DNA of 64,000 bases from Formosa agariphila KMM 3901 (lineage in GTDB: Bacteria; Bacteroidota; Bacteroidia; Flavobacteriales; Flavobacteriaceae). This document shows positions 1 through 64,000 of the stretch, one piece after another; the first letter of the stretch is position 1, and each line of letters opens with the position of its first letter. Location: assembly GCF_000723205.1 (NCBI RefSeq), contig NZ_HG315671.1, positions 1,337,351-1,401,350 of the forward strand, in the 5' to 3' direction. Both the position numbers and the translations under genes were made by a program. The notes under the pieces were generated by a model, which saw only the letters and a program-made list of their open reading frames with translations, did no database searches and was not told where the DNA came from.

Positions 1-20
1 GGTTATCTAATTTATAACAC

Positions 21-28
21 TACATTTG
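21..28 (+). promoter_or_regulatory. -7 promoter element of first cold-shock gene
   Basis: TACATTTG is a full match to the Bacteroidota -7 consensus TAnnTTTG, 30 bases before the ATG of the first cold-shock gene. The -33 element would lie at the very edge of the window and is not clear. Confidence 0.5.
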
Positions 29-57
29 TAGTAATTATAATTATTTAATTTATTACA

Positions 58-249
58 ATGAACAAAGGAACAGTAAAATTCTTTAACGACTCAAAAGGAT
101 TTGGATTCATTATTGAAGACGACACAAACAAAGAACATTTCGTACACATCTCTGGATTAATTGACGAAATTCGCGAAGGAGATGCAGTAGAATTCGATTT
201 ACAAGAAGGTAAAAAAGGATTAAACGCAGTAAATGTAAAAGTAATCTAA
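58..249 (+). CDS. cold-shock protein (CspA family)
   Basis: This 63-residue protein is a single cold-shock domain, slightly shorter than the 65-70 residues usual for CspA. The RNA-binding motifs are visible: RNP1 as KGFGFI near residue 13 and RNP2 as HFVHISG near residue 27. CspA proteins bind single-stranded RNA and DNA in the cytoplasm and melt RNA structure at low temperature. The gene has its own promoter box and its own terminator (285-316), so it is probably a monocistronic transcript. A close paralogue follows about 200 bases downstream. The family is certain. Whether it is cold-induced or constitutive cannot be read from the sequence. Confidence 0.95.
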   Translation: MNKGTVKFFNDSKGFGFIIEDDTNKEHFVHISGLIDEIREGDAVEFDLQEGKKGLNAVNVKVI

Positions 250-284
250 TACTTTCAGTAGTATATATACTTTTTAAGATCTTG

Positions 285-316
285 AAACCCTATCAATTTA
301 TTGATAGGGTTTTTTT
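285..316 (+). terminator. rho-independent terminator after first csp gene
   Basis: Twelve-base perfect stem (AAACCCTATCAA and its complement) with a 4-base loop, followed by a T run. Confidence 0.9.
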
Positions 317-383
317 ATGTTTATAAGTTAGATTTTCAATGTTTTATGTTGTATTTGAGTTAAAAATATAATTGCGTATTTAT

Positions 384-413
384 TTTGCTAAGTAGTTAAT
401 AATCTTAAATTTG
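384..413 (+). promoter_or_regulatory. promoter of second cold-shock gene
   Basis: TTTG (384-387), an 18-base spacer and TAAATTTG (406-413) match both parts of the Bacteroidota promoter consensus. The predicted transcript has a leader of roughly 25 bases before the GTG start at 445. Confidence 0.65.
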
Positions 414-444
414 TTACTATTATTAATATTATTTTTTTAAAACA

Positions 445-636
445 GTGAAAAACGGAACAGTAAAATTCTTCAATGAATCTAAAGGATTTGGATTTATTAC
501 AGAAGAGGGTTCAAGCAATGAATACTTTGTACATGTATCTGGCTTAATTGACAGCATCGAAGAAGGAGATTCAGTTGAATTTGAATTAAAAGAAGGAAAA
601 AAAGGATTAAACGCAATAAATGTAAAAGTAATTTAA
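445..636 (+). CDS. cold-shock protein (CspA family), GTG start
   Basis: A second 63-residue cold-shock domain protein, closely similar to the preceding one, with the same KGFGFI and YFVHVSG RNA-binding motifs. The start codon is GTG. It is fixed by alignment of the first residues (KNGTVKFFN) with the upstream paralogue and by a promoter ending at 413. The gene is flanked by its own promoter and terminator, so the two csp genes look like a tandem duplication with separate control. It is likely an RNA chaperone in the cytoplasm. The less efficient GTG start, against ATG in the first copy, could lower its translation. Confidence 0.93.
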   Translation: MKNGTVKFFNESKGFGFITEEGSSNEYFVHVSGLIDSIEEGDSVEFELKEGKKGLNAINVKVI

Positions 637-665
637 TTTTATTCTTTAATTTTTGACAAAAGAGG

Positions 666-697
666 TCGTCTAAAACGTGTTTTTAGACGATTTTTTT
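666..697 (+). terminator. rho-independent terminator after second csp gene
   Basis: Ten-base perfect stem TCGTCTAAAA with a 5-base loop and a run of seven T. The remaining 200 bases up to the next gene hold nothing further that I can recognise. Confidence 0.9.
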
Positions 698-901
698 GTT
701 TAAAATCAGGCTTAACAACGCTTGGTTATTAAAGGTTGTTTTTTGTTTTAGTATAACGTTATGTAACTGTTGTTTTGGTTTAGTATTTATGTTCTAAAAG
801 AAGTCTTGTATTCAATGCCAATCACGGTTTTAAAAGTGTTGTCTATTATAATCTGAACTTAAATTTCATTATTTTTATAGCCTTATTCAAAACAAAACAA
901 C

Positions 902-3049
902 ATGAAGAAACTTGGACTTTTAATTATTGCATTCGTTATCGCTTTACCATCGGTAATGGCGAATGAAGGGATGTGGTTTTTAATACATATAGAGCGCTTA
1001 AATTATCGCGATATGCAAAAAATGGGGTTGCAATTAACTCCTGAAGAAATTTACAGTATAAACAATCAGAGTTTAAAAGATGCTATCGTACAGTTTAATG
1101 GCGGGTGTACAGCGAGTATTGTTTCTGATAGTGGTTTGGTTTTAACAAATCATCATTGTGGATATAGTGCCATTGCAGAATTATCTACAGCAGAACAAAA
1201 TCATTTAAAAAACGGATATTGGGCAGCTTCTTTAGAGGAGGAGATGAAACCTGAAAGTTTATATGTGCGTTTCTTTGTACGTATGGACGATGTGTCTAAA
1301 CGTATTCTTTCATTAGTTAATGATGAGATGACTGAAAAGGAACGAGAAGCTATAATAAATAAAGAAATAGCTAAAATTGAAGCAGAAAATAATGAAGGCG
1401 GAAAATATACCGTTTCGGTACGTTCTTTTTATCAAGGTAATGAGTATTATTACTTTGTTTACGAAGACTATAACGATGTTCGACTTGTAGGAACACCTCC
1501 AGAAAGTGTAGGTAAATTTGGTGGAGATACAGACAATTGGGAATGGCCAAGACATACTGGTGATTTTTCATTATTTAGAGTGTATGCTAACGATAATGGA
1601 GAGCCTGCAGAGTATTCTAAAACAAATGTGCCTTTAAAAGCTAAATACCACTTACCTGTAAATATAAACGGTGTTAAAGAAAACGACTTTGCCATGATTC
1701 TTGGTTATCCAGGTCGAACAAACCGTTGGATGCCTGCATCTGGTGTAGAACAAAACGTAAAGTATGCATATCCTGCATGGGTAGAAAGCTCTAAATTGGG
1801 TATGGATGTGTTTAAAAAATATATGGACCAAAGTGAAGAGGTAAATTTAATGTATGCCTCTAAATACGCTGGTGTTGCCAATTATTGGAAAAACCGTCAA
1901 GGTATGATTGATGCTTTAACGGCTCATAAAACTGTAGAAACAAAACGTAAAACAGAGAAGAAATTTGATAAATGGGCTAATAAGAAGAAAAATAAATCTA
2001 AGTACGGAGATGTTATAGAAAACATTAATACGTATTACGATTTAACAAATAAAAAAGCAAAGCAAGGAAATTATTTGGTTGGGCTACTGCGTACGAGTAA
2101 ATTTGCGGCTTTACCATATAGTTTAGGGAAGAACTTAGAGTATTATGCTTCTCAAAATGAAGCTAAGCGTCAAGAGTTATTGCCTAAACTTCAAGCTTCA
2201 ATCGATAATTCTTATAAGGATTTCTATTTGCCGTTAGAAAAAGAAGTCTTTGCTAAACAATTAGGGTTGTATGCTACAAAATCAAATTATCCACTTCCTA
2301 AAACGGTTTCAGCAGTAGGAGCTAAGACTAATAATGATTTTACAGCTTATATTAATTCTAGTTTCGATGAGAGTATGTTTTCTTCAAAAGAAAAAGTAGA
2401 AGCATTCTTAAAACAACCAGATGAAGCGCAGTTAAAGAATGATCCACTTTATATTTTATCTGGTGAATTATTAAGTAAATACAGAGAGCAGCCAGAAAAT
2501 TTAGTACAGCCAGAAAATGATTTTGAAGCATCTTTTAGATTATTAGTAGAAGGTTTACGTGAATCTGGTTTAAGCGAAATACAATATCCAGATGCAAACT
2601 CTACGTTACGTTTGTCTTACGTAAAGGTGAGAGCTTTACCTGCAGATCCAAGAAACGATGCTAATGAAAATAATTATACTACGTTTAAAGGTATGATTAA
2701 TAAATATAAACCAAACGACCCTGAATTCGATTTAGACCAAAGTATGCTTGATAGTTACGAAAAGAAAGATTTTGGACGTTATGCTAACGAATACGGACAG
2801 CTTCCTGTAAACTTTTTAACTGATAACGATATCACTGGAGGAAATTCAGGTTCGCCAGTAGTTAATGGAAATGGTGAATTAATTGGTTTAGCGTTCGATG
2901 GAAATATTGAAGCTATGGCAGGTGATGTTATATTCGATTCAGATTTACAACGCACCATAAATGTTGACATTAGATATGTGTTATGGTTAATTGATAAATA
3001 CTCTAATGCAAAACATATTGTAGATGAGTTAACTATTATCAATAAATAG
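902..3049 (+). CDS. S46 family dipeptidyl peptidase, DPP7-like
   Basis: This 715-residue exported serine peptidase of family S46 removes dipeptides from the N-terminus of oligopeptides in the periplasm. Residues 1-20 form a signal peptide ending in VMA. The catalytic His lies in LTNHHCG (His85), a conserved Asp in HTGDFSLFR (Asp221), and the catalytic Ser in GGNSGSPV (Ser649). Length and spacing match the Porphyromonas enzymes of about 712-720 residues. In that family the residue 18 positions after the serine sets P1 specificity: Arg in the acid-specific DPP11, Gly in the broader hydrophobic-preferring DPP7. Here it is Gly667 (AFDGN), so DPP7 type is inferred. Family certain, specificity probable. 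It stands alone with convergent terminators behind it. Confidence 0.93.
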   Translation: MKKLGLLIIAFVIALPSVMANEGMWFLIHIERLNYRDMQKMGLQLTPEEIYSINNQSLKDAIVQFNGGCTASIVSDSGLVLTNHHCGYSAIAELSTAEQNHLKNGYWAASLEEEMKPESLYVRFFVRMDDVSKRILSLVNDEMTEKEREAIINKEIAKIEAENNEGGKYTVSVRSFYQGNEYYYFVYEDYNDVRLVGTPPESVGKFGGDTDNWEWPRHTGDFSLFRVYANDNGEPAEYSKTNVPLKAKYHLPVNINGVKENDFAMILGYPGRTNRWMPASGVEQNVKYAYPAWVESSKLGMDVFKKYMDQSEEVNLMYASKYAGVANYWKNRQGMIDALTAHKTVETKRKTEKKFDKWANKKKNKSKYGDVIENINTYYDLTNKKAKQGNYLVGLLRTSKFAALPYSLGKNLEYYASQNEAKRQELLPKLQASIDNSYKDFYLPLEKEVFAKQLGLYATKSNYPLPKTVSAVGAKTNNDFTAYINSSFDESMFSSKEKVEAFLKQPDEAQLKNDPLYILSGELLSKYREQPENLVQPENDFEASFRLLVEGLRESGLSEIQYPDANSTLRLSYVKVRALPADPRNDANENNYTTFKGMINKYKPNDPEFDLDQSMLDSYEKKDFGRYANEYGQLPVNFLTDNDITGGNSGSPVVNGNGELIGLAFDGNIEAMAGDVIFDSDLQRTINVDIRYVLWLIDKYSNAKHIVDELTIINK

Positions 3050-3116
3050 AAGACTCATTTCAGGTCGCTAAAAAGGAAATTGATTTGATTCCTTTTATTT
3101 ACAATAAAACTATTTT

Positions 3117-3151
3117 AAATCTCAGACTATATTTTAGTCTGAGATTTTTTT
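3117..3151 (+). terminator. terminator after S46 peptidase gene
   Basis: Thirteen-base stem AAATCTCAGACTA with its exact complement, a short T-rich loop and a run of T on the plus strand. Confidence 0.85.
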
Positions 3152-3189
3152 TTGCTCATGGTGATTTATGTGAAGTAAATTAAGAGCAT

Positions 3190-3217
3190 AAAAAAGCCTG
3201 CAATTGCAGGCTTTTTT
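3190..3217 (-). terminator. palindromic bidirectional terminator
   Basis: A 28-base palindrome: six A, GCCTGCAATTGCAGGC, then six T. It lies 15 bases past the stop of the leftward pheT and can end transcripts from either side. Confidence 0.85.
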
Positions 3218-3232
3218 ATGAATATTTAGAGT

Positions 3233-5659
3233 TTATCTTAACTCAGCACCTAATTTGTTTTCGAAACTAGATTGTAGTTTAGACATGATCTTATCGATTT
3301 GTTTATCGGTAAGAGTCTTTTGTTCGTCTTGTAAAATAAAGCTCACTGCGTAGCTCTTTTTGCCGTTAGGTAAGTTTTTACCTTGGTATACATCAAACAA
3401 GTTTACCTCTTTTAAAAGTTGCTTTTCCGTTTGTTTTGCAATCGTATAAATCTCTTCAAAAGTTACTTGATCGTCTAGAAGTAAAGCAAAATCACGACGT
3501 ACTTCTGGGTGCTTAGCAATCTCGGAGTATTTCGTTTTATTGTGTTTTACTAAATCAATAATAGCATCCCAATTAAAATCGGCGAATAAAACTTCTTGAG
3601 AGATATCAAAATGTTTTAAAATACTAGATTTAACTAAACCAAACTCCACTAATTTTGTTTTACCCAGACCTAATTGTAAGCCTTCAGCAAAAATATCATT
3701 AGAAATAGGAGATGTTCTATATCTGGTTAAACCTAAACGTTCTAAAACGGTGTTGATGATACCTTTCATAAAGAAGAAATCTCCTTTTTGAGGCGCTGAA
3801 TTCCAGGTTTCAGAAGATTTATTTCCTGTTACAAACAATGATAAATGTTTATATTCTTCACGGTTTTCGCTATACTGGTGATATGTTTTTCCAAATTCAA
3901 AGAATTTTAAATTCGGACGTCTTCTGTTTATGTTATGAGATACAGCTTCTAGACCTGAAAACAATAACGACTGTCTTAATGCAGATAAATCGTTACTTAA
4001 AGGGTTTAACATGCTTATGTTATGCTCAGCTTTTAACTGCTCGCTCAAGTTAACATAATCTGGCGATGTTAAAGAGTTGGCCATGATCTCGTAAAAACCT
4101 TGTGCAGCCAATTGGTTTCCTATGGTGTTCTGAACTTTATGATCTTCAAAACGAGACGAATTAGAAATAGATGCATTTAATTTTTCAGTCGTTTTTACAT
4201 TGTTGTAACCGTAAACACGTAATATTTCTTCAATAACATCAGCTTCACGTTGTACGTCATTTCTGTAAGCCGGAATAGTAAGTCCTAAGCCAGTTTCTGT
4301 AACATTGTTAATCTTGATATCTAAAGACATTAAAATGCGTTTAATAACATCTTTAGGGATTTCTTCACCAATAAGACGTTTTGCATTGTCAAAACTTAAA
4401 CGAACTTGGAAATCTTCTATTTTATTGCTGTATGAATCTTCAATATCACTTGAAATTTCACCACCTGCAACTTCAATTATAAGTAATGCTGCACGTTTTA
4501 AAGCGTACTCGCATAAATTAGGGTCTATTCCTCTCTCAAATCTAAAAGAAGCATCTGTATTTAAACCATAACGTTTAGCGGTTTTTCTAACACTAACCGG
4601 ATTAAAGTAAGCACTTTCTAAGAAAATATTAGTAGTGTTTTCTGTAACTCCAGATTGCTCGCCACCAAAAACTCCAGCAATGCACATTGGTTTTTCGGCG
4701 TCACAAATCATTAAATCATCTTCGTGTAGGGTACGCTCTATACCGTCTAAAGTAGTAAATTTCGTTCCAGCTTCAACCGTTTTTACAATCACTTTCTGAC
4801 CAGAAATTTTATTAAAATCGAAAGCGTGAAGCGGTTGTCCTAAATCGTGAAGCACATAGTTTGTAGCATCTACAACATTATTTTTAGGCGTTAAACCAAT
4901 CGCTTTAAGTCGGTTTTTTAACCATTCTGGAGATTCTTCAACTTTAATTCCAGAAATACTAACGCCACAGTAACGTGGCGCTAATTCTTTATTTTGTACA
5001 TCGACATCTACACGAAATGTTCTGTTATTCACATGAAACGCGCTAACAGAAGGTGTAATAAGCTCGGCGTGAATTTCTTTTTGTAACAAACCGGCTCTTA
5101 AATCACGTGCTGTACCATAATGACTCATGGCATCGGCACGGTTTGGTGTTAATCCAATTTCGAAAACCAAATCATTTTCAACATCAAATATATCTGCTAC
5201 AGCTGTTCCTACTTTTAAATCGGCATCTAAAACCATAATACCATCATGAGACTTCCCAAGACCAAGTTCATCTTCGGCGCAAATCATTCCAAAACTTTCT
5301 TCGCCTCTAATTTTACCTTTTTTAATGGTCCAAGCTTCACCGGTTTCAGTATATAAAGTCGTGCCAATAGTAGCAACAGGAACTTTTTGTCCAGCATCTA
5401 CATTTGGTGCACCACATACAATTTGTACAGGAGCTTCTGCGCCAATATTTACGGTTGTAATTTTTAATCTATCAGCATTCGGGTGCTGTATGCAAGTTAA
5501 TACTTCACCTACAACAATGCCTTCTAGGCCTCCTTTTACAGATTGAAACGAGTCTATGCCTTCAACCTCTAGGCCAAGGTCGGTTAAAAGTTCTCCGGTT
5601 TGCTCTGCAGACCAGTCAGTTTTAATAAATTGTTTTAACCAATTGTATGAAATCTTCAT
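3233..5659 (-). CDS. pheT: phenylalanine--tRNA ligase beta subunit
   Basis: The 808-residue beta subunit of the (alpha-beta)2 phenylalanyl-tRNA synthetase, cytoplasmic. The order of parts is typical. First comes an N-terminal segment with an EMAP/OB-type tRNA-binding domain at about residues 40-150 (VVGEVLTCIQHPNADRLKI). The B3/B4 editing region follows, then a B5 domain around 400-480, the catalytic-like core, and a C-terminal FDX-ACB domain (HPEVRRDFALLL) that contacts the tRNA anticodon. Length is normal for Bacteroidota. The alpha subunit gene pheS is not adjacent, which is common in this group. It is transcribed alone, divergently from the TlpA-like gene, and ends at a palindromic terminator. 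Confidence 0.97.
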   Translation of the reverse strand: MKISYNWLKQFIKTDWSAEQTGELLTDLGLEVEGIDSFQSVKGGLEGIVVGEVLTCIQHPNADRLKITTVNIGAEAPVQIVCGAPNVDAGQKVPVATIGTTLYTETGEAWTIKKGKIRGEESFGMICAEDELGLGKSHDGIMVLDADLKVGTAVADIFDVENDLVFEIGLTPNRADAMSHYGTARDLRAGLLQKEIHAELITPSVSAFHVNNRTFRVDVDVQNKELAPRYCGVSISGIKVEESPEWLKNRLKAIGLTPKNNVVDATNYVLHDLGQPLHAFDFNKISGQKVIVKTVEAGTKFTTLDGIERTLHEDDLMICDAEKPMCIAGVFGGEQSGVTENTTNIFLESAYFNPVSVRKTAKRYGLNTDASFRFERGIDPNLCEYALKRAALLIIEVAGGEISSDIEDSYSNKIEDFQVRLSFDNAKRLIGEEIPKDVIKRILMSLDIKINNVTETGLGLTIPAYRNDVQREADVIEEILRVYGYNNVKTTEKLNASISNSSRFEDHKVQNTIGNQLAAQGFYEIMANSLTSPDYVNLSEQLKAEHNISMLNPLSNDLSALRQSLLFSGLEAVSHNINRRRPNLKFFEFGKTYHQYSENREEYKHLSLFVTGNKSSETWNSAPQKGDFFFMKGIINTVLERLGLTRYRTSPISNDIFAEGLQLGLGKTKLVEFGLVKSSILKHFDISQEVLFADFNWDAIIDLVKHNKTKYSEIAKHPEVRRDFALLLDDQVTFEEIYTIAKQTEKQLLKEVNLFDVYQGKNLPNGKKSYAVSFILQDEQKTLTDKQIDKIMSKLQSSFENKLGAELR

Positions 5660-5780
5660 GTAAAGCGTGTTTTCTTAAAAGCGCAAAGATAGTAATACTT
5701 CAACGTCTATAAAATTGTAAAATGTTTTTTTATTGTAAGGAATTTGATGTTTCTTCGAATACTAATTAAAACTATATTCT

Positions 5781-6995
5781 ATGCGTTATTTTTTATTGCT
5801 AAGTGTTGCAATATGTCTATTTAATTGTAAACAACCTGAATCTGAAAAACTTGAAGAAGGCATGTGGAGGGCGACAATTGAAGCTCAAGATTCTGAGGTT
5901 TTACCTTTTAATTTTGAGGTGGTTAACGATAGTACGCTTACCGTGTTTAATGCCGAAGAAGAAATTAAAGTAGACGAGATTTCTTTTAAAAACGATAGTG
6001 TAATTATAAAACTACCAGTGTTTGAAGGGTATTTAAAAGCGAAACTCACAGCGGGAAAATCGTTAAACGGATTCTTTATTATAGATGAATTAAAGCGTGC
6101 TGTGCCATTTAAAGCTGAATATGGCGTATCTCATAGATTTGAAACCAGCAAAAAAGCCGAGGTAAACGTCGACGGTATTTGGGAAACAACCTTTTCTCCA
6201 GACAGCCCTGATGATAAATATAAAGCCAAAGGTATATTTAAGCAGGATGGCGATAGAGTTACGGGAACATTTAGAACGACTACCGGAGATTATCGTTTTT
6301 TAGAAGGTAGTGTTGAAGGCAATACCATGAAGCTATCTGCTTTCGACGGTGCTCATGCGTTCTTGTTTACGGCAGATGTGAACGATAGTACAATGACTGG
6401 AACGTTTTATTCGGGGAATCATTTTAAAGAGTCGTTTAAGGCTAAACGTAATGGTATGTTTGAATTAGCCGACGCCGATTCTTTAACCTTTTTAAAGCCA
6501 GGATACGATGCTTTAGCATTTACTTTCTCTGATGCTTCTGGAAATATGGTGTCTTTGTCTGATGCGCAATTTAAAAATAAAGTGGTTGTGGTGCAGTTAA
6601 TGGGGACGTGGTGTCCAAATTGTTTAGACGAAAGTAAATATTTTGTAGAGTATTTAAAAGCTAATAACTCTGATGATATTGCGTTTATAGGACTTGCATT
6701 TGAATATGCCAAAACGAAAGAAAAAGCCTTTGAAAACATCCAACGTTTAAAATCGAGATTAGGTATTACATATCCTATTTTATTGGCACAATATGGGTCT
6801 ACAAATAAAAAATCGGCTCAAGAAAAACTCCCTATGTTGAATCATGTGTTGTCTTATCCAACGGCGATTTATATCGATAAAAAAGGAAAGGTTAGAAAAA
6901 TACATACTGGGTTTAATGGACCTGCTACAGGAGATTTATATGATGATTATAAGTCTGACTTTAAATCGTTTATAGATAAATTACTAAACGAATAG
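5781..6995 (+). CDS. TlpA-like thioredoxin-fold lipoprotein
   Basis: A 404-residue predicted lipoprotein with an N-terminal signal peptide ending at Cys16 (CLFNC). Residues about 20-225 form a beta-rich region with two repeated-looking halves (GMWRATIEA and DGIWETTFSP). The C-terminal 170 residues are a TlpA/ResA-type thioredoxin domain with the redox motif WCPNC at 277-281. Such Bacteroidota proteins are anchored in the cell envelope and act as thiol-disulphide reductases; the partner here is unknown. The cis-Pro region is represented by SYPTAIYID. It is a single gene, convergent with recG with one base between the stop codons. The fold is clear, the physiological substrate is not. Confidence 0.9.
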   Translation: MRYFLLLSVAICLFNCKQPESEKLEEGMWRATIEAQDSEVLPFNFEVVNDSTLTVFNAEEEIKVDEISFKNDSVIIKLPVFEGYLKAKLTAGKSLNGFFIIDELKRAVPFKAEYGVSHRFETSKKAEVNVDGIWETTFSPDSPDDKYKAKGIFKQDGDRVTGTFRTTTGDYRFLEGSVEGNTMKLSAFDGAHAFLFTADVNDSTMTGTFYSGNHFKESFKAKRNGMFELADADSLTFLKPGYDALAFTFSDASGNMVSLSDAQFKNKVVVVQLMGTWCPNCLDESKYFVEYLKANNSDDIAFIGLAFEYAKTKEKAFENIQRLKSRLGITYPILLAQYGSTNKKSAQEKLPMLNHVLSYPTAIYIDKKGKVRKIHTGFNGPATGDLYDDYKSDFKSFIDKLLNE

Positions 6996-6996
6996 T

Positions 6997-9099
6997 TTAA
7001 CTAATGTAATTCCAAATATTTTTATATTTCGCTAATTGCTGATAGGTGAAAAGTATAGGACGATGCTGGTCTTTAATAAGTCTAGGGTCGTCTTTTAAAA
7101 TGTTTTTTGCGTGAAAACGAGCGAGTTTTAAAATGTCGTTATCTTTAATGATATCTGCAATTTTAAGGTTTAAAATACCGCTTTGTTGCGTGCCCATAAT
7201 GTCTCCAGGACCACGTAAACGCAAGTCGACTTCGGCAATTTCGAAACCGTCACTGGTTCTTACCATGGTCTCTAAACGGGTCTTGCTATCGTTACTTAGT
7301 TTATGACTCGTCATTAAAATACAGAAACTCTGTTCTGCACCACGACCTACACGACCGCGCAACTGGTGTAGTTGCGATAATCCAAAACGCTCGGCACTTT
7401 CAATAATCATAACCGACGCATTCGGGACGTTTACCCCCACTTCAATAACCGTTGTGGCAACCATAATCTGAGTTTCTCCTTTTATAAACCGTTGCATTTC
7501 AAACTCTTTATCGGCGGGTTTCATTTTTCCGTGTACTATTGAGATTTGGTATTTCGGACTAGGGAAATCGCGAGCTATGCTTTCGTAGCCATCCATCAAA
7601 TCTTTATAATCCATGTTTTCGCTTTCTTGAATCAGCGGATAAACTATATAAACTTGGCGCCCTTTATCTATTTCGTCTCTTATAAATCGTAATACTTTTA
7701 ATCGGTTAGAATCGAAACGATGCACCGTTTTTATGGGTTGTCTTCCTGGTGGTAACTCATCGATTATAGAGATGTCTAAATCACCATAAACAGACATGGC
7801 TAAAGTCCTCGGAATTGGCGTTGCCGTCATCACTAAAATGTGAGGGGGCACATGGTTTTTATGCCACAATTTACTTCTTTGTGCAACTCCAAAACGGTGT
7901 TGTTCGTCTATAATAGCAAGTCCTAAATTCTTAAATTTCACCTTATCTTCTAGTAGCGCATGCGTACCAATTAAGATGTCTAATTCGCCATTTTCGAGGG
8001 CTTCATGAATGATTCGTCTATCTGAAGTTTTAGTTGAACCCGTGAGTAGTTTTATGCTGATATTTAGTTCTTTACACAGGTCATGTAATCCGTTGTAGTG
8101 TTGGACTGACAAAATTTCAGTAGGCGCCATCAAGCAAGCTTGAAAACCGTTGTCAAGTGCGATTAACATTGACATGAGGGCGACTATGGTCTTCCCCGAA
8201 CCCACATCGCCTTGTAAAAGCCGATTCATTTGCGCATTACTACCTAAATCGGCACGAATTTCTTTAATCACACGTTTCTGTGCGTTGGTTAAATTGAATG
8301 GTAAATGGTGTTTAAAGAAGGTGTTAAAATATTCGCCAACTTGGTCGAAAGGAAAGCCTTTTATTTTCGATTTATGAATTAGATTTTTCAGAATTAATTG
8401 CAACTGAATGTAGAATAATTCTTCAAATTTTAATCGGAATTGTGAGCGTGCTAAGAGCTCTTGGTTTTTCGGAAAATGGACATTAAAAAGTGCTTCAGAT
8501 TTTGAAACCAATTTTAGTTCGGTTAATAAATCACGAGACAACGTTTCTTCAAATTTACCATGAGTTTCTAAAAATAACTGTTGCATGATTTTACTCATCA
8601 CTCGATTGGTAATTCCTTTGTTCGATAATTTTTCGGTCGATGGGTAAACAGGTTGCATGGCCGAACGCAGGTTTTTCTCATGGTCTTCTAATAGTTCCAT
8701 TTCCGGATGTGGCATGCTAAAGTTGGTACCAAAAGCATTAGCTTTTCCAAACACCACATAATCGGTATTTAATTTAATACTTTCTTTAAGCCATTTTGCG
8801 CCACGAAACCAAACGAGTTCCATCGCTCCAGAGTCGTCTCGAAATGTAGCAACTAAGCGTTTTCCTTTGCCTTGCGAAACTTCCTTAAGTCCGGTAACGC
8901 GCCCAATAATTTGTACATCGGCATTGTTACGCTGTAATTGAGCGATTTTGTAATATTGAGTTCGGTCTAGATAACGATTAGGAAAGAGATTAATTAAATC
9001 CTGATAGGTATGTATGCCAAGTTCTTTTCTAAGTAAATCGGCACGATTTGGGCCGACACCTTTTAAGTAGTCAATTGGGGTTTGAAGCTTGGAATTCAT
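6997..9099 (-). CDS. recG: ATP-dependent DNA helicase RecG
   Basis: A 700-residue branch-migration helicase that remodels stalled forks and recombination intermediates. An N-terminal wedge/OB domain (about 50-160) precedes the two RecA-like motor domains. Walker A is GDVGSGKT at 297-304, motif II is DEQH followed by RFGVAQR near 395-405, and motif VI is QLRGRVGRG. The C-terminal region carries LRGPGDIMGTQQSG, typical of RecG. Length is normal. The gene ends one base from the TlpA-like gene in the opposite direction and is divergent from the M1 peptidase, so it is transcribed alone. Confidence 0.97.
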   Translation of the reverse strand: MNSKLQTPIDYLKGVGPNRADLLRKELGIHTYQDLINLFPNRYLDRTQYYKIAQLQRNNADVQIIGRVTGLKEVSQGKGKRLVATFRDDSGAMELVWFRGAKWLKESIKLNTDYVVFGKANAFGTNFSMPHPEMELLEDHEKNLRSAMQPVYPSTEKLSNKGITNRVMSKIMQQLFLETHGKFEETLSRDLLTELKLVSKSEALFNVHFPKNQELLARSQFRLKFEELFYIQLQLILKNLIHKSKIKGFPFDQVGEYFNTFFKHHLPFNLTNAQKRVIKEIRADLGSNAQMNRLLQGDVGSGKTIVALMSMLIALDNGFQACLMAPTEILSVQHYNGLHDLCKELNISIKLLTGSTKTSDRRIIHEALENGELDILIGTHALLEDKVKFKNLGLAIIDEQHRFGVAQRSKLWHKNHVPPHILVMTATPIPRTLAMSVYGDLDISIIDELPPGRQPIKTVHRFDSNRLKVLRFIRDEIDKGRQVYIVYPLIQESENMDYKDLMDGYESIARDFPSPKYQISIVHGKMKPADKEFEMQRFIKGETQIMVATTVIEVGVNVPNASVMIIESAERFGLSQLHQLRGRVGRGAEQSFCILMTSHKLSNDSKTRLETMVRTSDGFEIAEVDLRLRGPGDIMGTQQSGILNLKIADIIKDNDILKLARFHAKNILKDDPRLIKDQHRPILFTYQQLAKYKNIWNYIS

Positions 9100-9181
9100 A
9101 AAAACGAAGATAAATCTTATACTTGAAACATAAAACCCTAATTTTTACGAATTTTACTAAAACCTTTGTTATATTTAAGAT

Positions 9182-11200
9182 ATGAAGCATTTTTTATACC
9201 TTTTAATTGGGATATTCAGTAGTGTGTTGTGGAGTCAACAAATTGATGTGATTGATTTTAAGTCGATTACTGCACAAGTGTCTATTCAGCCTTTGGAGAG
9301 AGAAATTTCAGGTAAGGTATCGTATGTTTTTGATGTATTACATGCTACAGATTCTATTTTTATTGATGCTCAGCAGATGCACATTTCAAAAGTAACCTTA
9401 AATAAACAAGACATAGCCTTTACAAACGATGGTAAAAAACTGTGGATACTGTCTGATTTTGAAAGAAGTGATAATAATACGCTGAAGTTAGAATATACTG
9501 CAACCCCTAAAAAGGCCATGTATTTTGTAGGATGGGAATACGACGGCCGACAGCAAGTTTGGACGCAAGGCCAAGGGAAATACACGAGTAATTGGTTGCC
9601 GAGTTTCGACGATATGAATGAAAAAACAACCTTAGACCTGACTGTGAACTTTCTTGATGGCTATGAGGTTATTGCAAATGGTGAATTAATAGAAAAAGTA
9701 AAATTGGAAGATGATTTAACATCTTGGCGGTATGTATCGACCAAGCCTATGAGTAATTATTTGTTTGCCATTGCCATTGGAAAATACGATAAGAAAATAC
9801 TCGAATCTAAAAGCGGAATCCCTTTAGAATTGTATTATTATCCAGAAGATGTTTCTAAAGTAGAACCAACATACAGATACAGTGCACAGCTATTTAATTT
9901 TTTGGAAACAGAAATTGGTGTGCCGTATCCCTGGGACAATTATAAGCAAATTCCGGTGGCAGATTTTCTGTATGCAGGCATGGAAAATACCACGGCAACC
10001 ATTTTTTCTGATGCCTTTGTGGTAGATGACATTGGTTTTGTAGATAGAAATTACGTCAACGTAAATGCTCATGAGTTGGCACACCAATGGTTTGGTGATT
10101 TAGTTACCGAAACTTCGGGGACGCACCATTGGTTGCAAGAAGGATTCGCGACCTATTACGCGTTACTGGCCGAACGCGATATTTTTGGTAACGATTATTA
10201 CAAAATGCGCTTGTATGAATATGCAAAGGAATTAGAAGCTCAGGATGCTAGCGGACAAAGTACAGCCTTGTTAAATGCGAAATCGAGCAGTACAACGTTC
10301 TATAAAAAAGGAGCGTGGCTCTTGCATGCTTTGCGTGTAAAAGTGGGCGATAAGGCTTTTAAAATGGCTGTTAGGCAATATTTGGAAGCACATCAGTTTA
10401 ATAATGTCGAGACAGACGATTTTATTAAGGCGGTAGAAGCGACTAGCGGTGAAAATTTAGATGCGTTTTTCGATTTGTGGTTAAACACCGTAGAATTTCC
10501 AAAGGAGTCTATTGTTGAAAATGCTAAAGACGATATGAGTTTTTACATCAAGCATTTGGAGCATATTGAATGTTCGGTCGATAAAGACGTCGATTTTTTA
10601 ATGGACGCTTCTAAGTTTTATTATGAAAAACAGGAAATCATAAAAAAATATCCTGAATTAATCACGGAATCGGTATTGCTTGAAAATGGTGTAGAAGTGC
10701 GTCAAACCATTGCTCAAACCTTGAGAACGATTCCTTCAGAATTGCAATCGGCTTACGAAACCTTGTTAAGCGATAAATCGTATCAGACTCAGGAAATGGC
10801 CTTATACAATTTGTGGTCTAACTTTCCGGATAAACGCGCTACATATTTAGAAGAAACAAAAGGACGTGTTGGTTTTAAATCTAAAAATATCAGACAATTG
10901 TGGTTGGTTTTAGCCTTGTCGACTCCAGAGTTTGAAGCCGACAAGAATGCATCTTACATCAATGAATTAATCAGTTATACAGGACCGGAATACGATTTTG
11001 AAGTTCGTGAGTTGGCTTTTAGTTATGTCGATGCGCTTCAGTTGTATAATGAAGATTCAATTATAAATATCAAGCAAGCAACAACACATCACAATTGGCG
11101 ACTAAGCAAAATGGCCAAGCAATTGCTATCGGCCTTAGAAACACAGCCAAAGTATAAAGCTATTTTAAGTCAGTTAGAAACACAATCTACAACACCATGA
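9182..11200 (+). CDS. M1 family metallo-aminopeptidase
   Basis: A 672-residue exported zinc aminopeptidase of family M1. Residues 1-19 are a signal peptide ending SQQ. The exopeptidase motif is present as AGMENTT (265-271). The zinc site is HELAH (297-301) with the third ligand Glu320 in HWLQEGFATYY, and a catalytic Tyr is expected near 385 (TTFYKKGAW). The last 200 residues are a HEAT-like helical region, shorter than in PepN. The enzyme should trim N-terminal residues from peptides in the periplasm. The stop overlaps the start of the first patatin gene (ATGA), so the three genes 9182-13028 are one operon. Confidence 0.94.
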   Translation: MKHFLYLLIGIFSSVLWSQQIDVIDFKSITAQVSIQPLEREISGKVSYVFDVLHATDSIFIDAQQMHISKVTLNKQDIAFTNDGKKLWILSDFERSDNNTLKLEYTATPKKAMYFVGWEYDGRQQVWTQGQGKYTSNWLPSFDDMNEKTTLDLTVNFLDGYEVIANGELIEKVKLEDDLTSWRYVSTKPMSNYLFAIAIGKYDKKILESKSGIPLELYYYPEDVSKVEPTYRYSAQLFNFLETEIGVPYPWDNYKQIPVADFLYAGMENTTATIFSDAFVVDDIGFVDRNYVNVNAHELAHQWFGDLVTETSGTHHWLQEGFATYYALLAERDIFGNDYYKMRLYEYAKELEAQDASGQSTALLNAKSSSTTFYKKGAWLLHALRVKVGDKAFKMAVRQYLEAHQFNNVETDDFIKAVEATSGENLDAFFDLWLNTVEFPKESIVENAKDDMSFYIKHLEHIECSVDKDVDFLMDASKFYYEKQEIIKKYPELITESVLLENGVEVRQTIAQTLRTIPSELQSAYETLLSDKSYQTQEMALYNLWSNFPDKRATYLEETKGRVGFKSKNIRQLWLVLALSTPEFEADKNASYINELISYTGPEYDFEVRELAFSYVDALQLYNEDSIINIKQATTHHNWRLSKMAKQLLSALETQPKYKAILSQLETQSTTP

Positions 11201-12102
11201 GAGCGCTTGTAATTTCGGGAGGAGGAAGTAAAGGTGCATTTGCAGGAGGTGTGGCTCAATATCTTATAGAACATAAAAAACATAATTACGACCTTATTAT
11301 CGGGACATCTACGGGAAGTTTGTTGGCTTCTCATTTGGCGCTTAAGAAAGTGGAGAAAATTAAAGGCATTTATACAAGTGTTACTCAAGACGATATATTT
11401 AATAGCTGTCCGTTTTTAATCAAAAAAAAGAGAGGTGTCGAAACCATTAGCATTAATCATGTGAATGTGTTGCGCAATATTTTAAACGGAAATAAAACAT
11501 TCGGAGAGAGTTTAAACCTAAAGAAACTGATTAAAAAAGTATTTACCCCAGCCGAATTTTCAGAACTAAAACAAAGCGGGACCGATGTGGTGGTCACGGT
11601 TTCGAACTTATCTATTAATCAAACGGAATATAAATCGCTTAAAGATTTTGAATACGACGAGTTTTGCGAGTGGATTTGGATTTCGTGCAATTACACTCCG
11701 TTTATGAGTTTGGTGCAAAAGAATAGTTTCGAATATGCCGATGGAGGTTTAGGGTCTATGGTGCCTATAGAAGAAGCTATAAAACGCGGTGCCAAAGTAG
11801 TAGATGCTATTATTTTACAAACCGAAGTCACTCAATTTAACCGCATGCCATCCTTAAATGCTTTTTCGTTACTTACCAATATGTTTGCGTTTATGCTGGA
11901 CCGTATCGAGAGTCAGAATATAAAAATCGGGAAATATGTTGCCACAAATAACGATGCGATTATTAACTTGTATTACACGCCAACCATATTAACCACAAAC
12001 TCTTTAATTTTTAATAAAAAGAATATGATTAAGTGGTGGCAAAGTGGATTTGAATTTGCCAAATATAAAAATGATGAAATTAGCCAATTAGAAAACATAT
12101 GA
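11197..12102 (+). CDS. patatin-like phospholipase (copy 1)
   Basis: A 301-residue patatin-family acyl hydrolase. The oxyanion-hole motif GGGSKGAFAGG lies at residues 8-18, the nucleophile elbow GTSTGS near 36-41, and the catalytic Asp in YADGGLG near residue 183. These give the Ser-Asp dyad of patatin lipases. There is no signal peptide, so it is likely cytosolic and acts on membrane lipids; the substrate is unknown. It overlaps the M1 peptidase gene upstream and a paralogue downstream by 4 bases each (ATGA), giving translational coupling. Confidence 0.93.
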   Translation: MRALVISGGGSKGAFAGGVAQYLIEHKKHNYDLIIGTSTGSLLASHLALKKVEKIKGIYTSVTQDDIFNSCPFLIKKKRGVETISINHVNVLRNILNGNKTFGESLNLKKLIKKVFTPAEFSELKQSGTDVVVTVSNLSINQTEYKSLKDFEYDEFCEWIWISCNYTPFMSLVQKNSFEYADGGLGSMVPIEEAIKRGAKVVDAIILQTEVTQFNRMPSLNAFSLLTNMFAFMLDRIESQNIKIGKYVATNNDAIINLYYTPTILTTNSLIFNKKNMIKWWQSGFEFAKYKNDEISQLENI

Positions 12103-13028
12103 GAGCATTAGTAATTTCGGGAGGCGGAAGTAAAGGTGCCTTCGCGGGTGGTGTCGCCCAATATTTAATAGAACGCAACAAGCGTGAATACGATATGTTT
12201 TTGGGGACATCTACAGGAAGTATGTTAATTCCGCATTTGGCTACGGGCGATTTAAAAAAATTGCATAAAATGTATACCAATGTCACGCAACATGATATTT
12301 TTAGCGTGAGTCCATTTATTCAACGCAAAAAGGAAGGCCGTGAGTATGTAACTATTAATTATTTGAGTTCCATACTTCAGTTTATTAAACGGAAACGGAC
12401 GTTTGGAGAGAGTAAATCTTTAAGGCGAAACATTAAAAAGAATTTCACTTTAGAAGAATACAATCTCATTAAACGCACTAAGGAAGATGTGGTTGTAACG
12501 GTTACCAATTTGTCTAAAAGTAAAGTCGAGTACAAGTCTATTCATGATTATTCCTATGAAGAATTTTGCGAATGGATATGGATTTCCTGTAATTACATAC
12601 CGTTTATGTCTTTAGCGACAGTAAATGGTTACGAATATGCCGATGGCGGATTTTCGTGTGTAGTGCCTATTCAAGAAGCCATAAAACGTGGAGCCACAGA
12701 AATTGATGCGGTTATTTTGGAATCGGAACAAATGAAAAAAAATAAGGTCTTAGGAAAAAATCCGTTTTCATTAATGATGAATTTATTCGGTCATTTATTA
12801 GACCAAGTAGAACAGCATGATATTGTGATAGGAAAACTCGCCGCGATTCAGAAAACGGTAAAGCTTAACTTGTATTACACGCCTACCAAACTCACCGAGA
12901 ACTCTTTGATTTTTAGCAAACCCTTAATGGAAAAATGGTGGAAACAAGGCTACGAATACGCCGAAGAAAAACATTTTAACGGGTCGACTTCTGATTTAGA
13001 GGTTAAGGGAAAGAGCGGTGTTTTGTGA
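12099..13028 (+). CDS. patatin-like phospholipase (copy 2)
   Basis: A 309-residue paralogue of the gene before it, with nearly identical first 20 residues and the same dyad: GGGSKGAFAGG, GTSTGS and YADGG. The copies share blocks such as CEWIWISCNY and LYYTPT...TENSLIF but have diverged in between, so the duplication is old. The start overlaps the stop of copy 1 (ATGA). The product is predicted to be cytosolic. The C-terminal 15 residues are an unrelated low-complexity tail. Both copies keep the catalytic residues, so neither looks decayed. Confidence 0.93.
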   Translation: MRALVISGGGSKGAFAGGVAQYLIERNKREYDMFLGTSTGSMLIPHLATGDLKKLHKMYTNVTQHDIFSVSPFIQRKKEGREYVTINYLSSILQFIKRKRTFGESKSLRRNIKKNFTLEEYNLIKRTKEDVVVTVTNLSKSKVEYKSIHDYSYEEFCEWIWISCNYIPFMSLATVNGYEYADGGFSCVVPIQEAIKRGATEIDAVILESEQMKKNKVLGKNPFSLMMNLFGHLLDQVEQHDIVIGKLAAIQKTVKLNLYYTPTKLTENSLIFSKPLMEKWWKQGYEYAEEKHFNGSTSDLEVKGKSGVL

Positions 13029-13037
13029 ACTATTAAC

Positions 13038-13373
13038 TTAAATTTCCTCTAAAATAGACTTGCCTTTAGACTTATCTCCAGATGTCCACTGCCAGGTTTC
13101 ATAAAGTCTGATTTTTCCGTTGGGAAGGATTTTAGGTTTAGAAGTACAGATTCCTGTCATGAGTTGTCCTTTAGTATTGACCTGATGATAACGCATTTCA
13201 ATGTTACCAAAGTCGTCTACCAACCCGATTAAATGTCCGCTTACTATGTGACCACCTTGGTAGTTCGAGGTAAGAATATTTCCGTGTTGTTTGTATTCAA
13301 AACTAGTTTCAGTAGTAGTTTCTGCGTTTTCGGAATGTTCTACAGGTCTGAATGATTTATTGTGGTAGTTCAA
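13038..13373 (-). CDS. conserved small protein, family often labelled N-acetylglutamate synthase
   Basis: A 111-residue soluble protein of a family I know from Flavobacteriaceae, where it often carries the database label 'n-acetylglutamate synthase'. I see no GNAT acetyltransferase motif in it, so that label is doubtful. It is mostly beta strands with Gly turns: YQGGHIVSGHLIGLVDD, MRYHQVNTKGQLMTG, and the conserved ending RLYETWQWTSGDKSKG. That pattern suggests a small beta-sandwich or barrel. It is transcribed toward the patatin operon with 9 bases between stops. Real gene: yes. Function: unknown. Confidence 0.75.
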   Translation of the reverse strand: MNYHNKSFRPVEHSENAETTTETSFEYKQHGNILTSNYQGGHIVSGHLIGLVDDFGNIEMRYHQVNTKGQLMTGICTSKPKILPNGKIRLYETWQWTSGDKSKGKSILEEI

Positions 13374-13413
13374 TTTTTAAAGCTTTTAAAGTTTTGTGAT
13401 GATGGTTTTTATA

Positions 13414-13935
13414 TTACCACATATCACTAACTTCTTCTTTAATGTAAGATAAAGCCGCGTCGCTAGGTGCTCGTTTTTCCATCATTTCTGATAAAATAAC
13501 TTCACGGATTTTATTTGCAGAGTCTGTTTTTTCTAACATGGCAGCCTTACGCACCAATTGGATTGTAGAGTTTTTTGCAGCAGTAATAATGCTCCAACAT
13601 TCATCTGAAATATATATTTGTTGCGATAAATTGTGTTCAAACTCTTGTTCAATATTATTAATTAATAACGATTCGTAATCGTCCTTATCAGTTGAAGTTG
13701 GTTGAACACGAATTAACAATTTAGAAGGTGTAATGCGTTCAAGAAAAAGGGTCATACGCTCGTAAGCCTGTAAGCGTAAAGGCATAGCATTTACTTGCAT
13801 TTCTTTTTTTAACAGAAACCGCCTACGACCGTCTTCATTCTTGGTATGTTCTTTAAAGAAATAATAAGCAATTAAACCTGTAACAACTGCAGGTAATGTA
13901 TATAAGAATAAATTAATTATTGAATCTGTATTCAT
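13414..13935 (-). CDS. membrane-anchored conserved hypothetical protein
   Basis: A 173-residue protein with one N-terminal membrane segment (residues about 7-25, LFLYTLPAVVTGLIAYYFF), then a mostly helical cytoplasmic part. It has a charged stretch (HTKNEDGRRRFLLKKE), a conserved-looking LQAYERMTLFLERI and a C-terminal helical region. I use the ATG at 13935. A TTG seven codons upstream (13956) would add only MLLNITQ. The family is found in flavobacteria but I know no function. It lies 40 bases upstream of the 111-residue protein on the same strand and may be co-transcribed with it. Confidence 0.75.
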   Translation of the reverse strand: MNTDSIINLFLYTLPAVVTGLIAYYFFKEHTKNEDGRRRFLLKKEMQVNAMPLRLQAYERMTLFLERITPSKLLIRVQPTSTDKDDYESLLINNIEQEFEHNLSQQIYISDECWSIITAAKNSTIQLVRKAAMLEKTDSANKIREVILSEMMEKRAPSDAALSYIKEEVSDMW

Positions 13936-14026
13936 TTGTGTAATATTTAAAAGCAAACTTACTAGCTTTTTTTGTGTCTACAAAACACAAAAACGTATTG
14001 CAATTTTTAATGATTTATAGTTTGAG

Positions 14027-15571
14027 TTAGATAGCTTTTCCTCCTAGATGTGGACAATCTTTTAGGTCTTGCATACTTGTGAACTCTACTAAAGCTTTGT
14101 TATATTTATAGGTTTTGTCTAATTCGGTAGATAAATTTTTGTCGTCTACATTCACATCAATATCGGTCATTTTAAACTGACAAGGGTGTTCGTAACCAGC
14201 GGCATGAGTAATCTCAATAAACTCTTTTCTAAACGTTTTAAAATATTGTGCTAATCGTTCCGATTTTAAGGTTGGGTCAATACCGTTTTGTAGCCATTTA
14301 TTCTGTGTAGCGACACCACTAGGGCAGCGGTTTGTATGGCATACTTGTGCTTGAATACATCCAACACTCATCATGGCTTCTCTGGCCACATTAATGCAGT
14401 CGGCACCCATAGCAAAAGCCATAGCTGCTTTGGCTGGAAATCCTAATCTTCCACTTCCTATAAAAACAATACGGTCTGTTAGTCCACGTCTTAAGAACAC
14501 TTTATATAAGTCGCTAAATCCGTAAACCCATGGTAAAGACACGTGGTCGGCAAAACTCGGAGGTGCTGCTCCAGTACCACCTTCTCCACCATCAACAGAT
14601 ATAAAATCGGGACCTTTACCGGTGCTTAACATCATATCGGCAAGTTGTTCCCATTGGTCTAATTTTCCAATAGCAGCTTTAATTCCAACAGGTAAACCTG
14701 TAACATCAGCAATGTCTTCTATAAAAGCCATAAGCTCTGGAATATCGCTAAAAGCAGAGTGGCTAGGAGGTGAAAGCACGTCTTTTCCTATTGGGACGTG
14801 TCTAATATCTGAAATTTCTTGTGTAATTTTTGCTGCAGGTAATACGCCTCCTTTTCCAGGCTTAGCACCTTGAGATAATTTTATTTCTATGGCTTTAACA
14901 AATGGATTGGCCTCTACTAAAGCAATTAATTTTTCTTTAGAGAAATTTCCTTGATCATCGCGAATTCCAAAATACCCCGTTCCAATTTGAAAAATAACAT
15001 CGCCACCATAACTATGGTAGGGCGATAAGCCTCCTTCGCCGGTATTATGATATGCACCAGAGATTTTCACACCTTTGTTTAAAGATTCCATAGCTTTAGC
15101 AGAAAGTGAACCAAAACTCATTGCTGATATGTTAATAACAGAAGCCGGTCTAAAAGGTTTTTTTCTCTTGTTATATGTACCCATAACTTTAGCACATGGC
15201 AAGAATGTTTTGTCAATTAAATTTGGATGATTTTCTTTGGGTTTAAAAGGAAACATGGCGTTGTTGATAAAGATGTGCTGAATGGCATAAATATCTCTAT
15301 CGGTTCCAAAACCTTCGTAATTGTTTTCTTTTTTTGCTGAAGCATAAATCCAACCACGTTCTATGCGATTAAAAGGTAATTCTTCGCGGTTATTTGCTAC
15401 AAAATACTGACGCATTTCTGGGCCGATACTTTCTAATAAATATCGAATATGACCAATAATTGGAAAATTGTGGCTAATTGTATGTTTCTTCTGGATAAAA
15501 ATATCGCGTATTGCTACAATTAATAGGAATAGGATAACCCAAACCCACCAACTTATGTCACTTAAGCCCAT
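14027..15571 (-). CDS. FMN-binding glutamate synthase family protein
   Basis: A 514-residue protein with an N-terminal membrane helix (residues about 5-22, ISWWVWVILFLLIVAI) and the FMN/Fe-S central domain of the glutamate synthase large subunit. The TIM-barrel motifs are present: SFGSLSAKAMESLNKG, KLSQGAKPGKGG, and the FMN phosphate loop SVDGGEGGTGAAP. A CX5CX4C cluster (C-IQAQV-C-HTNR-C) near residues 405-416 would ligate a 3Fe-4S centre as in GltB. The glutaminase and GXGXG domains are missing, so it is not a complete glutamate synthase. Archaeal-type and stand-alone homologues exist whose substrate is uncertain. Monocistronic. Confidence 0.9.
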   Translation of the reverse strand: MGLSDISWWVWVILFLLIVAIRDIFIQKKHTISHNFPIIGHIRYLLESIGPEMRQYFVANNREELPFNRIERGWIYASAKKENNYEGFGTDRDIYAIQHIFINNAMFPFKPKENHPNLIDKTFLPCAKVMGTYNKRKKPFRPASVINISAMSFGSLSAKAMESLNKGVKISGAYHNTGEGGLSPYHSYGGDVIFQIGTGYFGIRDDQGNFSKEKLIALVEANPFVKAIEIKLSQGAKPGKGGVLPAAKITQEISDIRHVPIGKDVLSPPSHSAFSDIPELMAFIEDIADVTGLPVGIKAAIGKLDQWEQLADMMLSTGKGPDFISVDGGEGGTGAAPPSFADHVSLPWVYGFSDLYKVFLRRGLTDRIVFIGSGRLGFPAKAAMAFAMGADCINVAREAMMSVGCIQAQVCHTNRCPSGVATQNKWLQNGIDPTLKSERLAQYFKTFRKEFIEITHAAGYEHPCQFKMTDIDVNVDDKNLSTELDKTYKYNKALVEFTSMQDLKDCPHLGGKAI

Positions 15572-15691
15572 TATGTGTATGTTTTATGATTTGGAAGTAA
15601 ATATATTTAAAATAAAGGGAAAACATAAATAAGTATTTTACAATAAGATTAGATTGTTTTCAGTATTTTAGAATTATCTAGATACAATAAA

Positions 15692-17269
15692 ATGTCGTAT
15701 ACAATAAGAAAGAGGTTAATTATAGGGTTTTCAATCCTTGGTGCGTTTTGTGTTATTTGCGTGTTTTTCGCAAATAGTTTCGTTGAAAAGAAATTAGAAA
15801 ACACCCTGAAAACCTTACCAGAGTCTGTGCGTTTCAATTACTCTGCATTACATGTTAATGTGTTTCAAGGCATGTTGTTTGTCGAAAATCCAGAGTTAGA
15901 ACTTATAGAAGGCGCAGAAAGAAGAGTAGATTTAAAGATTATACTCGAAGATTTTAAGCTCACCAATGTAAGCTATTGGGAGTATGTGGTTAATAATACA
16001 ATTCATTTAGATTCGGTGTTGCTAAATAATGCCCAAATATTTTATGTGAGATCTAAAGAAAAAACTAAGGATTCTGTACAAGTTAGTTCTAATTCGAAAT
16101 CTCAAGGTTTAAAAAAATTCGATAAGGTGGTGAAGATTGATAATTTCGATTTAAATCATGCGACAGTCACCTTGTACAAAGGGTCTAAAGATTCTGTTTT
16201 TGTGAAATCGGAGAATGCAAGTATTAGATTTAACGATATCTATTTTGATGATGCTACGGCATTAGAAGGTGTGCCTTTTAAGTATTCCGATTATCGCGTG
16301 TTAACCGATTCGTTAAAATTTAATGTCGGAAAATTTGAAACATTACGTTTAAGCGAGCTTGAATTTACTAAAAATTATTGGGTGATTCGCGATTTAAAAC
16401 TAAAAACGAAATATTCTAAACGCGAGTTGACCAAGTTTATAACAAAGGAACGTGATCATTTTGATGTAGAAATGGACTCCTTATATATTAAAGGTCCGCA
16501 ATTTGGTGCTGCAGATAAACGTATTTATTTTAATACAGATACGATTACTATTCAGAAACCAATAATGAAAATTTATAGAAATAAAATGGTTGCCGACGAT
16601 TATTCAGTAAAACCATTATACAGTAAAATGTTACGAGATTTAAAATTCGATTTAACCTTACCTGTTCTTATCTTAAAAGACGGATATATAGAATATGAGG
16701 AAAAGGTAAAGGAAGGAATTCATGCTGGAAGTATCTCTTTTAACGATTTTAATGCAACAATAAAAAATGTAAGTAATACGTATACATCGCCTACCAAAAC
16801 AGAGTTAGATATTAATACCAATTTTTTTGACACCGCACCTTTACACGCGCTTTGGACTTTTGATGTGAATAACGAAAAAGACGAATTCAATTTTAAAACC
16901 GAAATCGGTTTATTGCCCGTTTCTCAGCTTAATAAATTCACGGAACACAATTTAAATATTAAGCTAGAAGGACAGTTCGATGAAATTTATGCCAATATTA
17001 ATGGTAATGTAAATCGGTCTCATGTAGATTTTAGTGTGAAGTATGAAGATATGAAACTTCAGATTTTAAATAAAAAACACCAGAAAAATAAATTTTTATC
17101 TTCGGTAGCGAACTTATTTCTTAGAAATGATTCCGACAAAAACGATGATGGATTTATTACAAAATCAGGTCAGGTAGAACGCGATAAAACCAAGTCTGTT
17201 TTCAACTTCTTCTGGTTAAATGTAAAGGAAGGCTTAAAACTTGTGTTTGTGGGCGACGGGATTATTTAA
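15692..17269 (+). CDS. AsmA-like membrane-anchored envelope protein
   Basis: A 525-residue protein with an N-terminal signal anchor (residues about 8-29, RLIIGFSILGAFCVICVFFA) and a long periplasmic beta-rich region. It begins with the AsmA-like pattern VRFNYSALHVNVFQGMLFVENPEL and continues with repeated short strand units (VDLKIILEDFKLTN, VKIDNFDLNHATVTL). This is the layout of AsmA/DUF748-type proteins, which are linked to lipid transport or outer-membrane homeostasis. I infer that role only from the fold pattern. It is transcribed just before the UvrD-like helicase gene (113-base gap) but probably independently. Confidence 0.7.
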   Translation: MSYTIRKRLIIGFSILGAFCVICVFFANSFVEKKLENTLKTLPESVRFNYSALHVNVFQGMLFVENPELELIEGAERRVDLKIILEDFKLTNVSYWEYVVNNTIHLDSVLLNNAQIFYVRSKEKTKDSVQVSSNSKSQGLKKFDKVVKIDNFDLNHATVTLYKGSKDSVFVKSENASIRFNDIYFDDATALEGVPFKYSDYRVLTDSLKFNVGKFETLRLSELEFTKNYWVIRDLKLKTKYSKRELTKFITKERDHFDVEMDSLYIKGPQFGAADKRIYFNTDTITIQKPIMKIYRNKMVADDYSVKPLYSKMLRDLKFDLTLPVLILKDGYIEYEEKVKEGIHAGSISFNDFNATIKNVSNTYTSPTKTELDINTNFFDTAPLHALWTFDVNNEKDEFNFKTEIGLLPVSQLNKFTEHNLNIKLEGQFDEIYANINGNVNRSHVDFSVKYEDMKLQILNKKHQKNKFLSSVANLFLRNDSDKNDDGFITKSGQVERDKTKSVFNFFWLNVKEGLKLVFVGDGII

Positions 17270-17382
17270 GTGCGTTTAGTGTTAGAGAATCATACAAAAT
17301 GGGCAATGTTTATAATTATTTATAAATCTATTTAGTTAAACGGCCAACAAAGGTTAATTTTACAATCTAAATTGTATGAACA

Positions 17383-19734
17383 TTGGAGAAGTATTTAAGT
17401 CAGTTAAATGAAGCACAGTTAGCACCAACAATCCAGATGAACGGCCCTATGATAGTTATCGCAGGTGCGGGTTCAGGAAAAACGCGTGTGCTTACCTACA
17501 GAATTGCCTATTTAATGCATAAGGGAATCGACCCTTTTAATATTTTATCGTTAACATTTACCAATAAAGCAGCACGCGAAATGAAAGAGCGTATTGCGAC
17601 TATTGTTGGTCAAAGTGAGGCTAAGAATTTATGGATGGGAACATTTCACTCGGTATTTGCTAAGATTCTTAGAATAGAGGCAGACCGTTTAGGATATCCA
17701 GCAAACTTCACCATTTACGATGCGCAAGATTCTCAGCGTTTAATTTCATCTATTATAAAGGAGATGGGATTAGATAAAGAATTGTATAAATACAAATCTG
17801 TATTTTCTAGAATCTCTTCATATAAAAACAGTTTAATTACCGTTCGTGCTTATTTTCAGAATCCTGAATTAATCGAAGCAGATACAATGGCTAGACGTCC
17901 GCGTTTAGGAGATATTTATAAAGAATACGTTGATCGTTGTTTTAAATCTGGAGCTATGGATTTCGATGATTTATTATTGAAAACCAACGAACTTTTAACA
18001 CGTTTTCCAGAAGTATTAGCAAAATATCAAGATCGATTTAGATATATTTTGGTCGATGAGTATCAAGATACAAACCACTCACAATATTTAATAGTAAGAG
18101 CACTGTCCGATCGTTTCCAAAACATATGTGTGGTTGGGGATGATGCGCAAAGTATTTATGCGTTCCGTGGTGCCAATATTAATAACATTCTGAATTTCCA
18201 AAAGGATTACGACGATGTAAAAATGTTTCGACTAGAACAAAATTACAGATCGACTAAAACAATTGTAAATGCAGCGAATTCTATAATCGATAAAAACGAA
18301 ACCAAATTAGATAAGGTGGTTTGGACGGCTAATGATGAAGGGAATAAGATTAAAGTAAATCGTTCTATGACCGATGGGGAAGAAGGGCGCTATGTAGCGA
18401 GTACCATTTTTGAAACGAAAATGAACGAACAACTTAATCATTCAGATTTTGCTATTTTGTATCGTACCAATGCGCAGTCTCGTTCTATGGAAGACGCGTT
18501 GCGTAAACGTGACATTCCATATCGTATTTATGGTGGATTGTCATTCTATCAGCGTAAGGAGATTAAAGATATCCTGTCGTATTTACGAATTATTATCAAT
18601 CCGTCTGATGAAGAAGCGTTAAAACGTGTGATTAACTTCCCGCCACGAGGTATTGGACAAACAACTATAGATAAGTTGCTAATCGCTGCAAATGGTTATA
18701 AGCGTTCTATTTTTGAAGTGATGAAAAACATCGATAAAACCGATGTAAAGTTCAATTCAGGAACTAAGAATAAGTTGATGGATTTTGTGACCATGGTAGA
18801 GAGTTTTCAAGTGATGAATGAGAATGTAAATGCTTTCGAACTTGCCGACCATGTCACAAAAACAACAGGATTAATAAAAGAATTCAATAAAGACACCACG
18901 CCTGAGGGTGTTGCTAAGGTTGAAAATATTGAAGAGCTATTAAACGGTATTAAAGATTTCGTTGAAGAACAGAAAGAGCTTGCAGATACAACAGGATCTT
19001 TAACCGAATTTTTAGAAGATGTTGCACTGGCAACCGATTTAGATAATGATACTGGAGAAGATGATCGTGTAGCTTTAATGACTATTCACTTAGCAAAAGG
19101 ACTAGAGTTTCCGTATGTGTTTATTGTAGGACTTGAAGAAGATTTATTTCCAAGTGCTATGAGTATGAACACGCGAAGTGAATTAGAAGAAGAACGTCGT
19201 TTGTTTTATGTGGCTTTAACACGTGCAGAAAAACAAGCGTATTTAACTTATGCGTTGTCAAGATACCGTTGGGGAAAATTAGTAGATTCTGATCCAAGCC
19301 GATTTATTCAAGAAATAGACGAGGAGTATTTAGATATATTGACGCCTATTGAAGAACGTAGAATGAATCCGATGTTAGATGCTAACATTTTTGGAGATGC
19401 AGATACGCCAAGACCAGGGAATATCCGATTTAAGCCAGCTAAGCAATTACCAATTCAGAAAAAGGGAGCTTCAAAATTACAAGGGCCAGCTAAAGTTCAA
19501 ATCAATACACCTAAAAACTTAAAACCAGTAAGTAGTACTGGAGCAGCAGAAGGTGCTAATTTATTCGATAATAAATTAACAACAGGAACCATTGTAAAGC
19601 ATTTACGATTTGGTAAAGGAGAAGTTTTAAAAATTGAAGGTGCAGGAGCAGATACAAAAGCTGAAATAAAATTTGAAAATGGAGGTAATAAGAAACTATT
19701 GCTTCGTTTTGCTAAATTAGAGGTTTTAGGGTAA
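17383..19734 (+). CDS. UvrD/PcrA-family 3'-5' DNA helicase, TTG start
   Basis: A 783-residue superfamily 1A helicase. Motifs: Walker A GAGSGKT at 28-34, motif Ia TFTNKAAREMKER, motif II VDEYQDTN, motif III GDDAQSIYAFRGA, motif IV EQNYRST, motif V TIHLAKGLEF and motif VI VALTRAEK. The C-terminus has the PcrA-type Tudor-like region (TGTIVKHLRFGKGEV). It unwinds DNA in excision repair and removes RecA filaments or conflicts. The start is TTG at 17383: an in-frame TGA lies two codons upstream, and only this start keeps the family's YLSQLNEAQ beginning. The next ATG would remove those residues. A terminator follows at 19761-19794. Confidence 0.95.
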   Translation: MEKYLSQLNEAQLAPTIQMNGPMIVIAGAGSGKTRVLTYRIAYLMHKGIDPFNILSLTFTNKAAREMKERIATIVGQSEAKNLWMGTFHSVFAKILRIEADRLGYPANFTIYDAQDSQRLISSIIKEMGLDKELYKYKSVFSRISSYKNSLITVRAYFQNPELIEADTMARRPRLGDIYKEYVDRCFKSGAMDFDDLLLKTNELLTRFPEVLAKYQDRFRYILVDEYQDTNHSQYLIVRALSDRFQNICVVGDDAQSIYAFRGANINNILNFQKDYDDVKMFRLEQNYRSTKTIVNAANSIIDKNETKLDKVVWTANDEGNKIKVNRSMTDGEEGRYVASTIFETKMNEQLNHSDFAILYRTNAQSRSMEDALRKRDIPYRIYGGLSFYQRKEIKDILSYLRIIINPSDEEALKRVINFPPRGIGQTTIDKLLIAANGYKRSIFEVMKNIDKTDVKFNSGTKNKLMDFVTMVESFQVMNENVNAFELADHVTKTTGLIKEFNKDTTPEGVAKVENIEELLNGIKDFVEEQKELADTTGSLTEFLEDVALATDLDNDTGEDDRVALMTIHLAKGLEFPYVFIVGLEEDLFPSAMSMNTRSELEEERRLFYVALTRAEKQAYLTYALSRYRWGKLVDSDPSRFIQEIDEEYLDILTPIEERRMNPMLDANIFGDADTPRPGNIRFKPAKQLPIQKKGASKLQGPAKVQINTPKNLKPVSSTGAAEGANLFDNKLTTGTIVKHLRFGKGEVLKIEGAGADTKAEIKFENGGNKKLLLRFAKLEVLG

Positions 19735-19760
19735 CAGAAATATAATTAAGGTTAAGATTA

Positions 19761-19794
19761 AAAAAGTTCAGAATTCATTATTCTGGACTTTTTT
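19761..19794 (+). terminator. terminator after UvrD-like helicase gene
   Basis: Stem AAAAAGTTCAGAAT paired with ATTCTGGACTTTTT (one G-T pair), a 5-base loop and a T run. Confidence 0.85.
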
Positions 19795-19867
19795 ATTTTA
19801 ATTGACCGTCTATTCGTGATATAGTTTATGACAGATAATAAAGTTTCACTTAGTGAGTGAAGTAGTG

Positions 19868-19920
19868 CTAGTAAAAATCTTCTTCGTTGGGTAAATTTTT
19901 TATTTTATTGTTTTTACTAG
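19868..19920. repeat. 10-bp inverted repeats with 33-bp spacer
   Basis: CTAGTAAAAA (19868-19877) and its exact complement TTTTTACTAG (19911-19920) enclose 33 AT-rich bases. The right arm touches the stop of the broken gene that follows. It could be a weak terminator for that gene or a remnant of a small mobile element. No target duplication is obvious. Confidence 0.45.
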
Positions 19921-20307
19921 TTAACCAATAATCAGTAGGAAAAAACGCTCACCTATATCGAAAGCATATGGTAATTCTTCTTCTTCTAAACTTGAAATCA
20001 TTTGGTAATAGCATGCTTCGTTATTACCCATACACTGTTCAATAAAATCTGAGTTTTCTTTTATAAAAATATCAGCCAACTCTATTGAAGATAATTTAAT
20101 CTCATTTTGAAAACTTCCATTTTCGTGATTAGAAATCCATGACGACGCTATAATTTTGTATTTCTTGTCTAATCAATAAAAACGCAACGCCAAGCCGATA
20201 GGAGCAATTGAGGGAATTACCCGTGTTTTTCCATACCCAAGTTTATGTAAAGCTTTAACCATTTGCAATAGCTTTTGTCTGTTTTGTTCATAAAAACTTT
20301 TATTCAT
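19921..20307 (-). pseudogene. small conserved gene broken by an in-frame TGA
   Basis: Reading leftward from the ATG at 20305-20307, one frame runs for 129 codons to the TAA at 19921-19923. It is interrupted once, by TGA at 20173-20175. The first part is 44 residues (MNKSFYEQNRQKLLQ... ending LRFY). The second part is 83 residues (LDKKYKIIASSWISN... ending RFFLLIIG). Both parts read like normal protein with acidic, helical segments (SLEEEELPYAF) and no frameshift. A TGG (Trp) to TGA change would explain it. I do not recognise the family. Base composition is like the neighbours. A truncated 44-residue product or a sequencing error are alternatives. Confidence 0.7.
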
Positions 20308-20409
20308 GTGGGCTGTGATTGATTTAAAATAATTCAGGTATTATGTTGGTTTTAAAGGAGGTAGAGGTGAAAGGTGCTCATGATTTAACGAGGTAGAATA
20401 TGTAAATAA

Positions 20410-21273
20410 TTAATCTAAATGTGCTTCAATAAAGCTTTTTAATTTAGACCAAGTATCTAGTAGTTCTAAACCAGCCCAACCATGTCCCGCTTCAGGATAT
20501 AATGTGTATTCGTGCATAATTCCCAATTCTTGAAGTTTATGTTGTAATTGATCTCCTTGAGAGGTCGGCACCAAAGGGTCTTTTCCGCCATAAAATAAAA
20601 CTGTTGGCGGTGCTGCTGCAGTAACTTGATGATACGGACTTACAGTTTCTAAAAATTCGGTAGTTAAATCAATACCATAAAGGTTTTCTAGTAAACTAGC
20701 TGTGTTGAAATTTAAATTTTCTAAATATGCAGGGTCTGTAAAATTTGTAGGTCCAACAATACTACAAACCATTTTAATCAGTTCGTTTTCGTTGAAGGCG
20801 TAACTCCATAGTAAAGCTAAATGTGCACCTGCGCTAGTGCCTATAAATCCGAAGTCATCGGAAATTTGATAGGCATCAAGATTCGCGTTTAAATGATTAA
20901 TTACTGCCGAGATATCGTTTATTTGTGTTGGGTAGGCTTCTGTACTTTCGTCTACCAAACGGTAATTCATATTTACAATTGCAGTATTTGGTAAGTCTTT
21001 TTGGATTAGAGCTACAAAACCATTCATATCGTTTTTATCGCCAGAAGTCCATCCGCCACCATGCACTAAAATTAAAGTTTTGGTGTCTATATCACGATGT
21101 TCAGGTAAATAAATATCATAGGTCTGAGATTCGTGATTACCATATGAGACATCTGTTTTAATTAAGGCTTCTAAATCTGTAAATTCATTTGTATCAGATG
21201 TGGTGTCTGATGTGCACGAATAACTAGAAACTGCAATTAATAGTAGGATGATAATGGATTTTATTGGTTTCAT
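20410..21273 (-). CDS. alpha/beta hydrolase lipoprotein (esterase)
   Basis: A 287-residue predicted lipoprotein: signal peptide with lipid-attachment Cys20 (SSYSC), then a BD-FAE/carboxylesterase type alpha/beta hydrolase. The oxyanion motif HGGGW lies near residue 71, the nucleophile elbow GTSAGA near 144-149, the Asp in GGKDPLVP near 230, and the His in EAGHGW near 264. Together they form a complete Ser-Asp-His triad. It should act in the envelope on ester substrates such as acetylated or feruloylated sugars, but the substrate is inference. It is divergent from the tsaC-like gene across a 47-base gap that holds a perfect inverted repeat. Confidence 0.9.
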   Translation of the reverse strand: MKPIKSIIILLLIAVSSYSCTSDTTSDTNEFTDLEALIKTDVSYGNHESQTYDIYLPEHRDIDTKTLILVHGGGWTSGDKNDMNGFVALIQKDLPNTAIVNMNYRLVDESTEAYPTQINDISAVINHLNANLDAYQISDDFGFIGTSAGAHLALLWSYAFNENELIKMVCSIVGPTNFTDPAYLENLNFNTASLLENLYGIDLTTEFLETVSPYHQVTAAAPPTVLFYGGKDPLVPTSQGDQLQHKLQELGIMHEYTLYPEAGHGWAGLELLDTWSKLKSFIEAHLD

Positions 21274-21291
21274 TATAAATTATTAATTACT

Positions 21292-21310
21292 TTGTAGAAC
21301 GATTCTACAA
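21292..21310. promoter_or_regulatory. operator-like inverted repeat in divergent promoter gap
   Basis: TTGTAGAA (21292-21299) and TTCTACAA (21303-21310) are exact complements around CGA. The site lies between two divergent gene starts and ends 10 bases before the ATG at 21321. There is no T run, so it is not a terminator. A dimeric regulator site is plausible but unproven. Confidence 0.4.
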
Positions 21311-21320
21311 TATACTTATT

Positions 21321-21941
21321 ATGGCCGAGTTAATAAAAATTTATGAAGAAAATCCGAACCCTAAGGAAATAAAAAAAATAGTGGAGGTTTTAAAACGTGG
21401 TGGACTAATTATTTATCCAACCGATACGGTATATGGTTTAGGATGCGATATTACAAATAGTAAGGCTTTAGAGCGTATAGCACGTATAAAAGGGGTGAAA
21501 TTGGAAAAAGCAAATTTCTCATTTATTTGTTACGACTTGAGTAATTTGAGCGATTACGTAAAACAAATAGATACGTCTACTTTTAAAATATTAAAACGAG
21601 CTTTACCAGGACCATATACATTTATTCTTCCTGGAGCCAAAACTTTGCCAACAGCTTTCAAGAAAAAGAAAACAGTTGGTATTCGTGTTCCAAATAATAG
21701 AATAGCTTTAGAAATTGTTAAAGCATTAGGAAACCCTATTGTTTCAACTTCTATTAGAGATGAAGATGAGGTTTTAGAATATACTACAGATCCAGAATTA
21801 ATTTATGAAAAATGGGATAATCTAGTTGATTTGGTAATCGATGGTGGTTATGGGGGTAATCAAGCGTCTACAGTAATCGATTTTTCCGAAGACGAACCTG
21901 TAATTGTGAGGGAAGGGAAAGGAAGTTTAGAAATTTTTTAA
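21321..21941 (+). CDS. threonylcarbamoyl-AMP synthase family protein (Sua5/YciO/YrdC)
   Basis: A 206-residue YrdC-domain protein. The fold signature is clear: GGLIIYPTDTVYGLGCD near residues 27-43, then KR/K-rich nucleotide-binding segments (RIKGVKLEK), LPGPYTFIL and GIRVPNNRIALEIV, and STSI before the C-terminal strand. YrdC/Sua5 enzymes make threonylcarbamoyl-AMP from Thr, bicarbonate and ATP for the t6A modification of ANN-decoding tRNAs. The length matches the short TsaC/YciO type. YciO-type paralogues look similar, so the exact subfamily is not settled. It is followed after 56 bases by nadC and may head the nadC-yihY-priA operon. Confidence 0.88.
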   Translation: MAELIKIYEENPNPKEIKKIVEVLKRGGLIIYPTDTVYGLGCDITNSKALERIARIKGVKLEKANFSFICYDLSNLSDYVKQIDTSTFKILKRALPGPYTFILPGAKTLPTAFKKKKTVGIRVPNNRIALEIVKALGNPIVSTSIRDEDEVLEYTTDPELIYEKWDNLVDLVIDGGYGGNQASTVIDFSEDEPVIVREGKGSLEIF

Positions 21942-21997
21942 TTCGATTTTATTACATTTTAAATCCGCAATTAGTAATTTAGCATCAAATAATTTTT

Positions 21998-22855
21998 ATG
22001 ATAAGTAAGGAGCAATTCGATAAGGAAATAGAAGGTATTATTAGTAATGCTGTACGTGAAGATGTTGGTGATGGTGATCATAGTTCTTTAGCCTGTATTC
22101 CAGAAACAGCACAAGGAAAAGCCAAATTACTGGTAAAAGATGCAGGTGTTATTGCAGGTGTAGAATTTGCTAAAAAGGTTTTTGAATATATTGATAGTAA
22201 TTTAAAAATTGAAACTTTAATTGAAGACGGGACCAAAGTAAAATATGGTGATGTTGTTTTTTACGTAGAAGGTGCTTCGCAATCTATTTTAAAAGCAGAG
22301 CGTTTGGTTTTAAATGCCATGCAACGTATGAGTGCAATTGCAACTAAAACAAAATCGTATGTCGATTTGTTAGAAGGTACCGGAACTAAAATTTTAGATA
22401 CAAGAAAAACTACGCCTGGTATTCGTGCTCTAGAAAAATGGGCTGTTAAAATAGGAGGTGGAGAAAATCATAGATTTGCGTTGTACGACATGATTATGTT
22501 AAAAGATAATCATATCGATTTTGCTGGTGGAATTACTGCTGCGATTACAAAAACTCAAGCTTATTTAAAATCGAATAATAAAGATTTAAAAATTATTGTT
22601 GAAGCTAGAAACCTTCAAGAAATTGAAGAGATTCTTCTAAACGATGGGGTATACCGCATTTTAATAGATAATTTTAATTACGCCGATACCAAGACTGCCG
22701 TAAAGTTAATTGGTGATACATGCCAAACAGAATCTTCGGGAGGAATTAATGAAAATACACTTCGTAAGTATGCCGAATGTGGTGTAAACTGTATTTCATC
22801 TGGAGCATTAACGCATTCTGTTTATAATATGGATTTAAGCCTCAAAGCGGTTTAA
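21998..22855 (+). CDS. nadC: nicotinate-nucleotide diphosphorylase (carboxylating)
   Basis: A 285-residue quinolinate phosphoribosyltransferase that makes nicotinate mononucleotide from quinolinate and PRPP in NAD synthesis. Visible signatures are REDVGDGDHSS at the N-terminus, ERLVLNAMQRMSAIAT, DTRKTTPGIRALEKWAVKIGGGENHRF (here split for reading) and LKDNHI, then VEARNLQEIEE, DNF and ESSGGI in the barrel. Length is normal. nadA and nadB are not in the window. The stop is 2 bases before the yihY-type gene, so they are co-transcribed. Confidence 0.97.
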   Translation: MISKEQFDKEIEGIISNAVREDVGDGDHSSLACIPETAQGKAKLLVKDAGVIAGVEFAKKVFEYIDSNLKIETLIEDGTKVKYGDVVFYVEGASQSILKAERLVLNAMQRMSAIATKTKSYVDLLEGTGTKILDTRKTTPGIRALEKWAVKIGGGENHRFALYDMIMLKDNHIDFAGGITAAITKTQAYLKSNNKDLKIIVEARNLQEIEEILLNDGVYRILIDNFNYADTKTAVKLIGDTCQTESSGGINENTLRKYAECGVNCISSGALTHSVYNMDLSLKAV

Positions 22856-22857
22856 TT

Positions 22858-23799
22858 ATGACAAAGCCTATTGAGGATAAGCTAGCCGAAATTCCAATAG
22901 TAAATTTTCTAGTAAGATTCTTTAAAACGCTTAAACTGCCAGGTCTAGAAGGTCTTACTGTTTACGATTTATTAGAGTTATATATTACTGGTATTATAAA
23001 AGGAGCATTAACCTCTAGAGCAAGTGCGATAGCCTTTAATTTTTTTATGGCTATTTTTCCGTTTCTATTATTCATCTTAATACTTATTCCTCATATTCCT
23101 ATTGAAGGGTTTAAAGCAGAGTTTTTAGATTTTTTAGAATCATTTTTACCACCAACAACATCCGATTTCTTTTTCAAAAATATATTTGAAAACATTGAAA
23201 GTTCAGAACGTGGCGGATTACTATCAACCGTATTTCTATTATCAATATTTTTAATGGCTAATGGAGTAAATGCCGTGTTTTCGGCATTTGAAAGCTCGTA
23301 TCATTTTGAAACATCTCGAAGTGTAATAAGACAATATTTATATGCTTTAGGTGTGGCCTTAATTCTTGCTTTTTTAGTGGTGATTTCTGTGGCAGTATTT
23401 GGGTTTGTAGAGATTTATGTTCTTGGAAGTTTATTCGATACTTTACAACATCGAGGTGTGGAAGTAGGAGATAGCAGTATTATCTTTATAAATATAGCAA
23501 AGTATGTATTCGGAATAATTATGGTGTATTTGTCAACAGCAACGCTGTATTATTTCGGAACGCGAGAAGGAAAGCACAGTCGGTTTTTTTCGGCTGGCGC
23601 CTTATTTACTACCATGTTAATTGTATGTTTTTCATATCTGTTTGGAGTGTATATCGAAGAGTTTTCTCAGTATAATGAATTGTATGGATCTATCGGGGCA
23701 TTGCTAATTTTAATGTTTTATTTGTGGTTGAATTCTAATATTATTTTGTTGGGTTACGAATTAAACGTGTCTTTACGTCAACTACATAAAAGCAACTAA
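22858..23799 (+). CDS. YihY/BrkB family inner-membrane protein
   Basis: A 313-residue membrane protein of the YihY (formerly RNase BN/BrkB) family. It has about six hydrophobic segments, for example AFNFFMAIFPFLLFILILIP near 65, LLSTVFLLSIFLMANGV near 130 and YALGVALILAFLVVISVAVF near 165. The family hallmarks ASAIAFNFFMAIFPF and NELYGSIGALLILMFYLWL are present. The molecular function is not established; the old RNase annotation is wrong for the family. It sits between nadC (2-base gap) and priA (1-base gap) in a tight operon. Confidence 0.93.
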   Translation: MTKPIEDKLAEIPIVNFLVRFFKTLKLPGLEGLTVYDLLELYITGIIKGALTSRASAIAFNFFMAIFPFLLFILILIPHIPIEGFKAEFLDFLESFLPPTTSDFFFKNIFENIESSERGGLLSTVFLLSIFLMANGVNAVFSAFESSYHFETSRSVIRQYLYALGVALILAFLVVISVAVFGFVEIYVLGSLFDTLQHRGVEVGDSSIIFINIAKYVFGIIMVYLSTATLYYFGTREGKHSRFFSAGALFTTMLIVCFSYLFGVYIEEFSQYNELYGSIGALLILMFYLWLNSNIILLGYELNVSLRQLHKSN

Positions 23800-23800
23800 T

Positions 23801-26254
23801 ATGTCTCATTATATAGATGTTATACTTCCTATTCCTGTAGAAAACCTGTTTACTTATGTTATTACAGAAGCAGAAGCTGGGTTTTTAAAAGCAGGAATGC
23901 GAGTAGCTGTACCTTTCGGAAAAACGAAAGTATATACAGCAGTTGTAAAAACAATTCATACTAATGCGCCATTAAAATATGAAGCAAAACAAATTCATCA
24001 AATATTAGATGAAACACCAATTGTAACCGAAACTCAATTAAGGTTATGGGATTGGATGGCAAACTATTATTTATGTGCTGTTGGAGATGTAATGCGAGCG
24101 GCTTTACCAAATGCTTTTATTTTAGAAAGTGAAACGTTAATAAGTAAGAATAAAGACAAGGTTATATGTGACACAGATTTAAAAGATGATGAATTTTTAA
24201 TTTATGAAGCATTACAGCATCAGTCTTCGTTACGCATTCAAGATATAGTAGATATTGTAGATCGAAAACAAGTCTTTCCTATTATTAAACGCCTTTTAGA
24301 AAAAGAAGCTATTGTAGTAGAAGAAGAAGTGTTTGAAAAATATAAACCAAAACTGGTTAAATATGTTAAGCTTCAAAATCAGCATACTACCCAATCTGGT
24401 TTACAACAGTTGTTAGAAGACTTAAGTAGAGCACCTAAACAACGAGATGTTGTAATGAGTTTATTTCAGTTATCTGCCAAAACAAAAAAAGCAATAAAGG
24501 TTTCTGAATTAACTGAAGCCAGCGGAGCATCTAATAGTATTATAAAATCGTTAATTGATAAATCGGTATTAGAAGAATATTTTATTCAAACCGATCGCGT
24601 CGAATTTGACGGTAAGGCTTCAGAAGCTTCGAAAGCTTTAAATACAGAGCAAACAGAAGCTTTACATCAAATAAAAACGTCTTTTGAAACGCATCAAGTT
24701 ACATTGCTTCATGGTGTAACTTCTTCTGGGAAAACAGAAGTGTATGTTAAGTTAATTGAGGCCGTTTTAAAAACCGGGAAACAGGTTTTGTACTTATTGC
24801 CAGAAATTGCACTAACTACACAGTTAGTAAATAGATTACAAATCTATTTTGGAGAACAAGTAGCTGTATTTCATTCTAAATATTCTGCGCACGAACGTGT
24901 TGAGGTTTGGAATAATGTATTATCTAATGCTCCGAAAGCTCAAGTGGTTTTGGGTGCGCGATCTTCTATATTTTTACCTTTTAAATCGCTCGGACTAATA
25001 ATAGTAGACGAGGAGCATGAACAATCTTTTAAGCAATTTGATCCTGCACCACGATATCATGCTAGAGATTCGGCAGTGGTTTTGGCTCATTTTCACGGTG
25101 CGAAAACATTATTAGGTTCTGCGACACCAAGTTTAGAAAGCTACTTTAATGTGCAACAACGAAAATATGGTTTGGTAGAAATTACTAAGCGTTATAATAA
25201 TGTGTTGATGCCGGATATAGAATTAATAGATATTAAAGACAAGCATAAACGTAAATTAATGAAAGGTCATTTTAGCGATAGAATGATTCAAGTAATGGCT
25301 GAAACCTTAGAAGAAGGACATCAAATTATTTTATTCCAAAACCGTCGTGGATTTTCGCCAATTGTAGAATGTAACACTTGCGGACATTCGCCGCAATGTC
25401 CGAATTGCGATGTCAGTTTAACGTTTCACAGCTATCGCAATCAGTTACGTTGTCATTATTGTGGTTATAATATTGCTAAACCTTTAAAATGTCAGGCTTG
25501 TGGAGATACTGCTTTAGATACTAAAGGTTTTGGTACCGAACAAATAGAGGAGGAGGTTAAGCAATTGTTTCCAAATCATAAAGCAGGCCGTATGGATTTA
25601 GATACGACACGCGGTAAATATGGTTATGAAAAAATAATAACAGCTTTCGAGCAACAGGAAATGGATATTTTGGTGGGGACCCAAATGCTAACTAAAGGTC
25701 TCGATTTTAGAAACGTTGCTTTAGTTGGTATTATGAATGCCGATAATTTATTGAATTTCCCAGATTTTAGAGCGCACGAACGTAGCTATCAATTATTATC
25801 TCAAGTTTCTGGTCGAGCTGGACGAACAGAAAAACAAGGGAAGGTTTTAATTCAAACGTATAATCCGTTTCACAATATATTGCAGCAGGTTTCAACTAAT
25901 AATTATGTTGCCATGTATAAAGAACAAATGGACGAACGTTATAATTTTAAGTATCCGCCAGTATACCGTTTAATTCGTGTTACATTAAAGCATAAGGATT
26001 TTAACCGAGTAAATACGGCATCTGTTTGGTTAGGAACTGCTTTAAGGCAAGTGTTTGGAGATTATGTTCTGGGTCCGGTAGATCCGCCAGTGGCAAGAAT
26101 TAGAAATCAGTTTCACAAAAATATTTTAATTAAAATTCCATCAAAGCAATCGTTAGGAGGTACAAAAAAAGCTATCGTTAAAATAAACAATAGCTTTATG
26201 AATGTGAAGGATTTTAGATCTGTAAGATTAATCTTGAATGTCGATGCGTATTAA
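23801..26254 (+). CDS. priA: primosomal protein N' (replication restart helicase PriA)
   Basis: An 817-residue helicase that reloads the replisome at abandoned forks. An N-terminal 3'-DNA-binding domain (about 1-100) is followed by the helicase core with Walker A GVTSSGKTEV near residue 308 and motif II VDEEHE. The zinc-binding insertion has eight Cys in CNTCGHSPQCPNC and CHYCGY/CQACG. Motif V/VI follow (GTQMLTKGLDF, SGRAGR). Length is typical for Bacteroidota PriA. It is the last gene of the nadC block, and its stop overlaps the LytTR gene on the other strand by 4 bases. Confidence 0.97.
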   Translation: MSHYIDVILPIPVENLFTYVITEAEAGFLKAGMRVAVPFGKTKVYTAVVKTIHTNAPLKYEAKQIHQILDETPIVTETQLRLWDWMANYYLCAVGDVMRAALPNAFILESETLISKNKDKVICDTDLKDDEFLIYEALQHQSSLRIQDIVDIVDRKQVFPIIKRLLEKEAIVVEEEVFEKYKPKLVKYVKLQNQHTTQSGLQQLLEDLSRAPKQRDVVMSLFQLSAKTKKAIKVSELTEASGASNSIIKSLIDKSVLEEYFIQTDRVEFDGKASEASKALNTEQTEALHQIKTSFETHQVTLLHGVTSSGKTEVYVKLIEAVLKTGKQVLYLLPEIALTTQLVNRLQIYFGEQVAVFHSKYSAHERVEVWNNVLSNAPKAQVVLGARSSIFLPFKSLGLIIVDEEHEQSFKQFDPAPRYHARDSAVVLAHFHGAKTLLGSATPSLESYFNVQQRKYGLVEITKRYNNVLMPDIELIDIKDKHKRKLMKGHFSDRMIQVMAETLEEGHQIILFQNRRGFSPIVECNTCGHSPQCPNCDVSLTFHSYRNQLRCHYCGYNIAKPLKCQACGDTALDTKGFGTEQIEEEVKQLFPNHKAGRMDLDTTRGKYGYEKIITAFEQQEMDILVGTQMLTKGLDFRNVALVGIMNADNLLNFPDFRAHERSYQLLSQVSGRAGRTEKQGKVLIQTYNPFHNILQQVSTNNYVAMYKEQMDERYNFKYPPVYRLIRVTLKHKDFNRVNTASVWLGTALRQVFGDYVLGPVDPPVARIRNQFHKNILIKIPSKQSLGGTKKAIVKINNSFMNVKDFRSVRLILNVDAY

Positions 26255-26946
26255 ATACTGTTTAAAGCTTCAATAAGTTGAGATTTCTTATTTCGGCTTA
26301 ACGGAATTTCAAACGATCCAACTTCAACATTTTTACTATTAAATCTGTCAATTTTGTCTAGGTTAACGATATATGACTTATGAATTCTTAAAAATTTTCC
26401 TTCAGGAAGTTCCATTTCAAAAGCTTTCATAGTAGACAATACCACTAAACTACCTTCTGCAGTAACTAGTTTTACATAGTCACCAAGTGCTTCAATCCAT
26501 TTAATGTCGTTAATATAAACCTTACGTTTCTTCAGATTACTTTTAACGAAAATGTGTTCGCCTTCAGCTTCTGTGAAATCTAATTTTAGTTTATGTTGTT
26601 CTACTGCTTTTTCAACAGCAGTCATAAAACGTTCACGGGTAATTGGCTTCTTTAAGTAATCGGTAGCATCGTAATTAAATGCTTTAAAAGCATATTCCGT
26701 TTTACCAGTAACAAAAATAATTTGGGGCTTGTTGTTTAAAACGTCAAGAAGTTCAAAACCGTTAAGTACAGGCATTTCTATATCTAAAAAGATAAGATCA
26801 ACTTTGTGTGAGTTTAAACCATTTTTGGTTTCAAGCGCACTACTGTACTCTGCAATTAAATTAAGAGCAGCGTGGTTTTCTATCAACTTTACTATGGACA
26901 AGCGCTGAATTGCAGAATCGTCTACTACTACACAGTTTAAAGTCAT
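26251..26946 (-). CDS. LytTR-family response regulator
   Basis: A 231-residue two-component regulator. The receiver domain (1-120) has the acidic pair Asp9-Asp10, the phospho-acceptor Asp55 (FLDIEMP) and the Lys in YLKKP. The C-terminal LytTR DNA-binding domain spans about 135-231 (IFVKSNLKKRKVYINDIKWIEALGDYVKL ... RIHKSYIVNLDKI, split here by dots). No histidine kinase gene is adjacent, so it is an orphan in this window. The gene is convergent with priA (4-base overlap at the ends) and divergent from the rpsF operon. Confidence 0.94.
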   Translation of the reverse strand: MTLNCVVVDDSAIQRLSIVKLIENHAALNLIAEYSSALETKNGLNSHKVDLIFLDIEMPVLNGFELLDVLNNKPQIIFVTGKTEYAFKAFNYDATDYLKKPITRERFMTAVEKAVEQHKLKLDFTEAEGEHIFVKSNLKKRKVYINDIKWIEALGDYVKLVTAEGSLVVLSTMKAFEMELPEGKFLRIHKSYIVNLDKIDRFNSKNVEVGSFEIPLSRNKKSQLIEALNSI

Positions 26947-27088
26947 AACATTAAATGTTTCGGTTAAGTTATCGACAATAGTACAAATTAATCGGTTAAA
27001 AACAAAAGAAATACCGATAAAGTGTAATATTGGGTATGTGTTAACATATCATTAACAAGGTAAGTAAGTAAAACTAATTAATATAGTG

Positions 27089-27120
27089 TTTGTTATATCT
27101 AATAATTATATGTACTTTTG
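27089..27120 (+). promoter_or_regulatory. promoter of rpsF-rpsR-rplI operon
   Basis: TTTG (27089-27092), a 20-base spacer and TACTTTTG (27113-27120) fit the Bacteroidota consensus. The predicted transcript starts near 27127, giving a leader of about 26 bases. That is too short for the S6:S18-binding leader structure known in other phyla. Confidence 0.75.
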
Positions 27121-27152
27121 CAGCCATTTTTAACAATAAAATAGATTTGAAT

Positions 27153-27491
27153 ATGAATCATTATGAAGCTGTTTTCATCTTAAATCCCGTTTTATCTGAG
27201 ACTCAGATAAAGGAGACAGTACAGAAATACGAAGACTTTCTTGTTTCTAACGGTGCTAAGATGATATCAAAAGAAGATTGGGGACTAAAAAAATTAGCTT
27301 ACCCAATTCAAAACAAAAAAAGTGGTTTTTACCATTTATTTGAATTCCAAGTAGCAGGAGAAGTTATCACTCCATTAGAATTAGAATTTAGACGTGACGA
27401 ACGTTTTATGCGTTACTTAACTGTAAAATTAGACAAGCACGCTGTGGCTTGGGCTGAGAGAAGAAGAGCTAAACTAAAACAAAAAGCGTAA
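27153..27491 (+). CDS. rpsF: 30S ribosomal protein S6
   Basis: A 112-residue ribosomal protein S6 ([14 protein letters not shown] start), which binds 16S rRNA as a heterodimer with S18. The conserved core [22 protein letters not shown] and the [11 protein letters not shown] motif are visible. An in-frame TTG at 27090 would add 21 residues, but the promoter -7 box lies at 27113-27120 inside that stretch. Translation must therefore start at the ATG at 27153. It is the first gene of the rpsF-rpsR-rplI operon with a 2-base gap to rpsR. Confidence 0.97.
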
Positions 27492-27493
27492 TT

Positions 27494-27790
27494 ATGTCAT
27501 CTATAGAACAACAAGCAAAAGGAAAAAAAGACGGAGAGATTAGATACTTAACGCCTTTAAATATTGAAACTAATAAGCAAAAGAAATATTGTCGTTTCAA
27601 GAAATCTGGAATCAAATATGTAGATTATAAAGATGCAGATTGGTTATTAAGATTTGTAAACGAGCAAGGTAAAATTTTACCTCGTCGTTTAACTGGAACT
27701 TCTTTAAAGTATCAAAGAAAAGTGTCTGTAGCTGTAAAAAGAGCACGTCACTTAGCTTTAATGCCTTATGTAGCTGATTTATTAAAATAA
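27494..27790 (+). CDS. rpsR: 30S ribosomal protein S18
   Basis: A 98-residue S18, longer than the E. coli protein (75) through an N-terminal extension of about 25 polar residues, as is usual in Bacteroidota. The core is recognisable: [51 protein letters not shown] (two blocks). It forms the S6-S18 pair on the small-subunit platform. It lies 2 bases after rpsF and 13 before rplI. Confidence 0.97.
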
Positions 27791-27803
27791 AATACCGATA
27801 ACA

Positions 27804-28256
27804 ATGGAACTTATATTAAAACAAGACGTTGAAAATTTAGGATTTAAAGACGATGTTGTAACAGTTAAGAACGGTTATGGTAGAAACTTTTTAATTCCTC
27901 AAGGAAGTGCTATTTTAGCAACACCTTCTTCTAAGAAAGTGTTAGCTGAAAACTTAAAGCAAAGAGCTTTTAAAGAACAAAAAATTGTTGATGAAGCAAA
28001 TGTAGTTGCTGAAGCATTAAAAGCTTTAGACATTAAAATTACTTCTAAAGTAGGATCTGGAGATAAATTATTTGGATCTGTAAATAATATTGATCTTGCA
28101 GAAGCTATCGCTAAAGCAGGTCAGTCTATCGACAAAAAATACATCACTGTAATTGGTGGTAGTGTTAAGCGTTTAGGTAAATACGATGCCGTTATTCGTT
28201 TACACCGTGAAGTAACAGTAGATTTTCCTTTTGAAGTAGTAGCAGAAGCTAACTAA
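27804..28256 (+). CDS. rplI: 50S ribosomal protein L9
   Basis: A 150-residue L9 with the N-terminal 23S-binding domain (MELILKQDVENLGFKDDVV, then VKNGYGRNFLIPQGSA), a long connecting helix and the C-terminal globular domain (GSGDKLFGSVNN). Length is normal. Third gene of the operon; a terminator follows directly. Confidence 0.97.
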   Translation: MELILKQDVENLGFKDDVVTVKNGYGRNFLIPQGSAILATPSSKKVLAENLKQRAFKEQKIVDEANVVAEALKALDIKITSKVGSGDKLFGSVNNIDLAEAIAKAGQSIDKKYITVIGGSVKRLGKYDAVIRLHREVTVDFPFEVVAEAN

Positions 28257-28278
28257 TTAAAAGGTAATTATAATATTA

Positions 28279-28311
28279 AAACCGTTTAGACTTGTTCTAG
28301 ACGGTTTTTTT
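28279..28311 (+). terminator. terminator of the rpsF-rpsR-rplI operon
   Basis: Stem AACCGTTTAGA paired with TCTAGACGGTT (one G-T pair), a 5-base loop and seven T. Confidence 0.88.
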
Positions 28312-28330
28312 AATTCAAAATATATTCAAA

Positions 28331-28804
28331 ATGAAATACACACGTCTTACAAAAGAGCAATTTGAGGAATTACATAAAGAATTTATTAATTTTTTAGCTA
28401 CACAATCTATTGATGCAAGCGAGTGGAAAACAATTAAAGAAACTAAACCAGAAGTAGCCGAACAAGAATTAGATGTGTTTAGTGACCTAGTATGGGAAGG
28501 TGTTTTAAGTAAAGTAAAATACCTAGAACATATTAACGGACAACACATGCATTTGTTTTCGCTTGGTGAAACCAATATGCATCTGGTAGCTATTAAGTTA
28601 ACTAACGATAAAGACTTAGCTACTAAAGAAGGTTTCGAGTGGTTACGTAATAATTTAATGCATGATAATGTAGAGTTTCTTCAGGCTAATAAAACCTATT
28701 CTGAAGATAAACACTTAGATATCTTTAAATTAATTCAACAAGGAGCGAACATTACAAAAGGTGAGTTATATACGTTCTTTAATAATTTGGTTAATAACGA
28801 TTAG
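28331..28804 (+). CDS. DUF6495-like conserved protein
   Basis: A 157-residue cytosolic, mostly helical acidic protein found across flavobacteria; I believe it is the DUF6495 family. The start KYTRLTKEQFEELHKEFINF and the block GQHMHLFSLGETNMHLV are the conserved-looking parts. No catalytic motif is evident. It is read from 20 bases past the rplI terminator and ends 7 bases from the convergent ABC permease gene. The real gene is well supported, the function unknown. Confidence 0.8.
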   Translation: MKYTRLTKEQFEELHKEFINFLATQSIDASEWKTIKETKPEVAEQELDVFSDLVWEGVLSKVKYLEHINGQHMHLFSLGETNMHLVAIKLTNDKDLATKEGFEWLRNNLMHDNVEFLQANKTYSEDKHLDIFKLIQQGANITKGELYTFFNNLVNND

Positions 28805-28811
28805 TAGTTGT

Positions 28812-30050
28812 TTACTCGTAACGTAAAGATTCTATAGGGTCTAATTTTGAAGCTTTTGATGCTGGGTAAGAGCCTGAAACAATGGCCACTAAAAATGTGA
28901 TAACGCTTGCCCATATCATGGCTGACCATGGCATACTAAACTGAAAATCGAATGCCGCTGAAACGCCTACACCAAGTAAGACACCTATTATCATTCCAAG
29001 AATTCCACCTAACTGCCCGATAATAATAGTTTCTATAAAAAACTGAAACGCTATGGTTCCTTGTTTGGCACCAAGTGCTTTACGTACACCAATTTCTCGT
29101 GTACGTTCGCTAACAGAGACCAACATAATATTCATTAAAGCTATAGATGAGCCTAGAATGGTAATAATGCTTATAATCCACGCAGCCGTAGATAACACTC
29201 CTGTAATTGCTCCAATTCGATTAATAAGATCATCGCTACGTTCTAAACCAAAATTGTTTTCTTCAACAGGATTTAATCCACGTATATTTCTAAAAGATAC
29301 TATAGCGTCGTCTTGAGCTTGTTCTAACAATTCCTTTTTTTCAACCATAACACTCAGGGCATAGTTTATATTGGCATTGGTAAAAATGGAACGTGCTTTT
29401 TGAAGCGGCATAATTACTCTTAAATCTTGATTATTTCCAAAAGTGGATCCTTTAGATTCTAACGCTCCAATAACTTTAAATTTAAAGCCTCTAACAGATA
29501 TGGTTTGATCAATTGGATTTTCGTCTTTAAAAATAGCTTTTACTAAATCACTTCCTATTATACATACGTTAGAATTGTTATCGACTTCTAAAGCATTAAA
29601 TTCTCGTCCTTCGCTAACTTTTAGTCCAGAGTTTTGAATAAAATTTTCGTTTGCACCAATAACAGTAACTTCAGGGTCTGTTTTTTCATTTTCAAATTTT
29701 ACTTCTGCCATAGAGGTTCCCGTAAAAGAAACAGAGGTTTTAGTAAACGGATAATTGTATTGATCTTGGAAATCGCGAATATTTTGATAACTTATAATTG
29801 GATTTATTTTTTGACGTTCGCCAGCTTGTCTACGCGCCGTAAACTCATAACGTTGAATATTAAAGGTGTTAGCACCCATTGAAGAAAAGTCGCTAGAAAT
29901 GGTGTTTTCTAAAGCAGAAACGGCGCTTAAAATTCCAACTAAGGCTGTAATTCCAATTGCAATAATTAGTATAGTTAAAATGGTACGCAGCAGCTGCCCT
30001 TTAATAGAATCGAATGCAATTCTGATATTTTCTAAAACAAGTGAAAACAT
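28812..30050 (-). CDS. ABC transporter permease, MacB/FtsX type
   Basis: A 412-residue MacB-family permease. An N-terminal transmembrane helix (residues about 20-45, RTILTILIIAIGITALVGIL) is followed by a periplasmic MacB core domain (about 50-260). Three C-terminal helices make up the FtsX domain with the characteristic SVSERTREIGVRKALGAK coupling segment and the ending YPASKASKLDPIESLRYE. Such permeases pair with a cytoplasmic ATPase to drive extrusion or mechanotransmission at the envelope. No ATPase gene is next to it. Single gene, divergent from hisS. Confidence 0.93.
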   Translation of the reverse strand: MFSLVLENIRIAFDSIKGQLLRTILTILIIAIGITALVGILSAVSALENTISSDFSSMGANTFNIQRYEFTARRQAGERQKINPIISYQNIRDFQDQYNYPFTKTSVSFTGTSMAEVKFENEKTDPEVTVIGANENFIQNSGLKVSEGREFNALEVDNNSNVCIIGSDLVKAIFKDENPIDQTISVRGFKFKVIGALESKGSTFGNNQDLRVIMPLQKARSIFTNANINYALSVMVEKKELLEQAQDDAIVSFRNIRGLNPVEENNFGLERSDDLINRIGAITGVLSTAAWIISIITILGSSIALMNIMLVSVSERTREIGVRKALGAKQGTIAFQFFIETIIIGQLGGILGMIIGVLLGVGVSAAFDFQFSMPWSAMIWASVITFLVAIVSGSYPASKASKLDPIESLRYE

Positions 30051-30179
30051 GAATATGGTGTTATAGGTTGGGTGTTTTAATATAAGACTATTAAATCGGA
30101 ATAAAGTTACTATAAAATTGAATTATCTTATTAAGTCACATCAAAAATTTAGATATTTGTGCTCAAATTAAAAATATCA

Positions 30180-31550
30180 ATGGCACAGAAACCAAGCATT
30201 CCAAAAGGAACACGCGATTTTAATCCGGAACAAGTTGCAAAACGTCAATATATATTTAAAACCATTCAAAATGTATTTGAAACGTATGGTTTTCAACCTA
30301 TAGAAACGCCGAGTTTTGAAAATTCGGAAACATTAATGGGGAAATACGGAGATGAAGGTGATCGATTAATTTTTAAAATTTTGAATTCTGGTGATTATCT
30401 TAACAAAGTTGATGATGCGTTGTATGCCGAAAAGAATTCTACTAAAATAACGTCTAGTATTTCTGAAAAAGCATTGCGTTACGATTTAACTGTGCCGTTT
30501 GCGAGATATGTAGTACAACACCAAAACGAAATCGAATTTCCGTTTAAGCGTTACCAAATGCAACCCGTTTGGAGAGCAGATCGTCCGCAAAAGGGACGTT
30601 TTAGAGAGTTTAACCAGTGCGATGCAGATGTTGTAGGTTCTAAATCCCTTTGGCAAGAGGTGGAGTTTGTGCAATTGTACGATGCGGTGTTTACCGCATT
30701 AAATTTAGACGGTGTAACCATTAAGATTAATAATCGTAAAATATTAGCCGGAATAGCAGAAGTTATTGGAGCTCAAGATAAGCTTATCGATTTTACGGTG
30801 GCTCTAGATAAATTAGACAAAATAGGAGAGGAGAAAGTAAAAGAAGAAATGCTTGGGAAGGGTATTCTGCAAACGGGTATTGATAAATTACAGCCACTTT
30901 TTACATTGTCTGGATCTTTTGAAGCGCAAATTAATAGTTTAAAAGATATTTTAAGTACGTCTGAAGAAGGATTAAAGGGTGTTGAAGAATTGGAATTCAT
31001 AAATACAGGAATTGATACACTCGGATTAAAAACAGCAACTTTACAATTAGATGTGACTTTAGCTCGTGGATTAAATTACTATACCGGAGCAATTTTTGAA
31101 GTATCTGCACCAGAATCTGTGCAAATGGGATCAATAGGTGGCGGTGGTCGATACGACGATTTAACTGGAATATTTGGTCTTAAAGATGTAAGTGGTGTAG
31201 GTATCAGTTTTGGTTTAGATCGTATCTATTTAGTGTTAGAAGAATTACAATTGTTTCCAGAAACTGTGAATAAGAGTGTAAAAGTGCTTTTTATTAACTT
31301 TGGAGATACTGAAGCGTTATATAGTTTACAAGCAATTCAGAAATTAAGAGCTTCTGGTATTAATGCTGAATTATACCCAGATGCAGCTAAAATGAAAAAA
31401 CAGATGAATCATGCCAATAAACGCACTATTCCTTTTGTGGTTTTAGTAGGTGAATCAGAAATGGCTTCTAGCGTATATACTTTAAAGAACATGATTAGCG
31501 GTGAACAATCTAAAGTAAATTTAGATGAACTTATAAGTCTAGTAAAATAA
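30180..31550 (+). CDS. hisS: histidine--tRNA ligase
   Basis: A 456-residue class II synthetase that charges tRNA-His. Motif 1 and early motifs are PKGTRDF near the start and [14 protein letters not shown], motif 2 is [23 protein letters not shown], the His-specific motif ARGLNYYTG, and motif 3 GGGGRYDDL with GISFGLDR. The C-terminal anticodon domain follows. I start at the ATG at 30180 ([14 protein letters not shown]). A GTG seven codons upstream (30159) is possible but adds residues not seen in the family. A terminator follows at 31585-31614. Confidence 0.97.
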
Positions 31551-31584
31551 CTTAGACAGATAAAAAACCTTATTATATTAAAAC

Positions 31585-31614
31585 AAAAAGTCCCGATTAA
31601 TTCGGGACTTTTTT
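31585..31614. terminator. bidirectional terminator between hisS and the giant surface-protein gene
   Basis: Stem AAAAAGTCCCGA with complement TCGGGACTTTTT around TTAAT. T runs on both strands serve hisS and the leftward giant gene. Confidence 0.9.
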
Positions 31615-31633
31615 ATTGAAAAATGTTTATATG

Positions 31634-34600
31634 TTAATATTTAATACTGACTTTTTTGATTTTACTTCCATTTTGTGTTTCTACTTTGATAATGTAGTTT
31701 CCTTCAGAAATGTTTCTAACAGGTATTTTACAATCGTTAGATAGTGGTGCATTAGTGGTATTCCACATCTTAACAGTCTGACCTAAAACATTTATTAAAT
31801 ACACTTGTTTAATAGTTGTATAAGCAGGTGTCTTAATGCTGATCTCATCTGTTTGGTTCAAGTAACTAATCTCAATACTATCTAATTCTTTTTCGATAAT
31901 ATCTAATTTGTTTTCATCATTAAATGCTACAAAATAACGGTCTAAATACTCGCCTTTCGATAATTGAGCAGAGAACTTACTGTCATTAATTTTTGTGTAA
32001 GTATCGGTGAAACTATCATAGATAAATACATCTATAGCATTGTCGAAGTTTTCTAAACCTTTTAAACTGATTTCAACATTACCATCTTTACCAATAAACA
32101 TGGCTAAAGGATATTGTTTGGTTTCATCAAATTCACCAACACCTTGTATAACATATGTTTTCTCATTAATTAAGAATAACATATCGCTAGAAAGTTCTTC
32201 AAAGTTAGTGGCATCATAACCAAAATCAACATCGTCTGTCGCAGCATTATCAGGTGTAAATCCTAATAATAATTGTCTAATTGCATTATCTGGATTTTTA
32301 AATGCTAAGCGTACACGTTGAACATCGTTCGTGCTTTCTTCTATTGTTCCATTAGCTCTTAAAAATGCAGAGTCTCCACTTGCTTCTGTTTTAAAAATAC
32401 GCTGACTATTATTAAATTCTATTTGTCCAGTTTGTCCAGCAGTAATAAAGAATCCTTGTGCTACAGGAATGTAACGTTTTGGAATATAATTAGTAGCATC
32501 TCCAGTTCCGCTAATGTCTGCTGGGGCAACAGCTGCAGTTCCTCCAGTTAAGTTTAGTGATGCATAACCTCCTAAATATTCTTTAGTAACATGAGAATTA
32601 TTAGTTGTAGATTGTCTCCAAAAACGTATTTCACCGTTGTTTCCACCATCATCAAGCATATTTCGGTTATCGTTTATAAACGTATTAGCATCTATAGCAG
32701 ATGGATAAGGATTACCTACAAGTGCATCATTTCCACTAGAAACATTTACTTTGTAGTCACCGTTATTTGGTTGGCCAATAAAGGTGTAATCGGCCTTAGT
32801 AGCTCCTTTCATAATATAGCCTAAACCAACGTTAATAATGTAATCTTCATCTATACGATGCCAGTTAAAAGTATCTGTGTTATAATTTTCAAATAAGTAT
32901 AACCAACGTGTACTTATAGAAGGTGGATTTCCTGCTGCACCATTATGGTTAGCGGTCCAGCCTACCGGAGTAGTACCCACGTGAAGAACTTCGCTAAGTT
33001 TATAAGTTCTGTTATTTTCTGTACCAGCCGTACTTACAGGCGACGCCCAATAGTTATAATTATACACATTAGTGGTTCCTTCTTGGTCGCGTAGCAAGCC
33101 ACCTGTTCCATTATAATCTACTATGCTTCCTTTTGGTTGTAATAATTGAGCTTCGTTTTCCAATTTTAATGTGCCATCCAATTTAAGATATTTAGTAACA
33201 TTTAAAGGCATGTTGTCTGATACGGTTAGCGTATTGTCCTCTACGATTAAACCTAATACGGTAGTCGATTTGTCTATTGAAACATTGTTTTTAATTTTAA
33301 CAATATTCCATGTTATATCATTAGAGTTAGGTAATAGGTTAACATCTGCATTGTTCCAAGCAGCGGCTGTATTCCAATCACTGTTTCCACCACTTACATA
33401 AGGAAGCGGAGCTGTTTCCTGTTGCATTGTAGTCATGTTTCTTAAAACACCCGTTGCAGTTCCTTTAGTAGAGGTAAGGATTCCATCTATAATCTTAGAT
33501 CCCATTTGGTAATACCCAACAAGGTTAGTGTTCCAATTTAAACCTCCATTAATATCTAAAGGAATAACAGAACCTCTAACCGTGCCTCCATTATTTTCAA
33601 TTTCTTGGTTCATCATTTCTCGAATTTGGTCAGCTGATAAAGCCGTATTCCAAATACGTAATTCATCTAACCAACCATTAAAATAATTAGAAGGTAATAC
33701 AGAATCCTGAATAGCTCCTAAAAGGGCTAAACTCGTATTAGATTGTGGTCCATCTCCCGTTTTAGAAGCTTTTAGAATACCATCAATATAAAGTTTATAA
33801 CCAGATCCATTGTAGGTTACAGCAATATGATACCAACGGCTTGTTGATAATCCCGTTGCAGAGATATTATTGTTATTCCCCCAATTGAAGGCTATACTAG
33901 TACCGTTATTTATTGTTAGGTCGTAACCTGATGTTGAATTGGTAATACTACGTTTAGAGAACAACGTTTGTGAGCCATTTGTACTATTTGGTTTTACCCA
34001 AATTTCTATACTAAATGGACCATTTAAATTATAGGTATTTCCAAAGTTTACACTGGTGTTTGTTCCATTAAAGTCGAAATTATTTCCTGAACAAGCCGGG
34101 ATATTTACAGCAACTTCTGCACTGCTTTCTCCACAATCTTCACCATTAGATACTGTCCAGGTTAAGGTGTAATCTGTACCACTTTCTCCTGTGAAAGTTG
34201 CATTAGGATCTGTAATATCTGAGAATACACCACCTAAAGGTATGGCTGTCCATTCTCCAGAAATGTTTGTGTTGGCTTCTAATGTAACTGTTGTAACGTC
34301 ACAAGGGGTGTTTTCATCTATAGTAGTAATTAAATTAGCTTCTGCTTCTATAAATGGTAAAACAGTAATTTCTATATGTTTTTCTAAACCTGTAAGATTA
34401 TCACATGTAGTAGATATTGGTGTAAATGTGTAAACGACTGTAATCGGTCTATCTGATGTGTTCGTTAATTCATTAATTAATTCAAATACATCATTTTCTG
34501 AAATCTCACCCGAAGTACTACTCTCAATACCTTCAATAAGACCATTATCAGCACTATTTTTGGTTTCCCATTCCCAACTAAATTCCATTGGATTGTCGGT

Positions 34601-37600
34601 GATATTTCCATCTACAATTATTTCTGCGGTAGAACCACTACAAATTTCAGTTTCTGCTGCAGTTACGGATTCTATTTTTGGGGTTGGATAAATCATTAAA
34701 GGAAGTTCAATGAGGTCTGAGTTACACGTAGTATAATTTGAAAATATTGGTGTTATATAGAATATAGTACTTACAGTGCTATTTCCGTCATTTTTTAAAG
34801 TTGCATTGATTGTGGCAGATGTCTCTCTTCCTAAAAGACTTGTATTTACTCTTTTACCATTGTCAGTTCCTGTTGCAGGAGTGAAATAAGATGCATTAGA
34901 AGACCATGAGTAATCAACGTCCGAAAGCCATGTGTGACCAATAGTAACTTTAGGATTAATTTCATCTCCAGGGCAATAAGGAATTGTAGTACTTGGTTTA
35001 TTAGTAACTTCAGGACTATCAAATACACCTCCTAATCCTGAATAATTGATTATAATTATATTACTAATTTTAATTGTTGAACTACAAGCATTGTCATATA
35101 CACGTAATCTATAATATCTTTCTTGTCTAGGAGGAGCATATGTTGTTCCTGTTCCTACAGTTGTAAAACCACTATCCTGATTCTGACTTACTTGCCATTC
35201 GTAACTGTAGTTTCCTGAACCACCAGAAATTGCAGTTTCTAAATAAAGCGGAGTAGGATCTTCTCCGTAACATACATCTTGACTGTTTCCAATTACAGGA
35301 TTAGTCAAAGGTGCATAAACATCAACTGTTGCAGTAGTAGTTGTGCTACAACCTTGTCGTGTAGCTGTTATGGTAAATGTTACAGTTTGGGTTTCAGTAG
35401 TGGTGTTTGTTAATGTTCCTGAAGCTGTTGGTCCTGTACCAGAAGAGTTACTTGATGTTACTCCAGCAGGCAGGTTTGTAATTTCCCAAGAATAGTTTGT
35501 GTTATTGGTATTATAGGTGTTACTAAAAGCCATAGAGAAAGTTCCCCCATCACAAATGGCTTGTGTGCTTGGTGATACTTCTACTATAGGTGTAGGTGTA
35601 ACTCTAACGCGTATATCTTCTATAACATTACTTTCGCAACCGTTTGCTACAGCCCAAACTTTAAAGGTTAACACTCTATTTCTAAAATCTGTACTTTCAA
35701 ATTGTCCTGAAATAGAAGCTCCATTACCGCTTTCTAAGCCTGTAACGGTAGAAAAATTATCTGTACGCTCCCAATAATATTCAACATTTTCTAGGTTATT
35801 ATCGTTTAAAATTTCTATTGGAGTCATTTTTGTACCACTACAAACCGTTTGATTTAGGTTGGGTCTAAGATCTGGGTTTATTGAAATTACTAATTCTGGG
35901 TTTACTGTAATTGTAGCTGTAGTTAGTTCGCTGTCGCAACCGTTAGCGGAAGCTATTATTGTAAAAGTAGTAGTTTGTGGAGAATTAGTTGTATTCACTA
36001 AAGTTCCAGAGATTGTAGGATCTATAGCATTTGGAGCACTAGTACCGCTTTCTAAGCCTGTTATGCCCGTAGTATTATTACGTGTCCAACTGTAACTCAC
36101 TCCAGCGATGCCATTCGGGTTGCTAATAACAATAGGCGTGATGGCTTCTCCAAAACAAATCTCTTGAAGGGTATTGGTTGCAGCAACAGTGGGCGCAGGG
36201 TTAACAATAACATCCACAGTAAATGACTCTGATAAACAACCATATTCTGAATTTGCTCGAACGGTAAATGTTGTTGTTTGCGGAGAATTGGTTGAGTTTG
36301 TTAAAGCTACATTTATAGTATTACTGTCTCCAGTTGCAGGTCCAGTAACATCAGACGTGTTATTTCTAGTCCATACATATGTAAGCGGTTTGTCTACACC
36401 TTGATCGTCTGATATTGTAATGTCTGTAGTTTCTCCCGAACATATTTCAGGAGTAAAAGTGGCACTTAGTTCTGGTTTCGGATTAACAGTCACCGTAGCT
36501 GTAGTTTCACTTGTACATCCATTAGCAGTTGCAGTAATGGTGAACGTTGTTATCTGTGGTGTTCCAGTCGTATTTTTTAATGTTCCAGAAATAGGAGAAC
36601 CACTGCCACTAGTAGCTATTCCAGTAAGATTTGATGTGTTAGTACGAGTCCAAGCATATGAAATTCCAGTTACACTATTTTCATTCAAAATAGTTATAGG
36701 CGCAATAGAACCATCGCTACAAATCGTCTGACTTGGTTGATTTACAGAAATTATAGGGAGAGGATTTACTGTAATAGTTTGAGAAATTGCTCCTGTAGTA
36801 TTACATAGCCCTTCATGTCTCACGTAATAAGTTGTTGATTCTGTAGGAGCAATATTAATAGTTGTACCAGATCCCACGTTAGTGTTAAAGCTTGTATCTG
36901 TATACCATTCTATAGATGCTTCAGTACCTAGAGAACCTCCTGTTACTGTAAGAGTAGAAGATGTTGTCCCCTCGCAGAAAGTATCACCATTACTAGACGA
37001 AATTGTTGTTGGTTGTGTAGATTCTTTATTTACAGTTATTACTTGAGAAATTACCGATGTATCATTACATGTACCTTCATATCTTACATAATATGTTGTA
37101 GTTTCAGAAGGCGTGACAGTAATAGTTTCACCTGAACCAGCAGAATTAGTTAGAGCTGCATCTGTATACCATTCTAAAGTAGCTCCAGTACCCTGCGAAC
37201 CTCCTGTAATACCAAGTGTTGTTTGTGTTCCTTCGCAGAAAGTATCACCACTTGTAGACGTTATAGTTGTTGGTTGGGTCGATTCTTCATTTACAGTTAT
37301 AATTTGAGAAATTACCGATGTATCATTACATGTACCTTCATATCTTACATAATATGTTGTAGTTTCGGAAAGCGTGACTGTAATAGTTTCACCTGAACCA
37401 GCAGAATTAGTTAGAGCTGCATCTGTATACCATTCTAAAGAAGCTCCAGTACCCTGCGAACCTCCTGTAATACCAAGTGTTGTTTGTGTTCCTTCGCAGA
37501 AAGTATCACCACTTGTAGACGTTATAGTTGTTGGTTGGGTAGATTCTTCATTTACAGTTATAATTTGAGAAATTACCGATGTATTATTACACGTACCTTC

Positions 37601-39895
37601 ATATCTTACATAATATGTTGTAGTTGCGGAAGGCGTAACAGTAATAGTTTCACCTGAACCAGCAGAATTAGTTAGAGCCGTATCTGTATACCATTCTAAA
37701 GAAGCTCCTGTGCCTTGCGAACCTCCTGTAATACCAAGCGTTGTAGGAATACCTTCGCAAATGGTGTTGCTGTTAGAAGATGTTATTGTTGTTGGAGCAG
37801 TTGATTTTTCATTAACGTTAACCAATAATTCTGAAGCCAAAACACTTTCTCCACAATTGTTTACACCAACTACAGAAATAGTAAAATCGTTAAGAGCTGC
37901 ATTGGCTATGTCTAGGGCAATAGCATTGGTATTGCTTGTTCCATTAAAACTTGCAGAGCTATTAGAAATTGTCCAGTTATAAGATGTTGTATTTGGTAAA
38001 CTAGGAATTGTGTATTCGACCATAGTCTCTCCAGGACATAACAGTGTTGGTCCTGTAATAGGTTCTGGGTTATCTGGAACTGTATTAAATGACAGTGGTA
38101 GGGTAGTCGTATCTCCAGTACCACATCCATTTTCTGCAGCAACAGTTATAGCGCCGTTAATAGCAGTGTTAAAATCTACAGTTATAGTATTTGTTCCATC
38201 TCCAGAGGTTATTATAGCATCAGTTGGTAGCGTCCAATTGTACGACGTAGCGCCAGGAATTGCTGTTACGGTATAAGTTTTAGTACCTCCATAACAAATA
38301 TTAGAAACTGGATTAACGAAACTAGGAGCGCTTGGTACGTCTTCAACAGTAATTGCAAGACTAGACTGGTTCGTGTTACCACCACAGTCACCAACACCAT
38401 TAGCAACCACAGTTACATTTCCAGAGCTAGCATTTACATAATCTACCGTGATACTATTTGTGGTAGTTATAAGCGACCCTGTTGTGGGCGAACCACCAGA
38501 AGGAAGTGTCCATGTATAATTTTCGGCATTAGTAACTGCTGGAACGGTGTAAGTTATATTGCTAGAATTTTTGCAAACATCTTGCTGTCCGGAGATAGCG
38601 CCTATTGAATTACCTACAGGATTTGCATATTCTAATGTTACAGATATACAATCGCTTGGGGCGCACGCTCCTACATATTTTACAAAATAAGTAGTGGTTT
38701 CGTCAAGTTTAGTTATACCTAAATTTAGGCCGCTATGAATTACTGGTCCATCACAACTTCCTTTCGACCATTTTACATCCTGAGTATCATTACTAGCCAG
38801 TGTACCACCACTTACAGTTAGGGTAATATTTTCATTTGCACAATTGGGACGAGCTACAGATATTTGAGTAGGTGCAACATTTAATCCATTTACAACTAAA
38901 CTGTTATTAGATGTAGTAGTACCCTCAGGCGTAGTTATTTGAATGTTGCCGTTTCCTACAGAACCACTACTTATAGTGGCTGTAATTTGAGTATTAGAGT
39001 TTATAGAGAAGCTACTAGCGTTTGCATTTCCAATGCGCACTTGAGATGCATTGTTTAAATTTGTTCCTGTTATTATAACTTGTTCGCCCACGCATACAGT
39101 TAAAGGGCTTATATTAGTAATTGTAGGGGTAAGGTTTAGAGTATAGGTGAATTTTACTCGGCCATTTGCACCAGCACCACCATTTCTGAAGTTACTGTTA
39201 CCGTTGCCCGTACCATTGCCGCCGCCTCCGCCGCCTCCAGGACTACTACCTGACTGACCATCTGCATTACTACTACCAGCACCACCCGTGTTAGAAGCTC
39301 TTGCAGCATTACCTCCATTACCACCAGTTTGTCCAGAACCACCTTGTCCTTGCTGTCCGTTCTCACTGTTGTTACCAGTAGCACTTCCTCCAGTTCCTGC
39401 TTGTCCGTTACTGTTACCACTTCCTGCTTTTCCTCCGTTTCCACCACCGGCACTTAAAGTCGTACCATTTGGAGGCGTAAGGGTTGTGTCCCCACCATTA
39501 TTGCCATCACCAGTATTGTTGGCGATAGTACCTCCAATACCAACTGTAAAGCTAAATGTTTGTCCTGGGGTAACATTATTATAGGTTTGAGAGATATATG
39601 CGCCACCACCACCACCTCCGCCAGAGACGTTATCTTTCCTTGAACCTCCACCTGCGCCTCCTGCTCCCCATATTTCTACTTTAACACTTGTAGCACCGTT
39701 TGGTACAGACCATGCTTCAGATCCTGTGGTGTCGAAGGTATCGTAAACTTCTTGAGCATAGAGGTATTGAATACTAGATAGAACTAAAACTCCTAATAAT
39801 AAGACTTGTTTACAAGTTTTATGAAAAGATTGGTAATTTAATTTTATATAGAAAGCTTTATTTAAAATAGAAAATATTGAAGTAGAGTTATGCAT
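31634..39895 (-). CDS. giant T9SS-secreted multidomain surface protein
   Basis: A 2753-residue secreted protein. The signal peptide ends near residue 48 (SIQYLYAQ). Next is a Gly-rich domain (about 50-250) with runs such as GGGGGGGAY. An IPT/TIG-like domain follows (TITNISPLTVCVGEQVIITG, about 255-330). Then come many PKD/Ig-like units of about 80-90 residues, each with paired Cys (CxGxx...YxWT), and four 87-residue repeats at about 700-1050. A LamG/concanavalin-like domain lies near 1937-2100 (FSIEIWVKPN, RWYHIAVTYNG). The protein ends in a type IX sorting domain (about 2675-2753, LINVLGQTVKMW, EGNYIIKVET). It should be exported by T9SS and attached to, or released from, the cell surface as an adhesin or glycan-binding protein. 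The ligand is unknown. Single gene. Confidence 0.9.
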   Translation of the reverse strand: MHNSTSIFSILNKAFYIKLNYQSFHKTCKQVLLLGVLVLSSIQYLYAQEVYDTFDTTGSEAWSVPNGATSVKVEIWGAGGAGGGSRKDNVSGGGGGGGAYISQTYNNVTPGQTFSFTVGIGGTIANNTGDGNNGGDTTLTPPNGTTLSAGGGNGGKAGSGNSNGQAGTGGSATGNNSENGQQGQGGSGQTGGNGGNAARASNTGGAGSSNADGQSGSSPGGGGGGGNGTGNGNSNFRNGGAGANGRVKFTYTLNLTPTITNISPLTVCVGEQVIITGTNLNNASQVRIGNANASSFSINSNTQITATISSGSVGNGNIQITTPEGTTTSNNSLVVNGLNVAPTQISVARPNCANENITLTVSGGTLASNDTQDVKWSKGSCDGPVIHSGLNLGITKLDETTTYFVKYVGACAPSDCISVTLEYANPVGNSIGAISGQQDVCKNSSNITYTVPAVTNAENYTWTLPSGGSPTTGSLITTTNSITVDYVNASSGNVTVVANGVGDCGGNTNQSSLAITVEDVPSAPSFVNPVSNICYGGTKTYTVTAIPGATSYNWTLPTDAIITSGDGTNTITVDFNTAINGAITVAAENGCGTGDTTTLPLSFNTVPDNPEPITGPTLLCPGETMVEYTIPSLPNTTSYNWTISNSSASFNGTSNTNAIALDIANAALNDFTISVVGVNNCGESVLASELLVNVNEKSTAPTTITSSNSNTICEGIPTTLGITGGSQGTGASLEWYTDTALTNSAGSGETITVTPSATTTYYVRYEGTCNNTSVISQIITVNEESTQPTTITSTSGDTFCEGTQTTLGITGGSQGTGASLEWYTDAALTNSAGSGETITVTLSETTTYYVRYEGTCNDTSVISQIITVNEESTQPTTITSTSGDTFCEGTQTTLGITGGSQGTGATLEWYTDAALTNSAGSGETITVTPSETTTYYVRYEGTCNDTSVISQVITVNKESTQPTTISSSNGDTFCEGTTSSTLTVTGGSLGTEASIEWYTDTSFNTNVGSGTTINIAPTESTTYYVRHEGLCNTTGAISQTITVNPLPIISVNQPSQTICSDGSIAPITILNENSVTGISYAWTRTNTSNLTGIATSGSGSPISGTLKNTTGTPQITTFTITATANGCTSETTATVTVNPKPELSATFTPEICSGETTDITISDDQGVDKPLTYVWTRNNTSDVTGPATGDSNTINVALTNSTNSPQTTTFTVRANSEYGCLSESFTVDVIVNPAPTVAATNTLQEICFGEAITPIVISNPNGIAGVSYSWTRNNTTGITGLESGTSAPNAIDPTISGTLVNTTNSPQTTTFTIIASANGCDSELTTATITVNPELVISINPDLRPNLNQTVCSGTKMTPIEILNDNNLENVEYYWERTDNFSTVTGLESGNGASISGQFESTDFRNRVLTFKVWAVANGCESNVIEDIRVRVTPTPIVEVSPSTQAICDGGTFSMAFSNTYNTNNTNYSWEITNLPAGVTSSNSSGTGPTASGTLTNTTTETQTVTFTITATRQGCSTTTTATVDVYAPLTNPVIGNSQDVCYGEDPTPLYLETAISGGSGNYSYEWQVSQNQDSGFTTVGTGTTYAPPRQERYYRLRVYDNACSSTIKISNIIIINYSGLGGVFDSPEVTNKPSTTIPYCPGDEINPKVTIGHTWLSDVDYSWSSNASYFTPATGTDNGKRVNTSLLGRETSATINATLKNDGNSTVSTIFYITPIFSNYTTCNSDLIELPLMIYPTPKIESVTAAETEICSGSTAEIIVDGNITDNPMEFSWEWETKNSADNGLIEGIESSTSGEISENDVFELINELTNTSDRPITVVYTFTPISTTCDNLTGLEKHIEITVLPFIEAEANLITTIDENTPCDVTTVTLEANTNISGEWTAIPLGGVFSDITDPNATFTGESGTDYTLTWTVSNGEDCGESSAEVAVNIPACSGNNFDFNGTNTSVNFGNTYNLNGPFSIEIWVKPNSTNGSQTLFSKRSITNSTSGYDLTINNGTSIAFNWGNNNNISATGLSTSRWYHIAVTYNGSGYKLYIDGILKASKTGDGPQSNTSLALLGAIQDSVLPSNYFNGWLDELRIWNTALSADQIREMMNQEIENNGGTVRGSVIPLDINGGLNWNTNLVGYYQMGSKIIDGILTSTKGTATGVLRNMTTMQQETAPLPYVSGGNSDWNTAAAWNNADVNLLPNSNDITWNIVKIKNNVSIDKSTTVLGLIVEDNTLTVSDNMPLNVTKYLKLDGTLKLENEAQLLQPKGSIVDYNGTGGLLRDQEGTTNVYNYNYWASPVSTAGTENNRTYKLSEVLHVGTTPVGWTANHNGAAGNPPSISTRWLYLFENYNTDTFNWHRIDEDYIINVGLGYIMKGATKADYTFIGQPNNGDYKVNVSSGNDALVGNPYPSAIDANTFINDNRNMLDDGGNNGEIRFWRQSTTNNSHVTKEYLGGYASLNLTGGTAAVAPADISGTGDATNYIPKRYIPVAQGFFITAGQTGQIEFNNSQRIFKTEASGDSAFLRANGTIEESTNDVQRVRLAFKNPDNAIRQLLLGFTPDNAATDDVDFGYDATNFEELSSDMLFLINEKTYVIQGVGEFDETKQYPLAMFIGKDGNVEISLKGLENFDNAIDVFIYDSFTDTYTKINDSKFSAQLSKGEYLDRYFVAFNDENKLDIIEKELDSIEISYLNQTDEISIKTPAYTTIKQVYLINVLGQTVKMWNTTNAPLSNDCKIPVRNISEGNYIIKVETQNGSKIKKVSIKY
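36751..37794 (-). repeat. four tandem 261-bp (87-residue) repeats in the giant surface protein
   Basis: The unit encodes PTTIT...CEG...LGITGGSQGTGASLEWYTD...TTYYVRYEGTCN...ISQIITVN and recurs every 261 bases. Copies start near 37794, 37533, 37272 and 37011. Copies 2 and 3 are almost identical at DNA level, copy 1 is close, and the fourth is diverged. Near-identical tandem units can change number by recombination. Confidence 0.85.
39154..39670 (-). repeat. low-complexity Gly-rich coding segment
   Basis: Codes for the Gly/Ser/Asn-rich N-terminal domain (NGGDTTLTPPNG, GNSNGQAGTGGSATG, SSPGGGGGGGNGTG). The GC content is visibly higher than in the surroundings because of GGN codons. It is likely an extended or polyglycine-helix type structure. 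Confidence 0.7.
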
Positions 39896-40897
39896 AGGTG
39901 GTAGTGTAATTAGTTGGTTGAGAGGGTTATAATGTGGTTGTAACTTAAGTTATGGATTTACCATATATACTTAATTAAGGTCTTTATGAAAGTATGTTTG
40001 GTTTGTTTCTACAAGTGTTAATTATGAAACGGTATACACCATAATTTTCAAAAATGGTTAGTGTTTTTCTTATTATTATAAGTCTATAATACTTATGTAC
40101 AGAAAAACTTGTATTAAGCTTTACACTTAGATAAAGCTTAAAAATATAAGAACGTAAAATAAGTATCATAAAATGTAAATTTCTATGAGTTAGTGGTCAA
40201 TTTTAAATGGTCATATTTTTAATTGGCACATTTAAAAGCTGTTAGTTATGTAAAAATAATAATTTTATCGATAAGTTTCAAATATTATCGATGAATTGTA
40301 TTTTTATAGTTAAATTTTACTTAAAATGTTATAGGTTAATTGGTTTTTTAAGGAACTGTTTAATTCTTAGCACGTTTAAAAAATTAAATAATTTAGTTGA
40401 TGTGAATAATAAAGAAGCTAAACACATCGTATAAAAATACACATAAACAGACTCTCAATCTTGAATATATAATTTAATGAATCATTGGTTTTTTACAAAA
40501 ATGAAATGCCTGTTTGTGAAACTATTAGCTTTTTTTTGTAGACAAACTTACTTGAATATCAGAAATTTAATATTTAAAATAATAAAATTGATATTGATTA
40601 AGTTTGCAAGAGTTGTAGTAATAATAAGGGGTTTAAGTTAATTTCATGATATATAGTGAGCTTTTAAACTTTTATTTATAAAAAATATTACCCAATTACG
40701 GGTTTCAGTAAAATATAAATATTTACTCACAGTATCTTTGCTTTAGCTATTAGTTGAAGTAGTATTAACTACTTAATTAAGAAGAGGTCGTTTGGGAGGG
40801 CGGCCTCTTTACTTTTAAAAAAGTAATTTTATTGTCTTTAGTGAATTATATAAAACATCCTGTAAAAGGAATATATCAATTTATTTTAGAATTGTAT
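39896..40897. other. 1-kb non-coding AT-rich region
   Basis: No convincing gene on either strand. It holds an inverted repeat TTAAGCTTTA (40114-40123) with TAAAGCTTAA (40132-40141), and a promoter-like box with two hairpins at 40733-40812 listed separately. The leftward giant gene must have its promoter at the left side of this gap. The rest shows nothing I can name. Confidence 0.6.
40733..40815 (+). ncRNA. possible small RNA with two hairpins
   Basis: TATCTTTG (40733-40740) is a perfect -7 box, though no -33 element is seen at the right distance. It is followed by a first hairpin (AAGTAGT 40757-40763, loop ATTA, ACTACTT 40768-40774). A GC-rich second hairpin follows (AAGAGGTCG 40782-40790, ten-base loop, CGGCCTCTT 40801-40809), then TACTTTT. 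This would be a transcript of about 65-70 bases ending at a terminator. The second hairpin might instead be the terminator of the leftward YceI gene at 40898. Confidence 0.25.
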
Positions 40898-41485
40898 TTA
40901 TAACACATCTAGATCTAAATTAAAGTTCACAGTTACCACATCTTCAATTTTTATTAAACCAAGAACTTTTTTCGGATTTTCTAATCCAAAATCTCTAATA
41001 TTTAATCGAATACGTCCATTAATTTTAAGAGAATGATCCCGACTAATTTTAATAGGGATTTGATAGGGTTTTGTAACACCAGCGATTACAAAATCTACAT
41101 GGGCTACTGTTTTTTGTGGTTGTGTTTCAGATCGAGTGATTTCTTTTAAGTGAATAGCAATTTGAGGGTAATCTTCTGTTTTTAGAAGTCCGTTGAAATC
41201 TTTATTAATTATTTTTCTTCCGCAATCGAACTCTTTATTATCTAGAACTAAAATAGCATTTTCAAAAACAGCATGCTTATTTGTGCCTTTATAAGATATT
41301 GAAATTTTATCTTTTAATGTTACGGTATTAAATTCGCATGCAAAATTTGTAATATTTGTTACGCCATGAATGGTAAGTTTACTACTAGGTTTTATAATAA
41401 TTTCTGTATGGCTTTTAGGTGGGCGATCTTTAAACGATACCGCTAGAAGAATAAATATAACGAGGGCTAGCTTTTTTATTATCAT
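40898..41485 (-). CDS. YceI family periplasmic protein (copy 1)
   Basis: A 195-residue exported protein with a signal peptide (residues 1-18, IIKKLALVIFILLAVSF) and a YceI-like lipocalin-fold beta barrel: LTIHGVTNITNFACEFNTVTL, ENAILVLDNKEFDCG, and VDFVIAGVTKPYQIPIKI. YceI proteins bind isoprenoid or amphiphilic lipids in the periplasm. This copy is divergent from the second YceI in the window. It is transcribed separately: a terminator at 41667-41699 lies between it and the porin gene. Confidence 0.88.
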   Translation of the reverse strand: MIIKKLALVIFILLAVSFKDRPPKSHTEIIIKPSSKLTIHGVTNITNFACEFNTVTLKDKISISYKGTNKHAVFENAILVLDNKEFDCGRKIINKDFNGLLKTEDYPQIAIHLKEITRSETQPQKTVAHVDFVIAGVTKPYQIPIKISRDHSLKINGRIRLNIRDFGLENPKKVLGLIKIEDVVTVNFNLDLDVL

Positions 41486-41666
41486 AAATTAATGGTGTTA
41501 CATTTTTATTTTGAGTTGTCTTAAAAGGTATTGAAAATTCGTTTTATTAAAATTACGCGTTTTAAAACAATATTAGCGCTTGCTTTGGTAAGTCACAGAA
41601 TATCTAAATTTAATAAATGTGTTATACATGTACTGTTGTGTGAGTCATATTTATTGATAAATAAAA

Positions 41667-41699
41667 AAAATCCTTACCGCTGGTGTCGGTAAGGATTTT
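41667..41699 (-). terminator. terminator of the YceI-porin transcript
   Basis: Stem AAAATCCTTACCG with its exact complement, loop CTGGTGT, and a T run on the minus strand. The surrounding gap 41486-41816 holds nothing else I can name. Confidence 0.88.
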
Positions 41700-41816
41700 A
41701 ATAGTTTGTTTATTTTTTTGTAAAGTTTATGTATGTATGCTTTAAGATTTATAAGTAAATAACTTGTAAATGACACCCTTAAAACGTTGTATAGCCTTTA
41801 CTATTTAGTTTTAATT

Positions 41817-43097
41817 TTAGAAACTAATTACAGCTTCAAACATTACACCATCAAATTGTGCATCTTCGTAAAGTCCTGTAAAGTCATCGTAAGATTGCGT
41901 TACATATTCTAGTTTAGCTAAGATGTTTTTAGTCATAAACCAACCTGCACTAGCTTGAAATCTTGAGATAGAAGTATCATCTGTTCCGTCGTATTCAGCG
42001 TTAACTACGTTATAGCGTCCACCTACATAGAAGTTTTCATTCTGACCAAATCTGTAGATCAATTCTCCTGCATATTGTTGTGTTTTACCATCTAAAGCCA
42101 CACTAGTTTCTGTAGAATTTGTAGAACCTGAATTGAATTCTAATGTTCCAAAGAATTCTAAGCCTCTATATTTTACAAAAGGATTAAACATAAATGCAGT
42201 TATACTGTTTTTAAAACTTGGAGCAAAACGTCCAGATCTAAAGTTGTCTGATGTTGCAGATTCAGCTTCTAAAACATTGTAGTAACGAGATCCTGCTCGA
42301 TCTGCATTATATAAGTATAAATTTGGTACAAAACCTGTATTGTATAAAGATCCTGTTAAACGTACTCTAAGGTCGTCGTTAAGTTGTTTGTCGTATCCTA
42401 ATTTAGCTAAAAAAGATGCACCACCAGATTTTCCATTATCGTTTTCTACTACAGACTGGTTTAATTTTCCGTTAGTGAATCCTACCATTGCAATAAACCC
42501 TGAACGTTGGTAGTATACTTCCGCTCCAATTTCTGTTGTGAATGAATCCATGATTAAGTTTCCTACAAATGGGTTGTAAATAGCTTGTGCGTTATCTGTT
42601 CTTCTAAAGTGAGCGTCACCATAGTTATTTTCCATTTGTCCAATTCTAATAGTCGTGTATTTCATTACATCGTCTAAAAACCCTTCTTTAATAAAGTCTA
42701 AACCATCAACTTGAAAGAAACCTCCTTTTACATAAGGTTCGTGGTGGTGACGAGAAGATAAATAGGTTCTTAAGTGCATTCTTACCCCAGGAGCTAATGC
42801 AACATCTAAATCTAAGTTTGCAGTAGGTAAATTAAAGTTTGGTGTAATTCCAGCTAAAGGGACAACACCTGAGTTGCTATGATCTAAACCTTGAAATTGT
42901 AATGCGAATGCACCTCCAATTTTTACACGAAGATTTTCAAATGAAGAAATGGTATCCTTAGGATCTTCGAATACATTAATTCCGCGTTGATCTGGTTGTC
43001 TATAATTGTCAATTTGCCTGTTGTTTTGCGCGTAAATACTTGTACTTGCAGTGAATACTATAAGGGCAACTACTAAAATGTGTATATATTTTTTCAT
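41817..43097 (-). CDS. porin-like outer-membrane beta-barrel protein
   Basis: A 426-residue exported protein. The signal peptide ends near residue 23 (TASTSIYAQ). The rest alternates polar and aromatic residues in strand-length blocks, for example AFALQFQGLDHS, GAEVYYQRSGFIAMVGFTNGK, YRGLEFFGTLEFNSGS and FYVGGRYNVVNAEY. It ends in a C-terminal Phe (FEAVISF), the outer-membrane insertion signal. It resembles phosphate-selective porin O/P-like proteins of Bacteroidota, but the substrate cannot be told. It lies 26 bases behind the upstream YceI gene, so the two are co-transcribed. Confidence 0.85.
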   Translation of the reverse strand: MKKYIHILVVALIVFTASTSIYAQNNRQIDNYRQPDQRGINVFEDPKDTISSFENLRVKIGGAFALQFQGLDHSNSGVVPLAGITPNFNLPTANLDLDVALAPGVRMHLRTYLSSRHHHEPYVKGGFFQVDGLDFIKEGFLDDVMKYTTIRIGQMENNYGDAHFRRTDNAQAIYNPFVGNLIMDSFTTEIGAEVYYQRSGFIAMVGFTNGKLNQSVVENDNGKSGGASFLAKLGYDKQLNDDLRVRLTGSLYNTGFVPNLYLYNADRAGSRYYNVLEAESATSDNFRSGRFAPSFKNSITAFMFNPFVKYRGLEFFGTLEFNSGSTNSTETSVALDGKTQQYAGELIYRFGQNENFYVGGRYNVVNAEYDGTDDTSISRFQASAGWFMTKNILAKLEYVTQSYDDFTGLYEDAQFDGVMFEAVISF

Positions 43098-43123
43098 AAT
43101 TCTTCTTTTTATGTATTTAGAAA

Positions 43124-43714
43124 CTATTGTAATACTGTATTGAATTCAATTTTTAATTCGTCACCAGTTGTTATGGTACCAAACATAGCCGTTGGAGGAT
43201 CAATTTTAAATTGTGTCATTTTAAAAGTGTAAGACCCTGTTAATTTTGCTGAATTATCGGTAAGTGTTAATGTGAAGTCTAATTGTATTGGGTTTGTGGT
43301 TCCCGCAATGCTTAAGTCTCCCGTCGATTTTACCTTGTAAACACCACTACCATTTGGAGTAATAGAATTTACTTTAGTTAATTTAAAATCGATGCTATTA
43401 AACTTTTTAGTATTTAAAGCTTTATAGGTGTTTTTGTCCATTCCAGACTTTCCACTTTTTAAGCTTTCTGCAATAACTTTAATGTCTAATGCACTTATAG
43501 AAAGAGTTTCGTTTGCGTTCTCTAAGACTATAGAGCCACTTTGTTGTTCTGCTGTAACTTCCCAATCATGGATGCTTGATGTTCCAAGTACACTTAATTT
43601 AGAGCTATCGTTATTTAGCGAATACGTTTGTGCAAACGCTGTTAACGAACCTAAAAATGTGACTAGAATAATTAATGATTGAGAAATTTTTAAGGGATGA
43701 TTTTCAGTTTTCAT
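43124..43714 (-). CDS. YceI family periplasmic protein (copy 2)
   Basis: A 196-residue exported YceI protein: signal peptide 1-28 (SLTAFAQ), then the typical order SLNNDSSKLSVLGTSSIHDW, AEQQSGSIVLEN, the region KSGKSGMDKNTYKALN and the ending FNTVLQ. The His-Asp-Trp start of the barrel (SSIHDWEV) is a family feature. It is followed after 26 bases by the porin gene. A lipid or isoprenoid ligand is known for the family; here it is inference. Confidence 0.92.
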   Translation of the reverse strand: MKTENHPLKISQSLIILVTFLGSLTAFAQTYSLNNDSSKLSVLGTSSIHDWEVTAEQQSGSIVLENANETLSISALDIKVIAESLKSGKSGMDKNTYKALNTKKFNSIDFKLTKVNSITPNGSGVYKVKSTGDLSIAGTTNPIQLDFTLTLTDNSAKLTGSYTFKMTQFKIDPPTAMFGTITTGDELKIEFNTVLQ

Positions 43715-44267
43715 AATTTAAAAATTTGATTATTAATTAAGTCGATATGTAGATATTTTTTTATGTTTTCATATAGAAATTCGTTTTGTTTTTATAAATT
43801 AATTTTAACATTTCTAAGGATATTTTGTTTTAAAATTTTAACATAAAAAGATGTTAATTCTTGATTAATTAAAACCTGTAAAACTTCAATATCCAATTAC
43901 TCATAAATTACTTAGGAGTAATTATTTTAATTATACTGCGAATTTCGGATTAAAGGATTGAATAAAACATGATATAAATCATGTTTGCCGTTAAAACTGA
44001 AAATCTTTTAAAACAAATAGTTTTTTTAACATTTATGAGTGTTTAAACTTTTTAAATGTTAAAATTTTGAAACAGCACAGCGATGCATGAATAGCTATAA
44101 TTAGAAAGTGAAAAGTAGAGGTGTAATAAATCATAATGTAAGTGGCAAATGGTATTATGCTTTATAAATTACTTAGTTTTAAAAAGTTTTTAAATTTAAT
44201 ATCTTGATAATGTCCGTTAGATATTTAATAGGTATCTTCAATGTTATTAATCAAATAAAAAAGACCA
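43715..44267. other. 553-bp intergenic region with Crp/Fnr-like palindrome
   Basis: Separates the leftward YceI-porin operon from a rightward hypothetical gene. It contains the palindrome at 43965-43986, and TAAATTTA at 44192-44199 as a weak candidate -7 box for the rightward gene. No gene or RNA family is recognised. Confidence 0.6.
43965..43986. promoter_or_regulatory. Crp/Fnr-type palindrome
   Basis: Arms AAACATGAT and ATCATGTTT are exact complements around ATAA. The core TGAT-ATAA-ATCA differs by one base from the site TGAC-ATAA-ATCA upstream of ribB. It lies 250 bases upstream of the YceI start and 281 upstream of the rightward gene, so the controlled promoter is uncertain. Confidence 0.5.
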
Positions 44268-44783
44268 ATGAGTAAATTAGATCAGTATACTGACGAAGAA
44301 TGGAATAAAATATCAGCATTACCACAATTAGTAGGTGGAATAATTGCTGGTGCAGATAGTAGCGGATTAGTAGGGTCGACTAAAGAAATGTTCGAAACTG
44401 CTAAAAGCTATATTGGCGGTCGTGAGCAATTTCCTAACAATACATTAATTCAAGCTATTGTACCTAATACGACAGATCCTAAAGCTGCTATAGACGATGT
44501 TAAAGGACAACGTAAGCGTATTTTAGATCATATTAAAGGGTATGGTGTAAAATCTAAAGAAGAGTTGGCTGTTAAAGTCTTAGCAGATTGTAGTGCTACA
44601 ATGCATCTTTTAAAAGAAAAAGAAAGCGAAGAAACTGTTACCGAATATAAAACCTGGTTATTAAACATTGCAGAAAATGTTGCCAATGCAGGAACAGAAG
44701 GGGATTTCTTAGGATTTGGAGGTGTACAATTTAGCGATAAAGAAAAAGCTGTATTTAATACACTTAAAGAAACTTTAGGTTAA
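44268..44783 (+). CDS. conserved hypothetical protein
   Basis: A 171-residue soluble, mostly helical protein with no signal peptide. Features: the start LDQYTDEEWNKISALPQLVGG, a central Gly-rich stretch (GADSSGLVGSTKEMFETAKSY), DDVKGQRKRILDHIKGYGVKSKEEL, and a C-terminal GTEGDFLGFGGVQFSDKEK. I do not know its function. The family seems to occur in flavobacteria and other bacteria as a stand-alone gene. A strong convergent terminator (44808-44844) separates it from murA. Confidence 0.8.
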   Translation: MSKLDQYTDEEWNKISALPQLVGGIIAGADSSGLVGSTKEMFETAKSYIGGREQFPNNTLIQAIVPNTTDPKAAIDDVKGQRKRILDHIKGYGVKSKEELAVKVLADCSATMHLLKEKESEETVTEYKTWLLNIAENVANAGTEGDFLGFGGVQFSDKEKAVFNTLKETLG

Positions 44784-44807
44784 TTTCTTTAGACTTTTAT
44801 AAAAAGT

Positions 44808-44844
44808 AAAAGCGGATTAAAATTCAATTTTAATCCGCTTTTTT
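44808..44844. terminator. bidirectional terminator before murA end
   Basis: Seventeen-base stem beginning AAAAGCGGATT with a one- to three-base loop and T runs on both strands. Confidence 0.9.
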
Positions 44845-44862
44845 ATGTGTAATTTTATAAGT

Positions 44863-46179
44863 TTAGTTAGAAGGTAAACGCGTAATTTTTGCACCTATAG
44901 CGCGTAATCTTTCGTCTATGTTTTCGTAACCACGATCTATTTGTTCTATATTATGTATGGTAGACGTACCTTTTGCAGATAAGGCTGCAATTAATAACGA
45001 AACACCAGCTCTAATATCTGGCGAAGTCATGGTTGTAGCTTTTAAGCTCGATTTAAAATCGTGACCAATAACTGTTGCACGATGCGGATCGCAAAGAATA
45101 ATTTTTGCACCCATATCGATTAATTTATCGACGAAGAATAAACGGCTTTCAAACATTTTCTGATGTATAAGTACACTTCCTCGTGCTTGTGTTGCCACAA
45201 CTAAAACGATACTTAATAAATCTGGAGTAAATCCAGGCCATGGCGCATCTGAAATAGTTAAAATAGAACCATCAATAAAACTCTGAATTTCGTAACCATC
45301 TGTATGTGCTGGAATATGAATATTGTCACCTTGTTGCTCAACAGTAATTCCTAATTTTCTAAATACATTTGGTATTTGACCTAAGTCGTTCCAACTCACA
45401 TTTTTTATGGTTAGTTCACTTTTTGTCATAGCGGCTAAACCAATCCAACTTCCTATTTCAATCATATCAGGAAGCATACGGTGTTCTGTTCCGCCTAATT
45501 CATCTACACCATCTATAATTAACATGTTAGAACCTACGCCGCTAATTTTAGCGCCCATACGGTTTAACATCTTACAAAGTTGTTGTAAATAAGGTTCGCA
45601 AGCTGCATTATATATAGTAGTTCGTCCTTCAGCTAAAACGGCTGCCATTACAATATTTGCTGTTCCAGTTACCGAAGCTTCATCAAGAAGCATATAAGTA
45701 CCTTTTAATTTTTTTGCTTCAACCCCGTAAAAGTGATCTTCTTTATTGTATCTAAAGTCGGCTCCTAAATTAATAAAGCCTTCAAAATGCGTATCTAATC
45801 TACGACGACCAATTTTATCGCCTCCAGGTTTAGGAATATATCCTTTTCCAAAACGAGCCAAAAGTGGACCTACAATCATGATAGAGCCACGCAAACCTTT
45901 TCCGTCTTCTTTAAAAGCTTCAGATTCTAAGTATTTTAAATTTACGTCGTCTGCTTTAAACGTATACGAGCCTTTACTTATTTTGTTCACTTTTACGCCT
46001 AGGTTGCGTAAAAGGTCTATCAGTTTATTAACATCAACAATATCTGGAATATTATTAATGGTAATTTCTTCTGCAGTTAAAAGCACTGCGCATAAAATTT
46101 GTAATGCTTCGTTTTTTGCGCCTTGTGGTTGGATACTGCCTTTTAATTGGTGTTGTCCTTCTATACTAAATGTTGCCAT
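44863..46179 (-). CDS. murA: UDP-N-acetylglucosamine 1-carboxyvinyltransferase (Asp-type MurA)
   Basis: A 438-residue enzyme of the first committed step of peptidoglycan synthesis, transferring enolpyruvyl from PEP to UDP-GlcNAc. The conserved Lys22 (AKNEAL) and the loop KPGGDKIGRRRLDTH are visible. At the loop position that is Cys115 in E. coli, this protein has Asp121 (PGGD). MurA with Asp at this site, as in Mycobacterium and Chlamydia, keeps activity but is not alkylated by fosfomycin. DIRAGVSLL and NIEQIDRGYENIDERL near the C-terminus are typical. The gene lies 5 bases behind the DUF4290 gene in one leftward transcript. Confidence 0.97.
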   Translation of the reverse strand: MATFSIEGQHQLKGSIQPQGAKNEALQILCAVLLTAEEITINNIPDIVDVNKLIDLLRNLGVKVNKISKGSYTFKADDVNLKYLESEAFKEDGKGLRGSIMIVGPLLARFGKGYIPKPGGDKIGRRRLDTHFEGFINLGADFRYNKEDHFYGVEAKKLKGTYMLLDEASVTGTANIVMAAVLAEGRTTIYNAACEPYLQQLCKMLNRMGAKISGVGSNMLIIDGVDELGGTEHRMLPDMIEIGSWIGLAAMTKSELTIKNVSWNDLGQIPNVFRKLGITVEQQGDNIHIPAHTDGYEIQSFIDGSILTISDAPWPGFTPDLLSIVLVVATQARGSVLIHQKMFESRLFFVDKLIDMGAKIILCDPHRATVIGHDFKSSLKATTMTSPDIRAGVSLLIAALSAKGTSTIHNIEQIDRGYENIDERLRAIGAKITRLPSN

Positions 46180-46184
46180 AGCTA

Positions 46185-46847
46185 TTAGTAGCGTTTTCTA
46201 TTATTACGGTTAGAATTTGTGTTTGTATTCTTTTTGTAAGTCTTTTTTGTATTCGAAGACGTGCTATATTTCTTTTTATTTCGCAATAAACTTGTTGCGT
46301 CAGAAAGGTCTTCGTCTGTATTTTTTAAATTGATTTTACCATCAGACAATTCATATAAATGATTAAAAATCACGTTATCGTCTACAGTATCTTTATTCCA
46401 ATTTAAAAAACATTTTTTCATGTGGTTTGCAATGGTGTAAATCAAGGCCTCTTTAAGTTCGCCTTCTTCCCAGGTATTTGCAACATCTATCATGGTTTTT
46501 ATATTGTTTCCGTAAAAACGATATTTAGGAAAATTTTGAGGATAAGCTAAAGAATCAGGTTTGCGTTCTAATATTTCCTTATCTGGATTTCCGTAAGGAG
46601 AATCTACATCTAATTCAAAATTAGCAATTATAAAAAGTTGATCCCAAAGTTTATGCTGAAAATCAGGGACGTCTCTAAGATGCGGTTGTAAATTACCCAT
46701 AACGGCAATAATAGCATTCGCTTCTTTATTTCTGTCGTCTCTGTTTTCTATAGTTTTGGCATGATTTACCATTTTTTGAAGATGTCTTCCATATTCAGGA
46801 ATAATCAAATGTTCACGCTCGGTGTTGTATTCTATGTTATCTATCAA
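46185..46847 (-). CDS. DUF4290 family protein
   Basis: A 220-residue soluble helical protein of the Bacteroidota family DUF4290. The conserved start YNTEREHLIIPEYGRHLQKM (split from what follows), the HLRDVPDFQHKLWDQLF block and AYPQNFPKYRFYG are visible. The last 35 residues are a basic low-complexity tail rich in Lys, Asn and Ser (KKTYKKNTNTNSNRNNRKR), suggesting nucleic-acid or ribosome contact. Function unknown. Its regular linkage to murA in this phylum hints at a cell-wall or growth role, which is inference only. Confidence 0.88.
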   Translation of the reverse strand: MIDNIEYNTEREHLIIPEYGRHLQKMVNHAKTIENRDDRNKEANAIIAVMGNLQPHLRDVPDFQHKLWDQLFIIANFELDVDSPYGNPDKEILERKPDSLAYPQNFPKYRFYGNNIKTMIDVANTWEEGELKEALIYTIANHMKKCFLNWNKDTVDDNVIFNHLYELSDGKINLKNTDEDLSDATSLLRNKKKYSTSSNTKKTYKKNTNTNSNRNNRKRY

Positions 46848-46911
46848 AATGTAAGTGTAGTATTAAAATGTGCACGAAGTAATTTATGCCTTCGCAAAAT
46901 ACAAAAAATAA

Positions 46912-47205
46912 TTAAAGACTGATAACACCTTCTACATTTTCTGTAACTTCTTTATATTTTTCGATAACAGTTTCAGGATCCTTCAATTTAACGCTAATAG
47001 ATATACTTGTGTATTTACCATTTTTAGAAGGTTGTGTTTTAATTACAGCCCCAAGATTATTAAATATCCCTTCAATTTCTGCTATTTTCTTAGGGTCAGA
47101 TTTTACTATAAATTTGTATAAATATTCAGCAGGCCATACTGTAGTATCGTATAATTGCGTTTTTAATTTATCGTAAAATTCGTTTGGATTTTGTGTTTCG
47201 CTCAT
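46912..47205 (-). CDS. DUF493 family protein
   Basis: A 97-residue protein of the DUF493 (YbeD-like) family with an ACT-like alpha/beta fold: EFYDKLKTQLYDTTVWPAEY, YKFIVKSDPKKIAEIEGIF and the ending YKEVTENVEGVISL. Members are presumed small regulatory proteins with no known ligand. It is the first gene of the leftward run DUF493-DUF4290-murA, 64 bases ahead of DUF4290, and is divergent from the ATPase gene. Confidence 0.9.
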   Translation of the reverse strand: MSETQNPNEFYDKLKTQLYDTTVWPAEYLYKFIVKSDPKKIAEIEGIFNNLGAVIKTQPSKNGKYTSISISVKLKDPETVIEKYKEVTENVEGVISL

Positions 47206-47295
47206 ATTTATTTTTTAAGTTGCTAAGATAGTATTTCGCTAGCATTTTTTATTTCTGATTAAAATCACGAATTTTACAACCAAAACCTTGCCAAA

Positions 47296-47838
47296 TTGAA
47301 GACGAAGAAAATTGTAATAACAGGAGGTCCCGGAACAGGAAAGTCATCTATTATTAATGAATTACAGAAAAAAGGGTACTCATGTTTAGAAGAAATATCT
47401 AGGCAAGTCACGCTGCAGGCCAGAGAAGAAGGGATAGAACAGATGTTTTTAACCGAACCCTTATTATTTAGCGAACGCCTTTTAAAAGGAAGAAAAGCTC
47501 AGTTTTACGAAGCAAATACTAGCATTCAACCTTGTGTTTTTTTAGATAGAGGCGTACACGACGTTTTGGCATACATGGATTTTATTGGTGATAAATATCC
47601 CGAAACGTTTAAAAACGTATGCGATTCTTTAGCATACGACCATATTTTTATTTTAAAACCGTGGAAAGAAATTTATAAAAGTGATGCTGTGCGTTACGAA
47701 AATTTTGAACAAGCGTTACAAATTCATGAATGTCTAGTAAATACTTACGAAGGGTTTAATTATACTTTAATTGATGTACCTTTTGATACCGTTGAAAATA
47801 GAGCCGATTATATTTTAAATGAAATAAAAACGCTGTAA
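47296..47838 (+). CDS. AAA_28/NadR-like P-loop ATPase, TTG start
   Basis: A 180-residue P-loop protein with Walker A GGPGTGKSS at residues 9-17 and the acidic residues of FLDRGVHDVLAYMDF near 83-98 as in kinase-like AAA_28 proteins. The pattern matches the NadR-kinase/TTD14-like group, which phosphorylate or bind small molecules. The substrate is unknown. The start must be TTG at 47296: no ATG or GTG precedes the P-loop in frame, and later starts would remove it. The stop abuts the recQ start with no spacer. Confidence 0.85.
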   Translation: MKTKKIVITGGPGTGKSSIINELQKKGYSCLEEISRQVTLQAREEGIEQMFLTEPLLFSERLLKGRKAQFYEANTSIQPCVFLDRGVHDVLAYMDFIGDKYPETFKNVCDSLAYDHIFILKPWKEIYKSDAVRYENFEQALQIHECLVNTYEGFNYTLIDVPFDTVENRADYILNEIKTL

Positions 47839-49752
47839 ATGCAGCATCCTGTAAAGATATTAGAGCAGTATTGGAATTTTACAGAATTTCGACCGTTTCA
47901 AGAAGATGCTATTCAAGCAGCTCTTGATGGGGAAGATGTTTTTGTTTTAATGCCTACTGGAGGCGGAAAATCGATGTGTTTTCAAATTCCAGCATTAGCT
48001 AAAGAGGGGATTTGTATTGTAATATCTCCGCTTGTTGCACTTATGAAAAATCAAGTGCAAGTATTACAGGATAAAGGCATCAAGGCAATGGCATTAACTA
48101 GCGGGCTTTCATACAGTCAGCTAGACACTATGCTAGATAATTGCATTTACGGGAAGTATAAATTCTTGTACATTTCTCCAGAACGTTTACAACAGGAATT
48201 GGTACAAGAACGCATTAGGCAAATGAATGTAAATTTAATTGCTATAGACGAAGCGCATTGTATTTCGCAATGGGGAAATGATTTTAGACCGGCTTATAAA
48301 AATATTACCATTTTACGCGAATTGCACCCTATGGTAAATTGTATGGCATTAACAGCATCGGCAACACCTTTGGTGGTCGAAGATATTGTTACAGAACTCG
48401 ATTTTCTTAAGCCTAAAATTTTTAAACAATCTTTTTTTAGACCAAATTTAGCCTATATGGTATTTCATGAAGATGATAAATATTATCGGATTGAAACCAT
48501 TTTAAGAAAGTATTCCAATTCGTCTATTATATATGTAAGAAGCCGAAAACTAACCTTAGAGATTGCTAATTTTTTAGAAAAAAAAGGTATAAAAGCATCA
48601 TCTTTTCATGGCGGATTAAGTAATGCTGAAAAAGATGAACGTTTAAACGATTGGCTAGCTAATAAAATGCAAGTTATGGTGGCTACCAACGCGTTTGGAA
48701 TGGGTATTGACAAGCCTGATGTTAAAACGGTAATTCATCTTAACTTACCAGAAAGTTTAGAAAGTTATTTTCAAGAAGCAGGTCGTGCTGGCCGAAATGG
48801 GGAAAAAGCATTTGCTGTAATATTGAAAAATAAAAGCGATGACGAACTCGTTAAAAATCAGTTTTTAGATGTTTTACCGAGTATAGATTTTATTAAGCAA
48901 GTTTATAGGAAACTTTCAAATTTTTGTCAGATTTCTTACGGAGAAGGTGCATTAACAACTCACGATTTTAATTTTAATCAGTTTTGTAAAGCTTATAAAT
49001 TTAATGGCGTTTTGGCATATAATGCACTTCAAATTTTAGACCGAACAAGTATAATTACTTTAACAAAACAATTTCAGAATAAGACATTGGTGCAATTTGT
49101 TATTTCTAACGCAGCGTTGTTTCATTATTTAGATACGCACACCGAGTTGCAACTTATTGTAAAGTCGTTATTAAGGACTTATGGAGGAATTTTTGAACAT
49201 GCAACCAAAATAAATACAACCTTAGTTTCAGAAAAAGCATCCATTCAAGAACAGGTATTAATGCGAGCGTTAAATACTTTAGAGAAAGATGAAATTATTG
49301 TCTTACAACAAACAAAAACCGATGCGCAAGTAACGTTTATAGAGCCAAGAGAAGACGATAAAACAATAAATAGAATTGCAAATGTTATTGAACAGCAAAA
49401 TAGTTTAAAACGCAAACAAGTACAAAGTGTCTTAGATTATGTAGATAATGATAGCGTTTGTAAAACAATTCAATTATTAAATTATTTTGGAGAGAAAGAT
49501 GTAAAACCTTGTGGTGTATGTTCGGTTTGTATTGGAGCAGTAAAGACTTTAAAAAAGCCGAACCCCATAGATTTTACAGTTTTAAGAAAACAAATTATTA
49601 TGCACTTAGAACACGGTGATTTAACATCGAGAGCATTAGCTTCTGCTGTAAATTGTACAGAAGCCGATGTATTAAGTGTGTTAAAATTATTATTAGAGCA
49701 TCAAATTATTTCCATCACCAAAACAAATACGTATAAATTATATCATACTTAA
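47839..49752 (+). CDS. recQ: RecQ-family ATP-dependent DNA helicase
   Basis: A 637-residue 3'-5' helicase of recombination and fork repair. Walker A is TGGGKS at 40-45 (LMPTGGGKSMCFQIP), motif II DEAH in AIDEAHCISQWGNDFRP, motif VI QEAGRAGRNG. The RecQ-Ct zinc site has Cys in CKTIQLLNYFG and KPCGVCSVC. After that comes a winged-helix-like tail. No HRDC domain is evident, making it shorter than a full RecQ plus HRDC. It starts directly at the stop of the ATPase gene, and fmt follows after 40 bases. Confidence 0.94.
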   Translation: MQHPVKILEQYWNFTEFRPFQEDAIQAALDGEDVFVLMPTGGGKSMCFQIPALAKEGICIVISPLVALMKNQVQVLQDKGIKAMALTSGLSYSQLDTMLDNCIYGKYKFLYISPERLQQELVQERIRQMNVNLIAIDEAHCISQWGNDFRPAYKNITILRELHPMVNCMALTASATPLVVEDIVTELDFLKPKIFKQSFFRPNLAYMVFHEDDKYYRIETILRKYSNSSIIYVRSRKLTLEIANFLEKKGIKASSFHGGLSNAEKDERLNDWLANKMQVMVATNAFGMGIDKPDVKTVIHLNLPESLESYFQEAGRAGRNGEKAFAVILKNKSDDELVKNQFLDVLPSIDFIKQVYRKLSNFCQISYGEGALTTHDFNFNQFCKAYKFNGVLAYNALQILDRTSIITLTKQFQNKTLVQFVISNAALFHYLDTHTELQLIVKSLLRTYGGIFEHATKINTTLVSEKASIQEQVLMRALNTLEKDEIIVLQQTKTDAQVTFIEPREDDKTINRIANVIEQQNSLKRKQVQSVLDYVDNDSVCKTIQLLNYFGEKDVKPCGVCSVCIGAVKTLKKPNPIDFTVLRKQIIMHLEHGDLTSRALASAVNCTEADVLSVLKLLLEHQIISITKTNTYKLYHT

Positions 49753-49792
49753 ACATAGTTTTAAGACGATGTCATTTCAAAATATATAAAAA

Positions 49793-50740
49793 ATGAAACC
49801 ATTAAATATTGTATTCATGGGAACGCCAGATTTTGCGGTTTCCACTTTAAAAATATTAGTAGAAAATAACTGTAATATAGTAGGAGTAATTACAGCTCCA
49901 GATAAACCAGCAGGTCGCGGACGAAAATTAAACGAAAGTGCTGTAAAACAATATGCCGTATCTCAAGATTTAAAGATATTACAGCCAACAAATTTAAAAG
50001 ATGAAGCTTTTTTAGATGAGTTAAAAGCACTAAACGCGAATTTAAATGTTGTTGTTGCGTTTAGAATGTTACCGAAAGTGGTTTGGGATATGCCAGAATT
50101 AGGTACTTTTAATTTACATGCGTCACTACTTCCAAACTATAGAGGTGCCGCGCCAATTAATTGGGCGATTATTAATGGTGAAACAAAAACTGGAGTGTCT
50201 ACATTCTTTATCGATGAAGAAATTGACACTGGTGAAATGATTCAGCAAGAAGAAATAGAAATTGGAGCAAACGAAAATGCAGGACAATTACATGATAAAT
50301 TAATGCATTTAGGAAGCGAGTTAGTTTTAAAGACCGTAAAAGAGTTAGAAAAAGGTCCCGTTAAAACGACGCCGCAAATAGAAAATTCAAATTTAAAAAC
50401 TGCATATAAACTTAACAGAGACAATTGCAAAATAGATTGGTCGGCTTCAATTACAGATATTCATAATAAAATTCGAGGCTTGAGTCCGTATCCAGCGGCG
50501 TGGTGTGTATTAGAAAATGGAGAAGAAGCTTTAGATGTTAAAATTTATGAAGCGACTATGGAAGATGAAGCACATGATTTTGAAATTGGTTCTATTCAGA
50601 ATACTAAAAAAGAGATTAAGGTTGCTGTAGAAAACGGATTTATAAATATTGGTTTTATGAAACTTCCTGGAAAACGAAACATGGCAGCAAAAGACCTCTT
50701 AAATGGGTATGAATTTAAAACAGGGGCAAAAATGCTGTAA
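49793..50740 (+). CDS. fmt: methionyl-tRNA formyltransferase
   Basis: A 315-residue enzyme that formylates initiator Met-tRNA with 10-formyl-THF. The N-terminal formyltransferase domain shows VFMGTPDFAV, the N/H/D catalytic set in FNLHASLLPNYRGAAPI, and the loop TGVSTFFIDEEIDTGEMI. The C-terminal domain binds tRNA (IRGLSPYPAAWCVLENGE). Normal length. Likely last gene of the run ATPase-recQ-fmt. Confidence 0.97.
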   Translation: MKPLNIVFMGTPDFAVSTLKILVENNCNIVGVITAPDKPAGRGRKLNESAVKQYAVSQDLKILQPTNLKDEAFLDELKALNANLNVVVAFRMLPKVVWDMPELGTFNLHASLLPNYRGAAPINWAIINGETKTGVSTFFIDEEIDTGEMIQQEEIEIGANENAGQLHDKLMHLGSELVLKTVKELEKGPVKTTPQIENSNLKTAYKLNRDNCKIDWSASITDIHNKIRGLSPYPAAWCVLENGEEALDVKIYEATMEDEAHDFEIGSIQNTKKEIKVAVENGFINIGFMKLPGKRNMAAKDLLNGYEFKTGAKML

Positions 50741-50844
50741 ACCCTTATTATAGCTCGTTTTAGCAAAAAAACGATGAAATGCATATGCGTTATCAACAAA
50801 TGGACGAAGTTATTAACAAATAGGCGTGTTTCCCTTGCTATAAC

Positions 50845-50874
50845 TTGCGTAGTTGACTAATCCGTATAAATTTG
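50845..50874 (+). promoter_or_regulatory. promoter of HU gene
   Basis: TTG (50845-50847), a 19-base spacer and TAAATTTG (50867-50874) fit the Bacteroidota consensus. The predicted transcription start near 50881 lies 47 bases upstream of the ATG at 50928. Confidence 0.7.
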
Positions 50875-50927
50875 TAATAGGATTTAAAAGTTTAACCAAC
50901 GATTTATTAATAATTAAAATTAAAATT

Positions 50928-51200
50928 ATGAACAAAACAGATTTAATCGATGCAATGGCAGAACAAGCTGGCATTTCAAAAGCAGCAGCTAAAAAAGCAT
51001 TAGAAGGAGCACTTACAGAAATAGGAAGCGCTTTAAAAGACGGTAAAAGAGTTTCTTTAGTAGGATTTGGTTCTTTTTCAGTTTCTGAAAGAGCAGCAAG
51101 AGAAGGAAGAAACCCACAAACAGGAAAAACAATTCAAATTGCAGCAAAAAATGTTGTAAAGTTTAAAGCAGGTTCTGAATTATCAGGTGCTGTAAACTAA
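50928..51200 (+). CDS. HU family DNA-binding protein
   Basis: A 90-residue histone-like protein that bends DNA and compacts the nucleoid as a dimer. The sequence MNKTDLIDAMAEQAGISKAAAKKALEG is the usual HU start (shown in full to residue 27 only by family), and GFGSFSVSERAAREGRNPQTG forms the DNA-binding arm with the intercalating Pro (NPQTG). An in-frame GTG further upstream would add 25 residues, but the promoter lies there, so the ATG at 50928 is right. A strong terminator follows. Confidence 0.96.
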   Translation: MNKTDLIDAMAEQAGISKAAAKKALEGALTEIGSALKDGKRVSLVGFGSFSVSERAAREGRNPQTGKTIQIAAKNVVKFKAGSELSGAVN

Positions 51201-51224
51201 TTAGTTACTCCATACATCATATCT

Positions 51225-51253
51225 AAAGCCTTCTATTTATAGAAGGCTTTTTT
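51225..51253 (+). terminator. terminator after HU gene
   Basis: Eleven-base perfect stem AAAGCCTTCTA with loop TTTA and a T run. Confidence 0.92.
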
Positions 51254-51323
51254 ATTATATTTTAATCAAATATTGGATTTTAACAAAAATAATATTAGAT
51301 TTAGTTATAAATTCCTATGAAAT

Positions 51324-51884
51324 ATGATTACAATTAAACCAAAAAAGGGTAATTTGTTAATCGCAGAACCATCTATTATAGGAGATGTGTCCTTTAATCG
51401 ATCAATAGTTTTGTTGGCAGATTATACAACAGATGGCTCTATAGGTTTTATTTTAAATAAGCCTTTAGATTACACAATTAAAGACCTAATTCCAGAACTA
51501 GACGCCCATTTTAAAGTGTATAATGGCGGACCAGTAGAGCATGATAATCTGTATTTTATTCATAAAGTACCAGAATTAATTCCAGACAGCATTGAGATTT
51601 CCTTAGGTATTTACTGGGGTGGCGATTTTAATGTGGTTGCAGATCTTATTGCAAATAAAGAAATAGAAGAAAAAGATATTAGATTCTTTTTAGGCTATTC
51701 TGGATGGGATAGTAACCAATTAGACGAAGAATTAAATGTTAATTCTTGGGTCGTTACAGAAAATGTATACCAAAAAGATATAATCGAAAAGGATTATGAA
51801 TCGTTTTGGAAAGAAAAAATGCTAGAATTTGGTGGCGAATATAGTATTTGGTCTAATGCACCCGAAAATCCGAGTTATAATTAA
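51324..51884 (+). CDS. YqgE/AlgH family protein
   Basis: A 186-residue protein of the YqgE/AlgH family (DUF179). Hallmarks are GNLLIAEPSIIGDVSFNRSIVLL at the N-terminus (family start), GSIGFILNKPL, VYNGGPVEHDNLYFIH and FFLGYSGWDSNQLDEEL. It is soluble and cytoplasmic. The biochemical role is not established; AlgH in Pseudomonas was linked to alginate control, which does not transfer safely. It ends in a 4-base overlap with the convergent aminotransferase gene. Confidence 0.95.
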   Translation: MITIKPKKGNLLIAEPSIIGDVSFNRSIVLLADYTTDGSIGFILNKPLDYTIKDLIPELDAHFKVYNGGPVEHDNLYFIHKVPELIPDSIEISLGIYWGGDFNVVADLIANKEIEEKDIRFFLGYSGWDSNQLDEELNVNSWVVTENVYQKDIIEKDYESFWKEKMLEFGGEYSIWSNAPENPSYN

Positions 51885-52723
51885 CTCAATCTTATTTTTA
51901 CATTTAATTTCTGTATAAGTAGTTTTGAAACCGTACTTGTAAATGTCTTCTTGCGGTATTTCGAAACGGGTTGAATTCCCACAATTGCGTTACTAATAAA
52001 GATTTCATCAGCCTTTTGAAGCTCAAATGCAGAAATCGATTCTTCAATCAATTCGTATTCTGGAATCTCAGTAATGATTTCAATAAGTTGCTTGCGCATA
52101 ATTCCTTTTAAGCATCCATCGCTTAGTGGGGCAGTTTTAATAACATTGCCTTTAACCACAAATACATTTCCATTTAAAGCCTCTACAACGTTTTTATTTG
52201 TATTAAGAGTTAAACAGTTGTGTAAATTATTTTCTTTAGCATAGATGCTTCCAACAACGTTTAATACTTTATTATTGGTCTTTAATGTAGATAGTAGGCT
52301 AGGAGAGATGTAATAATCTTTAAATAAATCTACTTCATAATGATCTTCAGAAACTAAATAAAAATCGCTATTTAAAGGTTTTACATCAATTATAAAACTA
52401 TTGTCATTTGTGTCAGGTAAATATAATCCACCTTCATTTCTAAATACAGTAAGTTTAACGCGAGCAGAAGCATCGGTTAACCCATTTGCTGCTAGTGTGT
52501 TTTTAATTTCGCTTTCAAGAAATTCCATATTAAAATGCATTGGAATTTCCATACGTAAAATACGCATAGAAGCCATTAGTCTAAAGTAATGGTCTTCCCA
52601 AAACAAGATTTTTCCATAAGAAGTTTTTATGGTTTCAAAAAGCGCATCACCGTAGGCGAACCCTCTATTGTTTGAACTTAATATTGATTTACTATCTTGA
52701 ATTGTACCGTTAAAATTAATCAT
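51881..52723 (-). CDS. class IV aminotransferase / aminodeoxychorismate lyase-like
   Basis: A 280-residue PLP fold-type IV protein. Visible are RGFAYGDALFETIK with the substrate loop, the region SLLSTLKTNNKVLNVVGSIYAKE with the Lys (LKTNNKV) that binds PLP, and LKGIMRKQLIEI. The C-terminal IFISNAIVGIQPV is typical of PabC/IlvE relatives. It is closer in length to PabC (aminodeoxychorismate lyase of folate synthesis) than to IlvE, but I cannot decide. It starts directly after a terminator-like hairpin with a T run. Confidence 0.88.
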   Translation of the reverse strand: MINFNGTIQDSKSILSSNNRGFAYGDALFETIKTSYGKILFWEDHYFRLMASMRILRMEIPMHFNMEFLESEIKNTLAANGLTDASARVKLTVFRNEGGLYLPDTNDNSFIIDVKPLNSDFYLVSEDHYEVDLFKDYYISPSLLSTLKTNNKVLNVVGSIYAKENNLHNCLTLNTNKNVVEALNGNVFVVKGNVIKTAPLSDGCLKGIMRKQLIEIITEIPEYELIEESISAFELQKADEIFISNAIVGIQPVSKYRKKTFTSTVSKLLIQKLNVKIRLS

Positions 52724-52730
52724 AAAAAAT

Positions 52731-52757
52731 GCCCGAAATAGATTTCGGGCAAATATA
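52731..52757 (-). promoter_or_regulatory. hairpin and -7 box overlapping the aminotransferase start
   Basis: On the minus strand TATATTTG (52757-52750) is a perfect -7 box. Its last G starts a hairpin of nine-base arms GCCCGAAAT and ATTTCGGGC (52750-52731), which is followed by ATTTTTT and the ATG at 52723. It ends the START-like transcript. It may also influence the aminotransferase mRNA, whose predicted start would fall inside the hairpin. Confidence 0.6.
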
Positions 52758-52779
52758 CTTTAAAATATGTAAAAATCGA

Positions 52780-53166
52780 TTATGCTGAGCCTAAGACCTG
52801 TTTTAAATCTGAAATTTGGTTTTCCCAAAGCATTTTGGTTTCATCTATTTCATCTTCTTCAGAAAAATCGACAACGATTAGAGAAACATCTTTAGTAATT
52901 TCATCGACTTGAATACGAAGTTCGAAGAAATAAGGATCGTCTTCGTCGTGTAACCATCTGAATTTTATGCGTTCACCACTTTTTTTACTTAATACTTTAG
53001 CTTGCTCTTCTGCGCCATCCCAAATAAATTTGAAAAGCTCACCTCTAGAGTTTACGTTATCGGCAAACCATTCAGATAATCCTGAAGGGGTAGAAATATA
53101 AGTGTATAATAGGGCTGGTGATGCTTTTATCGGAAATTCAAGTTCGAATTTTATTTTATCTTCCAT
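52780..53166 (-). CDS. START-like domain protein
   Basis: A 128-residue single-domain protein of the START/AHSA1-like superfamily: KIKFELEFPIKASPALLYTYIS, the family's SGLSEWFADNV, then beta strands (FELRIQVDEITKDVSLIVVDF) and a long C-terminal helix (TKMLWENQISDLKQVLGSA). The fold makes a hydrophobic cavity; the ligand is unknown. I use the ATG at 53166. A TTG four codons upstream is less likely. Single gene read toward the aminotransferase, ending 30 bases before the hairpin there. Confidence 0.88.
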   Translation of the reverse strand: MEDKIKFELEFPIKASPALLYTYISTPSGLSEWFADNVNSRGELFKFIWDGAEEQAKVLSKKSGERIKFRWLHDEDDPYFFELRIQVDEITKDVSLIVVDFSEEDEIDETKMLWENQISDLKQVLGSA

Positions 53167-53256
53167 GTGTTCAATCAAAAAATTATTGGCTCAATATATA
53201 CATTAATTACATACTTTCTAGATAAATTAAATAAAAAATAATTTTTAGTAAAAATG

Positions 53257-53287
53257 TTTGTGTACTTTGAAATAGTTGTTATATTTG
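53257..53287 (+). promoter_or_regulatory. promoter of tRNA-Met
   Basis: TTTG (53257-53260), a 19-base spacer and TATATTTG (53280-53287) match the consensus in full, 14 bases before the tRNA 5' end. Confidence 0.8.
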
Positions 53288-53301
53288 CACCCTCAAAATA
53301 T

Positions 53302-53375
53302 GGCGAGGTAGCTCAGTTGGTTAGAGCGTTGGATTCATAACCCAGAGGTCACGAGTTCAAATCTCGTTCTCGCTA
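53302..53375 (+). tRNA. tRNA-Met (CAT)
   Basis: A full cloverleaf of 74 bases: acceptor GGCGAGG with TCTCGCT (G-U pairs at both ends), D-arm GCTC/GAGC, anticodon loop TTCATAA with anticodon CAT, and T-arm ACGAG/CTCGT with loop TTCAAAT. CCA is not encoded. The 5' acceptor sequence matches elongator tRNA-Met of Bacteroidota rather than initiator or tRNA-Ile2. The anticodon stem has one A-C mismatch next to the loop. Confidence 0.95.
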
Positions 53376-53386
53376 CTAGATTTTAT

Positions 53387-53420
53387 AAGGCTTCACAGAA
53401 ATGTGAAGCCTTTCTTTTTT
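53387..53420 (+). terminator. terminator after tRNA-Met
   Basis: Eleven-base stem AAGGCTTCACA with its complement, a 4-base loop and a T-rich tail. Confidence 0.88.
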
Positions 53421-53741
53421 TTATATATTACAGAATACGACCTTTTTTGATGTTGGTTTAAATAACGAATGTACTAATAACCGCTACTCACTTCACAATC
53501 TGATAAAAACTTCATTTAGAGAAAATTTGTGCTGTACAAAAGTCTTGAACACTATATCAAGGTTTACTTTTTCCTGGATATTTTTTTATTCGGAATTTCT
53601 TTATAGATATAATTGAGGAATTCTAGATTTTACAAGAAATTGATTTCAGTACTATGCAATGAATAAAATAAAAATTGAGATTTTATGGTATTCAAATTAA
53701 ATTCAGTACTAGGGTATAAAACAAAAGTTGTTTTTTATTTA
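53421..53741. other. intergenic stretch before the ribB promoter
   Basis: About 320 AT-rich bases. I see no gene, no RNA structure and in particular no FMN (RFN) riboswitch ahead of ribB. Confidence 0.6.
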
Positions 53742-53785
53742 TTGACATAAATCAAATAGTTTAACCTGAGACAACACTAGTTTTG
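53742..53785 (+). promoter_or_regulatory. Crp/Fnr-type activator site and promoter of ribB
   Basis: TTGACATAAATCAA (53742-53755) fits TTGAY-N4-ATCAA, and TAGTTTTG (53778-53785) is a perfect -7 box. No good -33 element is present. The site centre falls about 43 bases before the likely start point, the class II activator position. The downstream operon encodes a Crp/Fnr protein. Confidence 0.7.
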
Positions 53786-53809
53786 CAGTTAATTAAATAA
53801 TATTTTAAA

Positions 53810-54475
53810 ATGCTACTCACAGAATTAGATACAGTACATACGGTTGAAAACGATAGTCAGGAACGAATAGAACAGGCATTAATACATCTTCAAAATGGAC
53901 ATGGAATTATCTTAATGGATGATGAGGACCGAGAAAATGAAGGCGATTTAGTATTCTCTGCACACAGTATGACAAACGCAGAAATGGCGCTAATGATTAG
54001 AGCATGCAGTGGTATTGTATGTCTTTGTTTAACGAATGAAAAAGCAGACTTACTTGAGTTGCCTTATATGGTAACGGAAAACACAAGTAGTTTTCAAACA
54101 CCTTTCACCATTTCTATAGAAGCTAAAGAAGGTGTAACTACAGGTGTTTCGGCTAAAGATAGATTAACAACAATTCAAGTGGCATCGCATGAGAATGCAA
54201 CAAGCAAAGATTTAGCAAAACCAGGACATATATTCCCGTTACGTGCTAAAAATAATGGAGTGCTTGACAGAAAAGGACATACGGAGGGTAGCGTAGATTT
54301 AATGAAATTAGCTGGCCTAAAACCCGAAGCAGTATTGTGTGAATTGATGAACGACGACGGCACAATGGCGAAAAATGAAACGATTACAGATTTTGCAAAT
54401 GAACACGATTTGATGATCCTCACCATACAAGATATTATTCATTATCGTAAATTTGTAAGAGATTATATCTCATGA
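53810..54475 (+). CDS. ribB: 3,4-dihydroxy-2-butanone-4-phosphate synthase
   Basis: A 221-residue RibB that converts ribulose 5-phosphate to dihydroxybutanone phosphate and formate in riboflavin synthesis. The acidic catalytic loop [10 protein letters not shown] near residues 42-51, TGVSAKDR near 118 and the region [22 protein letters not shown] (His and Glu ligands) are present. No GTP cyclohydrolase II (RibA) domain is attached, unlike the bifunctional form common in bacteria, so this is the stand-alone enzyme. It overlaps the Crp/Fnr gene by 4 bases (ATGA), and no other riboflavin gene is nearby. A Crp/Fnr-type site lies in its promoter. Confidence 0.96.
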
Positions 54476-55047
54476 CAAACTATATAGAGCTCACCAATTT
54501 TATAAAAAAGAATATCGATATTGATGATGCAGATTTAAAAATCGTATTACCTTATTTTAAAACCATAAAAAAAAGTAAAAATGACATTTTACTTTCTAAT
54601 GGAAAAAATAGTCAGGCTAGTTATTTTGTGAAAAAAGGGTGTTTAAGACTTTTTTATATTGATGAAAATGGGAAAGATATAACACGTTATATTGCATTTG
54701 AAAATCAGTTTGCTACAGAACTTGTTAGTTTTATAACGAATAATCCTGCACTAGAATCCATACAAGTAATCGAAAATAGTGAATTGTTATATATTACCCA
54801 CGACGATTTTAGACATCTCATGACGATTATTCCCAAATGGAAAGATTTTTATAGTATTTATTTAGAAAAGGCATATGTTAATAATTCGAAAAGACTAAAC
54901 TCTTATACCACGTTAGATGCATCAGAGCGATACAAGCAATTGTTTAAAATTAACCCAAACATTGTTAAACGTCTTCCTAACAAAATAGTTGCTTCTTATA
55001 TCAATATTTCACAAGAAACTTTGAGTCGGATAAAATCTAAAATCTGA
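54472..55047 (+). CDS. Crp/Fnr family transcriptional regulator
   Basis: A 191-residue regulator. An N-terminal cyclic-nucleotide-like beta barrel (about 20-115: [30 protein letters not shown]) is followed by the dimer helix ([13 protein letters not shown]) and a short HTH ([23 protein letters not shown]) ending right after the recognition helix, the usual Bacteroidota form. It has a single Cys, so it lacks an FNR-type iron-sulphur cluster. The effector is unknown. It is translationally coupled to ribB and probably activates its own operon. Confidence 0.93.
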
Positions 55048-55236
55048 CTTAAAAATGGGACTAATTTTTTTCGAACTGCTGCCTATACTTAATATTGTAA
55101 CATGTTTATTATAAAGACACATGTTTTGTCATATCAAAAAACAGTCTGATATTTAGGATGGTTTTAATGTGTTTTATCTCACTTAGATCTACTATACGAT
55201 AACGGTTATTTTAACTTCATACAAATGCTAAAAAAG

Positions 55237-55276
55237 AATAGTCTATGTTCCCTAAACAGAAAACATAGACTATTTT
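55237..55276. terminator. bidirectional terminator between crp-type gene and sulfatase
   Basis: Stem AATAGTCTATGTT with its exact complement and a 12-base loop, with T-rich tails on both sides. Confidence 0.85.
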
Positions 55277-55307
55277 AAAAATGCGTATTAAAGATAATGA
55301 CTAAAAT

Positions 55308-57686
55308 TTATTTATTAGGATACCAAATTTTTGAAGTCCCCATCGTTCCATTAAAATCGAATGGCGCTTCATCGTAATAATCTATTGAAACAGGCGAACC
55401 TAAATCACTACCAAAATCAAGACAATCATTTGCTGTAAAAGCAAAAGGCACAGTAATAGGTATTTGTCCCTTTGCAACCTCTTTACCATTTACCATAAGA
55501 CTAATATTCATTGGAGAACCTGATTTCTCTGCTGTTAATCTTGATACAACCTCTATTTTAACATCGCCAGTAGGTAATTTTGTTTTAGACTTAATATGCG
55601 TTCTTTTTATTTCGAACATATTGTATTCATAACATAAATAACCATCTTTTATATAGCAAGATAGTCCACCAGAAAAACCTCCAAGTGCATATAAAACCCC
55701 ATTAGCATTGTCTGGAACAGTAATCTCCATACTTACATTGTTATTAAATTTTCCTAGTTTAGGCGCTGTAAATTCTGGCATACGTTCAATTCTTCCACTA
55801 AACGTCCAGTCTGTATATGGTGTTGCCGGAGCATCTTCGGGATGATAAATAATAGACCATAAGCCGCCTCCAATAGGTAAGTTTTTATTCTTTGCAGATT
55901 CAACTAAGAACATGTTTTTCATTTCGGCTAGCTTCTCGGGATTTTTTTTGGCTAAATCGTTAGCTTGACTCCAGTCTTCATTTATATTGTAAAGTTCCCA
56001 AGTATCTTCTTCTGGATTCCAAGTCGCAGCTCCTGCAGGTAAACCTGGTACCCACGGATTTCTTAGACCAAAGGCCGAAGCAAACCATCCGTCGTAGTAA
56101 AGTCCACGACTTCCCATAATATCAAAGAATTGAATTTTACGTGTGCCTTCTGCTTTAGCATTAGCAAACGTGTAGTCCATGCTCACACCGTTAATTGGGT
56201 CTTGAGGAAAACCATTCACAACAAGCGGAGCTTCAATATTTACAGCTTCATAAATTGTTGGCACAATATCGATAACATGATGAAATTGTGGTCTAGGAGT
56301 CTTATCGTGCTTAATGTTTTTAGGCCATGAGACAGCCAACGGCTGACGTGTACCACCAAAGTGGGCAGCAACTAGTTTTGTAGATTTGTATGGCGTAGAA
56401 CCAGCCCATGCCCAACCTGCGTTATACATGTTATCCGTTTTAGGCGAGCCCAAAACATCTAAACCTCCAAGCTCTTCTAAAGCATCAATATGTTGTTTAA
56501 TGGTACTCGGGATGCTGTTTTGTGCTAGTAATTCGCTAATTGTTCCATTCTGTCCTTCTGCCGAAGATCCATTATCTCCCCAGATATAAAATATAAGTGT
56601 ATTATCTAGTTTCCCTTGTCTTTCAATTTCATCAATAAGCAAACCAACATTGTAATCGGTATGTTCTGCAAAACCAGCAAAAACTTCCATTAACCTACTT
56701 TGAAACGCTCTTTCATCTTTAGGTATGTCGTTCCAACCTGCCATTGTTTCATTTCTTTCTGTCAATTTCGCGTCTTGAGGAATCCATCCCAATTCTTTTT
56801 GTTTCTTAAAGGCACGTTTGCGATATTCATCCCAACCGTCATCAAATTTACCTTTGTATTTATCGGCCCATTCTTTAGCCACATGGTGTGGACCATGCAC
56901 TGCACCTGGTGCCCAATACATTAAAAATGGCTTGTCTGGAGCAAATGCTTGTTGTTCTCTTAACCAACGAATAGCATCTTCTGTAATATCTTCGGTAAGA
57001 TGATAATAATCATGGCCTTGAGTTGTTTTTGGATGTTCTACAACTGTAGTGTTACGCACCATATGCGGCTCGTACTGTGAGGCTTCACCAGCTAAAAATC
57101 CGTAAAAATATTCGAAACCATAGCCTGTAGGCCAATAATCAAAAGGACCTTTAGAGGTTGTAAGTTCTGCAGGTGTATTATGCCATTTTCCGAATGCACT
57201 TGTATTATAACCGTAATTTTTTAAGACTTCGGCAACGGTGGCTGCATTTTTAGGAATGGTCCCACTAAATCCATCCCAATCGTTGGCTATTTCAGCAATT
57301 TGGCCGTTTCCAATCATGGTATGATTTCTTCCAGTAAGTAGTGACGCACGAGTTGGAGAACACATAGCGGTTGAGTGAAATCGGTTATAAGATATCCCTT
57401 GATTTGCAACTCTACTTAAATTTGAAGTGTTTATTTCTCCTCCATAAGTAGATGGTGTAGCTGGTCCAGCGTCATCAATTAATATTATTAATATGTTAGG
57501 TGCGTCTTTGTCAAGACGCTGTTTGTCTACTCGTTTTTTATAAGTAGAGGTTTGCATGGTAAGACCTGCTTCACTTGCCGATGGTGTTGGAGGAAAGGGC
57601 AATACATCTTGCGCCTGAACAAAACCAACAGTTCCAATCAAAATAAAACAGCTTAGACATTTTAGAATGGTTTGCTTAGTTTTCAT
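55308..57686 (-). CDS. arylsulfatase, AtsA/AtsD-like (sulfatase 1)
   Basis: A 792-residue exported type I sulfatase. The signal peptide ends near residue 27 (FVQAQ). The metal-binding start NILIILIDDAGPATPSTYGG, the formylglycine motif CSPTRASLLTGR and GKWHN follow, then a calcium-site region (WGDNGSSAEGQNG) and a C-terminal beta-sandwich domain. It hydrolyses sulfate esters; length matches the mycobacterial AtsD class (about 790). CSPTR Cys must be oxidised to formylglycine by a maturase not present here. I use the ATG at 57686: a GTG at 57740 lies upstream of the predicted transcription start. Control element: see 57722-57775. Confidence 0.94.
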   Translation of the reverse strand: MKTKQTILKCLSCFILIGTVGFVQAQDVLPFPPTPSASEAGLTMQTSTYKKRVDKQRLDKDAPNILIILIDDAGPATPSTYGGEINTSNLSRVANQGISYNRFHSTAMCSPTRASLLTGRNHTMIGNGQIAEIANDWDGFSGTIPKNAATVAEVLKNYGYNTSAFGKWHNTPAELTTSKGPFDYWPTGYGFEYFYGFLAGEASQYEPHMVRNTTVVEHPKTTQGHDYYHLTEDITEDAIRWLREQQAFAPDKPFLMYWAPGAVHGPHHVAKEWADKYKGKFDDGWDEYRKRAFKKQKELGWIPQDAKLTERNETMAGWNDIPKDERAFQSRLMEVFAGFAEHTDYNVGLLIDEIERQGKLDNTLIFYIWGDNGSSAEGQNGTISELLAQNSIPSTIKQHIDALEELGGLDVLGSPKTDNMYNAGWAWAGSTPYKSTKLVAAHFGGTRQPLAVSWPKNIKHDKTPRPQFHHVIDIVPTIYEAVNIEAPLVVNGFPQDPINGVSMDYTFANAKAEGTRKIQFFDIMGSRGLYYDGWFASAFGLRNPWVPGLPAGAATWNPEEDTWELYNINEDWSQANDLAKKNPEKLAEMKNMFLVESAKNKNLPIGGGLWSIIYHPEDAPATPYTDWTFSGRIERMPEFTAPKLGKFNNNVSMEITVPDNANGVLYALGGFSGGLSCYIKDGYLCYEYNMFEIKRTHIKSKTKLPTGDVKIEVVSRLTAEKSGSPMNISLMVNGKEVAKGQIPITVPFAFTANDCLDFGSDLGSPVSIDYYDEAPFDFNGTMGTSKIWYPNK

Positions 57687-57721
57687 TGAGTTTAAAAGTT
57701 TGTAATTAGTATAGAATATAC

Positions 57722-57775
57722 CAAACTTAGTCAAGAACACTATAATATATAAGTGTAATACCGTTACTTAACGGT
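57722..57775 (-). promoter_or_regulatory. operator and promoter of sulfatase 1
   Basis: On the minus strand: TAACCGTTAAGTAACGGT, containing the perfect palindrome ACCGTTA-AG-TAACGGT (57775-57760), then TTACACTTATA, 18 bases, and TAAGTTTG (57729-57722), a perfect -7 box. There is no clear -33 element. The same arrangement recurs at 59774-59829. Confidence 0.75.
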
Positions 57776-57898
57776 TAAACGACGAGGGAAAAATATCATT
57801 TAAAAAGTAGGCATATCTATGAATTAATAAGTGAAGTTTTTGTTATATTTGGAATAAGGACAGAAATTAAATGTTTTTTTGTCCATAAAGCTCCCTTA

Positions 57899-59518
57899 AT
57901 GTTACCAATTTTAAATACAACTTTAGTAGACTCGGAACCCGAGATTTTAGATGAATTGAATCTTATTTTATCTAGTGATTTGTTTGCTCGTTCTTCAGTA
58001 CTTTCAAAATTTTTAAAATTTATAGTTGAAGAAACTCTAGCTGGACGTACCAATGGTTTAAAAGAGTATACTATAGCCGTAAATGGATTGGGAAAGTCTT
58101 TAGATTTTAATCCACAAATAGATGCGATTATTAGAATTCATGCGGGAAGGTTAAGACGTTCTTTAAACGAATATTATGTTGGGTCAGGTAAAAATGATCG
58201 AATTAAAATAGAAGTAATTAAAGGTACGTATATTCCCGTTTTTAGGTCTAATGTTATTAATAAGCCTGATGAGGTTTTACAAAAAAAGAGTAAACCTATT
58301 GAGTTTTCGCGATCAAAACTTACCCTTGCCGTACTCCCTTTCCGGAATTTATGTCCAGATAAAGAGTATCAATTTTTTGTAGAAGGATTTGGAGAAGAGC
58401 TAACGCGTATCTTTAGCTCAGAATCTAATATTGCTGTTGTAGCACATCATTCTGCCCGTAAATATGCATCTATAGAAGAAGATATTCGTATAATTGGCGC
58501 AGACTTAGGTGCTCATTATTTAATAAATGGTTCTGTAAAACGTTCTAATACAGAAATTCGCGTAAGTGTAGGGCTCGTTGAAACCTTAAACGGCATGCTA
58601 ATTTGGTCTAAAGATTACTCTCATGTACTTGAAAAAGAGAAAATTTTCGATATTCAAGATCAAATTAATAATGAAGTTTTTTCGATTTTAAGTGGTCATT
58701 ATGGTTTCATAATTAGAGATTCAATAGCAGATAAACATGATAAGATGGATCAAAATTTAAACAGTTTTGATGCCGTGTTTTGGAATTACCACGCACAAAT
58801 GTCGCATAGTATTGAAGCTTGTAAAACGAGTAGAAAAGCGCTTGAAGATGCATTAGCTAACGATATCAATAACGTTATGTGTATGGTAATGCTTGCCGAT
58901 TTATATCTTAATTTACATTTACTTGGCTATCCTAATATTGATGATCCTGTAAATGAAGCCTACCGCCTTATTAAAAAGGCTATTAAGTTTGCTCCACGTT
59001 CTCAGCGCGCTCATTTGGCGTTTGGTTGGGTAAATATTTGTTTAGGTGAAAAAGAGAAAGCTATACAGTCTTTAAAATACAGTTTGAAATTAGGCCCTTT
59101 ATCAGCATCGACACGCGGCGATATCGGGTTTTCATTAATTTGTGCCGGAGAGTATAAACAATCTTATAGTTTACTTTTACAGGCACTGGAACTTAATCCA
59201 TATTGCCCGTGGTGGTATTTTATGGGATTTTTCTTTATACATTTTAATAATGAAAACTATGAAGAAGCATTACAATCTGCTAATAATATGAATGCTTCCG
59301 AAGATGTATTTCTAAATCCGTTATTAACTGCTGCTGCTAAAGGGCAAATGGGACTGGTCTTAGAAGCGCAAACAGAAGTGAACCTATTACAACAAAAATT
59401 TCAGCCAATTCTTGAAAATCTTAGAATGCACTTAGAATTTATTGTGTTAGATCATAATCTAGTCGATAAAATTTTAACAGGAGTTAGAAAGGCAGGATTA
59501 GAAATAGTCTCAAAATAA
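57899..59518 (+). CDS. TolB-like/TPR regulator of the sulfatase locus (putative)
   Basis: A 539-residue protein. Residues 1-115 form a domain found in many one-component regulators labelled adenylate cyclase-like: LSKFLKFIVEETLAG, LKEYTIAVNGLGKSLDFNPQ and DAIIRIHAGRLRRSLNEYY. Residues about 140-265 are TolB N-terminal-like (LAVLPFRNL, EGFGEELTRIFSS, ADLGAHYLINGSVKR). The rest has TPR-like helices (RSQRAHLAFGWVNICLGEKEKAIQSLKYSLKLGPL, about 345-500). I see no cyclase catalytic domain and no membrane helix. It sits between the two copies of the operator element, so I infer that it controls both arms. Ligand unknown. Confidence 0.8.
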   Translation: MLPILNTTLVDSEPEILDELNLILSSDLFARSSVLSKFLKFIVEETLAGRTNGLKEYTIAVNGLGKSLDFNPQIDAIIRIHAGRLRRSLNEYYVGSGKNDRIKIEVIKGTYIPVFRSNVINKPDEVLQKKSKPIEFSRSKLTLAVLPFRNLCPDKEYQFFVEGFGEELTRIFSSESNIAVVAHHSARKYASIEEDIRIIGADLGAHYLINGSVKRSNTEIRVSVGLVETLNGMLIWSKDYSHVLEKEKIFDIQDQINNEVFSILSGHYGFIIRDSIADKHDKMDQNLNSFDAVFWNYHAQMSHSIEACKTSRKALEDALANDINNVMCMVMLADLYLNLHLLGYPNIDDPVNEAYRLIKKAIKFAPRSQRAHLAFGWVNICLGEKEKAIQSLKYSLKLGPLSASTRGDIGFSLICAGEYKQSYSLLLQALELNPYCPWWYFMGFFFIHFNNENYEEALQSANNMNASEDVFLNPLLTAAAKGQMGLVLEAQTEVNLLQQKFQPILENLRMHLEFIVLDHNLVDKILTGVRKAGLEIVSK

Positions 59519-59851
59519 ACTTATATAGTATTATTATCCGTTATCAATTATTTACGATTTATAACCAAAATCAGGGATTAATCAAAATGTAAACGGCATT
59601 CATTGTGTTGTTGTTTATTATGTAGACCTTCACTGTATTGTCCCATCAAAGTCACCACAGTTTCCATGAATATATAATGTAATAAAGGTGTATTCTATAG
59701 TAAAATATGTCTTGTATCTGTTACATGTAATATTTAATCTTGTGGCTTCTATTTGCAATTTTACTTTTCCATTTAACCGTTAAGTAACCGTGTAACACTT
59801 ATACTGAAGCAAAGTGTATCTTAAATTTACAGGTATAGAAACTAGATATTA
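59519..59851. other. intergenic region carrying the second operator
   Basis: 333 bases between the regulator and the small gene. The operator and promoter at 59774-59829 fill its right part; the left part shows no gene or RNA. Confidence 0.6.
59774..59829 (+). promoter_or_regulatory. operator and promoter of the right sulfatase operon
   Basis: TAACCGTTAAGTAACCGT (59774-59791) differs from the sulfatase 1 element by one base, followed by GTAACACTTATA, then 18 bases and TAAATTTA (59822-59829), one base off the -7 consensus. The two TAACCGT words are 11 bases apart on one face of the helix. Confidence 0.75.
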
Positions 59852-60091
59852 ATGCCTAATCATTTAAAATACATCTTTCAAGCCTTTCCAAATTTTAAGG
59901 AGAAAATTGAATTCATGTTTCACCACAATGAAAACTTTCATGATTTGTGTGAGGATTACTTGCTATGCATAAACAAGATATTAGAACTAAAGAAGGATAA
60001 CAGTCATCATAGTATTCATATTCAAGAATATCAAGATATACAAAACGATTTAGAACGAGAAATTTTTCAAATTATTTCAAAGGCAGATTAG
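59852..60091 (+). CDS. small helical hypothetical protein
   Basis: A 79-residue acidic, all-helical protein with no signal peptide. It starts YIFQAFPNFKEKIEFMFHHN, with the LCEDYLLC block and a C-terminal helix (EYQDIQNDLEREIFQIIS). The FPxxKEKI-then-helix pattern is faintly like YdcH/DUF465 hairpins, a weak resemblance only. It is the first gene behind the operator at 59774-59829 and may be a partner or regulator of the sulfatase operon. Function unknown. Confidence 0.65.
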   Translation: MPNHLKYIFQAFPNFKEKIEFMFHHNENFHDLCEDYLLCINKILELKKDNSHHSIHIQEYQDIQNDLEREIFQIISKAD

Positions 60092-60243
60092 TTTAAAACT
60101 CTTAGAATTATTTTTTAATAAATCGTTTAAATTCAGTTGAATATTGAGTGCGGTTTTAGTTTCAATTATTTAAGATAATAGCTTTATGAATATTAGATAT
60201 TTTAAATCGCCTCTTGTTTTTTACTTTGACCAAAACCTGAATA

Positions 60244-60275
60244 AATTCATTAACCATACAAATGGTTAATGAATT
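60244..60275. repeat. perfect 14+14 inverted repeat
   Basis: Arms AATTCATTAACCAT and ATGGTTAATGAATT are exact complements around ACAA. It lies 48 bases before the outer-membrane protein gene, with no T run after it. It could be a hairpin that stabilises or partly ends the small-gene message, or an operator. Confidence 0.7.
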
Positions 60276-60322
60276 AGAAAACTCTTGACACGTTTTTATA
60301 AATAATTTTAAGACTTAAAGAT

Positions 60323-61393
60323 ATGACCTATTCAAAATATAAATTTACAAAATATAAAAAGCAAAATGGTTTAAGTTTTTTTAAACAATTATGTTTATTA
60401 GTCTTTATCATGACTTTCAATAATATTGTTCATAGTCAAAACTCTAAGAAATTCGTGTCTCCACTTCAAACTGGACATTATACACCAGGTTTTTTAAGTA
60501 TTAGAGATTTCGCTGATCCAGCCCCAGCTAGTGGGATAATTGTATTAGATTATAATATATATCAATATGGAGATAAATTTTATAACTCAACCGGAGATCA
60601 ATTAAATCAGATTGGTAATGTGAAATTAGACTCTAATCTGAAAGGTTATATTAATAACCCTTTTCTTTTGTATGCTTCTAAAAAGAAAATATTAGGTGCA
60701 ACTTATTTTGGAGGTGTTTCAGTACCATACGTTACGGTCAATACTAATTTGGCATATTCTCGAATTGGAACTATAACAGGAGACGAAAAAAATGGAAATG
60801 TAAGTGGTAAAGTTTCTGGTTTTTCAGATTTAAATGTTTTACCTCTTTACTTGAGTTGGTCTAAATCTTCTTATAATATTACAGCAGGCTATATGTTTTA
60901 TGCACCAACTGGTAAATTTGAGTTAGGTGGTGATGATAATACGGGGCTTGGATACTGGAGTAATATTTTTCAAACATTTGGATATTGGTATCCTCAAAAA
61001 ATAGAAGATAAACCTTCTAAAGCTTTAGCTGTTATGTTGGGGGCAAGCTATGAATTAACTGGAAAAATTAAAGATTCAGACGTAAATATTGGTGATCGTT
61101 TCTCTTTAGATTATGGTATTGAACAATATTTAAATGAAAAATTTTCGGTAGGGATTTATGGAGGTAACAATTGGCAAGTCTCAAAAGACAAGGGAAGTCA
61201 GGTTTATTGGGATAATACTGTAAAAGATAGATTAGGTATTGTAGGTATACAGTTAGCCTATTGGCTATTACCTAATAGACTTCAAGCTGTTGGAAAATGG
61301 GGATTTAGTTACGGAGCTATAGAACGTTATCAGCAAAATTCAGTACAAATAAATCTAGTATTTATCACGGGAGCTTTAAGCAATAGCAATTAA
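60323..61393 (+). CDS. MetA-pathway type outer-membrane protein
   Basis: A 356-residue exported protein of the phenol-degradation MetA-like outer-membrane family. A signal peptide (residues about 25-38, IMTFNNIVHSQ) is preceded by a basic leader. The mature part starts with the family pattern LQTGHYTPGFLSIRDFADPAPASG and then alternates strands (LPLYLSWSKSSYNITAGYMFYAPTG) to a C-terminal strand (VQINLVFITGA). Family members are thought to help hydrophobic or aromatic compounds cross the outer membrane. Here it lies 37 bases before sulfatase 2 and may import the sulfated substrate, which is inference. Confidence 0.85.
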   Translation: MTYSKYKFTKYKKQNGLSFFKQLCLLVFIMTFNNIVHSQNSKKFVSPLQTGHYTPGFLSIRDFADPAPASGIIVLDYNIYQYGDKFYNSTGDQLNQIGNVKLDSNLKGYINNPFLLYASKKKILGATYFGGVSVPYVTVNTNLAYSRIGTITGDEKNGNVSGKVSGFSDLNVLPLYLSWSKSSYNITAGYMFYAPTGKFELGGDDNTGLGYWSNIFQTFGYWYPQKIEDKPSKALAVMLGASYELTGKIKDSDVNIGDRFSLDYGIEQYLNEKFSVGIYGGNNWQVSKDKGSQVYWDNTVKDRLGIVGIQLAYWLLPNRLQAVGKWGFSYGAIERYQQNSVQINLVFITGALSNSN

Positions 61394-61430
61394 ATGACCC
61401 TCGTTACCTAACATTCTGATAATAATTATT

Positions 61431-62888
61431 ATGAAAACACTAATCTGTAAATATTTTAAAGATAACTCAAGTTTGATTACTTCAGTGCTATTAGTACTAA
61501 TTTCATCATTTGTATCTGCGCAAGATAAACCGAACATTGTATATATTTTAGTAGATAACGTTGGCTATGGCAATTTTGGAACTTACGGAGGTACGGTGGA
61601 TACGCCTAATATTGATAAGTTAGCCAAAAGTGGTATACAGTTTAATAACTATAATGTTGAGGCACAATGTACACCAACTAGATCAGCTATTATGACAGGA
61701 AGGCATCCTGTTCGTTCAGGTACAACCTCAGTGCCCTTACCGGGAACGGGACTAGGCGGAATGTCTCCTTGGGAATATACTTTACCAGAACTACTTTCTG
61801 ATGTTGGTTATGCTACGGCGCTGTTTGGTAAATGGCATTTAGGAGATCAGGAAGGTAGATTACCAAACAATCAAGGTTTTGATGAATGGTGGGGAATAAA
61901 AAATAGTTGGGATGAAGCTGGTTATACTACTTGGCCACTATTTAAAGAAAGTGGTATGGAAACGCCTATGATATGGGAAGGTAAGAAAGGGCAGAAATCT
62001 AAAGCAGTCATGCCTTTAAATCTAAAAATTAGACCAATCGTAGATAGAGATTATATCATACCTAAAACTGTGAATTACATTAAGAATAATGCAAAAAAGA
62101 AGACACCGTTCTTCGTTTATGTAGGGTATTCTGAAGCACATCCTCCGATAATAATTAACGAAGATTTTTCAGGAAAATCTACCAAACGAGGAGGAAAATG
62201 GGCAGATATGATTGCTGAGATGGATTTTCATGTTGGAGAAATTATTGATGCAGTGAAAGACACTGGTATTGAGAATAACACCATTTTCATATTCTGCAGT
62301 GATAATGCGAATGGGGGATTTGTACCACAGGATGGTCCGGGATCTAATGGACCATTTAGAGGTGATTTTGCAAACGTTCCTTTTGAAGGAAGCATGCGAG
62401 TTCCTGCAATAATAAGTTGGCCAGGAAAAGTACCTGCAGGTATTGTTACACAAGAGATTTTTGCCGCTGTAGACTGGTTGCCTACGATAGCAGGAATGAT
62501 AGGGGAGCAGAAACATATACCCACAGATAGACCTATTGACGGTATTGATGCCTCTGCAATGATGTTAGGTAAAAGTAATATAACTGGTCGTGATAATTAT
62601 ATGTTCTTTGGTACAGACGGTGGATTACTATCCGTGAAATGGAAGGTTTATAAAACAATATTTAGATATACTGAAGGACCTGTATCTGCAGAGAAATCTT
62701 ATATAAAACCTTCATTTCCTATGATTTATGATTTGAGTAGTGATCCACATGAAGACAATAACCTTATGACTTCAGATTTGACTGTTGGTTGGATTTTTGC
62801 TCCAAATGTTAAGATTATTGGTGCATACGAACACAGTCTAAAAGAATTTCCTAATATTAAGGTAGGTCAAGATTTTAAGGGGTACTAA
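61431..62888 (+). CDS. arylsulfatase (sulfatase 2)
   Basis: A 485-residue exported type I sulfatase. Signal peptide to about residue 31 (SFVSAQ). The N-terminal metal site reads PNIVYILVDNVGYGNFG, so the second Asp of the usual DD pair is Asn, a variant I have seen in related marine sulfatases. The formylglycine motif CTPTRSAIMTGRHP, GKWHLGD and FCSDNANGGF follow. It should cleave sulfate esters in the periplasm after formylglycine maturation. No maturase gene is in the window. It is co-directional and close to the MetA-type and DUF1254 genes. The substrate is unknown; it is a different subfamily from sulfatase 1. Confidence 0.94.
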   Translation: MKTLICKYFKDNSSLITSVLLVLISSFVSAQDKPNIVYILVDNVGYGNFGTYGGTVDTPNIDKLAKSGIQFNNYNVEAQCTPTRSAIMTGRHPVRSGTTSVPLPGTGLGGMSPWEYTLPELLSDVGYATALFGKWHLGDQEGRLPNNQGFDEWWGIKNSWDEAGYTTWPLFKESGMETPMIWEGKKGQKSKAVMPLNLKIRPIVDRDYIIPKTVNYIKNNAKKKTPFFVYVGYSEAHPPIIINEDFSGKSTKRGGKWADMIAEMDFHVGEIIDAVKDTGIENNTIFIFCSDNANGGFVPQDGPGSNGPFRGDFANVPFEGSMRVPAIISWPGKVPAGIVTQEIFAAVDWLPTIAGMIGEQKHIPTDRPIDGIDASAMMLGKSNITGRDNYMFFGTDGGLLSVKWKVYKTIFRYTEGPVSAEKSYIKPSFPMIYDLSSDPHEDNNLMTSDLTVGWIFAPNVKIIGAYEHSLKEFPNIKVGQDFKGY

Positions 62889-62943
62889 TTTCTAAAGCAA
62901 ATATTTTTTTAAATAAGAACTAAAAACATAAAACTACACAACC

Positions 62944-64000
62944 ATGAATTTAAAATTTAAATTACCAATTGCGCTTTGCTTTATCTCGCTATTAATTAGC
63001 GGTTGCGAAAAGTCTAAGGAGGGCAAGAAAATAGAAATTAAAGAGGACGTTACAAGTTCTATACAGTCTATAAAAGCAAAGTTTAATACAGATGTTCCAG
63101 AAAAAATACTAACACCAGATGTTGTCGATACAAGACTAGGAACTTTAAATTTCTTTGATGGATTACCATCAGAGGAAACCACCAAGAAAATGTTCGATAA
63201 TTTAGATTTTATGAGGGGAGTCGAAACCTTTTTAAATGGAATTCCAGCAACTTCTATAGAAGGAATTCGTTTAGGATTGGAGGAATTGGGTGCTAATGAA
63301 TCTAATAAAGTCGTAATTTTTGATGACCTTATGGATTCTAATCCGTTATTCTTAACTGGTAATACGAGCACAGTTTATGCCACTACATTTCTAAATTTAA
63401 AAGAAAATGGGCCCACGGTGGTTGAGGTTCCTGCTGGCTGTGGACCAGGTACTGTAAATGATGCCTATTTCAGATTTGTAGTAGATATGGGAGCGCCAGG
63501 ACCAGATAGAGGTAAAGGCGGTAAATATCTAATTTTACCACCCGATTACGACGGAGAAATTCCGGAAGGATACTTTGTTTCAAAATCAACTAGTTATGTT
63601 AATTGGTTAATTTTAAGAGGTTTTTTAGTCAATGGAAAAACAGATGTGTCATCTAAAATGTATCGTGATGGATTAAGAATTTATCCGCTTAAGGATAAAG
63701 ATAATCAGCCTGCAATGGAGTTTATAAATGCATCTAAAAAAATATTTAATACGATACATGCTAATAATTATGATTTTTATAAAGAATTAGGAGAAGTTAT
63801 AGAGCGAGAACCTGTATCTTTTTTAGACCCTGAATTACGAGGTTTGTTTTCTAGTATAGGTATCCAAAAAGGATTGCCATTTAATCCAGATGCACGGATG
63901 AAAAACATTTTAGAAGATGCTGTAAAAGTTGGTAATGCAACAGCTCGAGCCATTGCTTTTAAAACTAGAGATAGTCTAGCATCTGTATTTAAAACAGGAC
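62944..64000 (+). CDS. DUF1254/DUF1214 family lipoprotein (partial, runs off the window)
   Basis: At least 352 residues are read before the window ends. An N-terminal lipoprotein signal ends at Cys21 (LLISGCEK). The DUF1254 domain is recognisable from about 60: LGTLNFFDGLPSEET, FLNGIPATSIEGIRLGL, and GPGPDRGKGGKYLILPPDY-like APGPDRGKGGKYL near 188-200, then the start of a DUF1214 region. Members are envelope proteins of unknown activity, often next to sulfatase or aromatic-compound genes. It lies 55 bases after sulfatase 2 in the same operon. C-terminus not seen. Confidence 0.88.
   Translation, partial: MNLKFKLPIALCFISLLISGCEKSKEGKKIEIKEDVTSSIQSIKAKFNTDVPEKILTPDVVDTRLGTLNFFDGLPSEETTKKMFDNLDFMRGVETFLNGIPATSIEGIRLGLEELGANESNKVVIFDDLMDSNPLFLTGNTSTVYATTFLNLKENGPTVVEVPAGCGPGTVNDAYFRFVVDMGAPGPDRGKGGKYLILPPDYDGEIPEGYFVSKSTSYVNWLILRGFLVNGKTDVSSKMYRDGLRIYPLKDKDNQPAMEFINASKKIFNTIHANNYDFYKELGEVIEREPVSFLDPELRGLFSSIGIQKGLPFNPDARMKNILEDAVKVGNATARAIAFKTRDSLASVFKTG

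Follow-up and report, generated by a model that had tools for sequence, protein, structure and literature searches.

A conserved repeat element on both sides of a TolB/TPR-type regulator gene points to a local gene switch in Formosa agariphila

Two outward-facing elements flank a regulator gene

We analysed a window of 64,000 nucleotides from Formosa agariphila KMM 3901 (contig NZ_HG315671.1, positions 1,337,351 to 1,401,350), in which a regulator gene (57899..59518, plus strand) lies between a leftward sulfatase gene and a rightward gene cluster. The left-hand sulfatase (55308..57686, minus strand; ~792 amino acids) matches PF00884 with an E-value of 3e-56 and carries a CSPTR motif, which we take to be the sulfatase motif. 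The rightward cluster, all on the plus strand, begins with a small acidic protein of 79 amino acids (59852..60091), followed by a Phenol_MetA_deg protein (60323..61393; PF13557, E 6.9e-22) that is presumably an outer-membrane barrel, a second sulfatase (61431..62888; PF00884, E 1.8e-44) and a DUF1254 protein (62944..64000) that extends past the window end and is 527 amino acids long in stretch L006. Elsewhere in the window, a single minus-strand open reading frame (ORF) at 31634-39895 encodes 2753 amino acids.

Two copies of TTTAACCGTTAAGTAACsGTnTnACACTTATA occur in the window, both facing away from the regulator gene. As 28-mers they occupy 57750..57777 on the minus strand, towards the sulfatase gene (core TAACCGT-TAAG-TAACGGT), and 59774..59801 on the plus strand, towards the right-hand operon (core TAACCGT-TAAG-TAACCGT), each with the tail ACACTTA. 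Each is followed by a -7-like box of the form TAAnTTTr, TAAGTTTG at 57722..57729 (minus) and TAAATTTA at 59822..59829 (plus), which starts at offset 48 from the operator start and 18 bases past the operator, the gap being counted from CACTTATA to the box. The shared element and equal 18-base spacing put forward in the original prediction are exact in both copies, as is the perfect palindrome that it placed at 57760-57775 (ACCGTTA-CT-TAACGGT, in the minus copy); the plus copy is one base off. A candidate -7 box for the regulator's own promoter, TATATTTG, lies at 57844..57851 (plus) and has no facing operator. The same box was found at a similar distance in stretch L067 and at the second regulator copy of stretch L036 (both described below), and was absent from the other stretches read.

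Scanning the window at up to 3 mismatches returned these two matches, compared with none in 100 shuffles, and the whole 4.23 Mb genome held only the same two at that threshold, which rules out a general operator with many genomic copies. The two copies are alike at 29 of 32 operator positions, 3 of 18 spacer positions and 19 of 55 upstream positions. Because spacer and upstream flank differ while the operator agrees, a recent promoter duplication is also excluded.

The element occurs where the full-length regulator is found

A contig scan for the regulator identified loci in Gelidibacter japonicus, two Xanthomarina, Algoriphagus chordae, a Cytophagales metagenome-assembled genome (MAG) and Chryseolinea serpens, with regulators 39-59% identical to the window copy; the named species belong to Flavobacteriales and Cytophagales. 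The element adjoins the regulator in all six, as it does in G225, a genome of the window's family (presumably Flavobacteriaceae) whose homologue is 55% identical to the window copy. In Xanthomarina F1114 it is present on one side of the regulator only, and in Chryseolinea a second copy lies 10 kb off, at the small protein gene. All 15 sites in the six named genomes are on the regulator's contig, within ~13.2 kb.

Among 397 genomes of the window's family, sites were found in two, the window genome (G000) and G225, with two sites each flanking the regulator; the other 395 had none. Close regulator homologues among the same 397 genomes were confined to those two, in a search that scored at most three candidates per genome. 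In 395 genomes drawn from the phylum, which partly overlap the family set, only the window genome had sites. Of 196 genomes from the family of the Algoriphagus genome, six had a match. Three of these were already known (G775, G777 and G778), and a fourth, G1275, carries two perfect sites; it was spotted through the sites, and the regulator was then found beside one of them. Single sites with 3 mismatches in G1202 and G1237 were taken as chance and left out of the final set; neither has a -7 box at offset 48, and both genomes have only remoter regulator matches, starting from profile position 132 or later. A reversed control pattern also matched (8 times in the 196 genomes, 7 in the 397 and once in the 395 phylum genomes), so lone 3-mismatch matches are to be expected. 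One other site with 3 mismatches (L038 11908) was retained, as it adjoins the regulator and has a -7 box at offset 48.

In total, 21 sites were found in nine genomes, each holding a full-length regulator homologue, and every site lies no more than ~13.2 kb from the regulator. For the most part, these genomes had been selected by way of the regulator, and the search patterns were written after the first sites were known; G225 (among 396 others) and G1275 are free of this selection. The proposal that the regulator acts on both flanking copies gains support from this co-occurrence, as judged from sequence, and the confinement to one locus that it implied held up, with no distant copies in the organism's own genome, the 397 family genomes or the six named genomes. 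We regard the regulator-operator module as real.

The full-length regulator family is rare: across 395 genomes of the class, a profile search recovered it only in G000, G317 and G920 at an E-value of 1e-60. The 19 kb read around two distant homologues (L064 10111-11694 and L065 9482-11056) contained no match to the site with 6 or fewer mismatches, and no variant operator was found nearby; both homologues have a similar N-terminal helix, and a sulfatase adjoins the L065 homologue. Second, remoter homologues in G778 and G1275 likewise have no sites near them. Upstream of the Chryseolinea regulator lies an operator-like core with 6 mismatches (L041 9775-9802) that has no CACTTA tail, and a similar half-kept core, also tailless, precedes the regulator in G1275 (L086); these cores perhaps reflect autoregulation. 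Gelidibacter carries a second regulator copy (L036 14392-16050) that contains an in-frame TAA stop; it is accompanied by its own sulfatase and flanked by operators.

Repeats precede a weak promoter at a fixed distance

A gapless alignment of 19 sites gave the consensus T TAACsGT TAAG TAACsGT nTwAnmCTTRY, then TAnnTTTR at offset 48; the two G1275 sites, found afterwards, fit the same layout. The core consists of two direct repeats of 7 bp separated by 4 bp (7-4-7, an 11-bp period); among the 19 sites, two depart from it at offset 1, one at offset 4 and one at offset 12. The two variable S positions read CC in 8 sites, CG in 4, GC in 4, GG in 2 and TG in 1, and the central AG points to the promoter in 19 of 19. 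On these letters, the core would read equally well as a palindrome or as a direct repeat.

The -7 box formed no part of any search pattern. It has TA and TT at offsets 48-49 and 53 in all 21 sites, and offset 48 gives the best match in 19 and the joint best in 2. The full TAnnTTTG is present in 6 of the 21 (the window minus copy, the G225 plus copy, two in Gelidibacter and one each in Xanthomarina and the Cytophagales MAG), and the other boxes are one or two letters from it. A matrix built from the 17 sites of other genomes, which were originally found through likeness to the window's sites, scored the window copies at 50.4 (plus) and 48.1 (minus) bits, with the next place at 1.7; the -7 box is the independent part of this test, as it was in no search pattern. 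In 18 of 19 sites, a same-strand ORF starts 47-221 nt past the site, the start having been picked by hand in two of the 18 (an internal methionine at L036 14224 and a TTG at the Chryseolinea plus site). Behind the remaining site, L068 7470, the sulfatase start is 514 nt away, with shorter ORFs in between.

At offsets 24-27, all 19 aligned sites read CTTR, with TTA in 17 and TTG in 2. The -33 element, which had been described as missing from both promoters, therefore appears weak rather than absent: the window tails contain CTTA, 20 bases before the -7 box. The window promoters share their TAnnTTTG-type box with flavobacterial sigma-A promoters, in which it lies at -12 to -5 according to an excerpt of PMC9723704, and differ in their weak -33 element and the operator ahead of it. 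With the box set at those positions, the repeats fall at ~-60 to -54 and ~-49 to -43, and CTTR at ~-36 to -33; the repeats stop 6 bases short of CTTR and leave the -7 box uncovered. The same rule would place the transcription starts of the two window promoters near 57717 and 59834.

A regulator with a putative DNA-binding part

The regulator comprises an N-terminal part of ~120 amino acids with no Pfam match, a middle part resembling the CadC sensor and a TPR C-terminus (TPR_17, 27.7 bits against a cut-off of 24.4). A HilA/EilA profile matched residues 137-479 at an E-value of 8.3e-10, a weak match of 37.7 bits against a cut-off of 589, and Foldseek paired the C-terminal part with the CadC sensor/periplasmic domain 3ly8 (E 4.9e-06) with poor superposition (rmsd 15.8). 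The full-length structural model is itself weak (mean pLDDT 67.0). No transmembrane segment was seen, the best 19-residue hydropathy being 1.47; in 7 of 7 homologues the corresponding value was 1.04-1.58, always in the C-terminal half.

The regulator gene is the sole match to its own protein in the window's genome (E 0.001). At the same threshold, relatives occur in 187 of the 397 family genomes, and most of the matches listed are confined to the TolB/TPR part, beginning near residue 130. Whole-protein identity to the window's regulator is 38-59% in other genera, and the N-terminal part, at 62-74%, is better conserved than the protein as a whole.

Trans_reg_C matched neither the window protein nor any of 8 N-terminal parts; at a loose threshold, Pfam gave nothing sensible for these 8, with one weak DUF648 match in a single copy. 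Comparison with PDB chains by sequence found none better than E 0.37, and Foldseek found nothing similar (best E 1.9). The hhalign comparison with the PhoB and CadC winged helices was not significant (probability 1%, E 0.056), with the recognition-helix region pairing up. Of five AF2 models, the highest-scoring (pLDDT 79.9; the others 52.4-67.7) shows six helices, ending with a long one, and then two strands. This order would be compatible with a winged helix, and we infer that the N-terminal part may have this fold. The part is not uniformly basic, since 3 of 8 copies have a computed pI of 5.2-6.5.

Genes behind the sites

In each of the nine genomes, a site is followed by a gene for a relative of the small acidic protein. 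In addition to the window copy, relatives are located at L067 9429, L036 16257, L037 11794, L038 11992, L039 11764, L040 11720, L066 11729 and L086 13169. They are 73-85 amino acids long, and FP, F, C-x5-C (two cysteines) and EY are invariant in 8 aligned copies. A sulfatase, by comparison, follows a site in 6 of 8 genomes read; we found none past a site in the stretches read from Xanthomarina F1114 (L039) and Chryseolinea (L041 and L066). The original prediction spoke of a sulfatase regulator; sulfatases are frequent neighbours but do not define the regulon, and the predicted invariant target is the small acidic protein, not the sulfatase.

In L037 12135-16931, three DUF1254/DUF1214 cluster genes stand in a row past one operator; the Pfam search covered the first of them. 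The genes at the second Chryseolinea site resemble an RND efflux set, a name given from reading the ORFs alone; together with the sulfatases elsewhere, they suggest, as a guess, sulfate esters or amphiphiles as inducer.

An activator model and its alternatives

A conserved repeat just before a weak -33 element and a good -7 box, facing the downstream gene, is the arrangement of an activator site beside polymerase. The sites have a fixed geometry, are conserved and are confined to the regulator locus. From this we infer a probable mechanism in which a cytosolic TolB/TPR one-component activator binds at ~-60 to -43 of both promoters and recruits RNA polymerase. The N-terminal part would bind TAACsGT-TAAG-TAACsGT, probably as a head-to-tail dimer, at two promoters that lead outward from the regulator gene. 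These have a good -7 box and a poor -33 element (CTTR), so polymerase would need the bound regulator to start. The TolB/TPR part may sense a ligand, perhaps one tied to the sulfatases' substrate, and the active regulator would turn on the left sulfatase and, in the predicted right-hand operon, the genes for the small protein, the barrel, the second sulfatase and the DUF1254 protein.

Repression is unlikely, though it is the alternative that fares best. The regulator would bind the same sites but, sitting just before and at the -33 element, would block RNA polymerase until a ligand releases it. Predicted binding is supported just as well under this reading, and the conserved block extends into the -33 position, but the 6-base gap before CTTR and the free -7 box argue against blocking, and a -33 element that reads TTA or TTG is a poor one, which fits the need for an activator.

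We consider it less probable still that another protein binds the sites, whether the small acidic protein or a regulator from another locus. The small protein accompanies the site as strictly as the regulator does, being present in all nine module genomes and in 1 of 179 family genomes, namely the window's own (G225, which carries the protein in L067, was presumably outside that sample). Yet it is acidic, with a computed pI of 4.3-5.5 in 8 of 8 copies; Pfam scans of three copies gave no or very weak matches and no DNA-binding family; and it looks like a target, because it comes first behind the operator in all nine genomes. A general regulator encoded elsewhere would leave sites across the genome, where none was found at up to 3 mismatches. 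Finally, there is hardly any chance that the sites are repeats without regulatory function that were copied along with the locus. The rarity of the module and its scatter over two orders suggest transfer of the whole locus, but the window copies agree in the operator and not in spacer or upstream flank, and the same positions are kept across genera although the regulators have diverged to 38-59% identity.

Discussion

Activation by the regulator, the reading we favour, places the element within a familiar general kind of switch; our results point to an undescribed local instance. In CadC and HilA, an N-terminal DNA-binding part and a sensor part that is TolB-like and TPR-like are joined in one protein. 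The window regulator shares this layout with HilA and the CadC/ToxR-like activators, its own DNA-binding part being putative. Unlike the CadC/ToxR-like proteins, it has no single transmembrane helix between the two parts, and its N-terminal part is not recognizable as an OmpR-type winged helix by Pfam, Foldseek or hhalign.

Polysaccharide loci of Bacteroidetes are controlled by HTCS, ECF sigma, AraC, GntR and LacI regulators. The locus resembles these in having a local regulator next to a catabolic cluster, and Pfam found none of those domains in the window regulator. The site itself recalls the tandem operators of PhoB/PhoP-type regulators, as it also consists of two 7-bp direct repeats with a 4-bp spacer by the core promoter, the arrangement given for Mycobacterium tuberculosis PhoP sites in an excerpt of PMC4832192. 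It differs in sequence and is also nearly palindromic, and its candidate binder has no Pfam match to a receiver domain.

We did not find the operator sequence, or a link between DUF1254 and sulfatase, in the literature searched, and no regulator of this kind was named among the literature matches listed. We take the site to be new, together with the small protein and a target for regulators of this family; the DNA-binding domain is possibly new as well. A broader reading, which we offer tentatively, is that the N-terminal part represents a DNA-binding family outside Pfam that reads the 7-4-7 repeat before weak sigma-A promoters, within a self-contained, horizontally moving module. Such a module would combine a fixed regulator, the operator and a small two-cysteine protein feeding back on the regulator with an exchangeable payload of sulfatases, DUF1254 proteins or efflux-like genes.

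To our knowledge, few regulator-operator pairs have been worked out in Bacteroidetes beyond the polysaccharide systems. One TolB/TPR-type regulator now has an exact candidate site and promoter geometry, open to test, and DUF1254 genes, sulfatases and a small conserved protein are joined in one candidate regulon.
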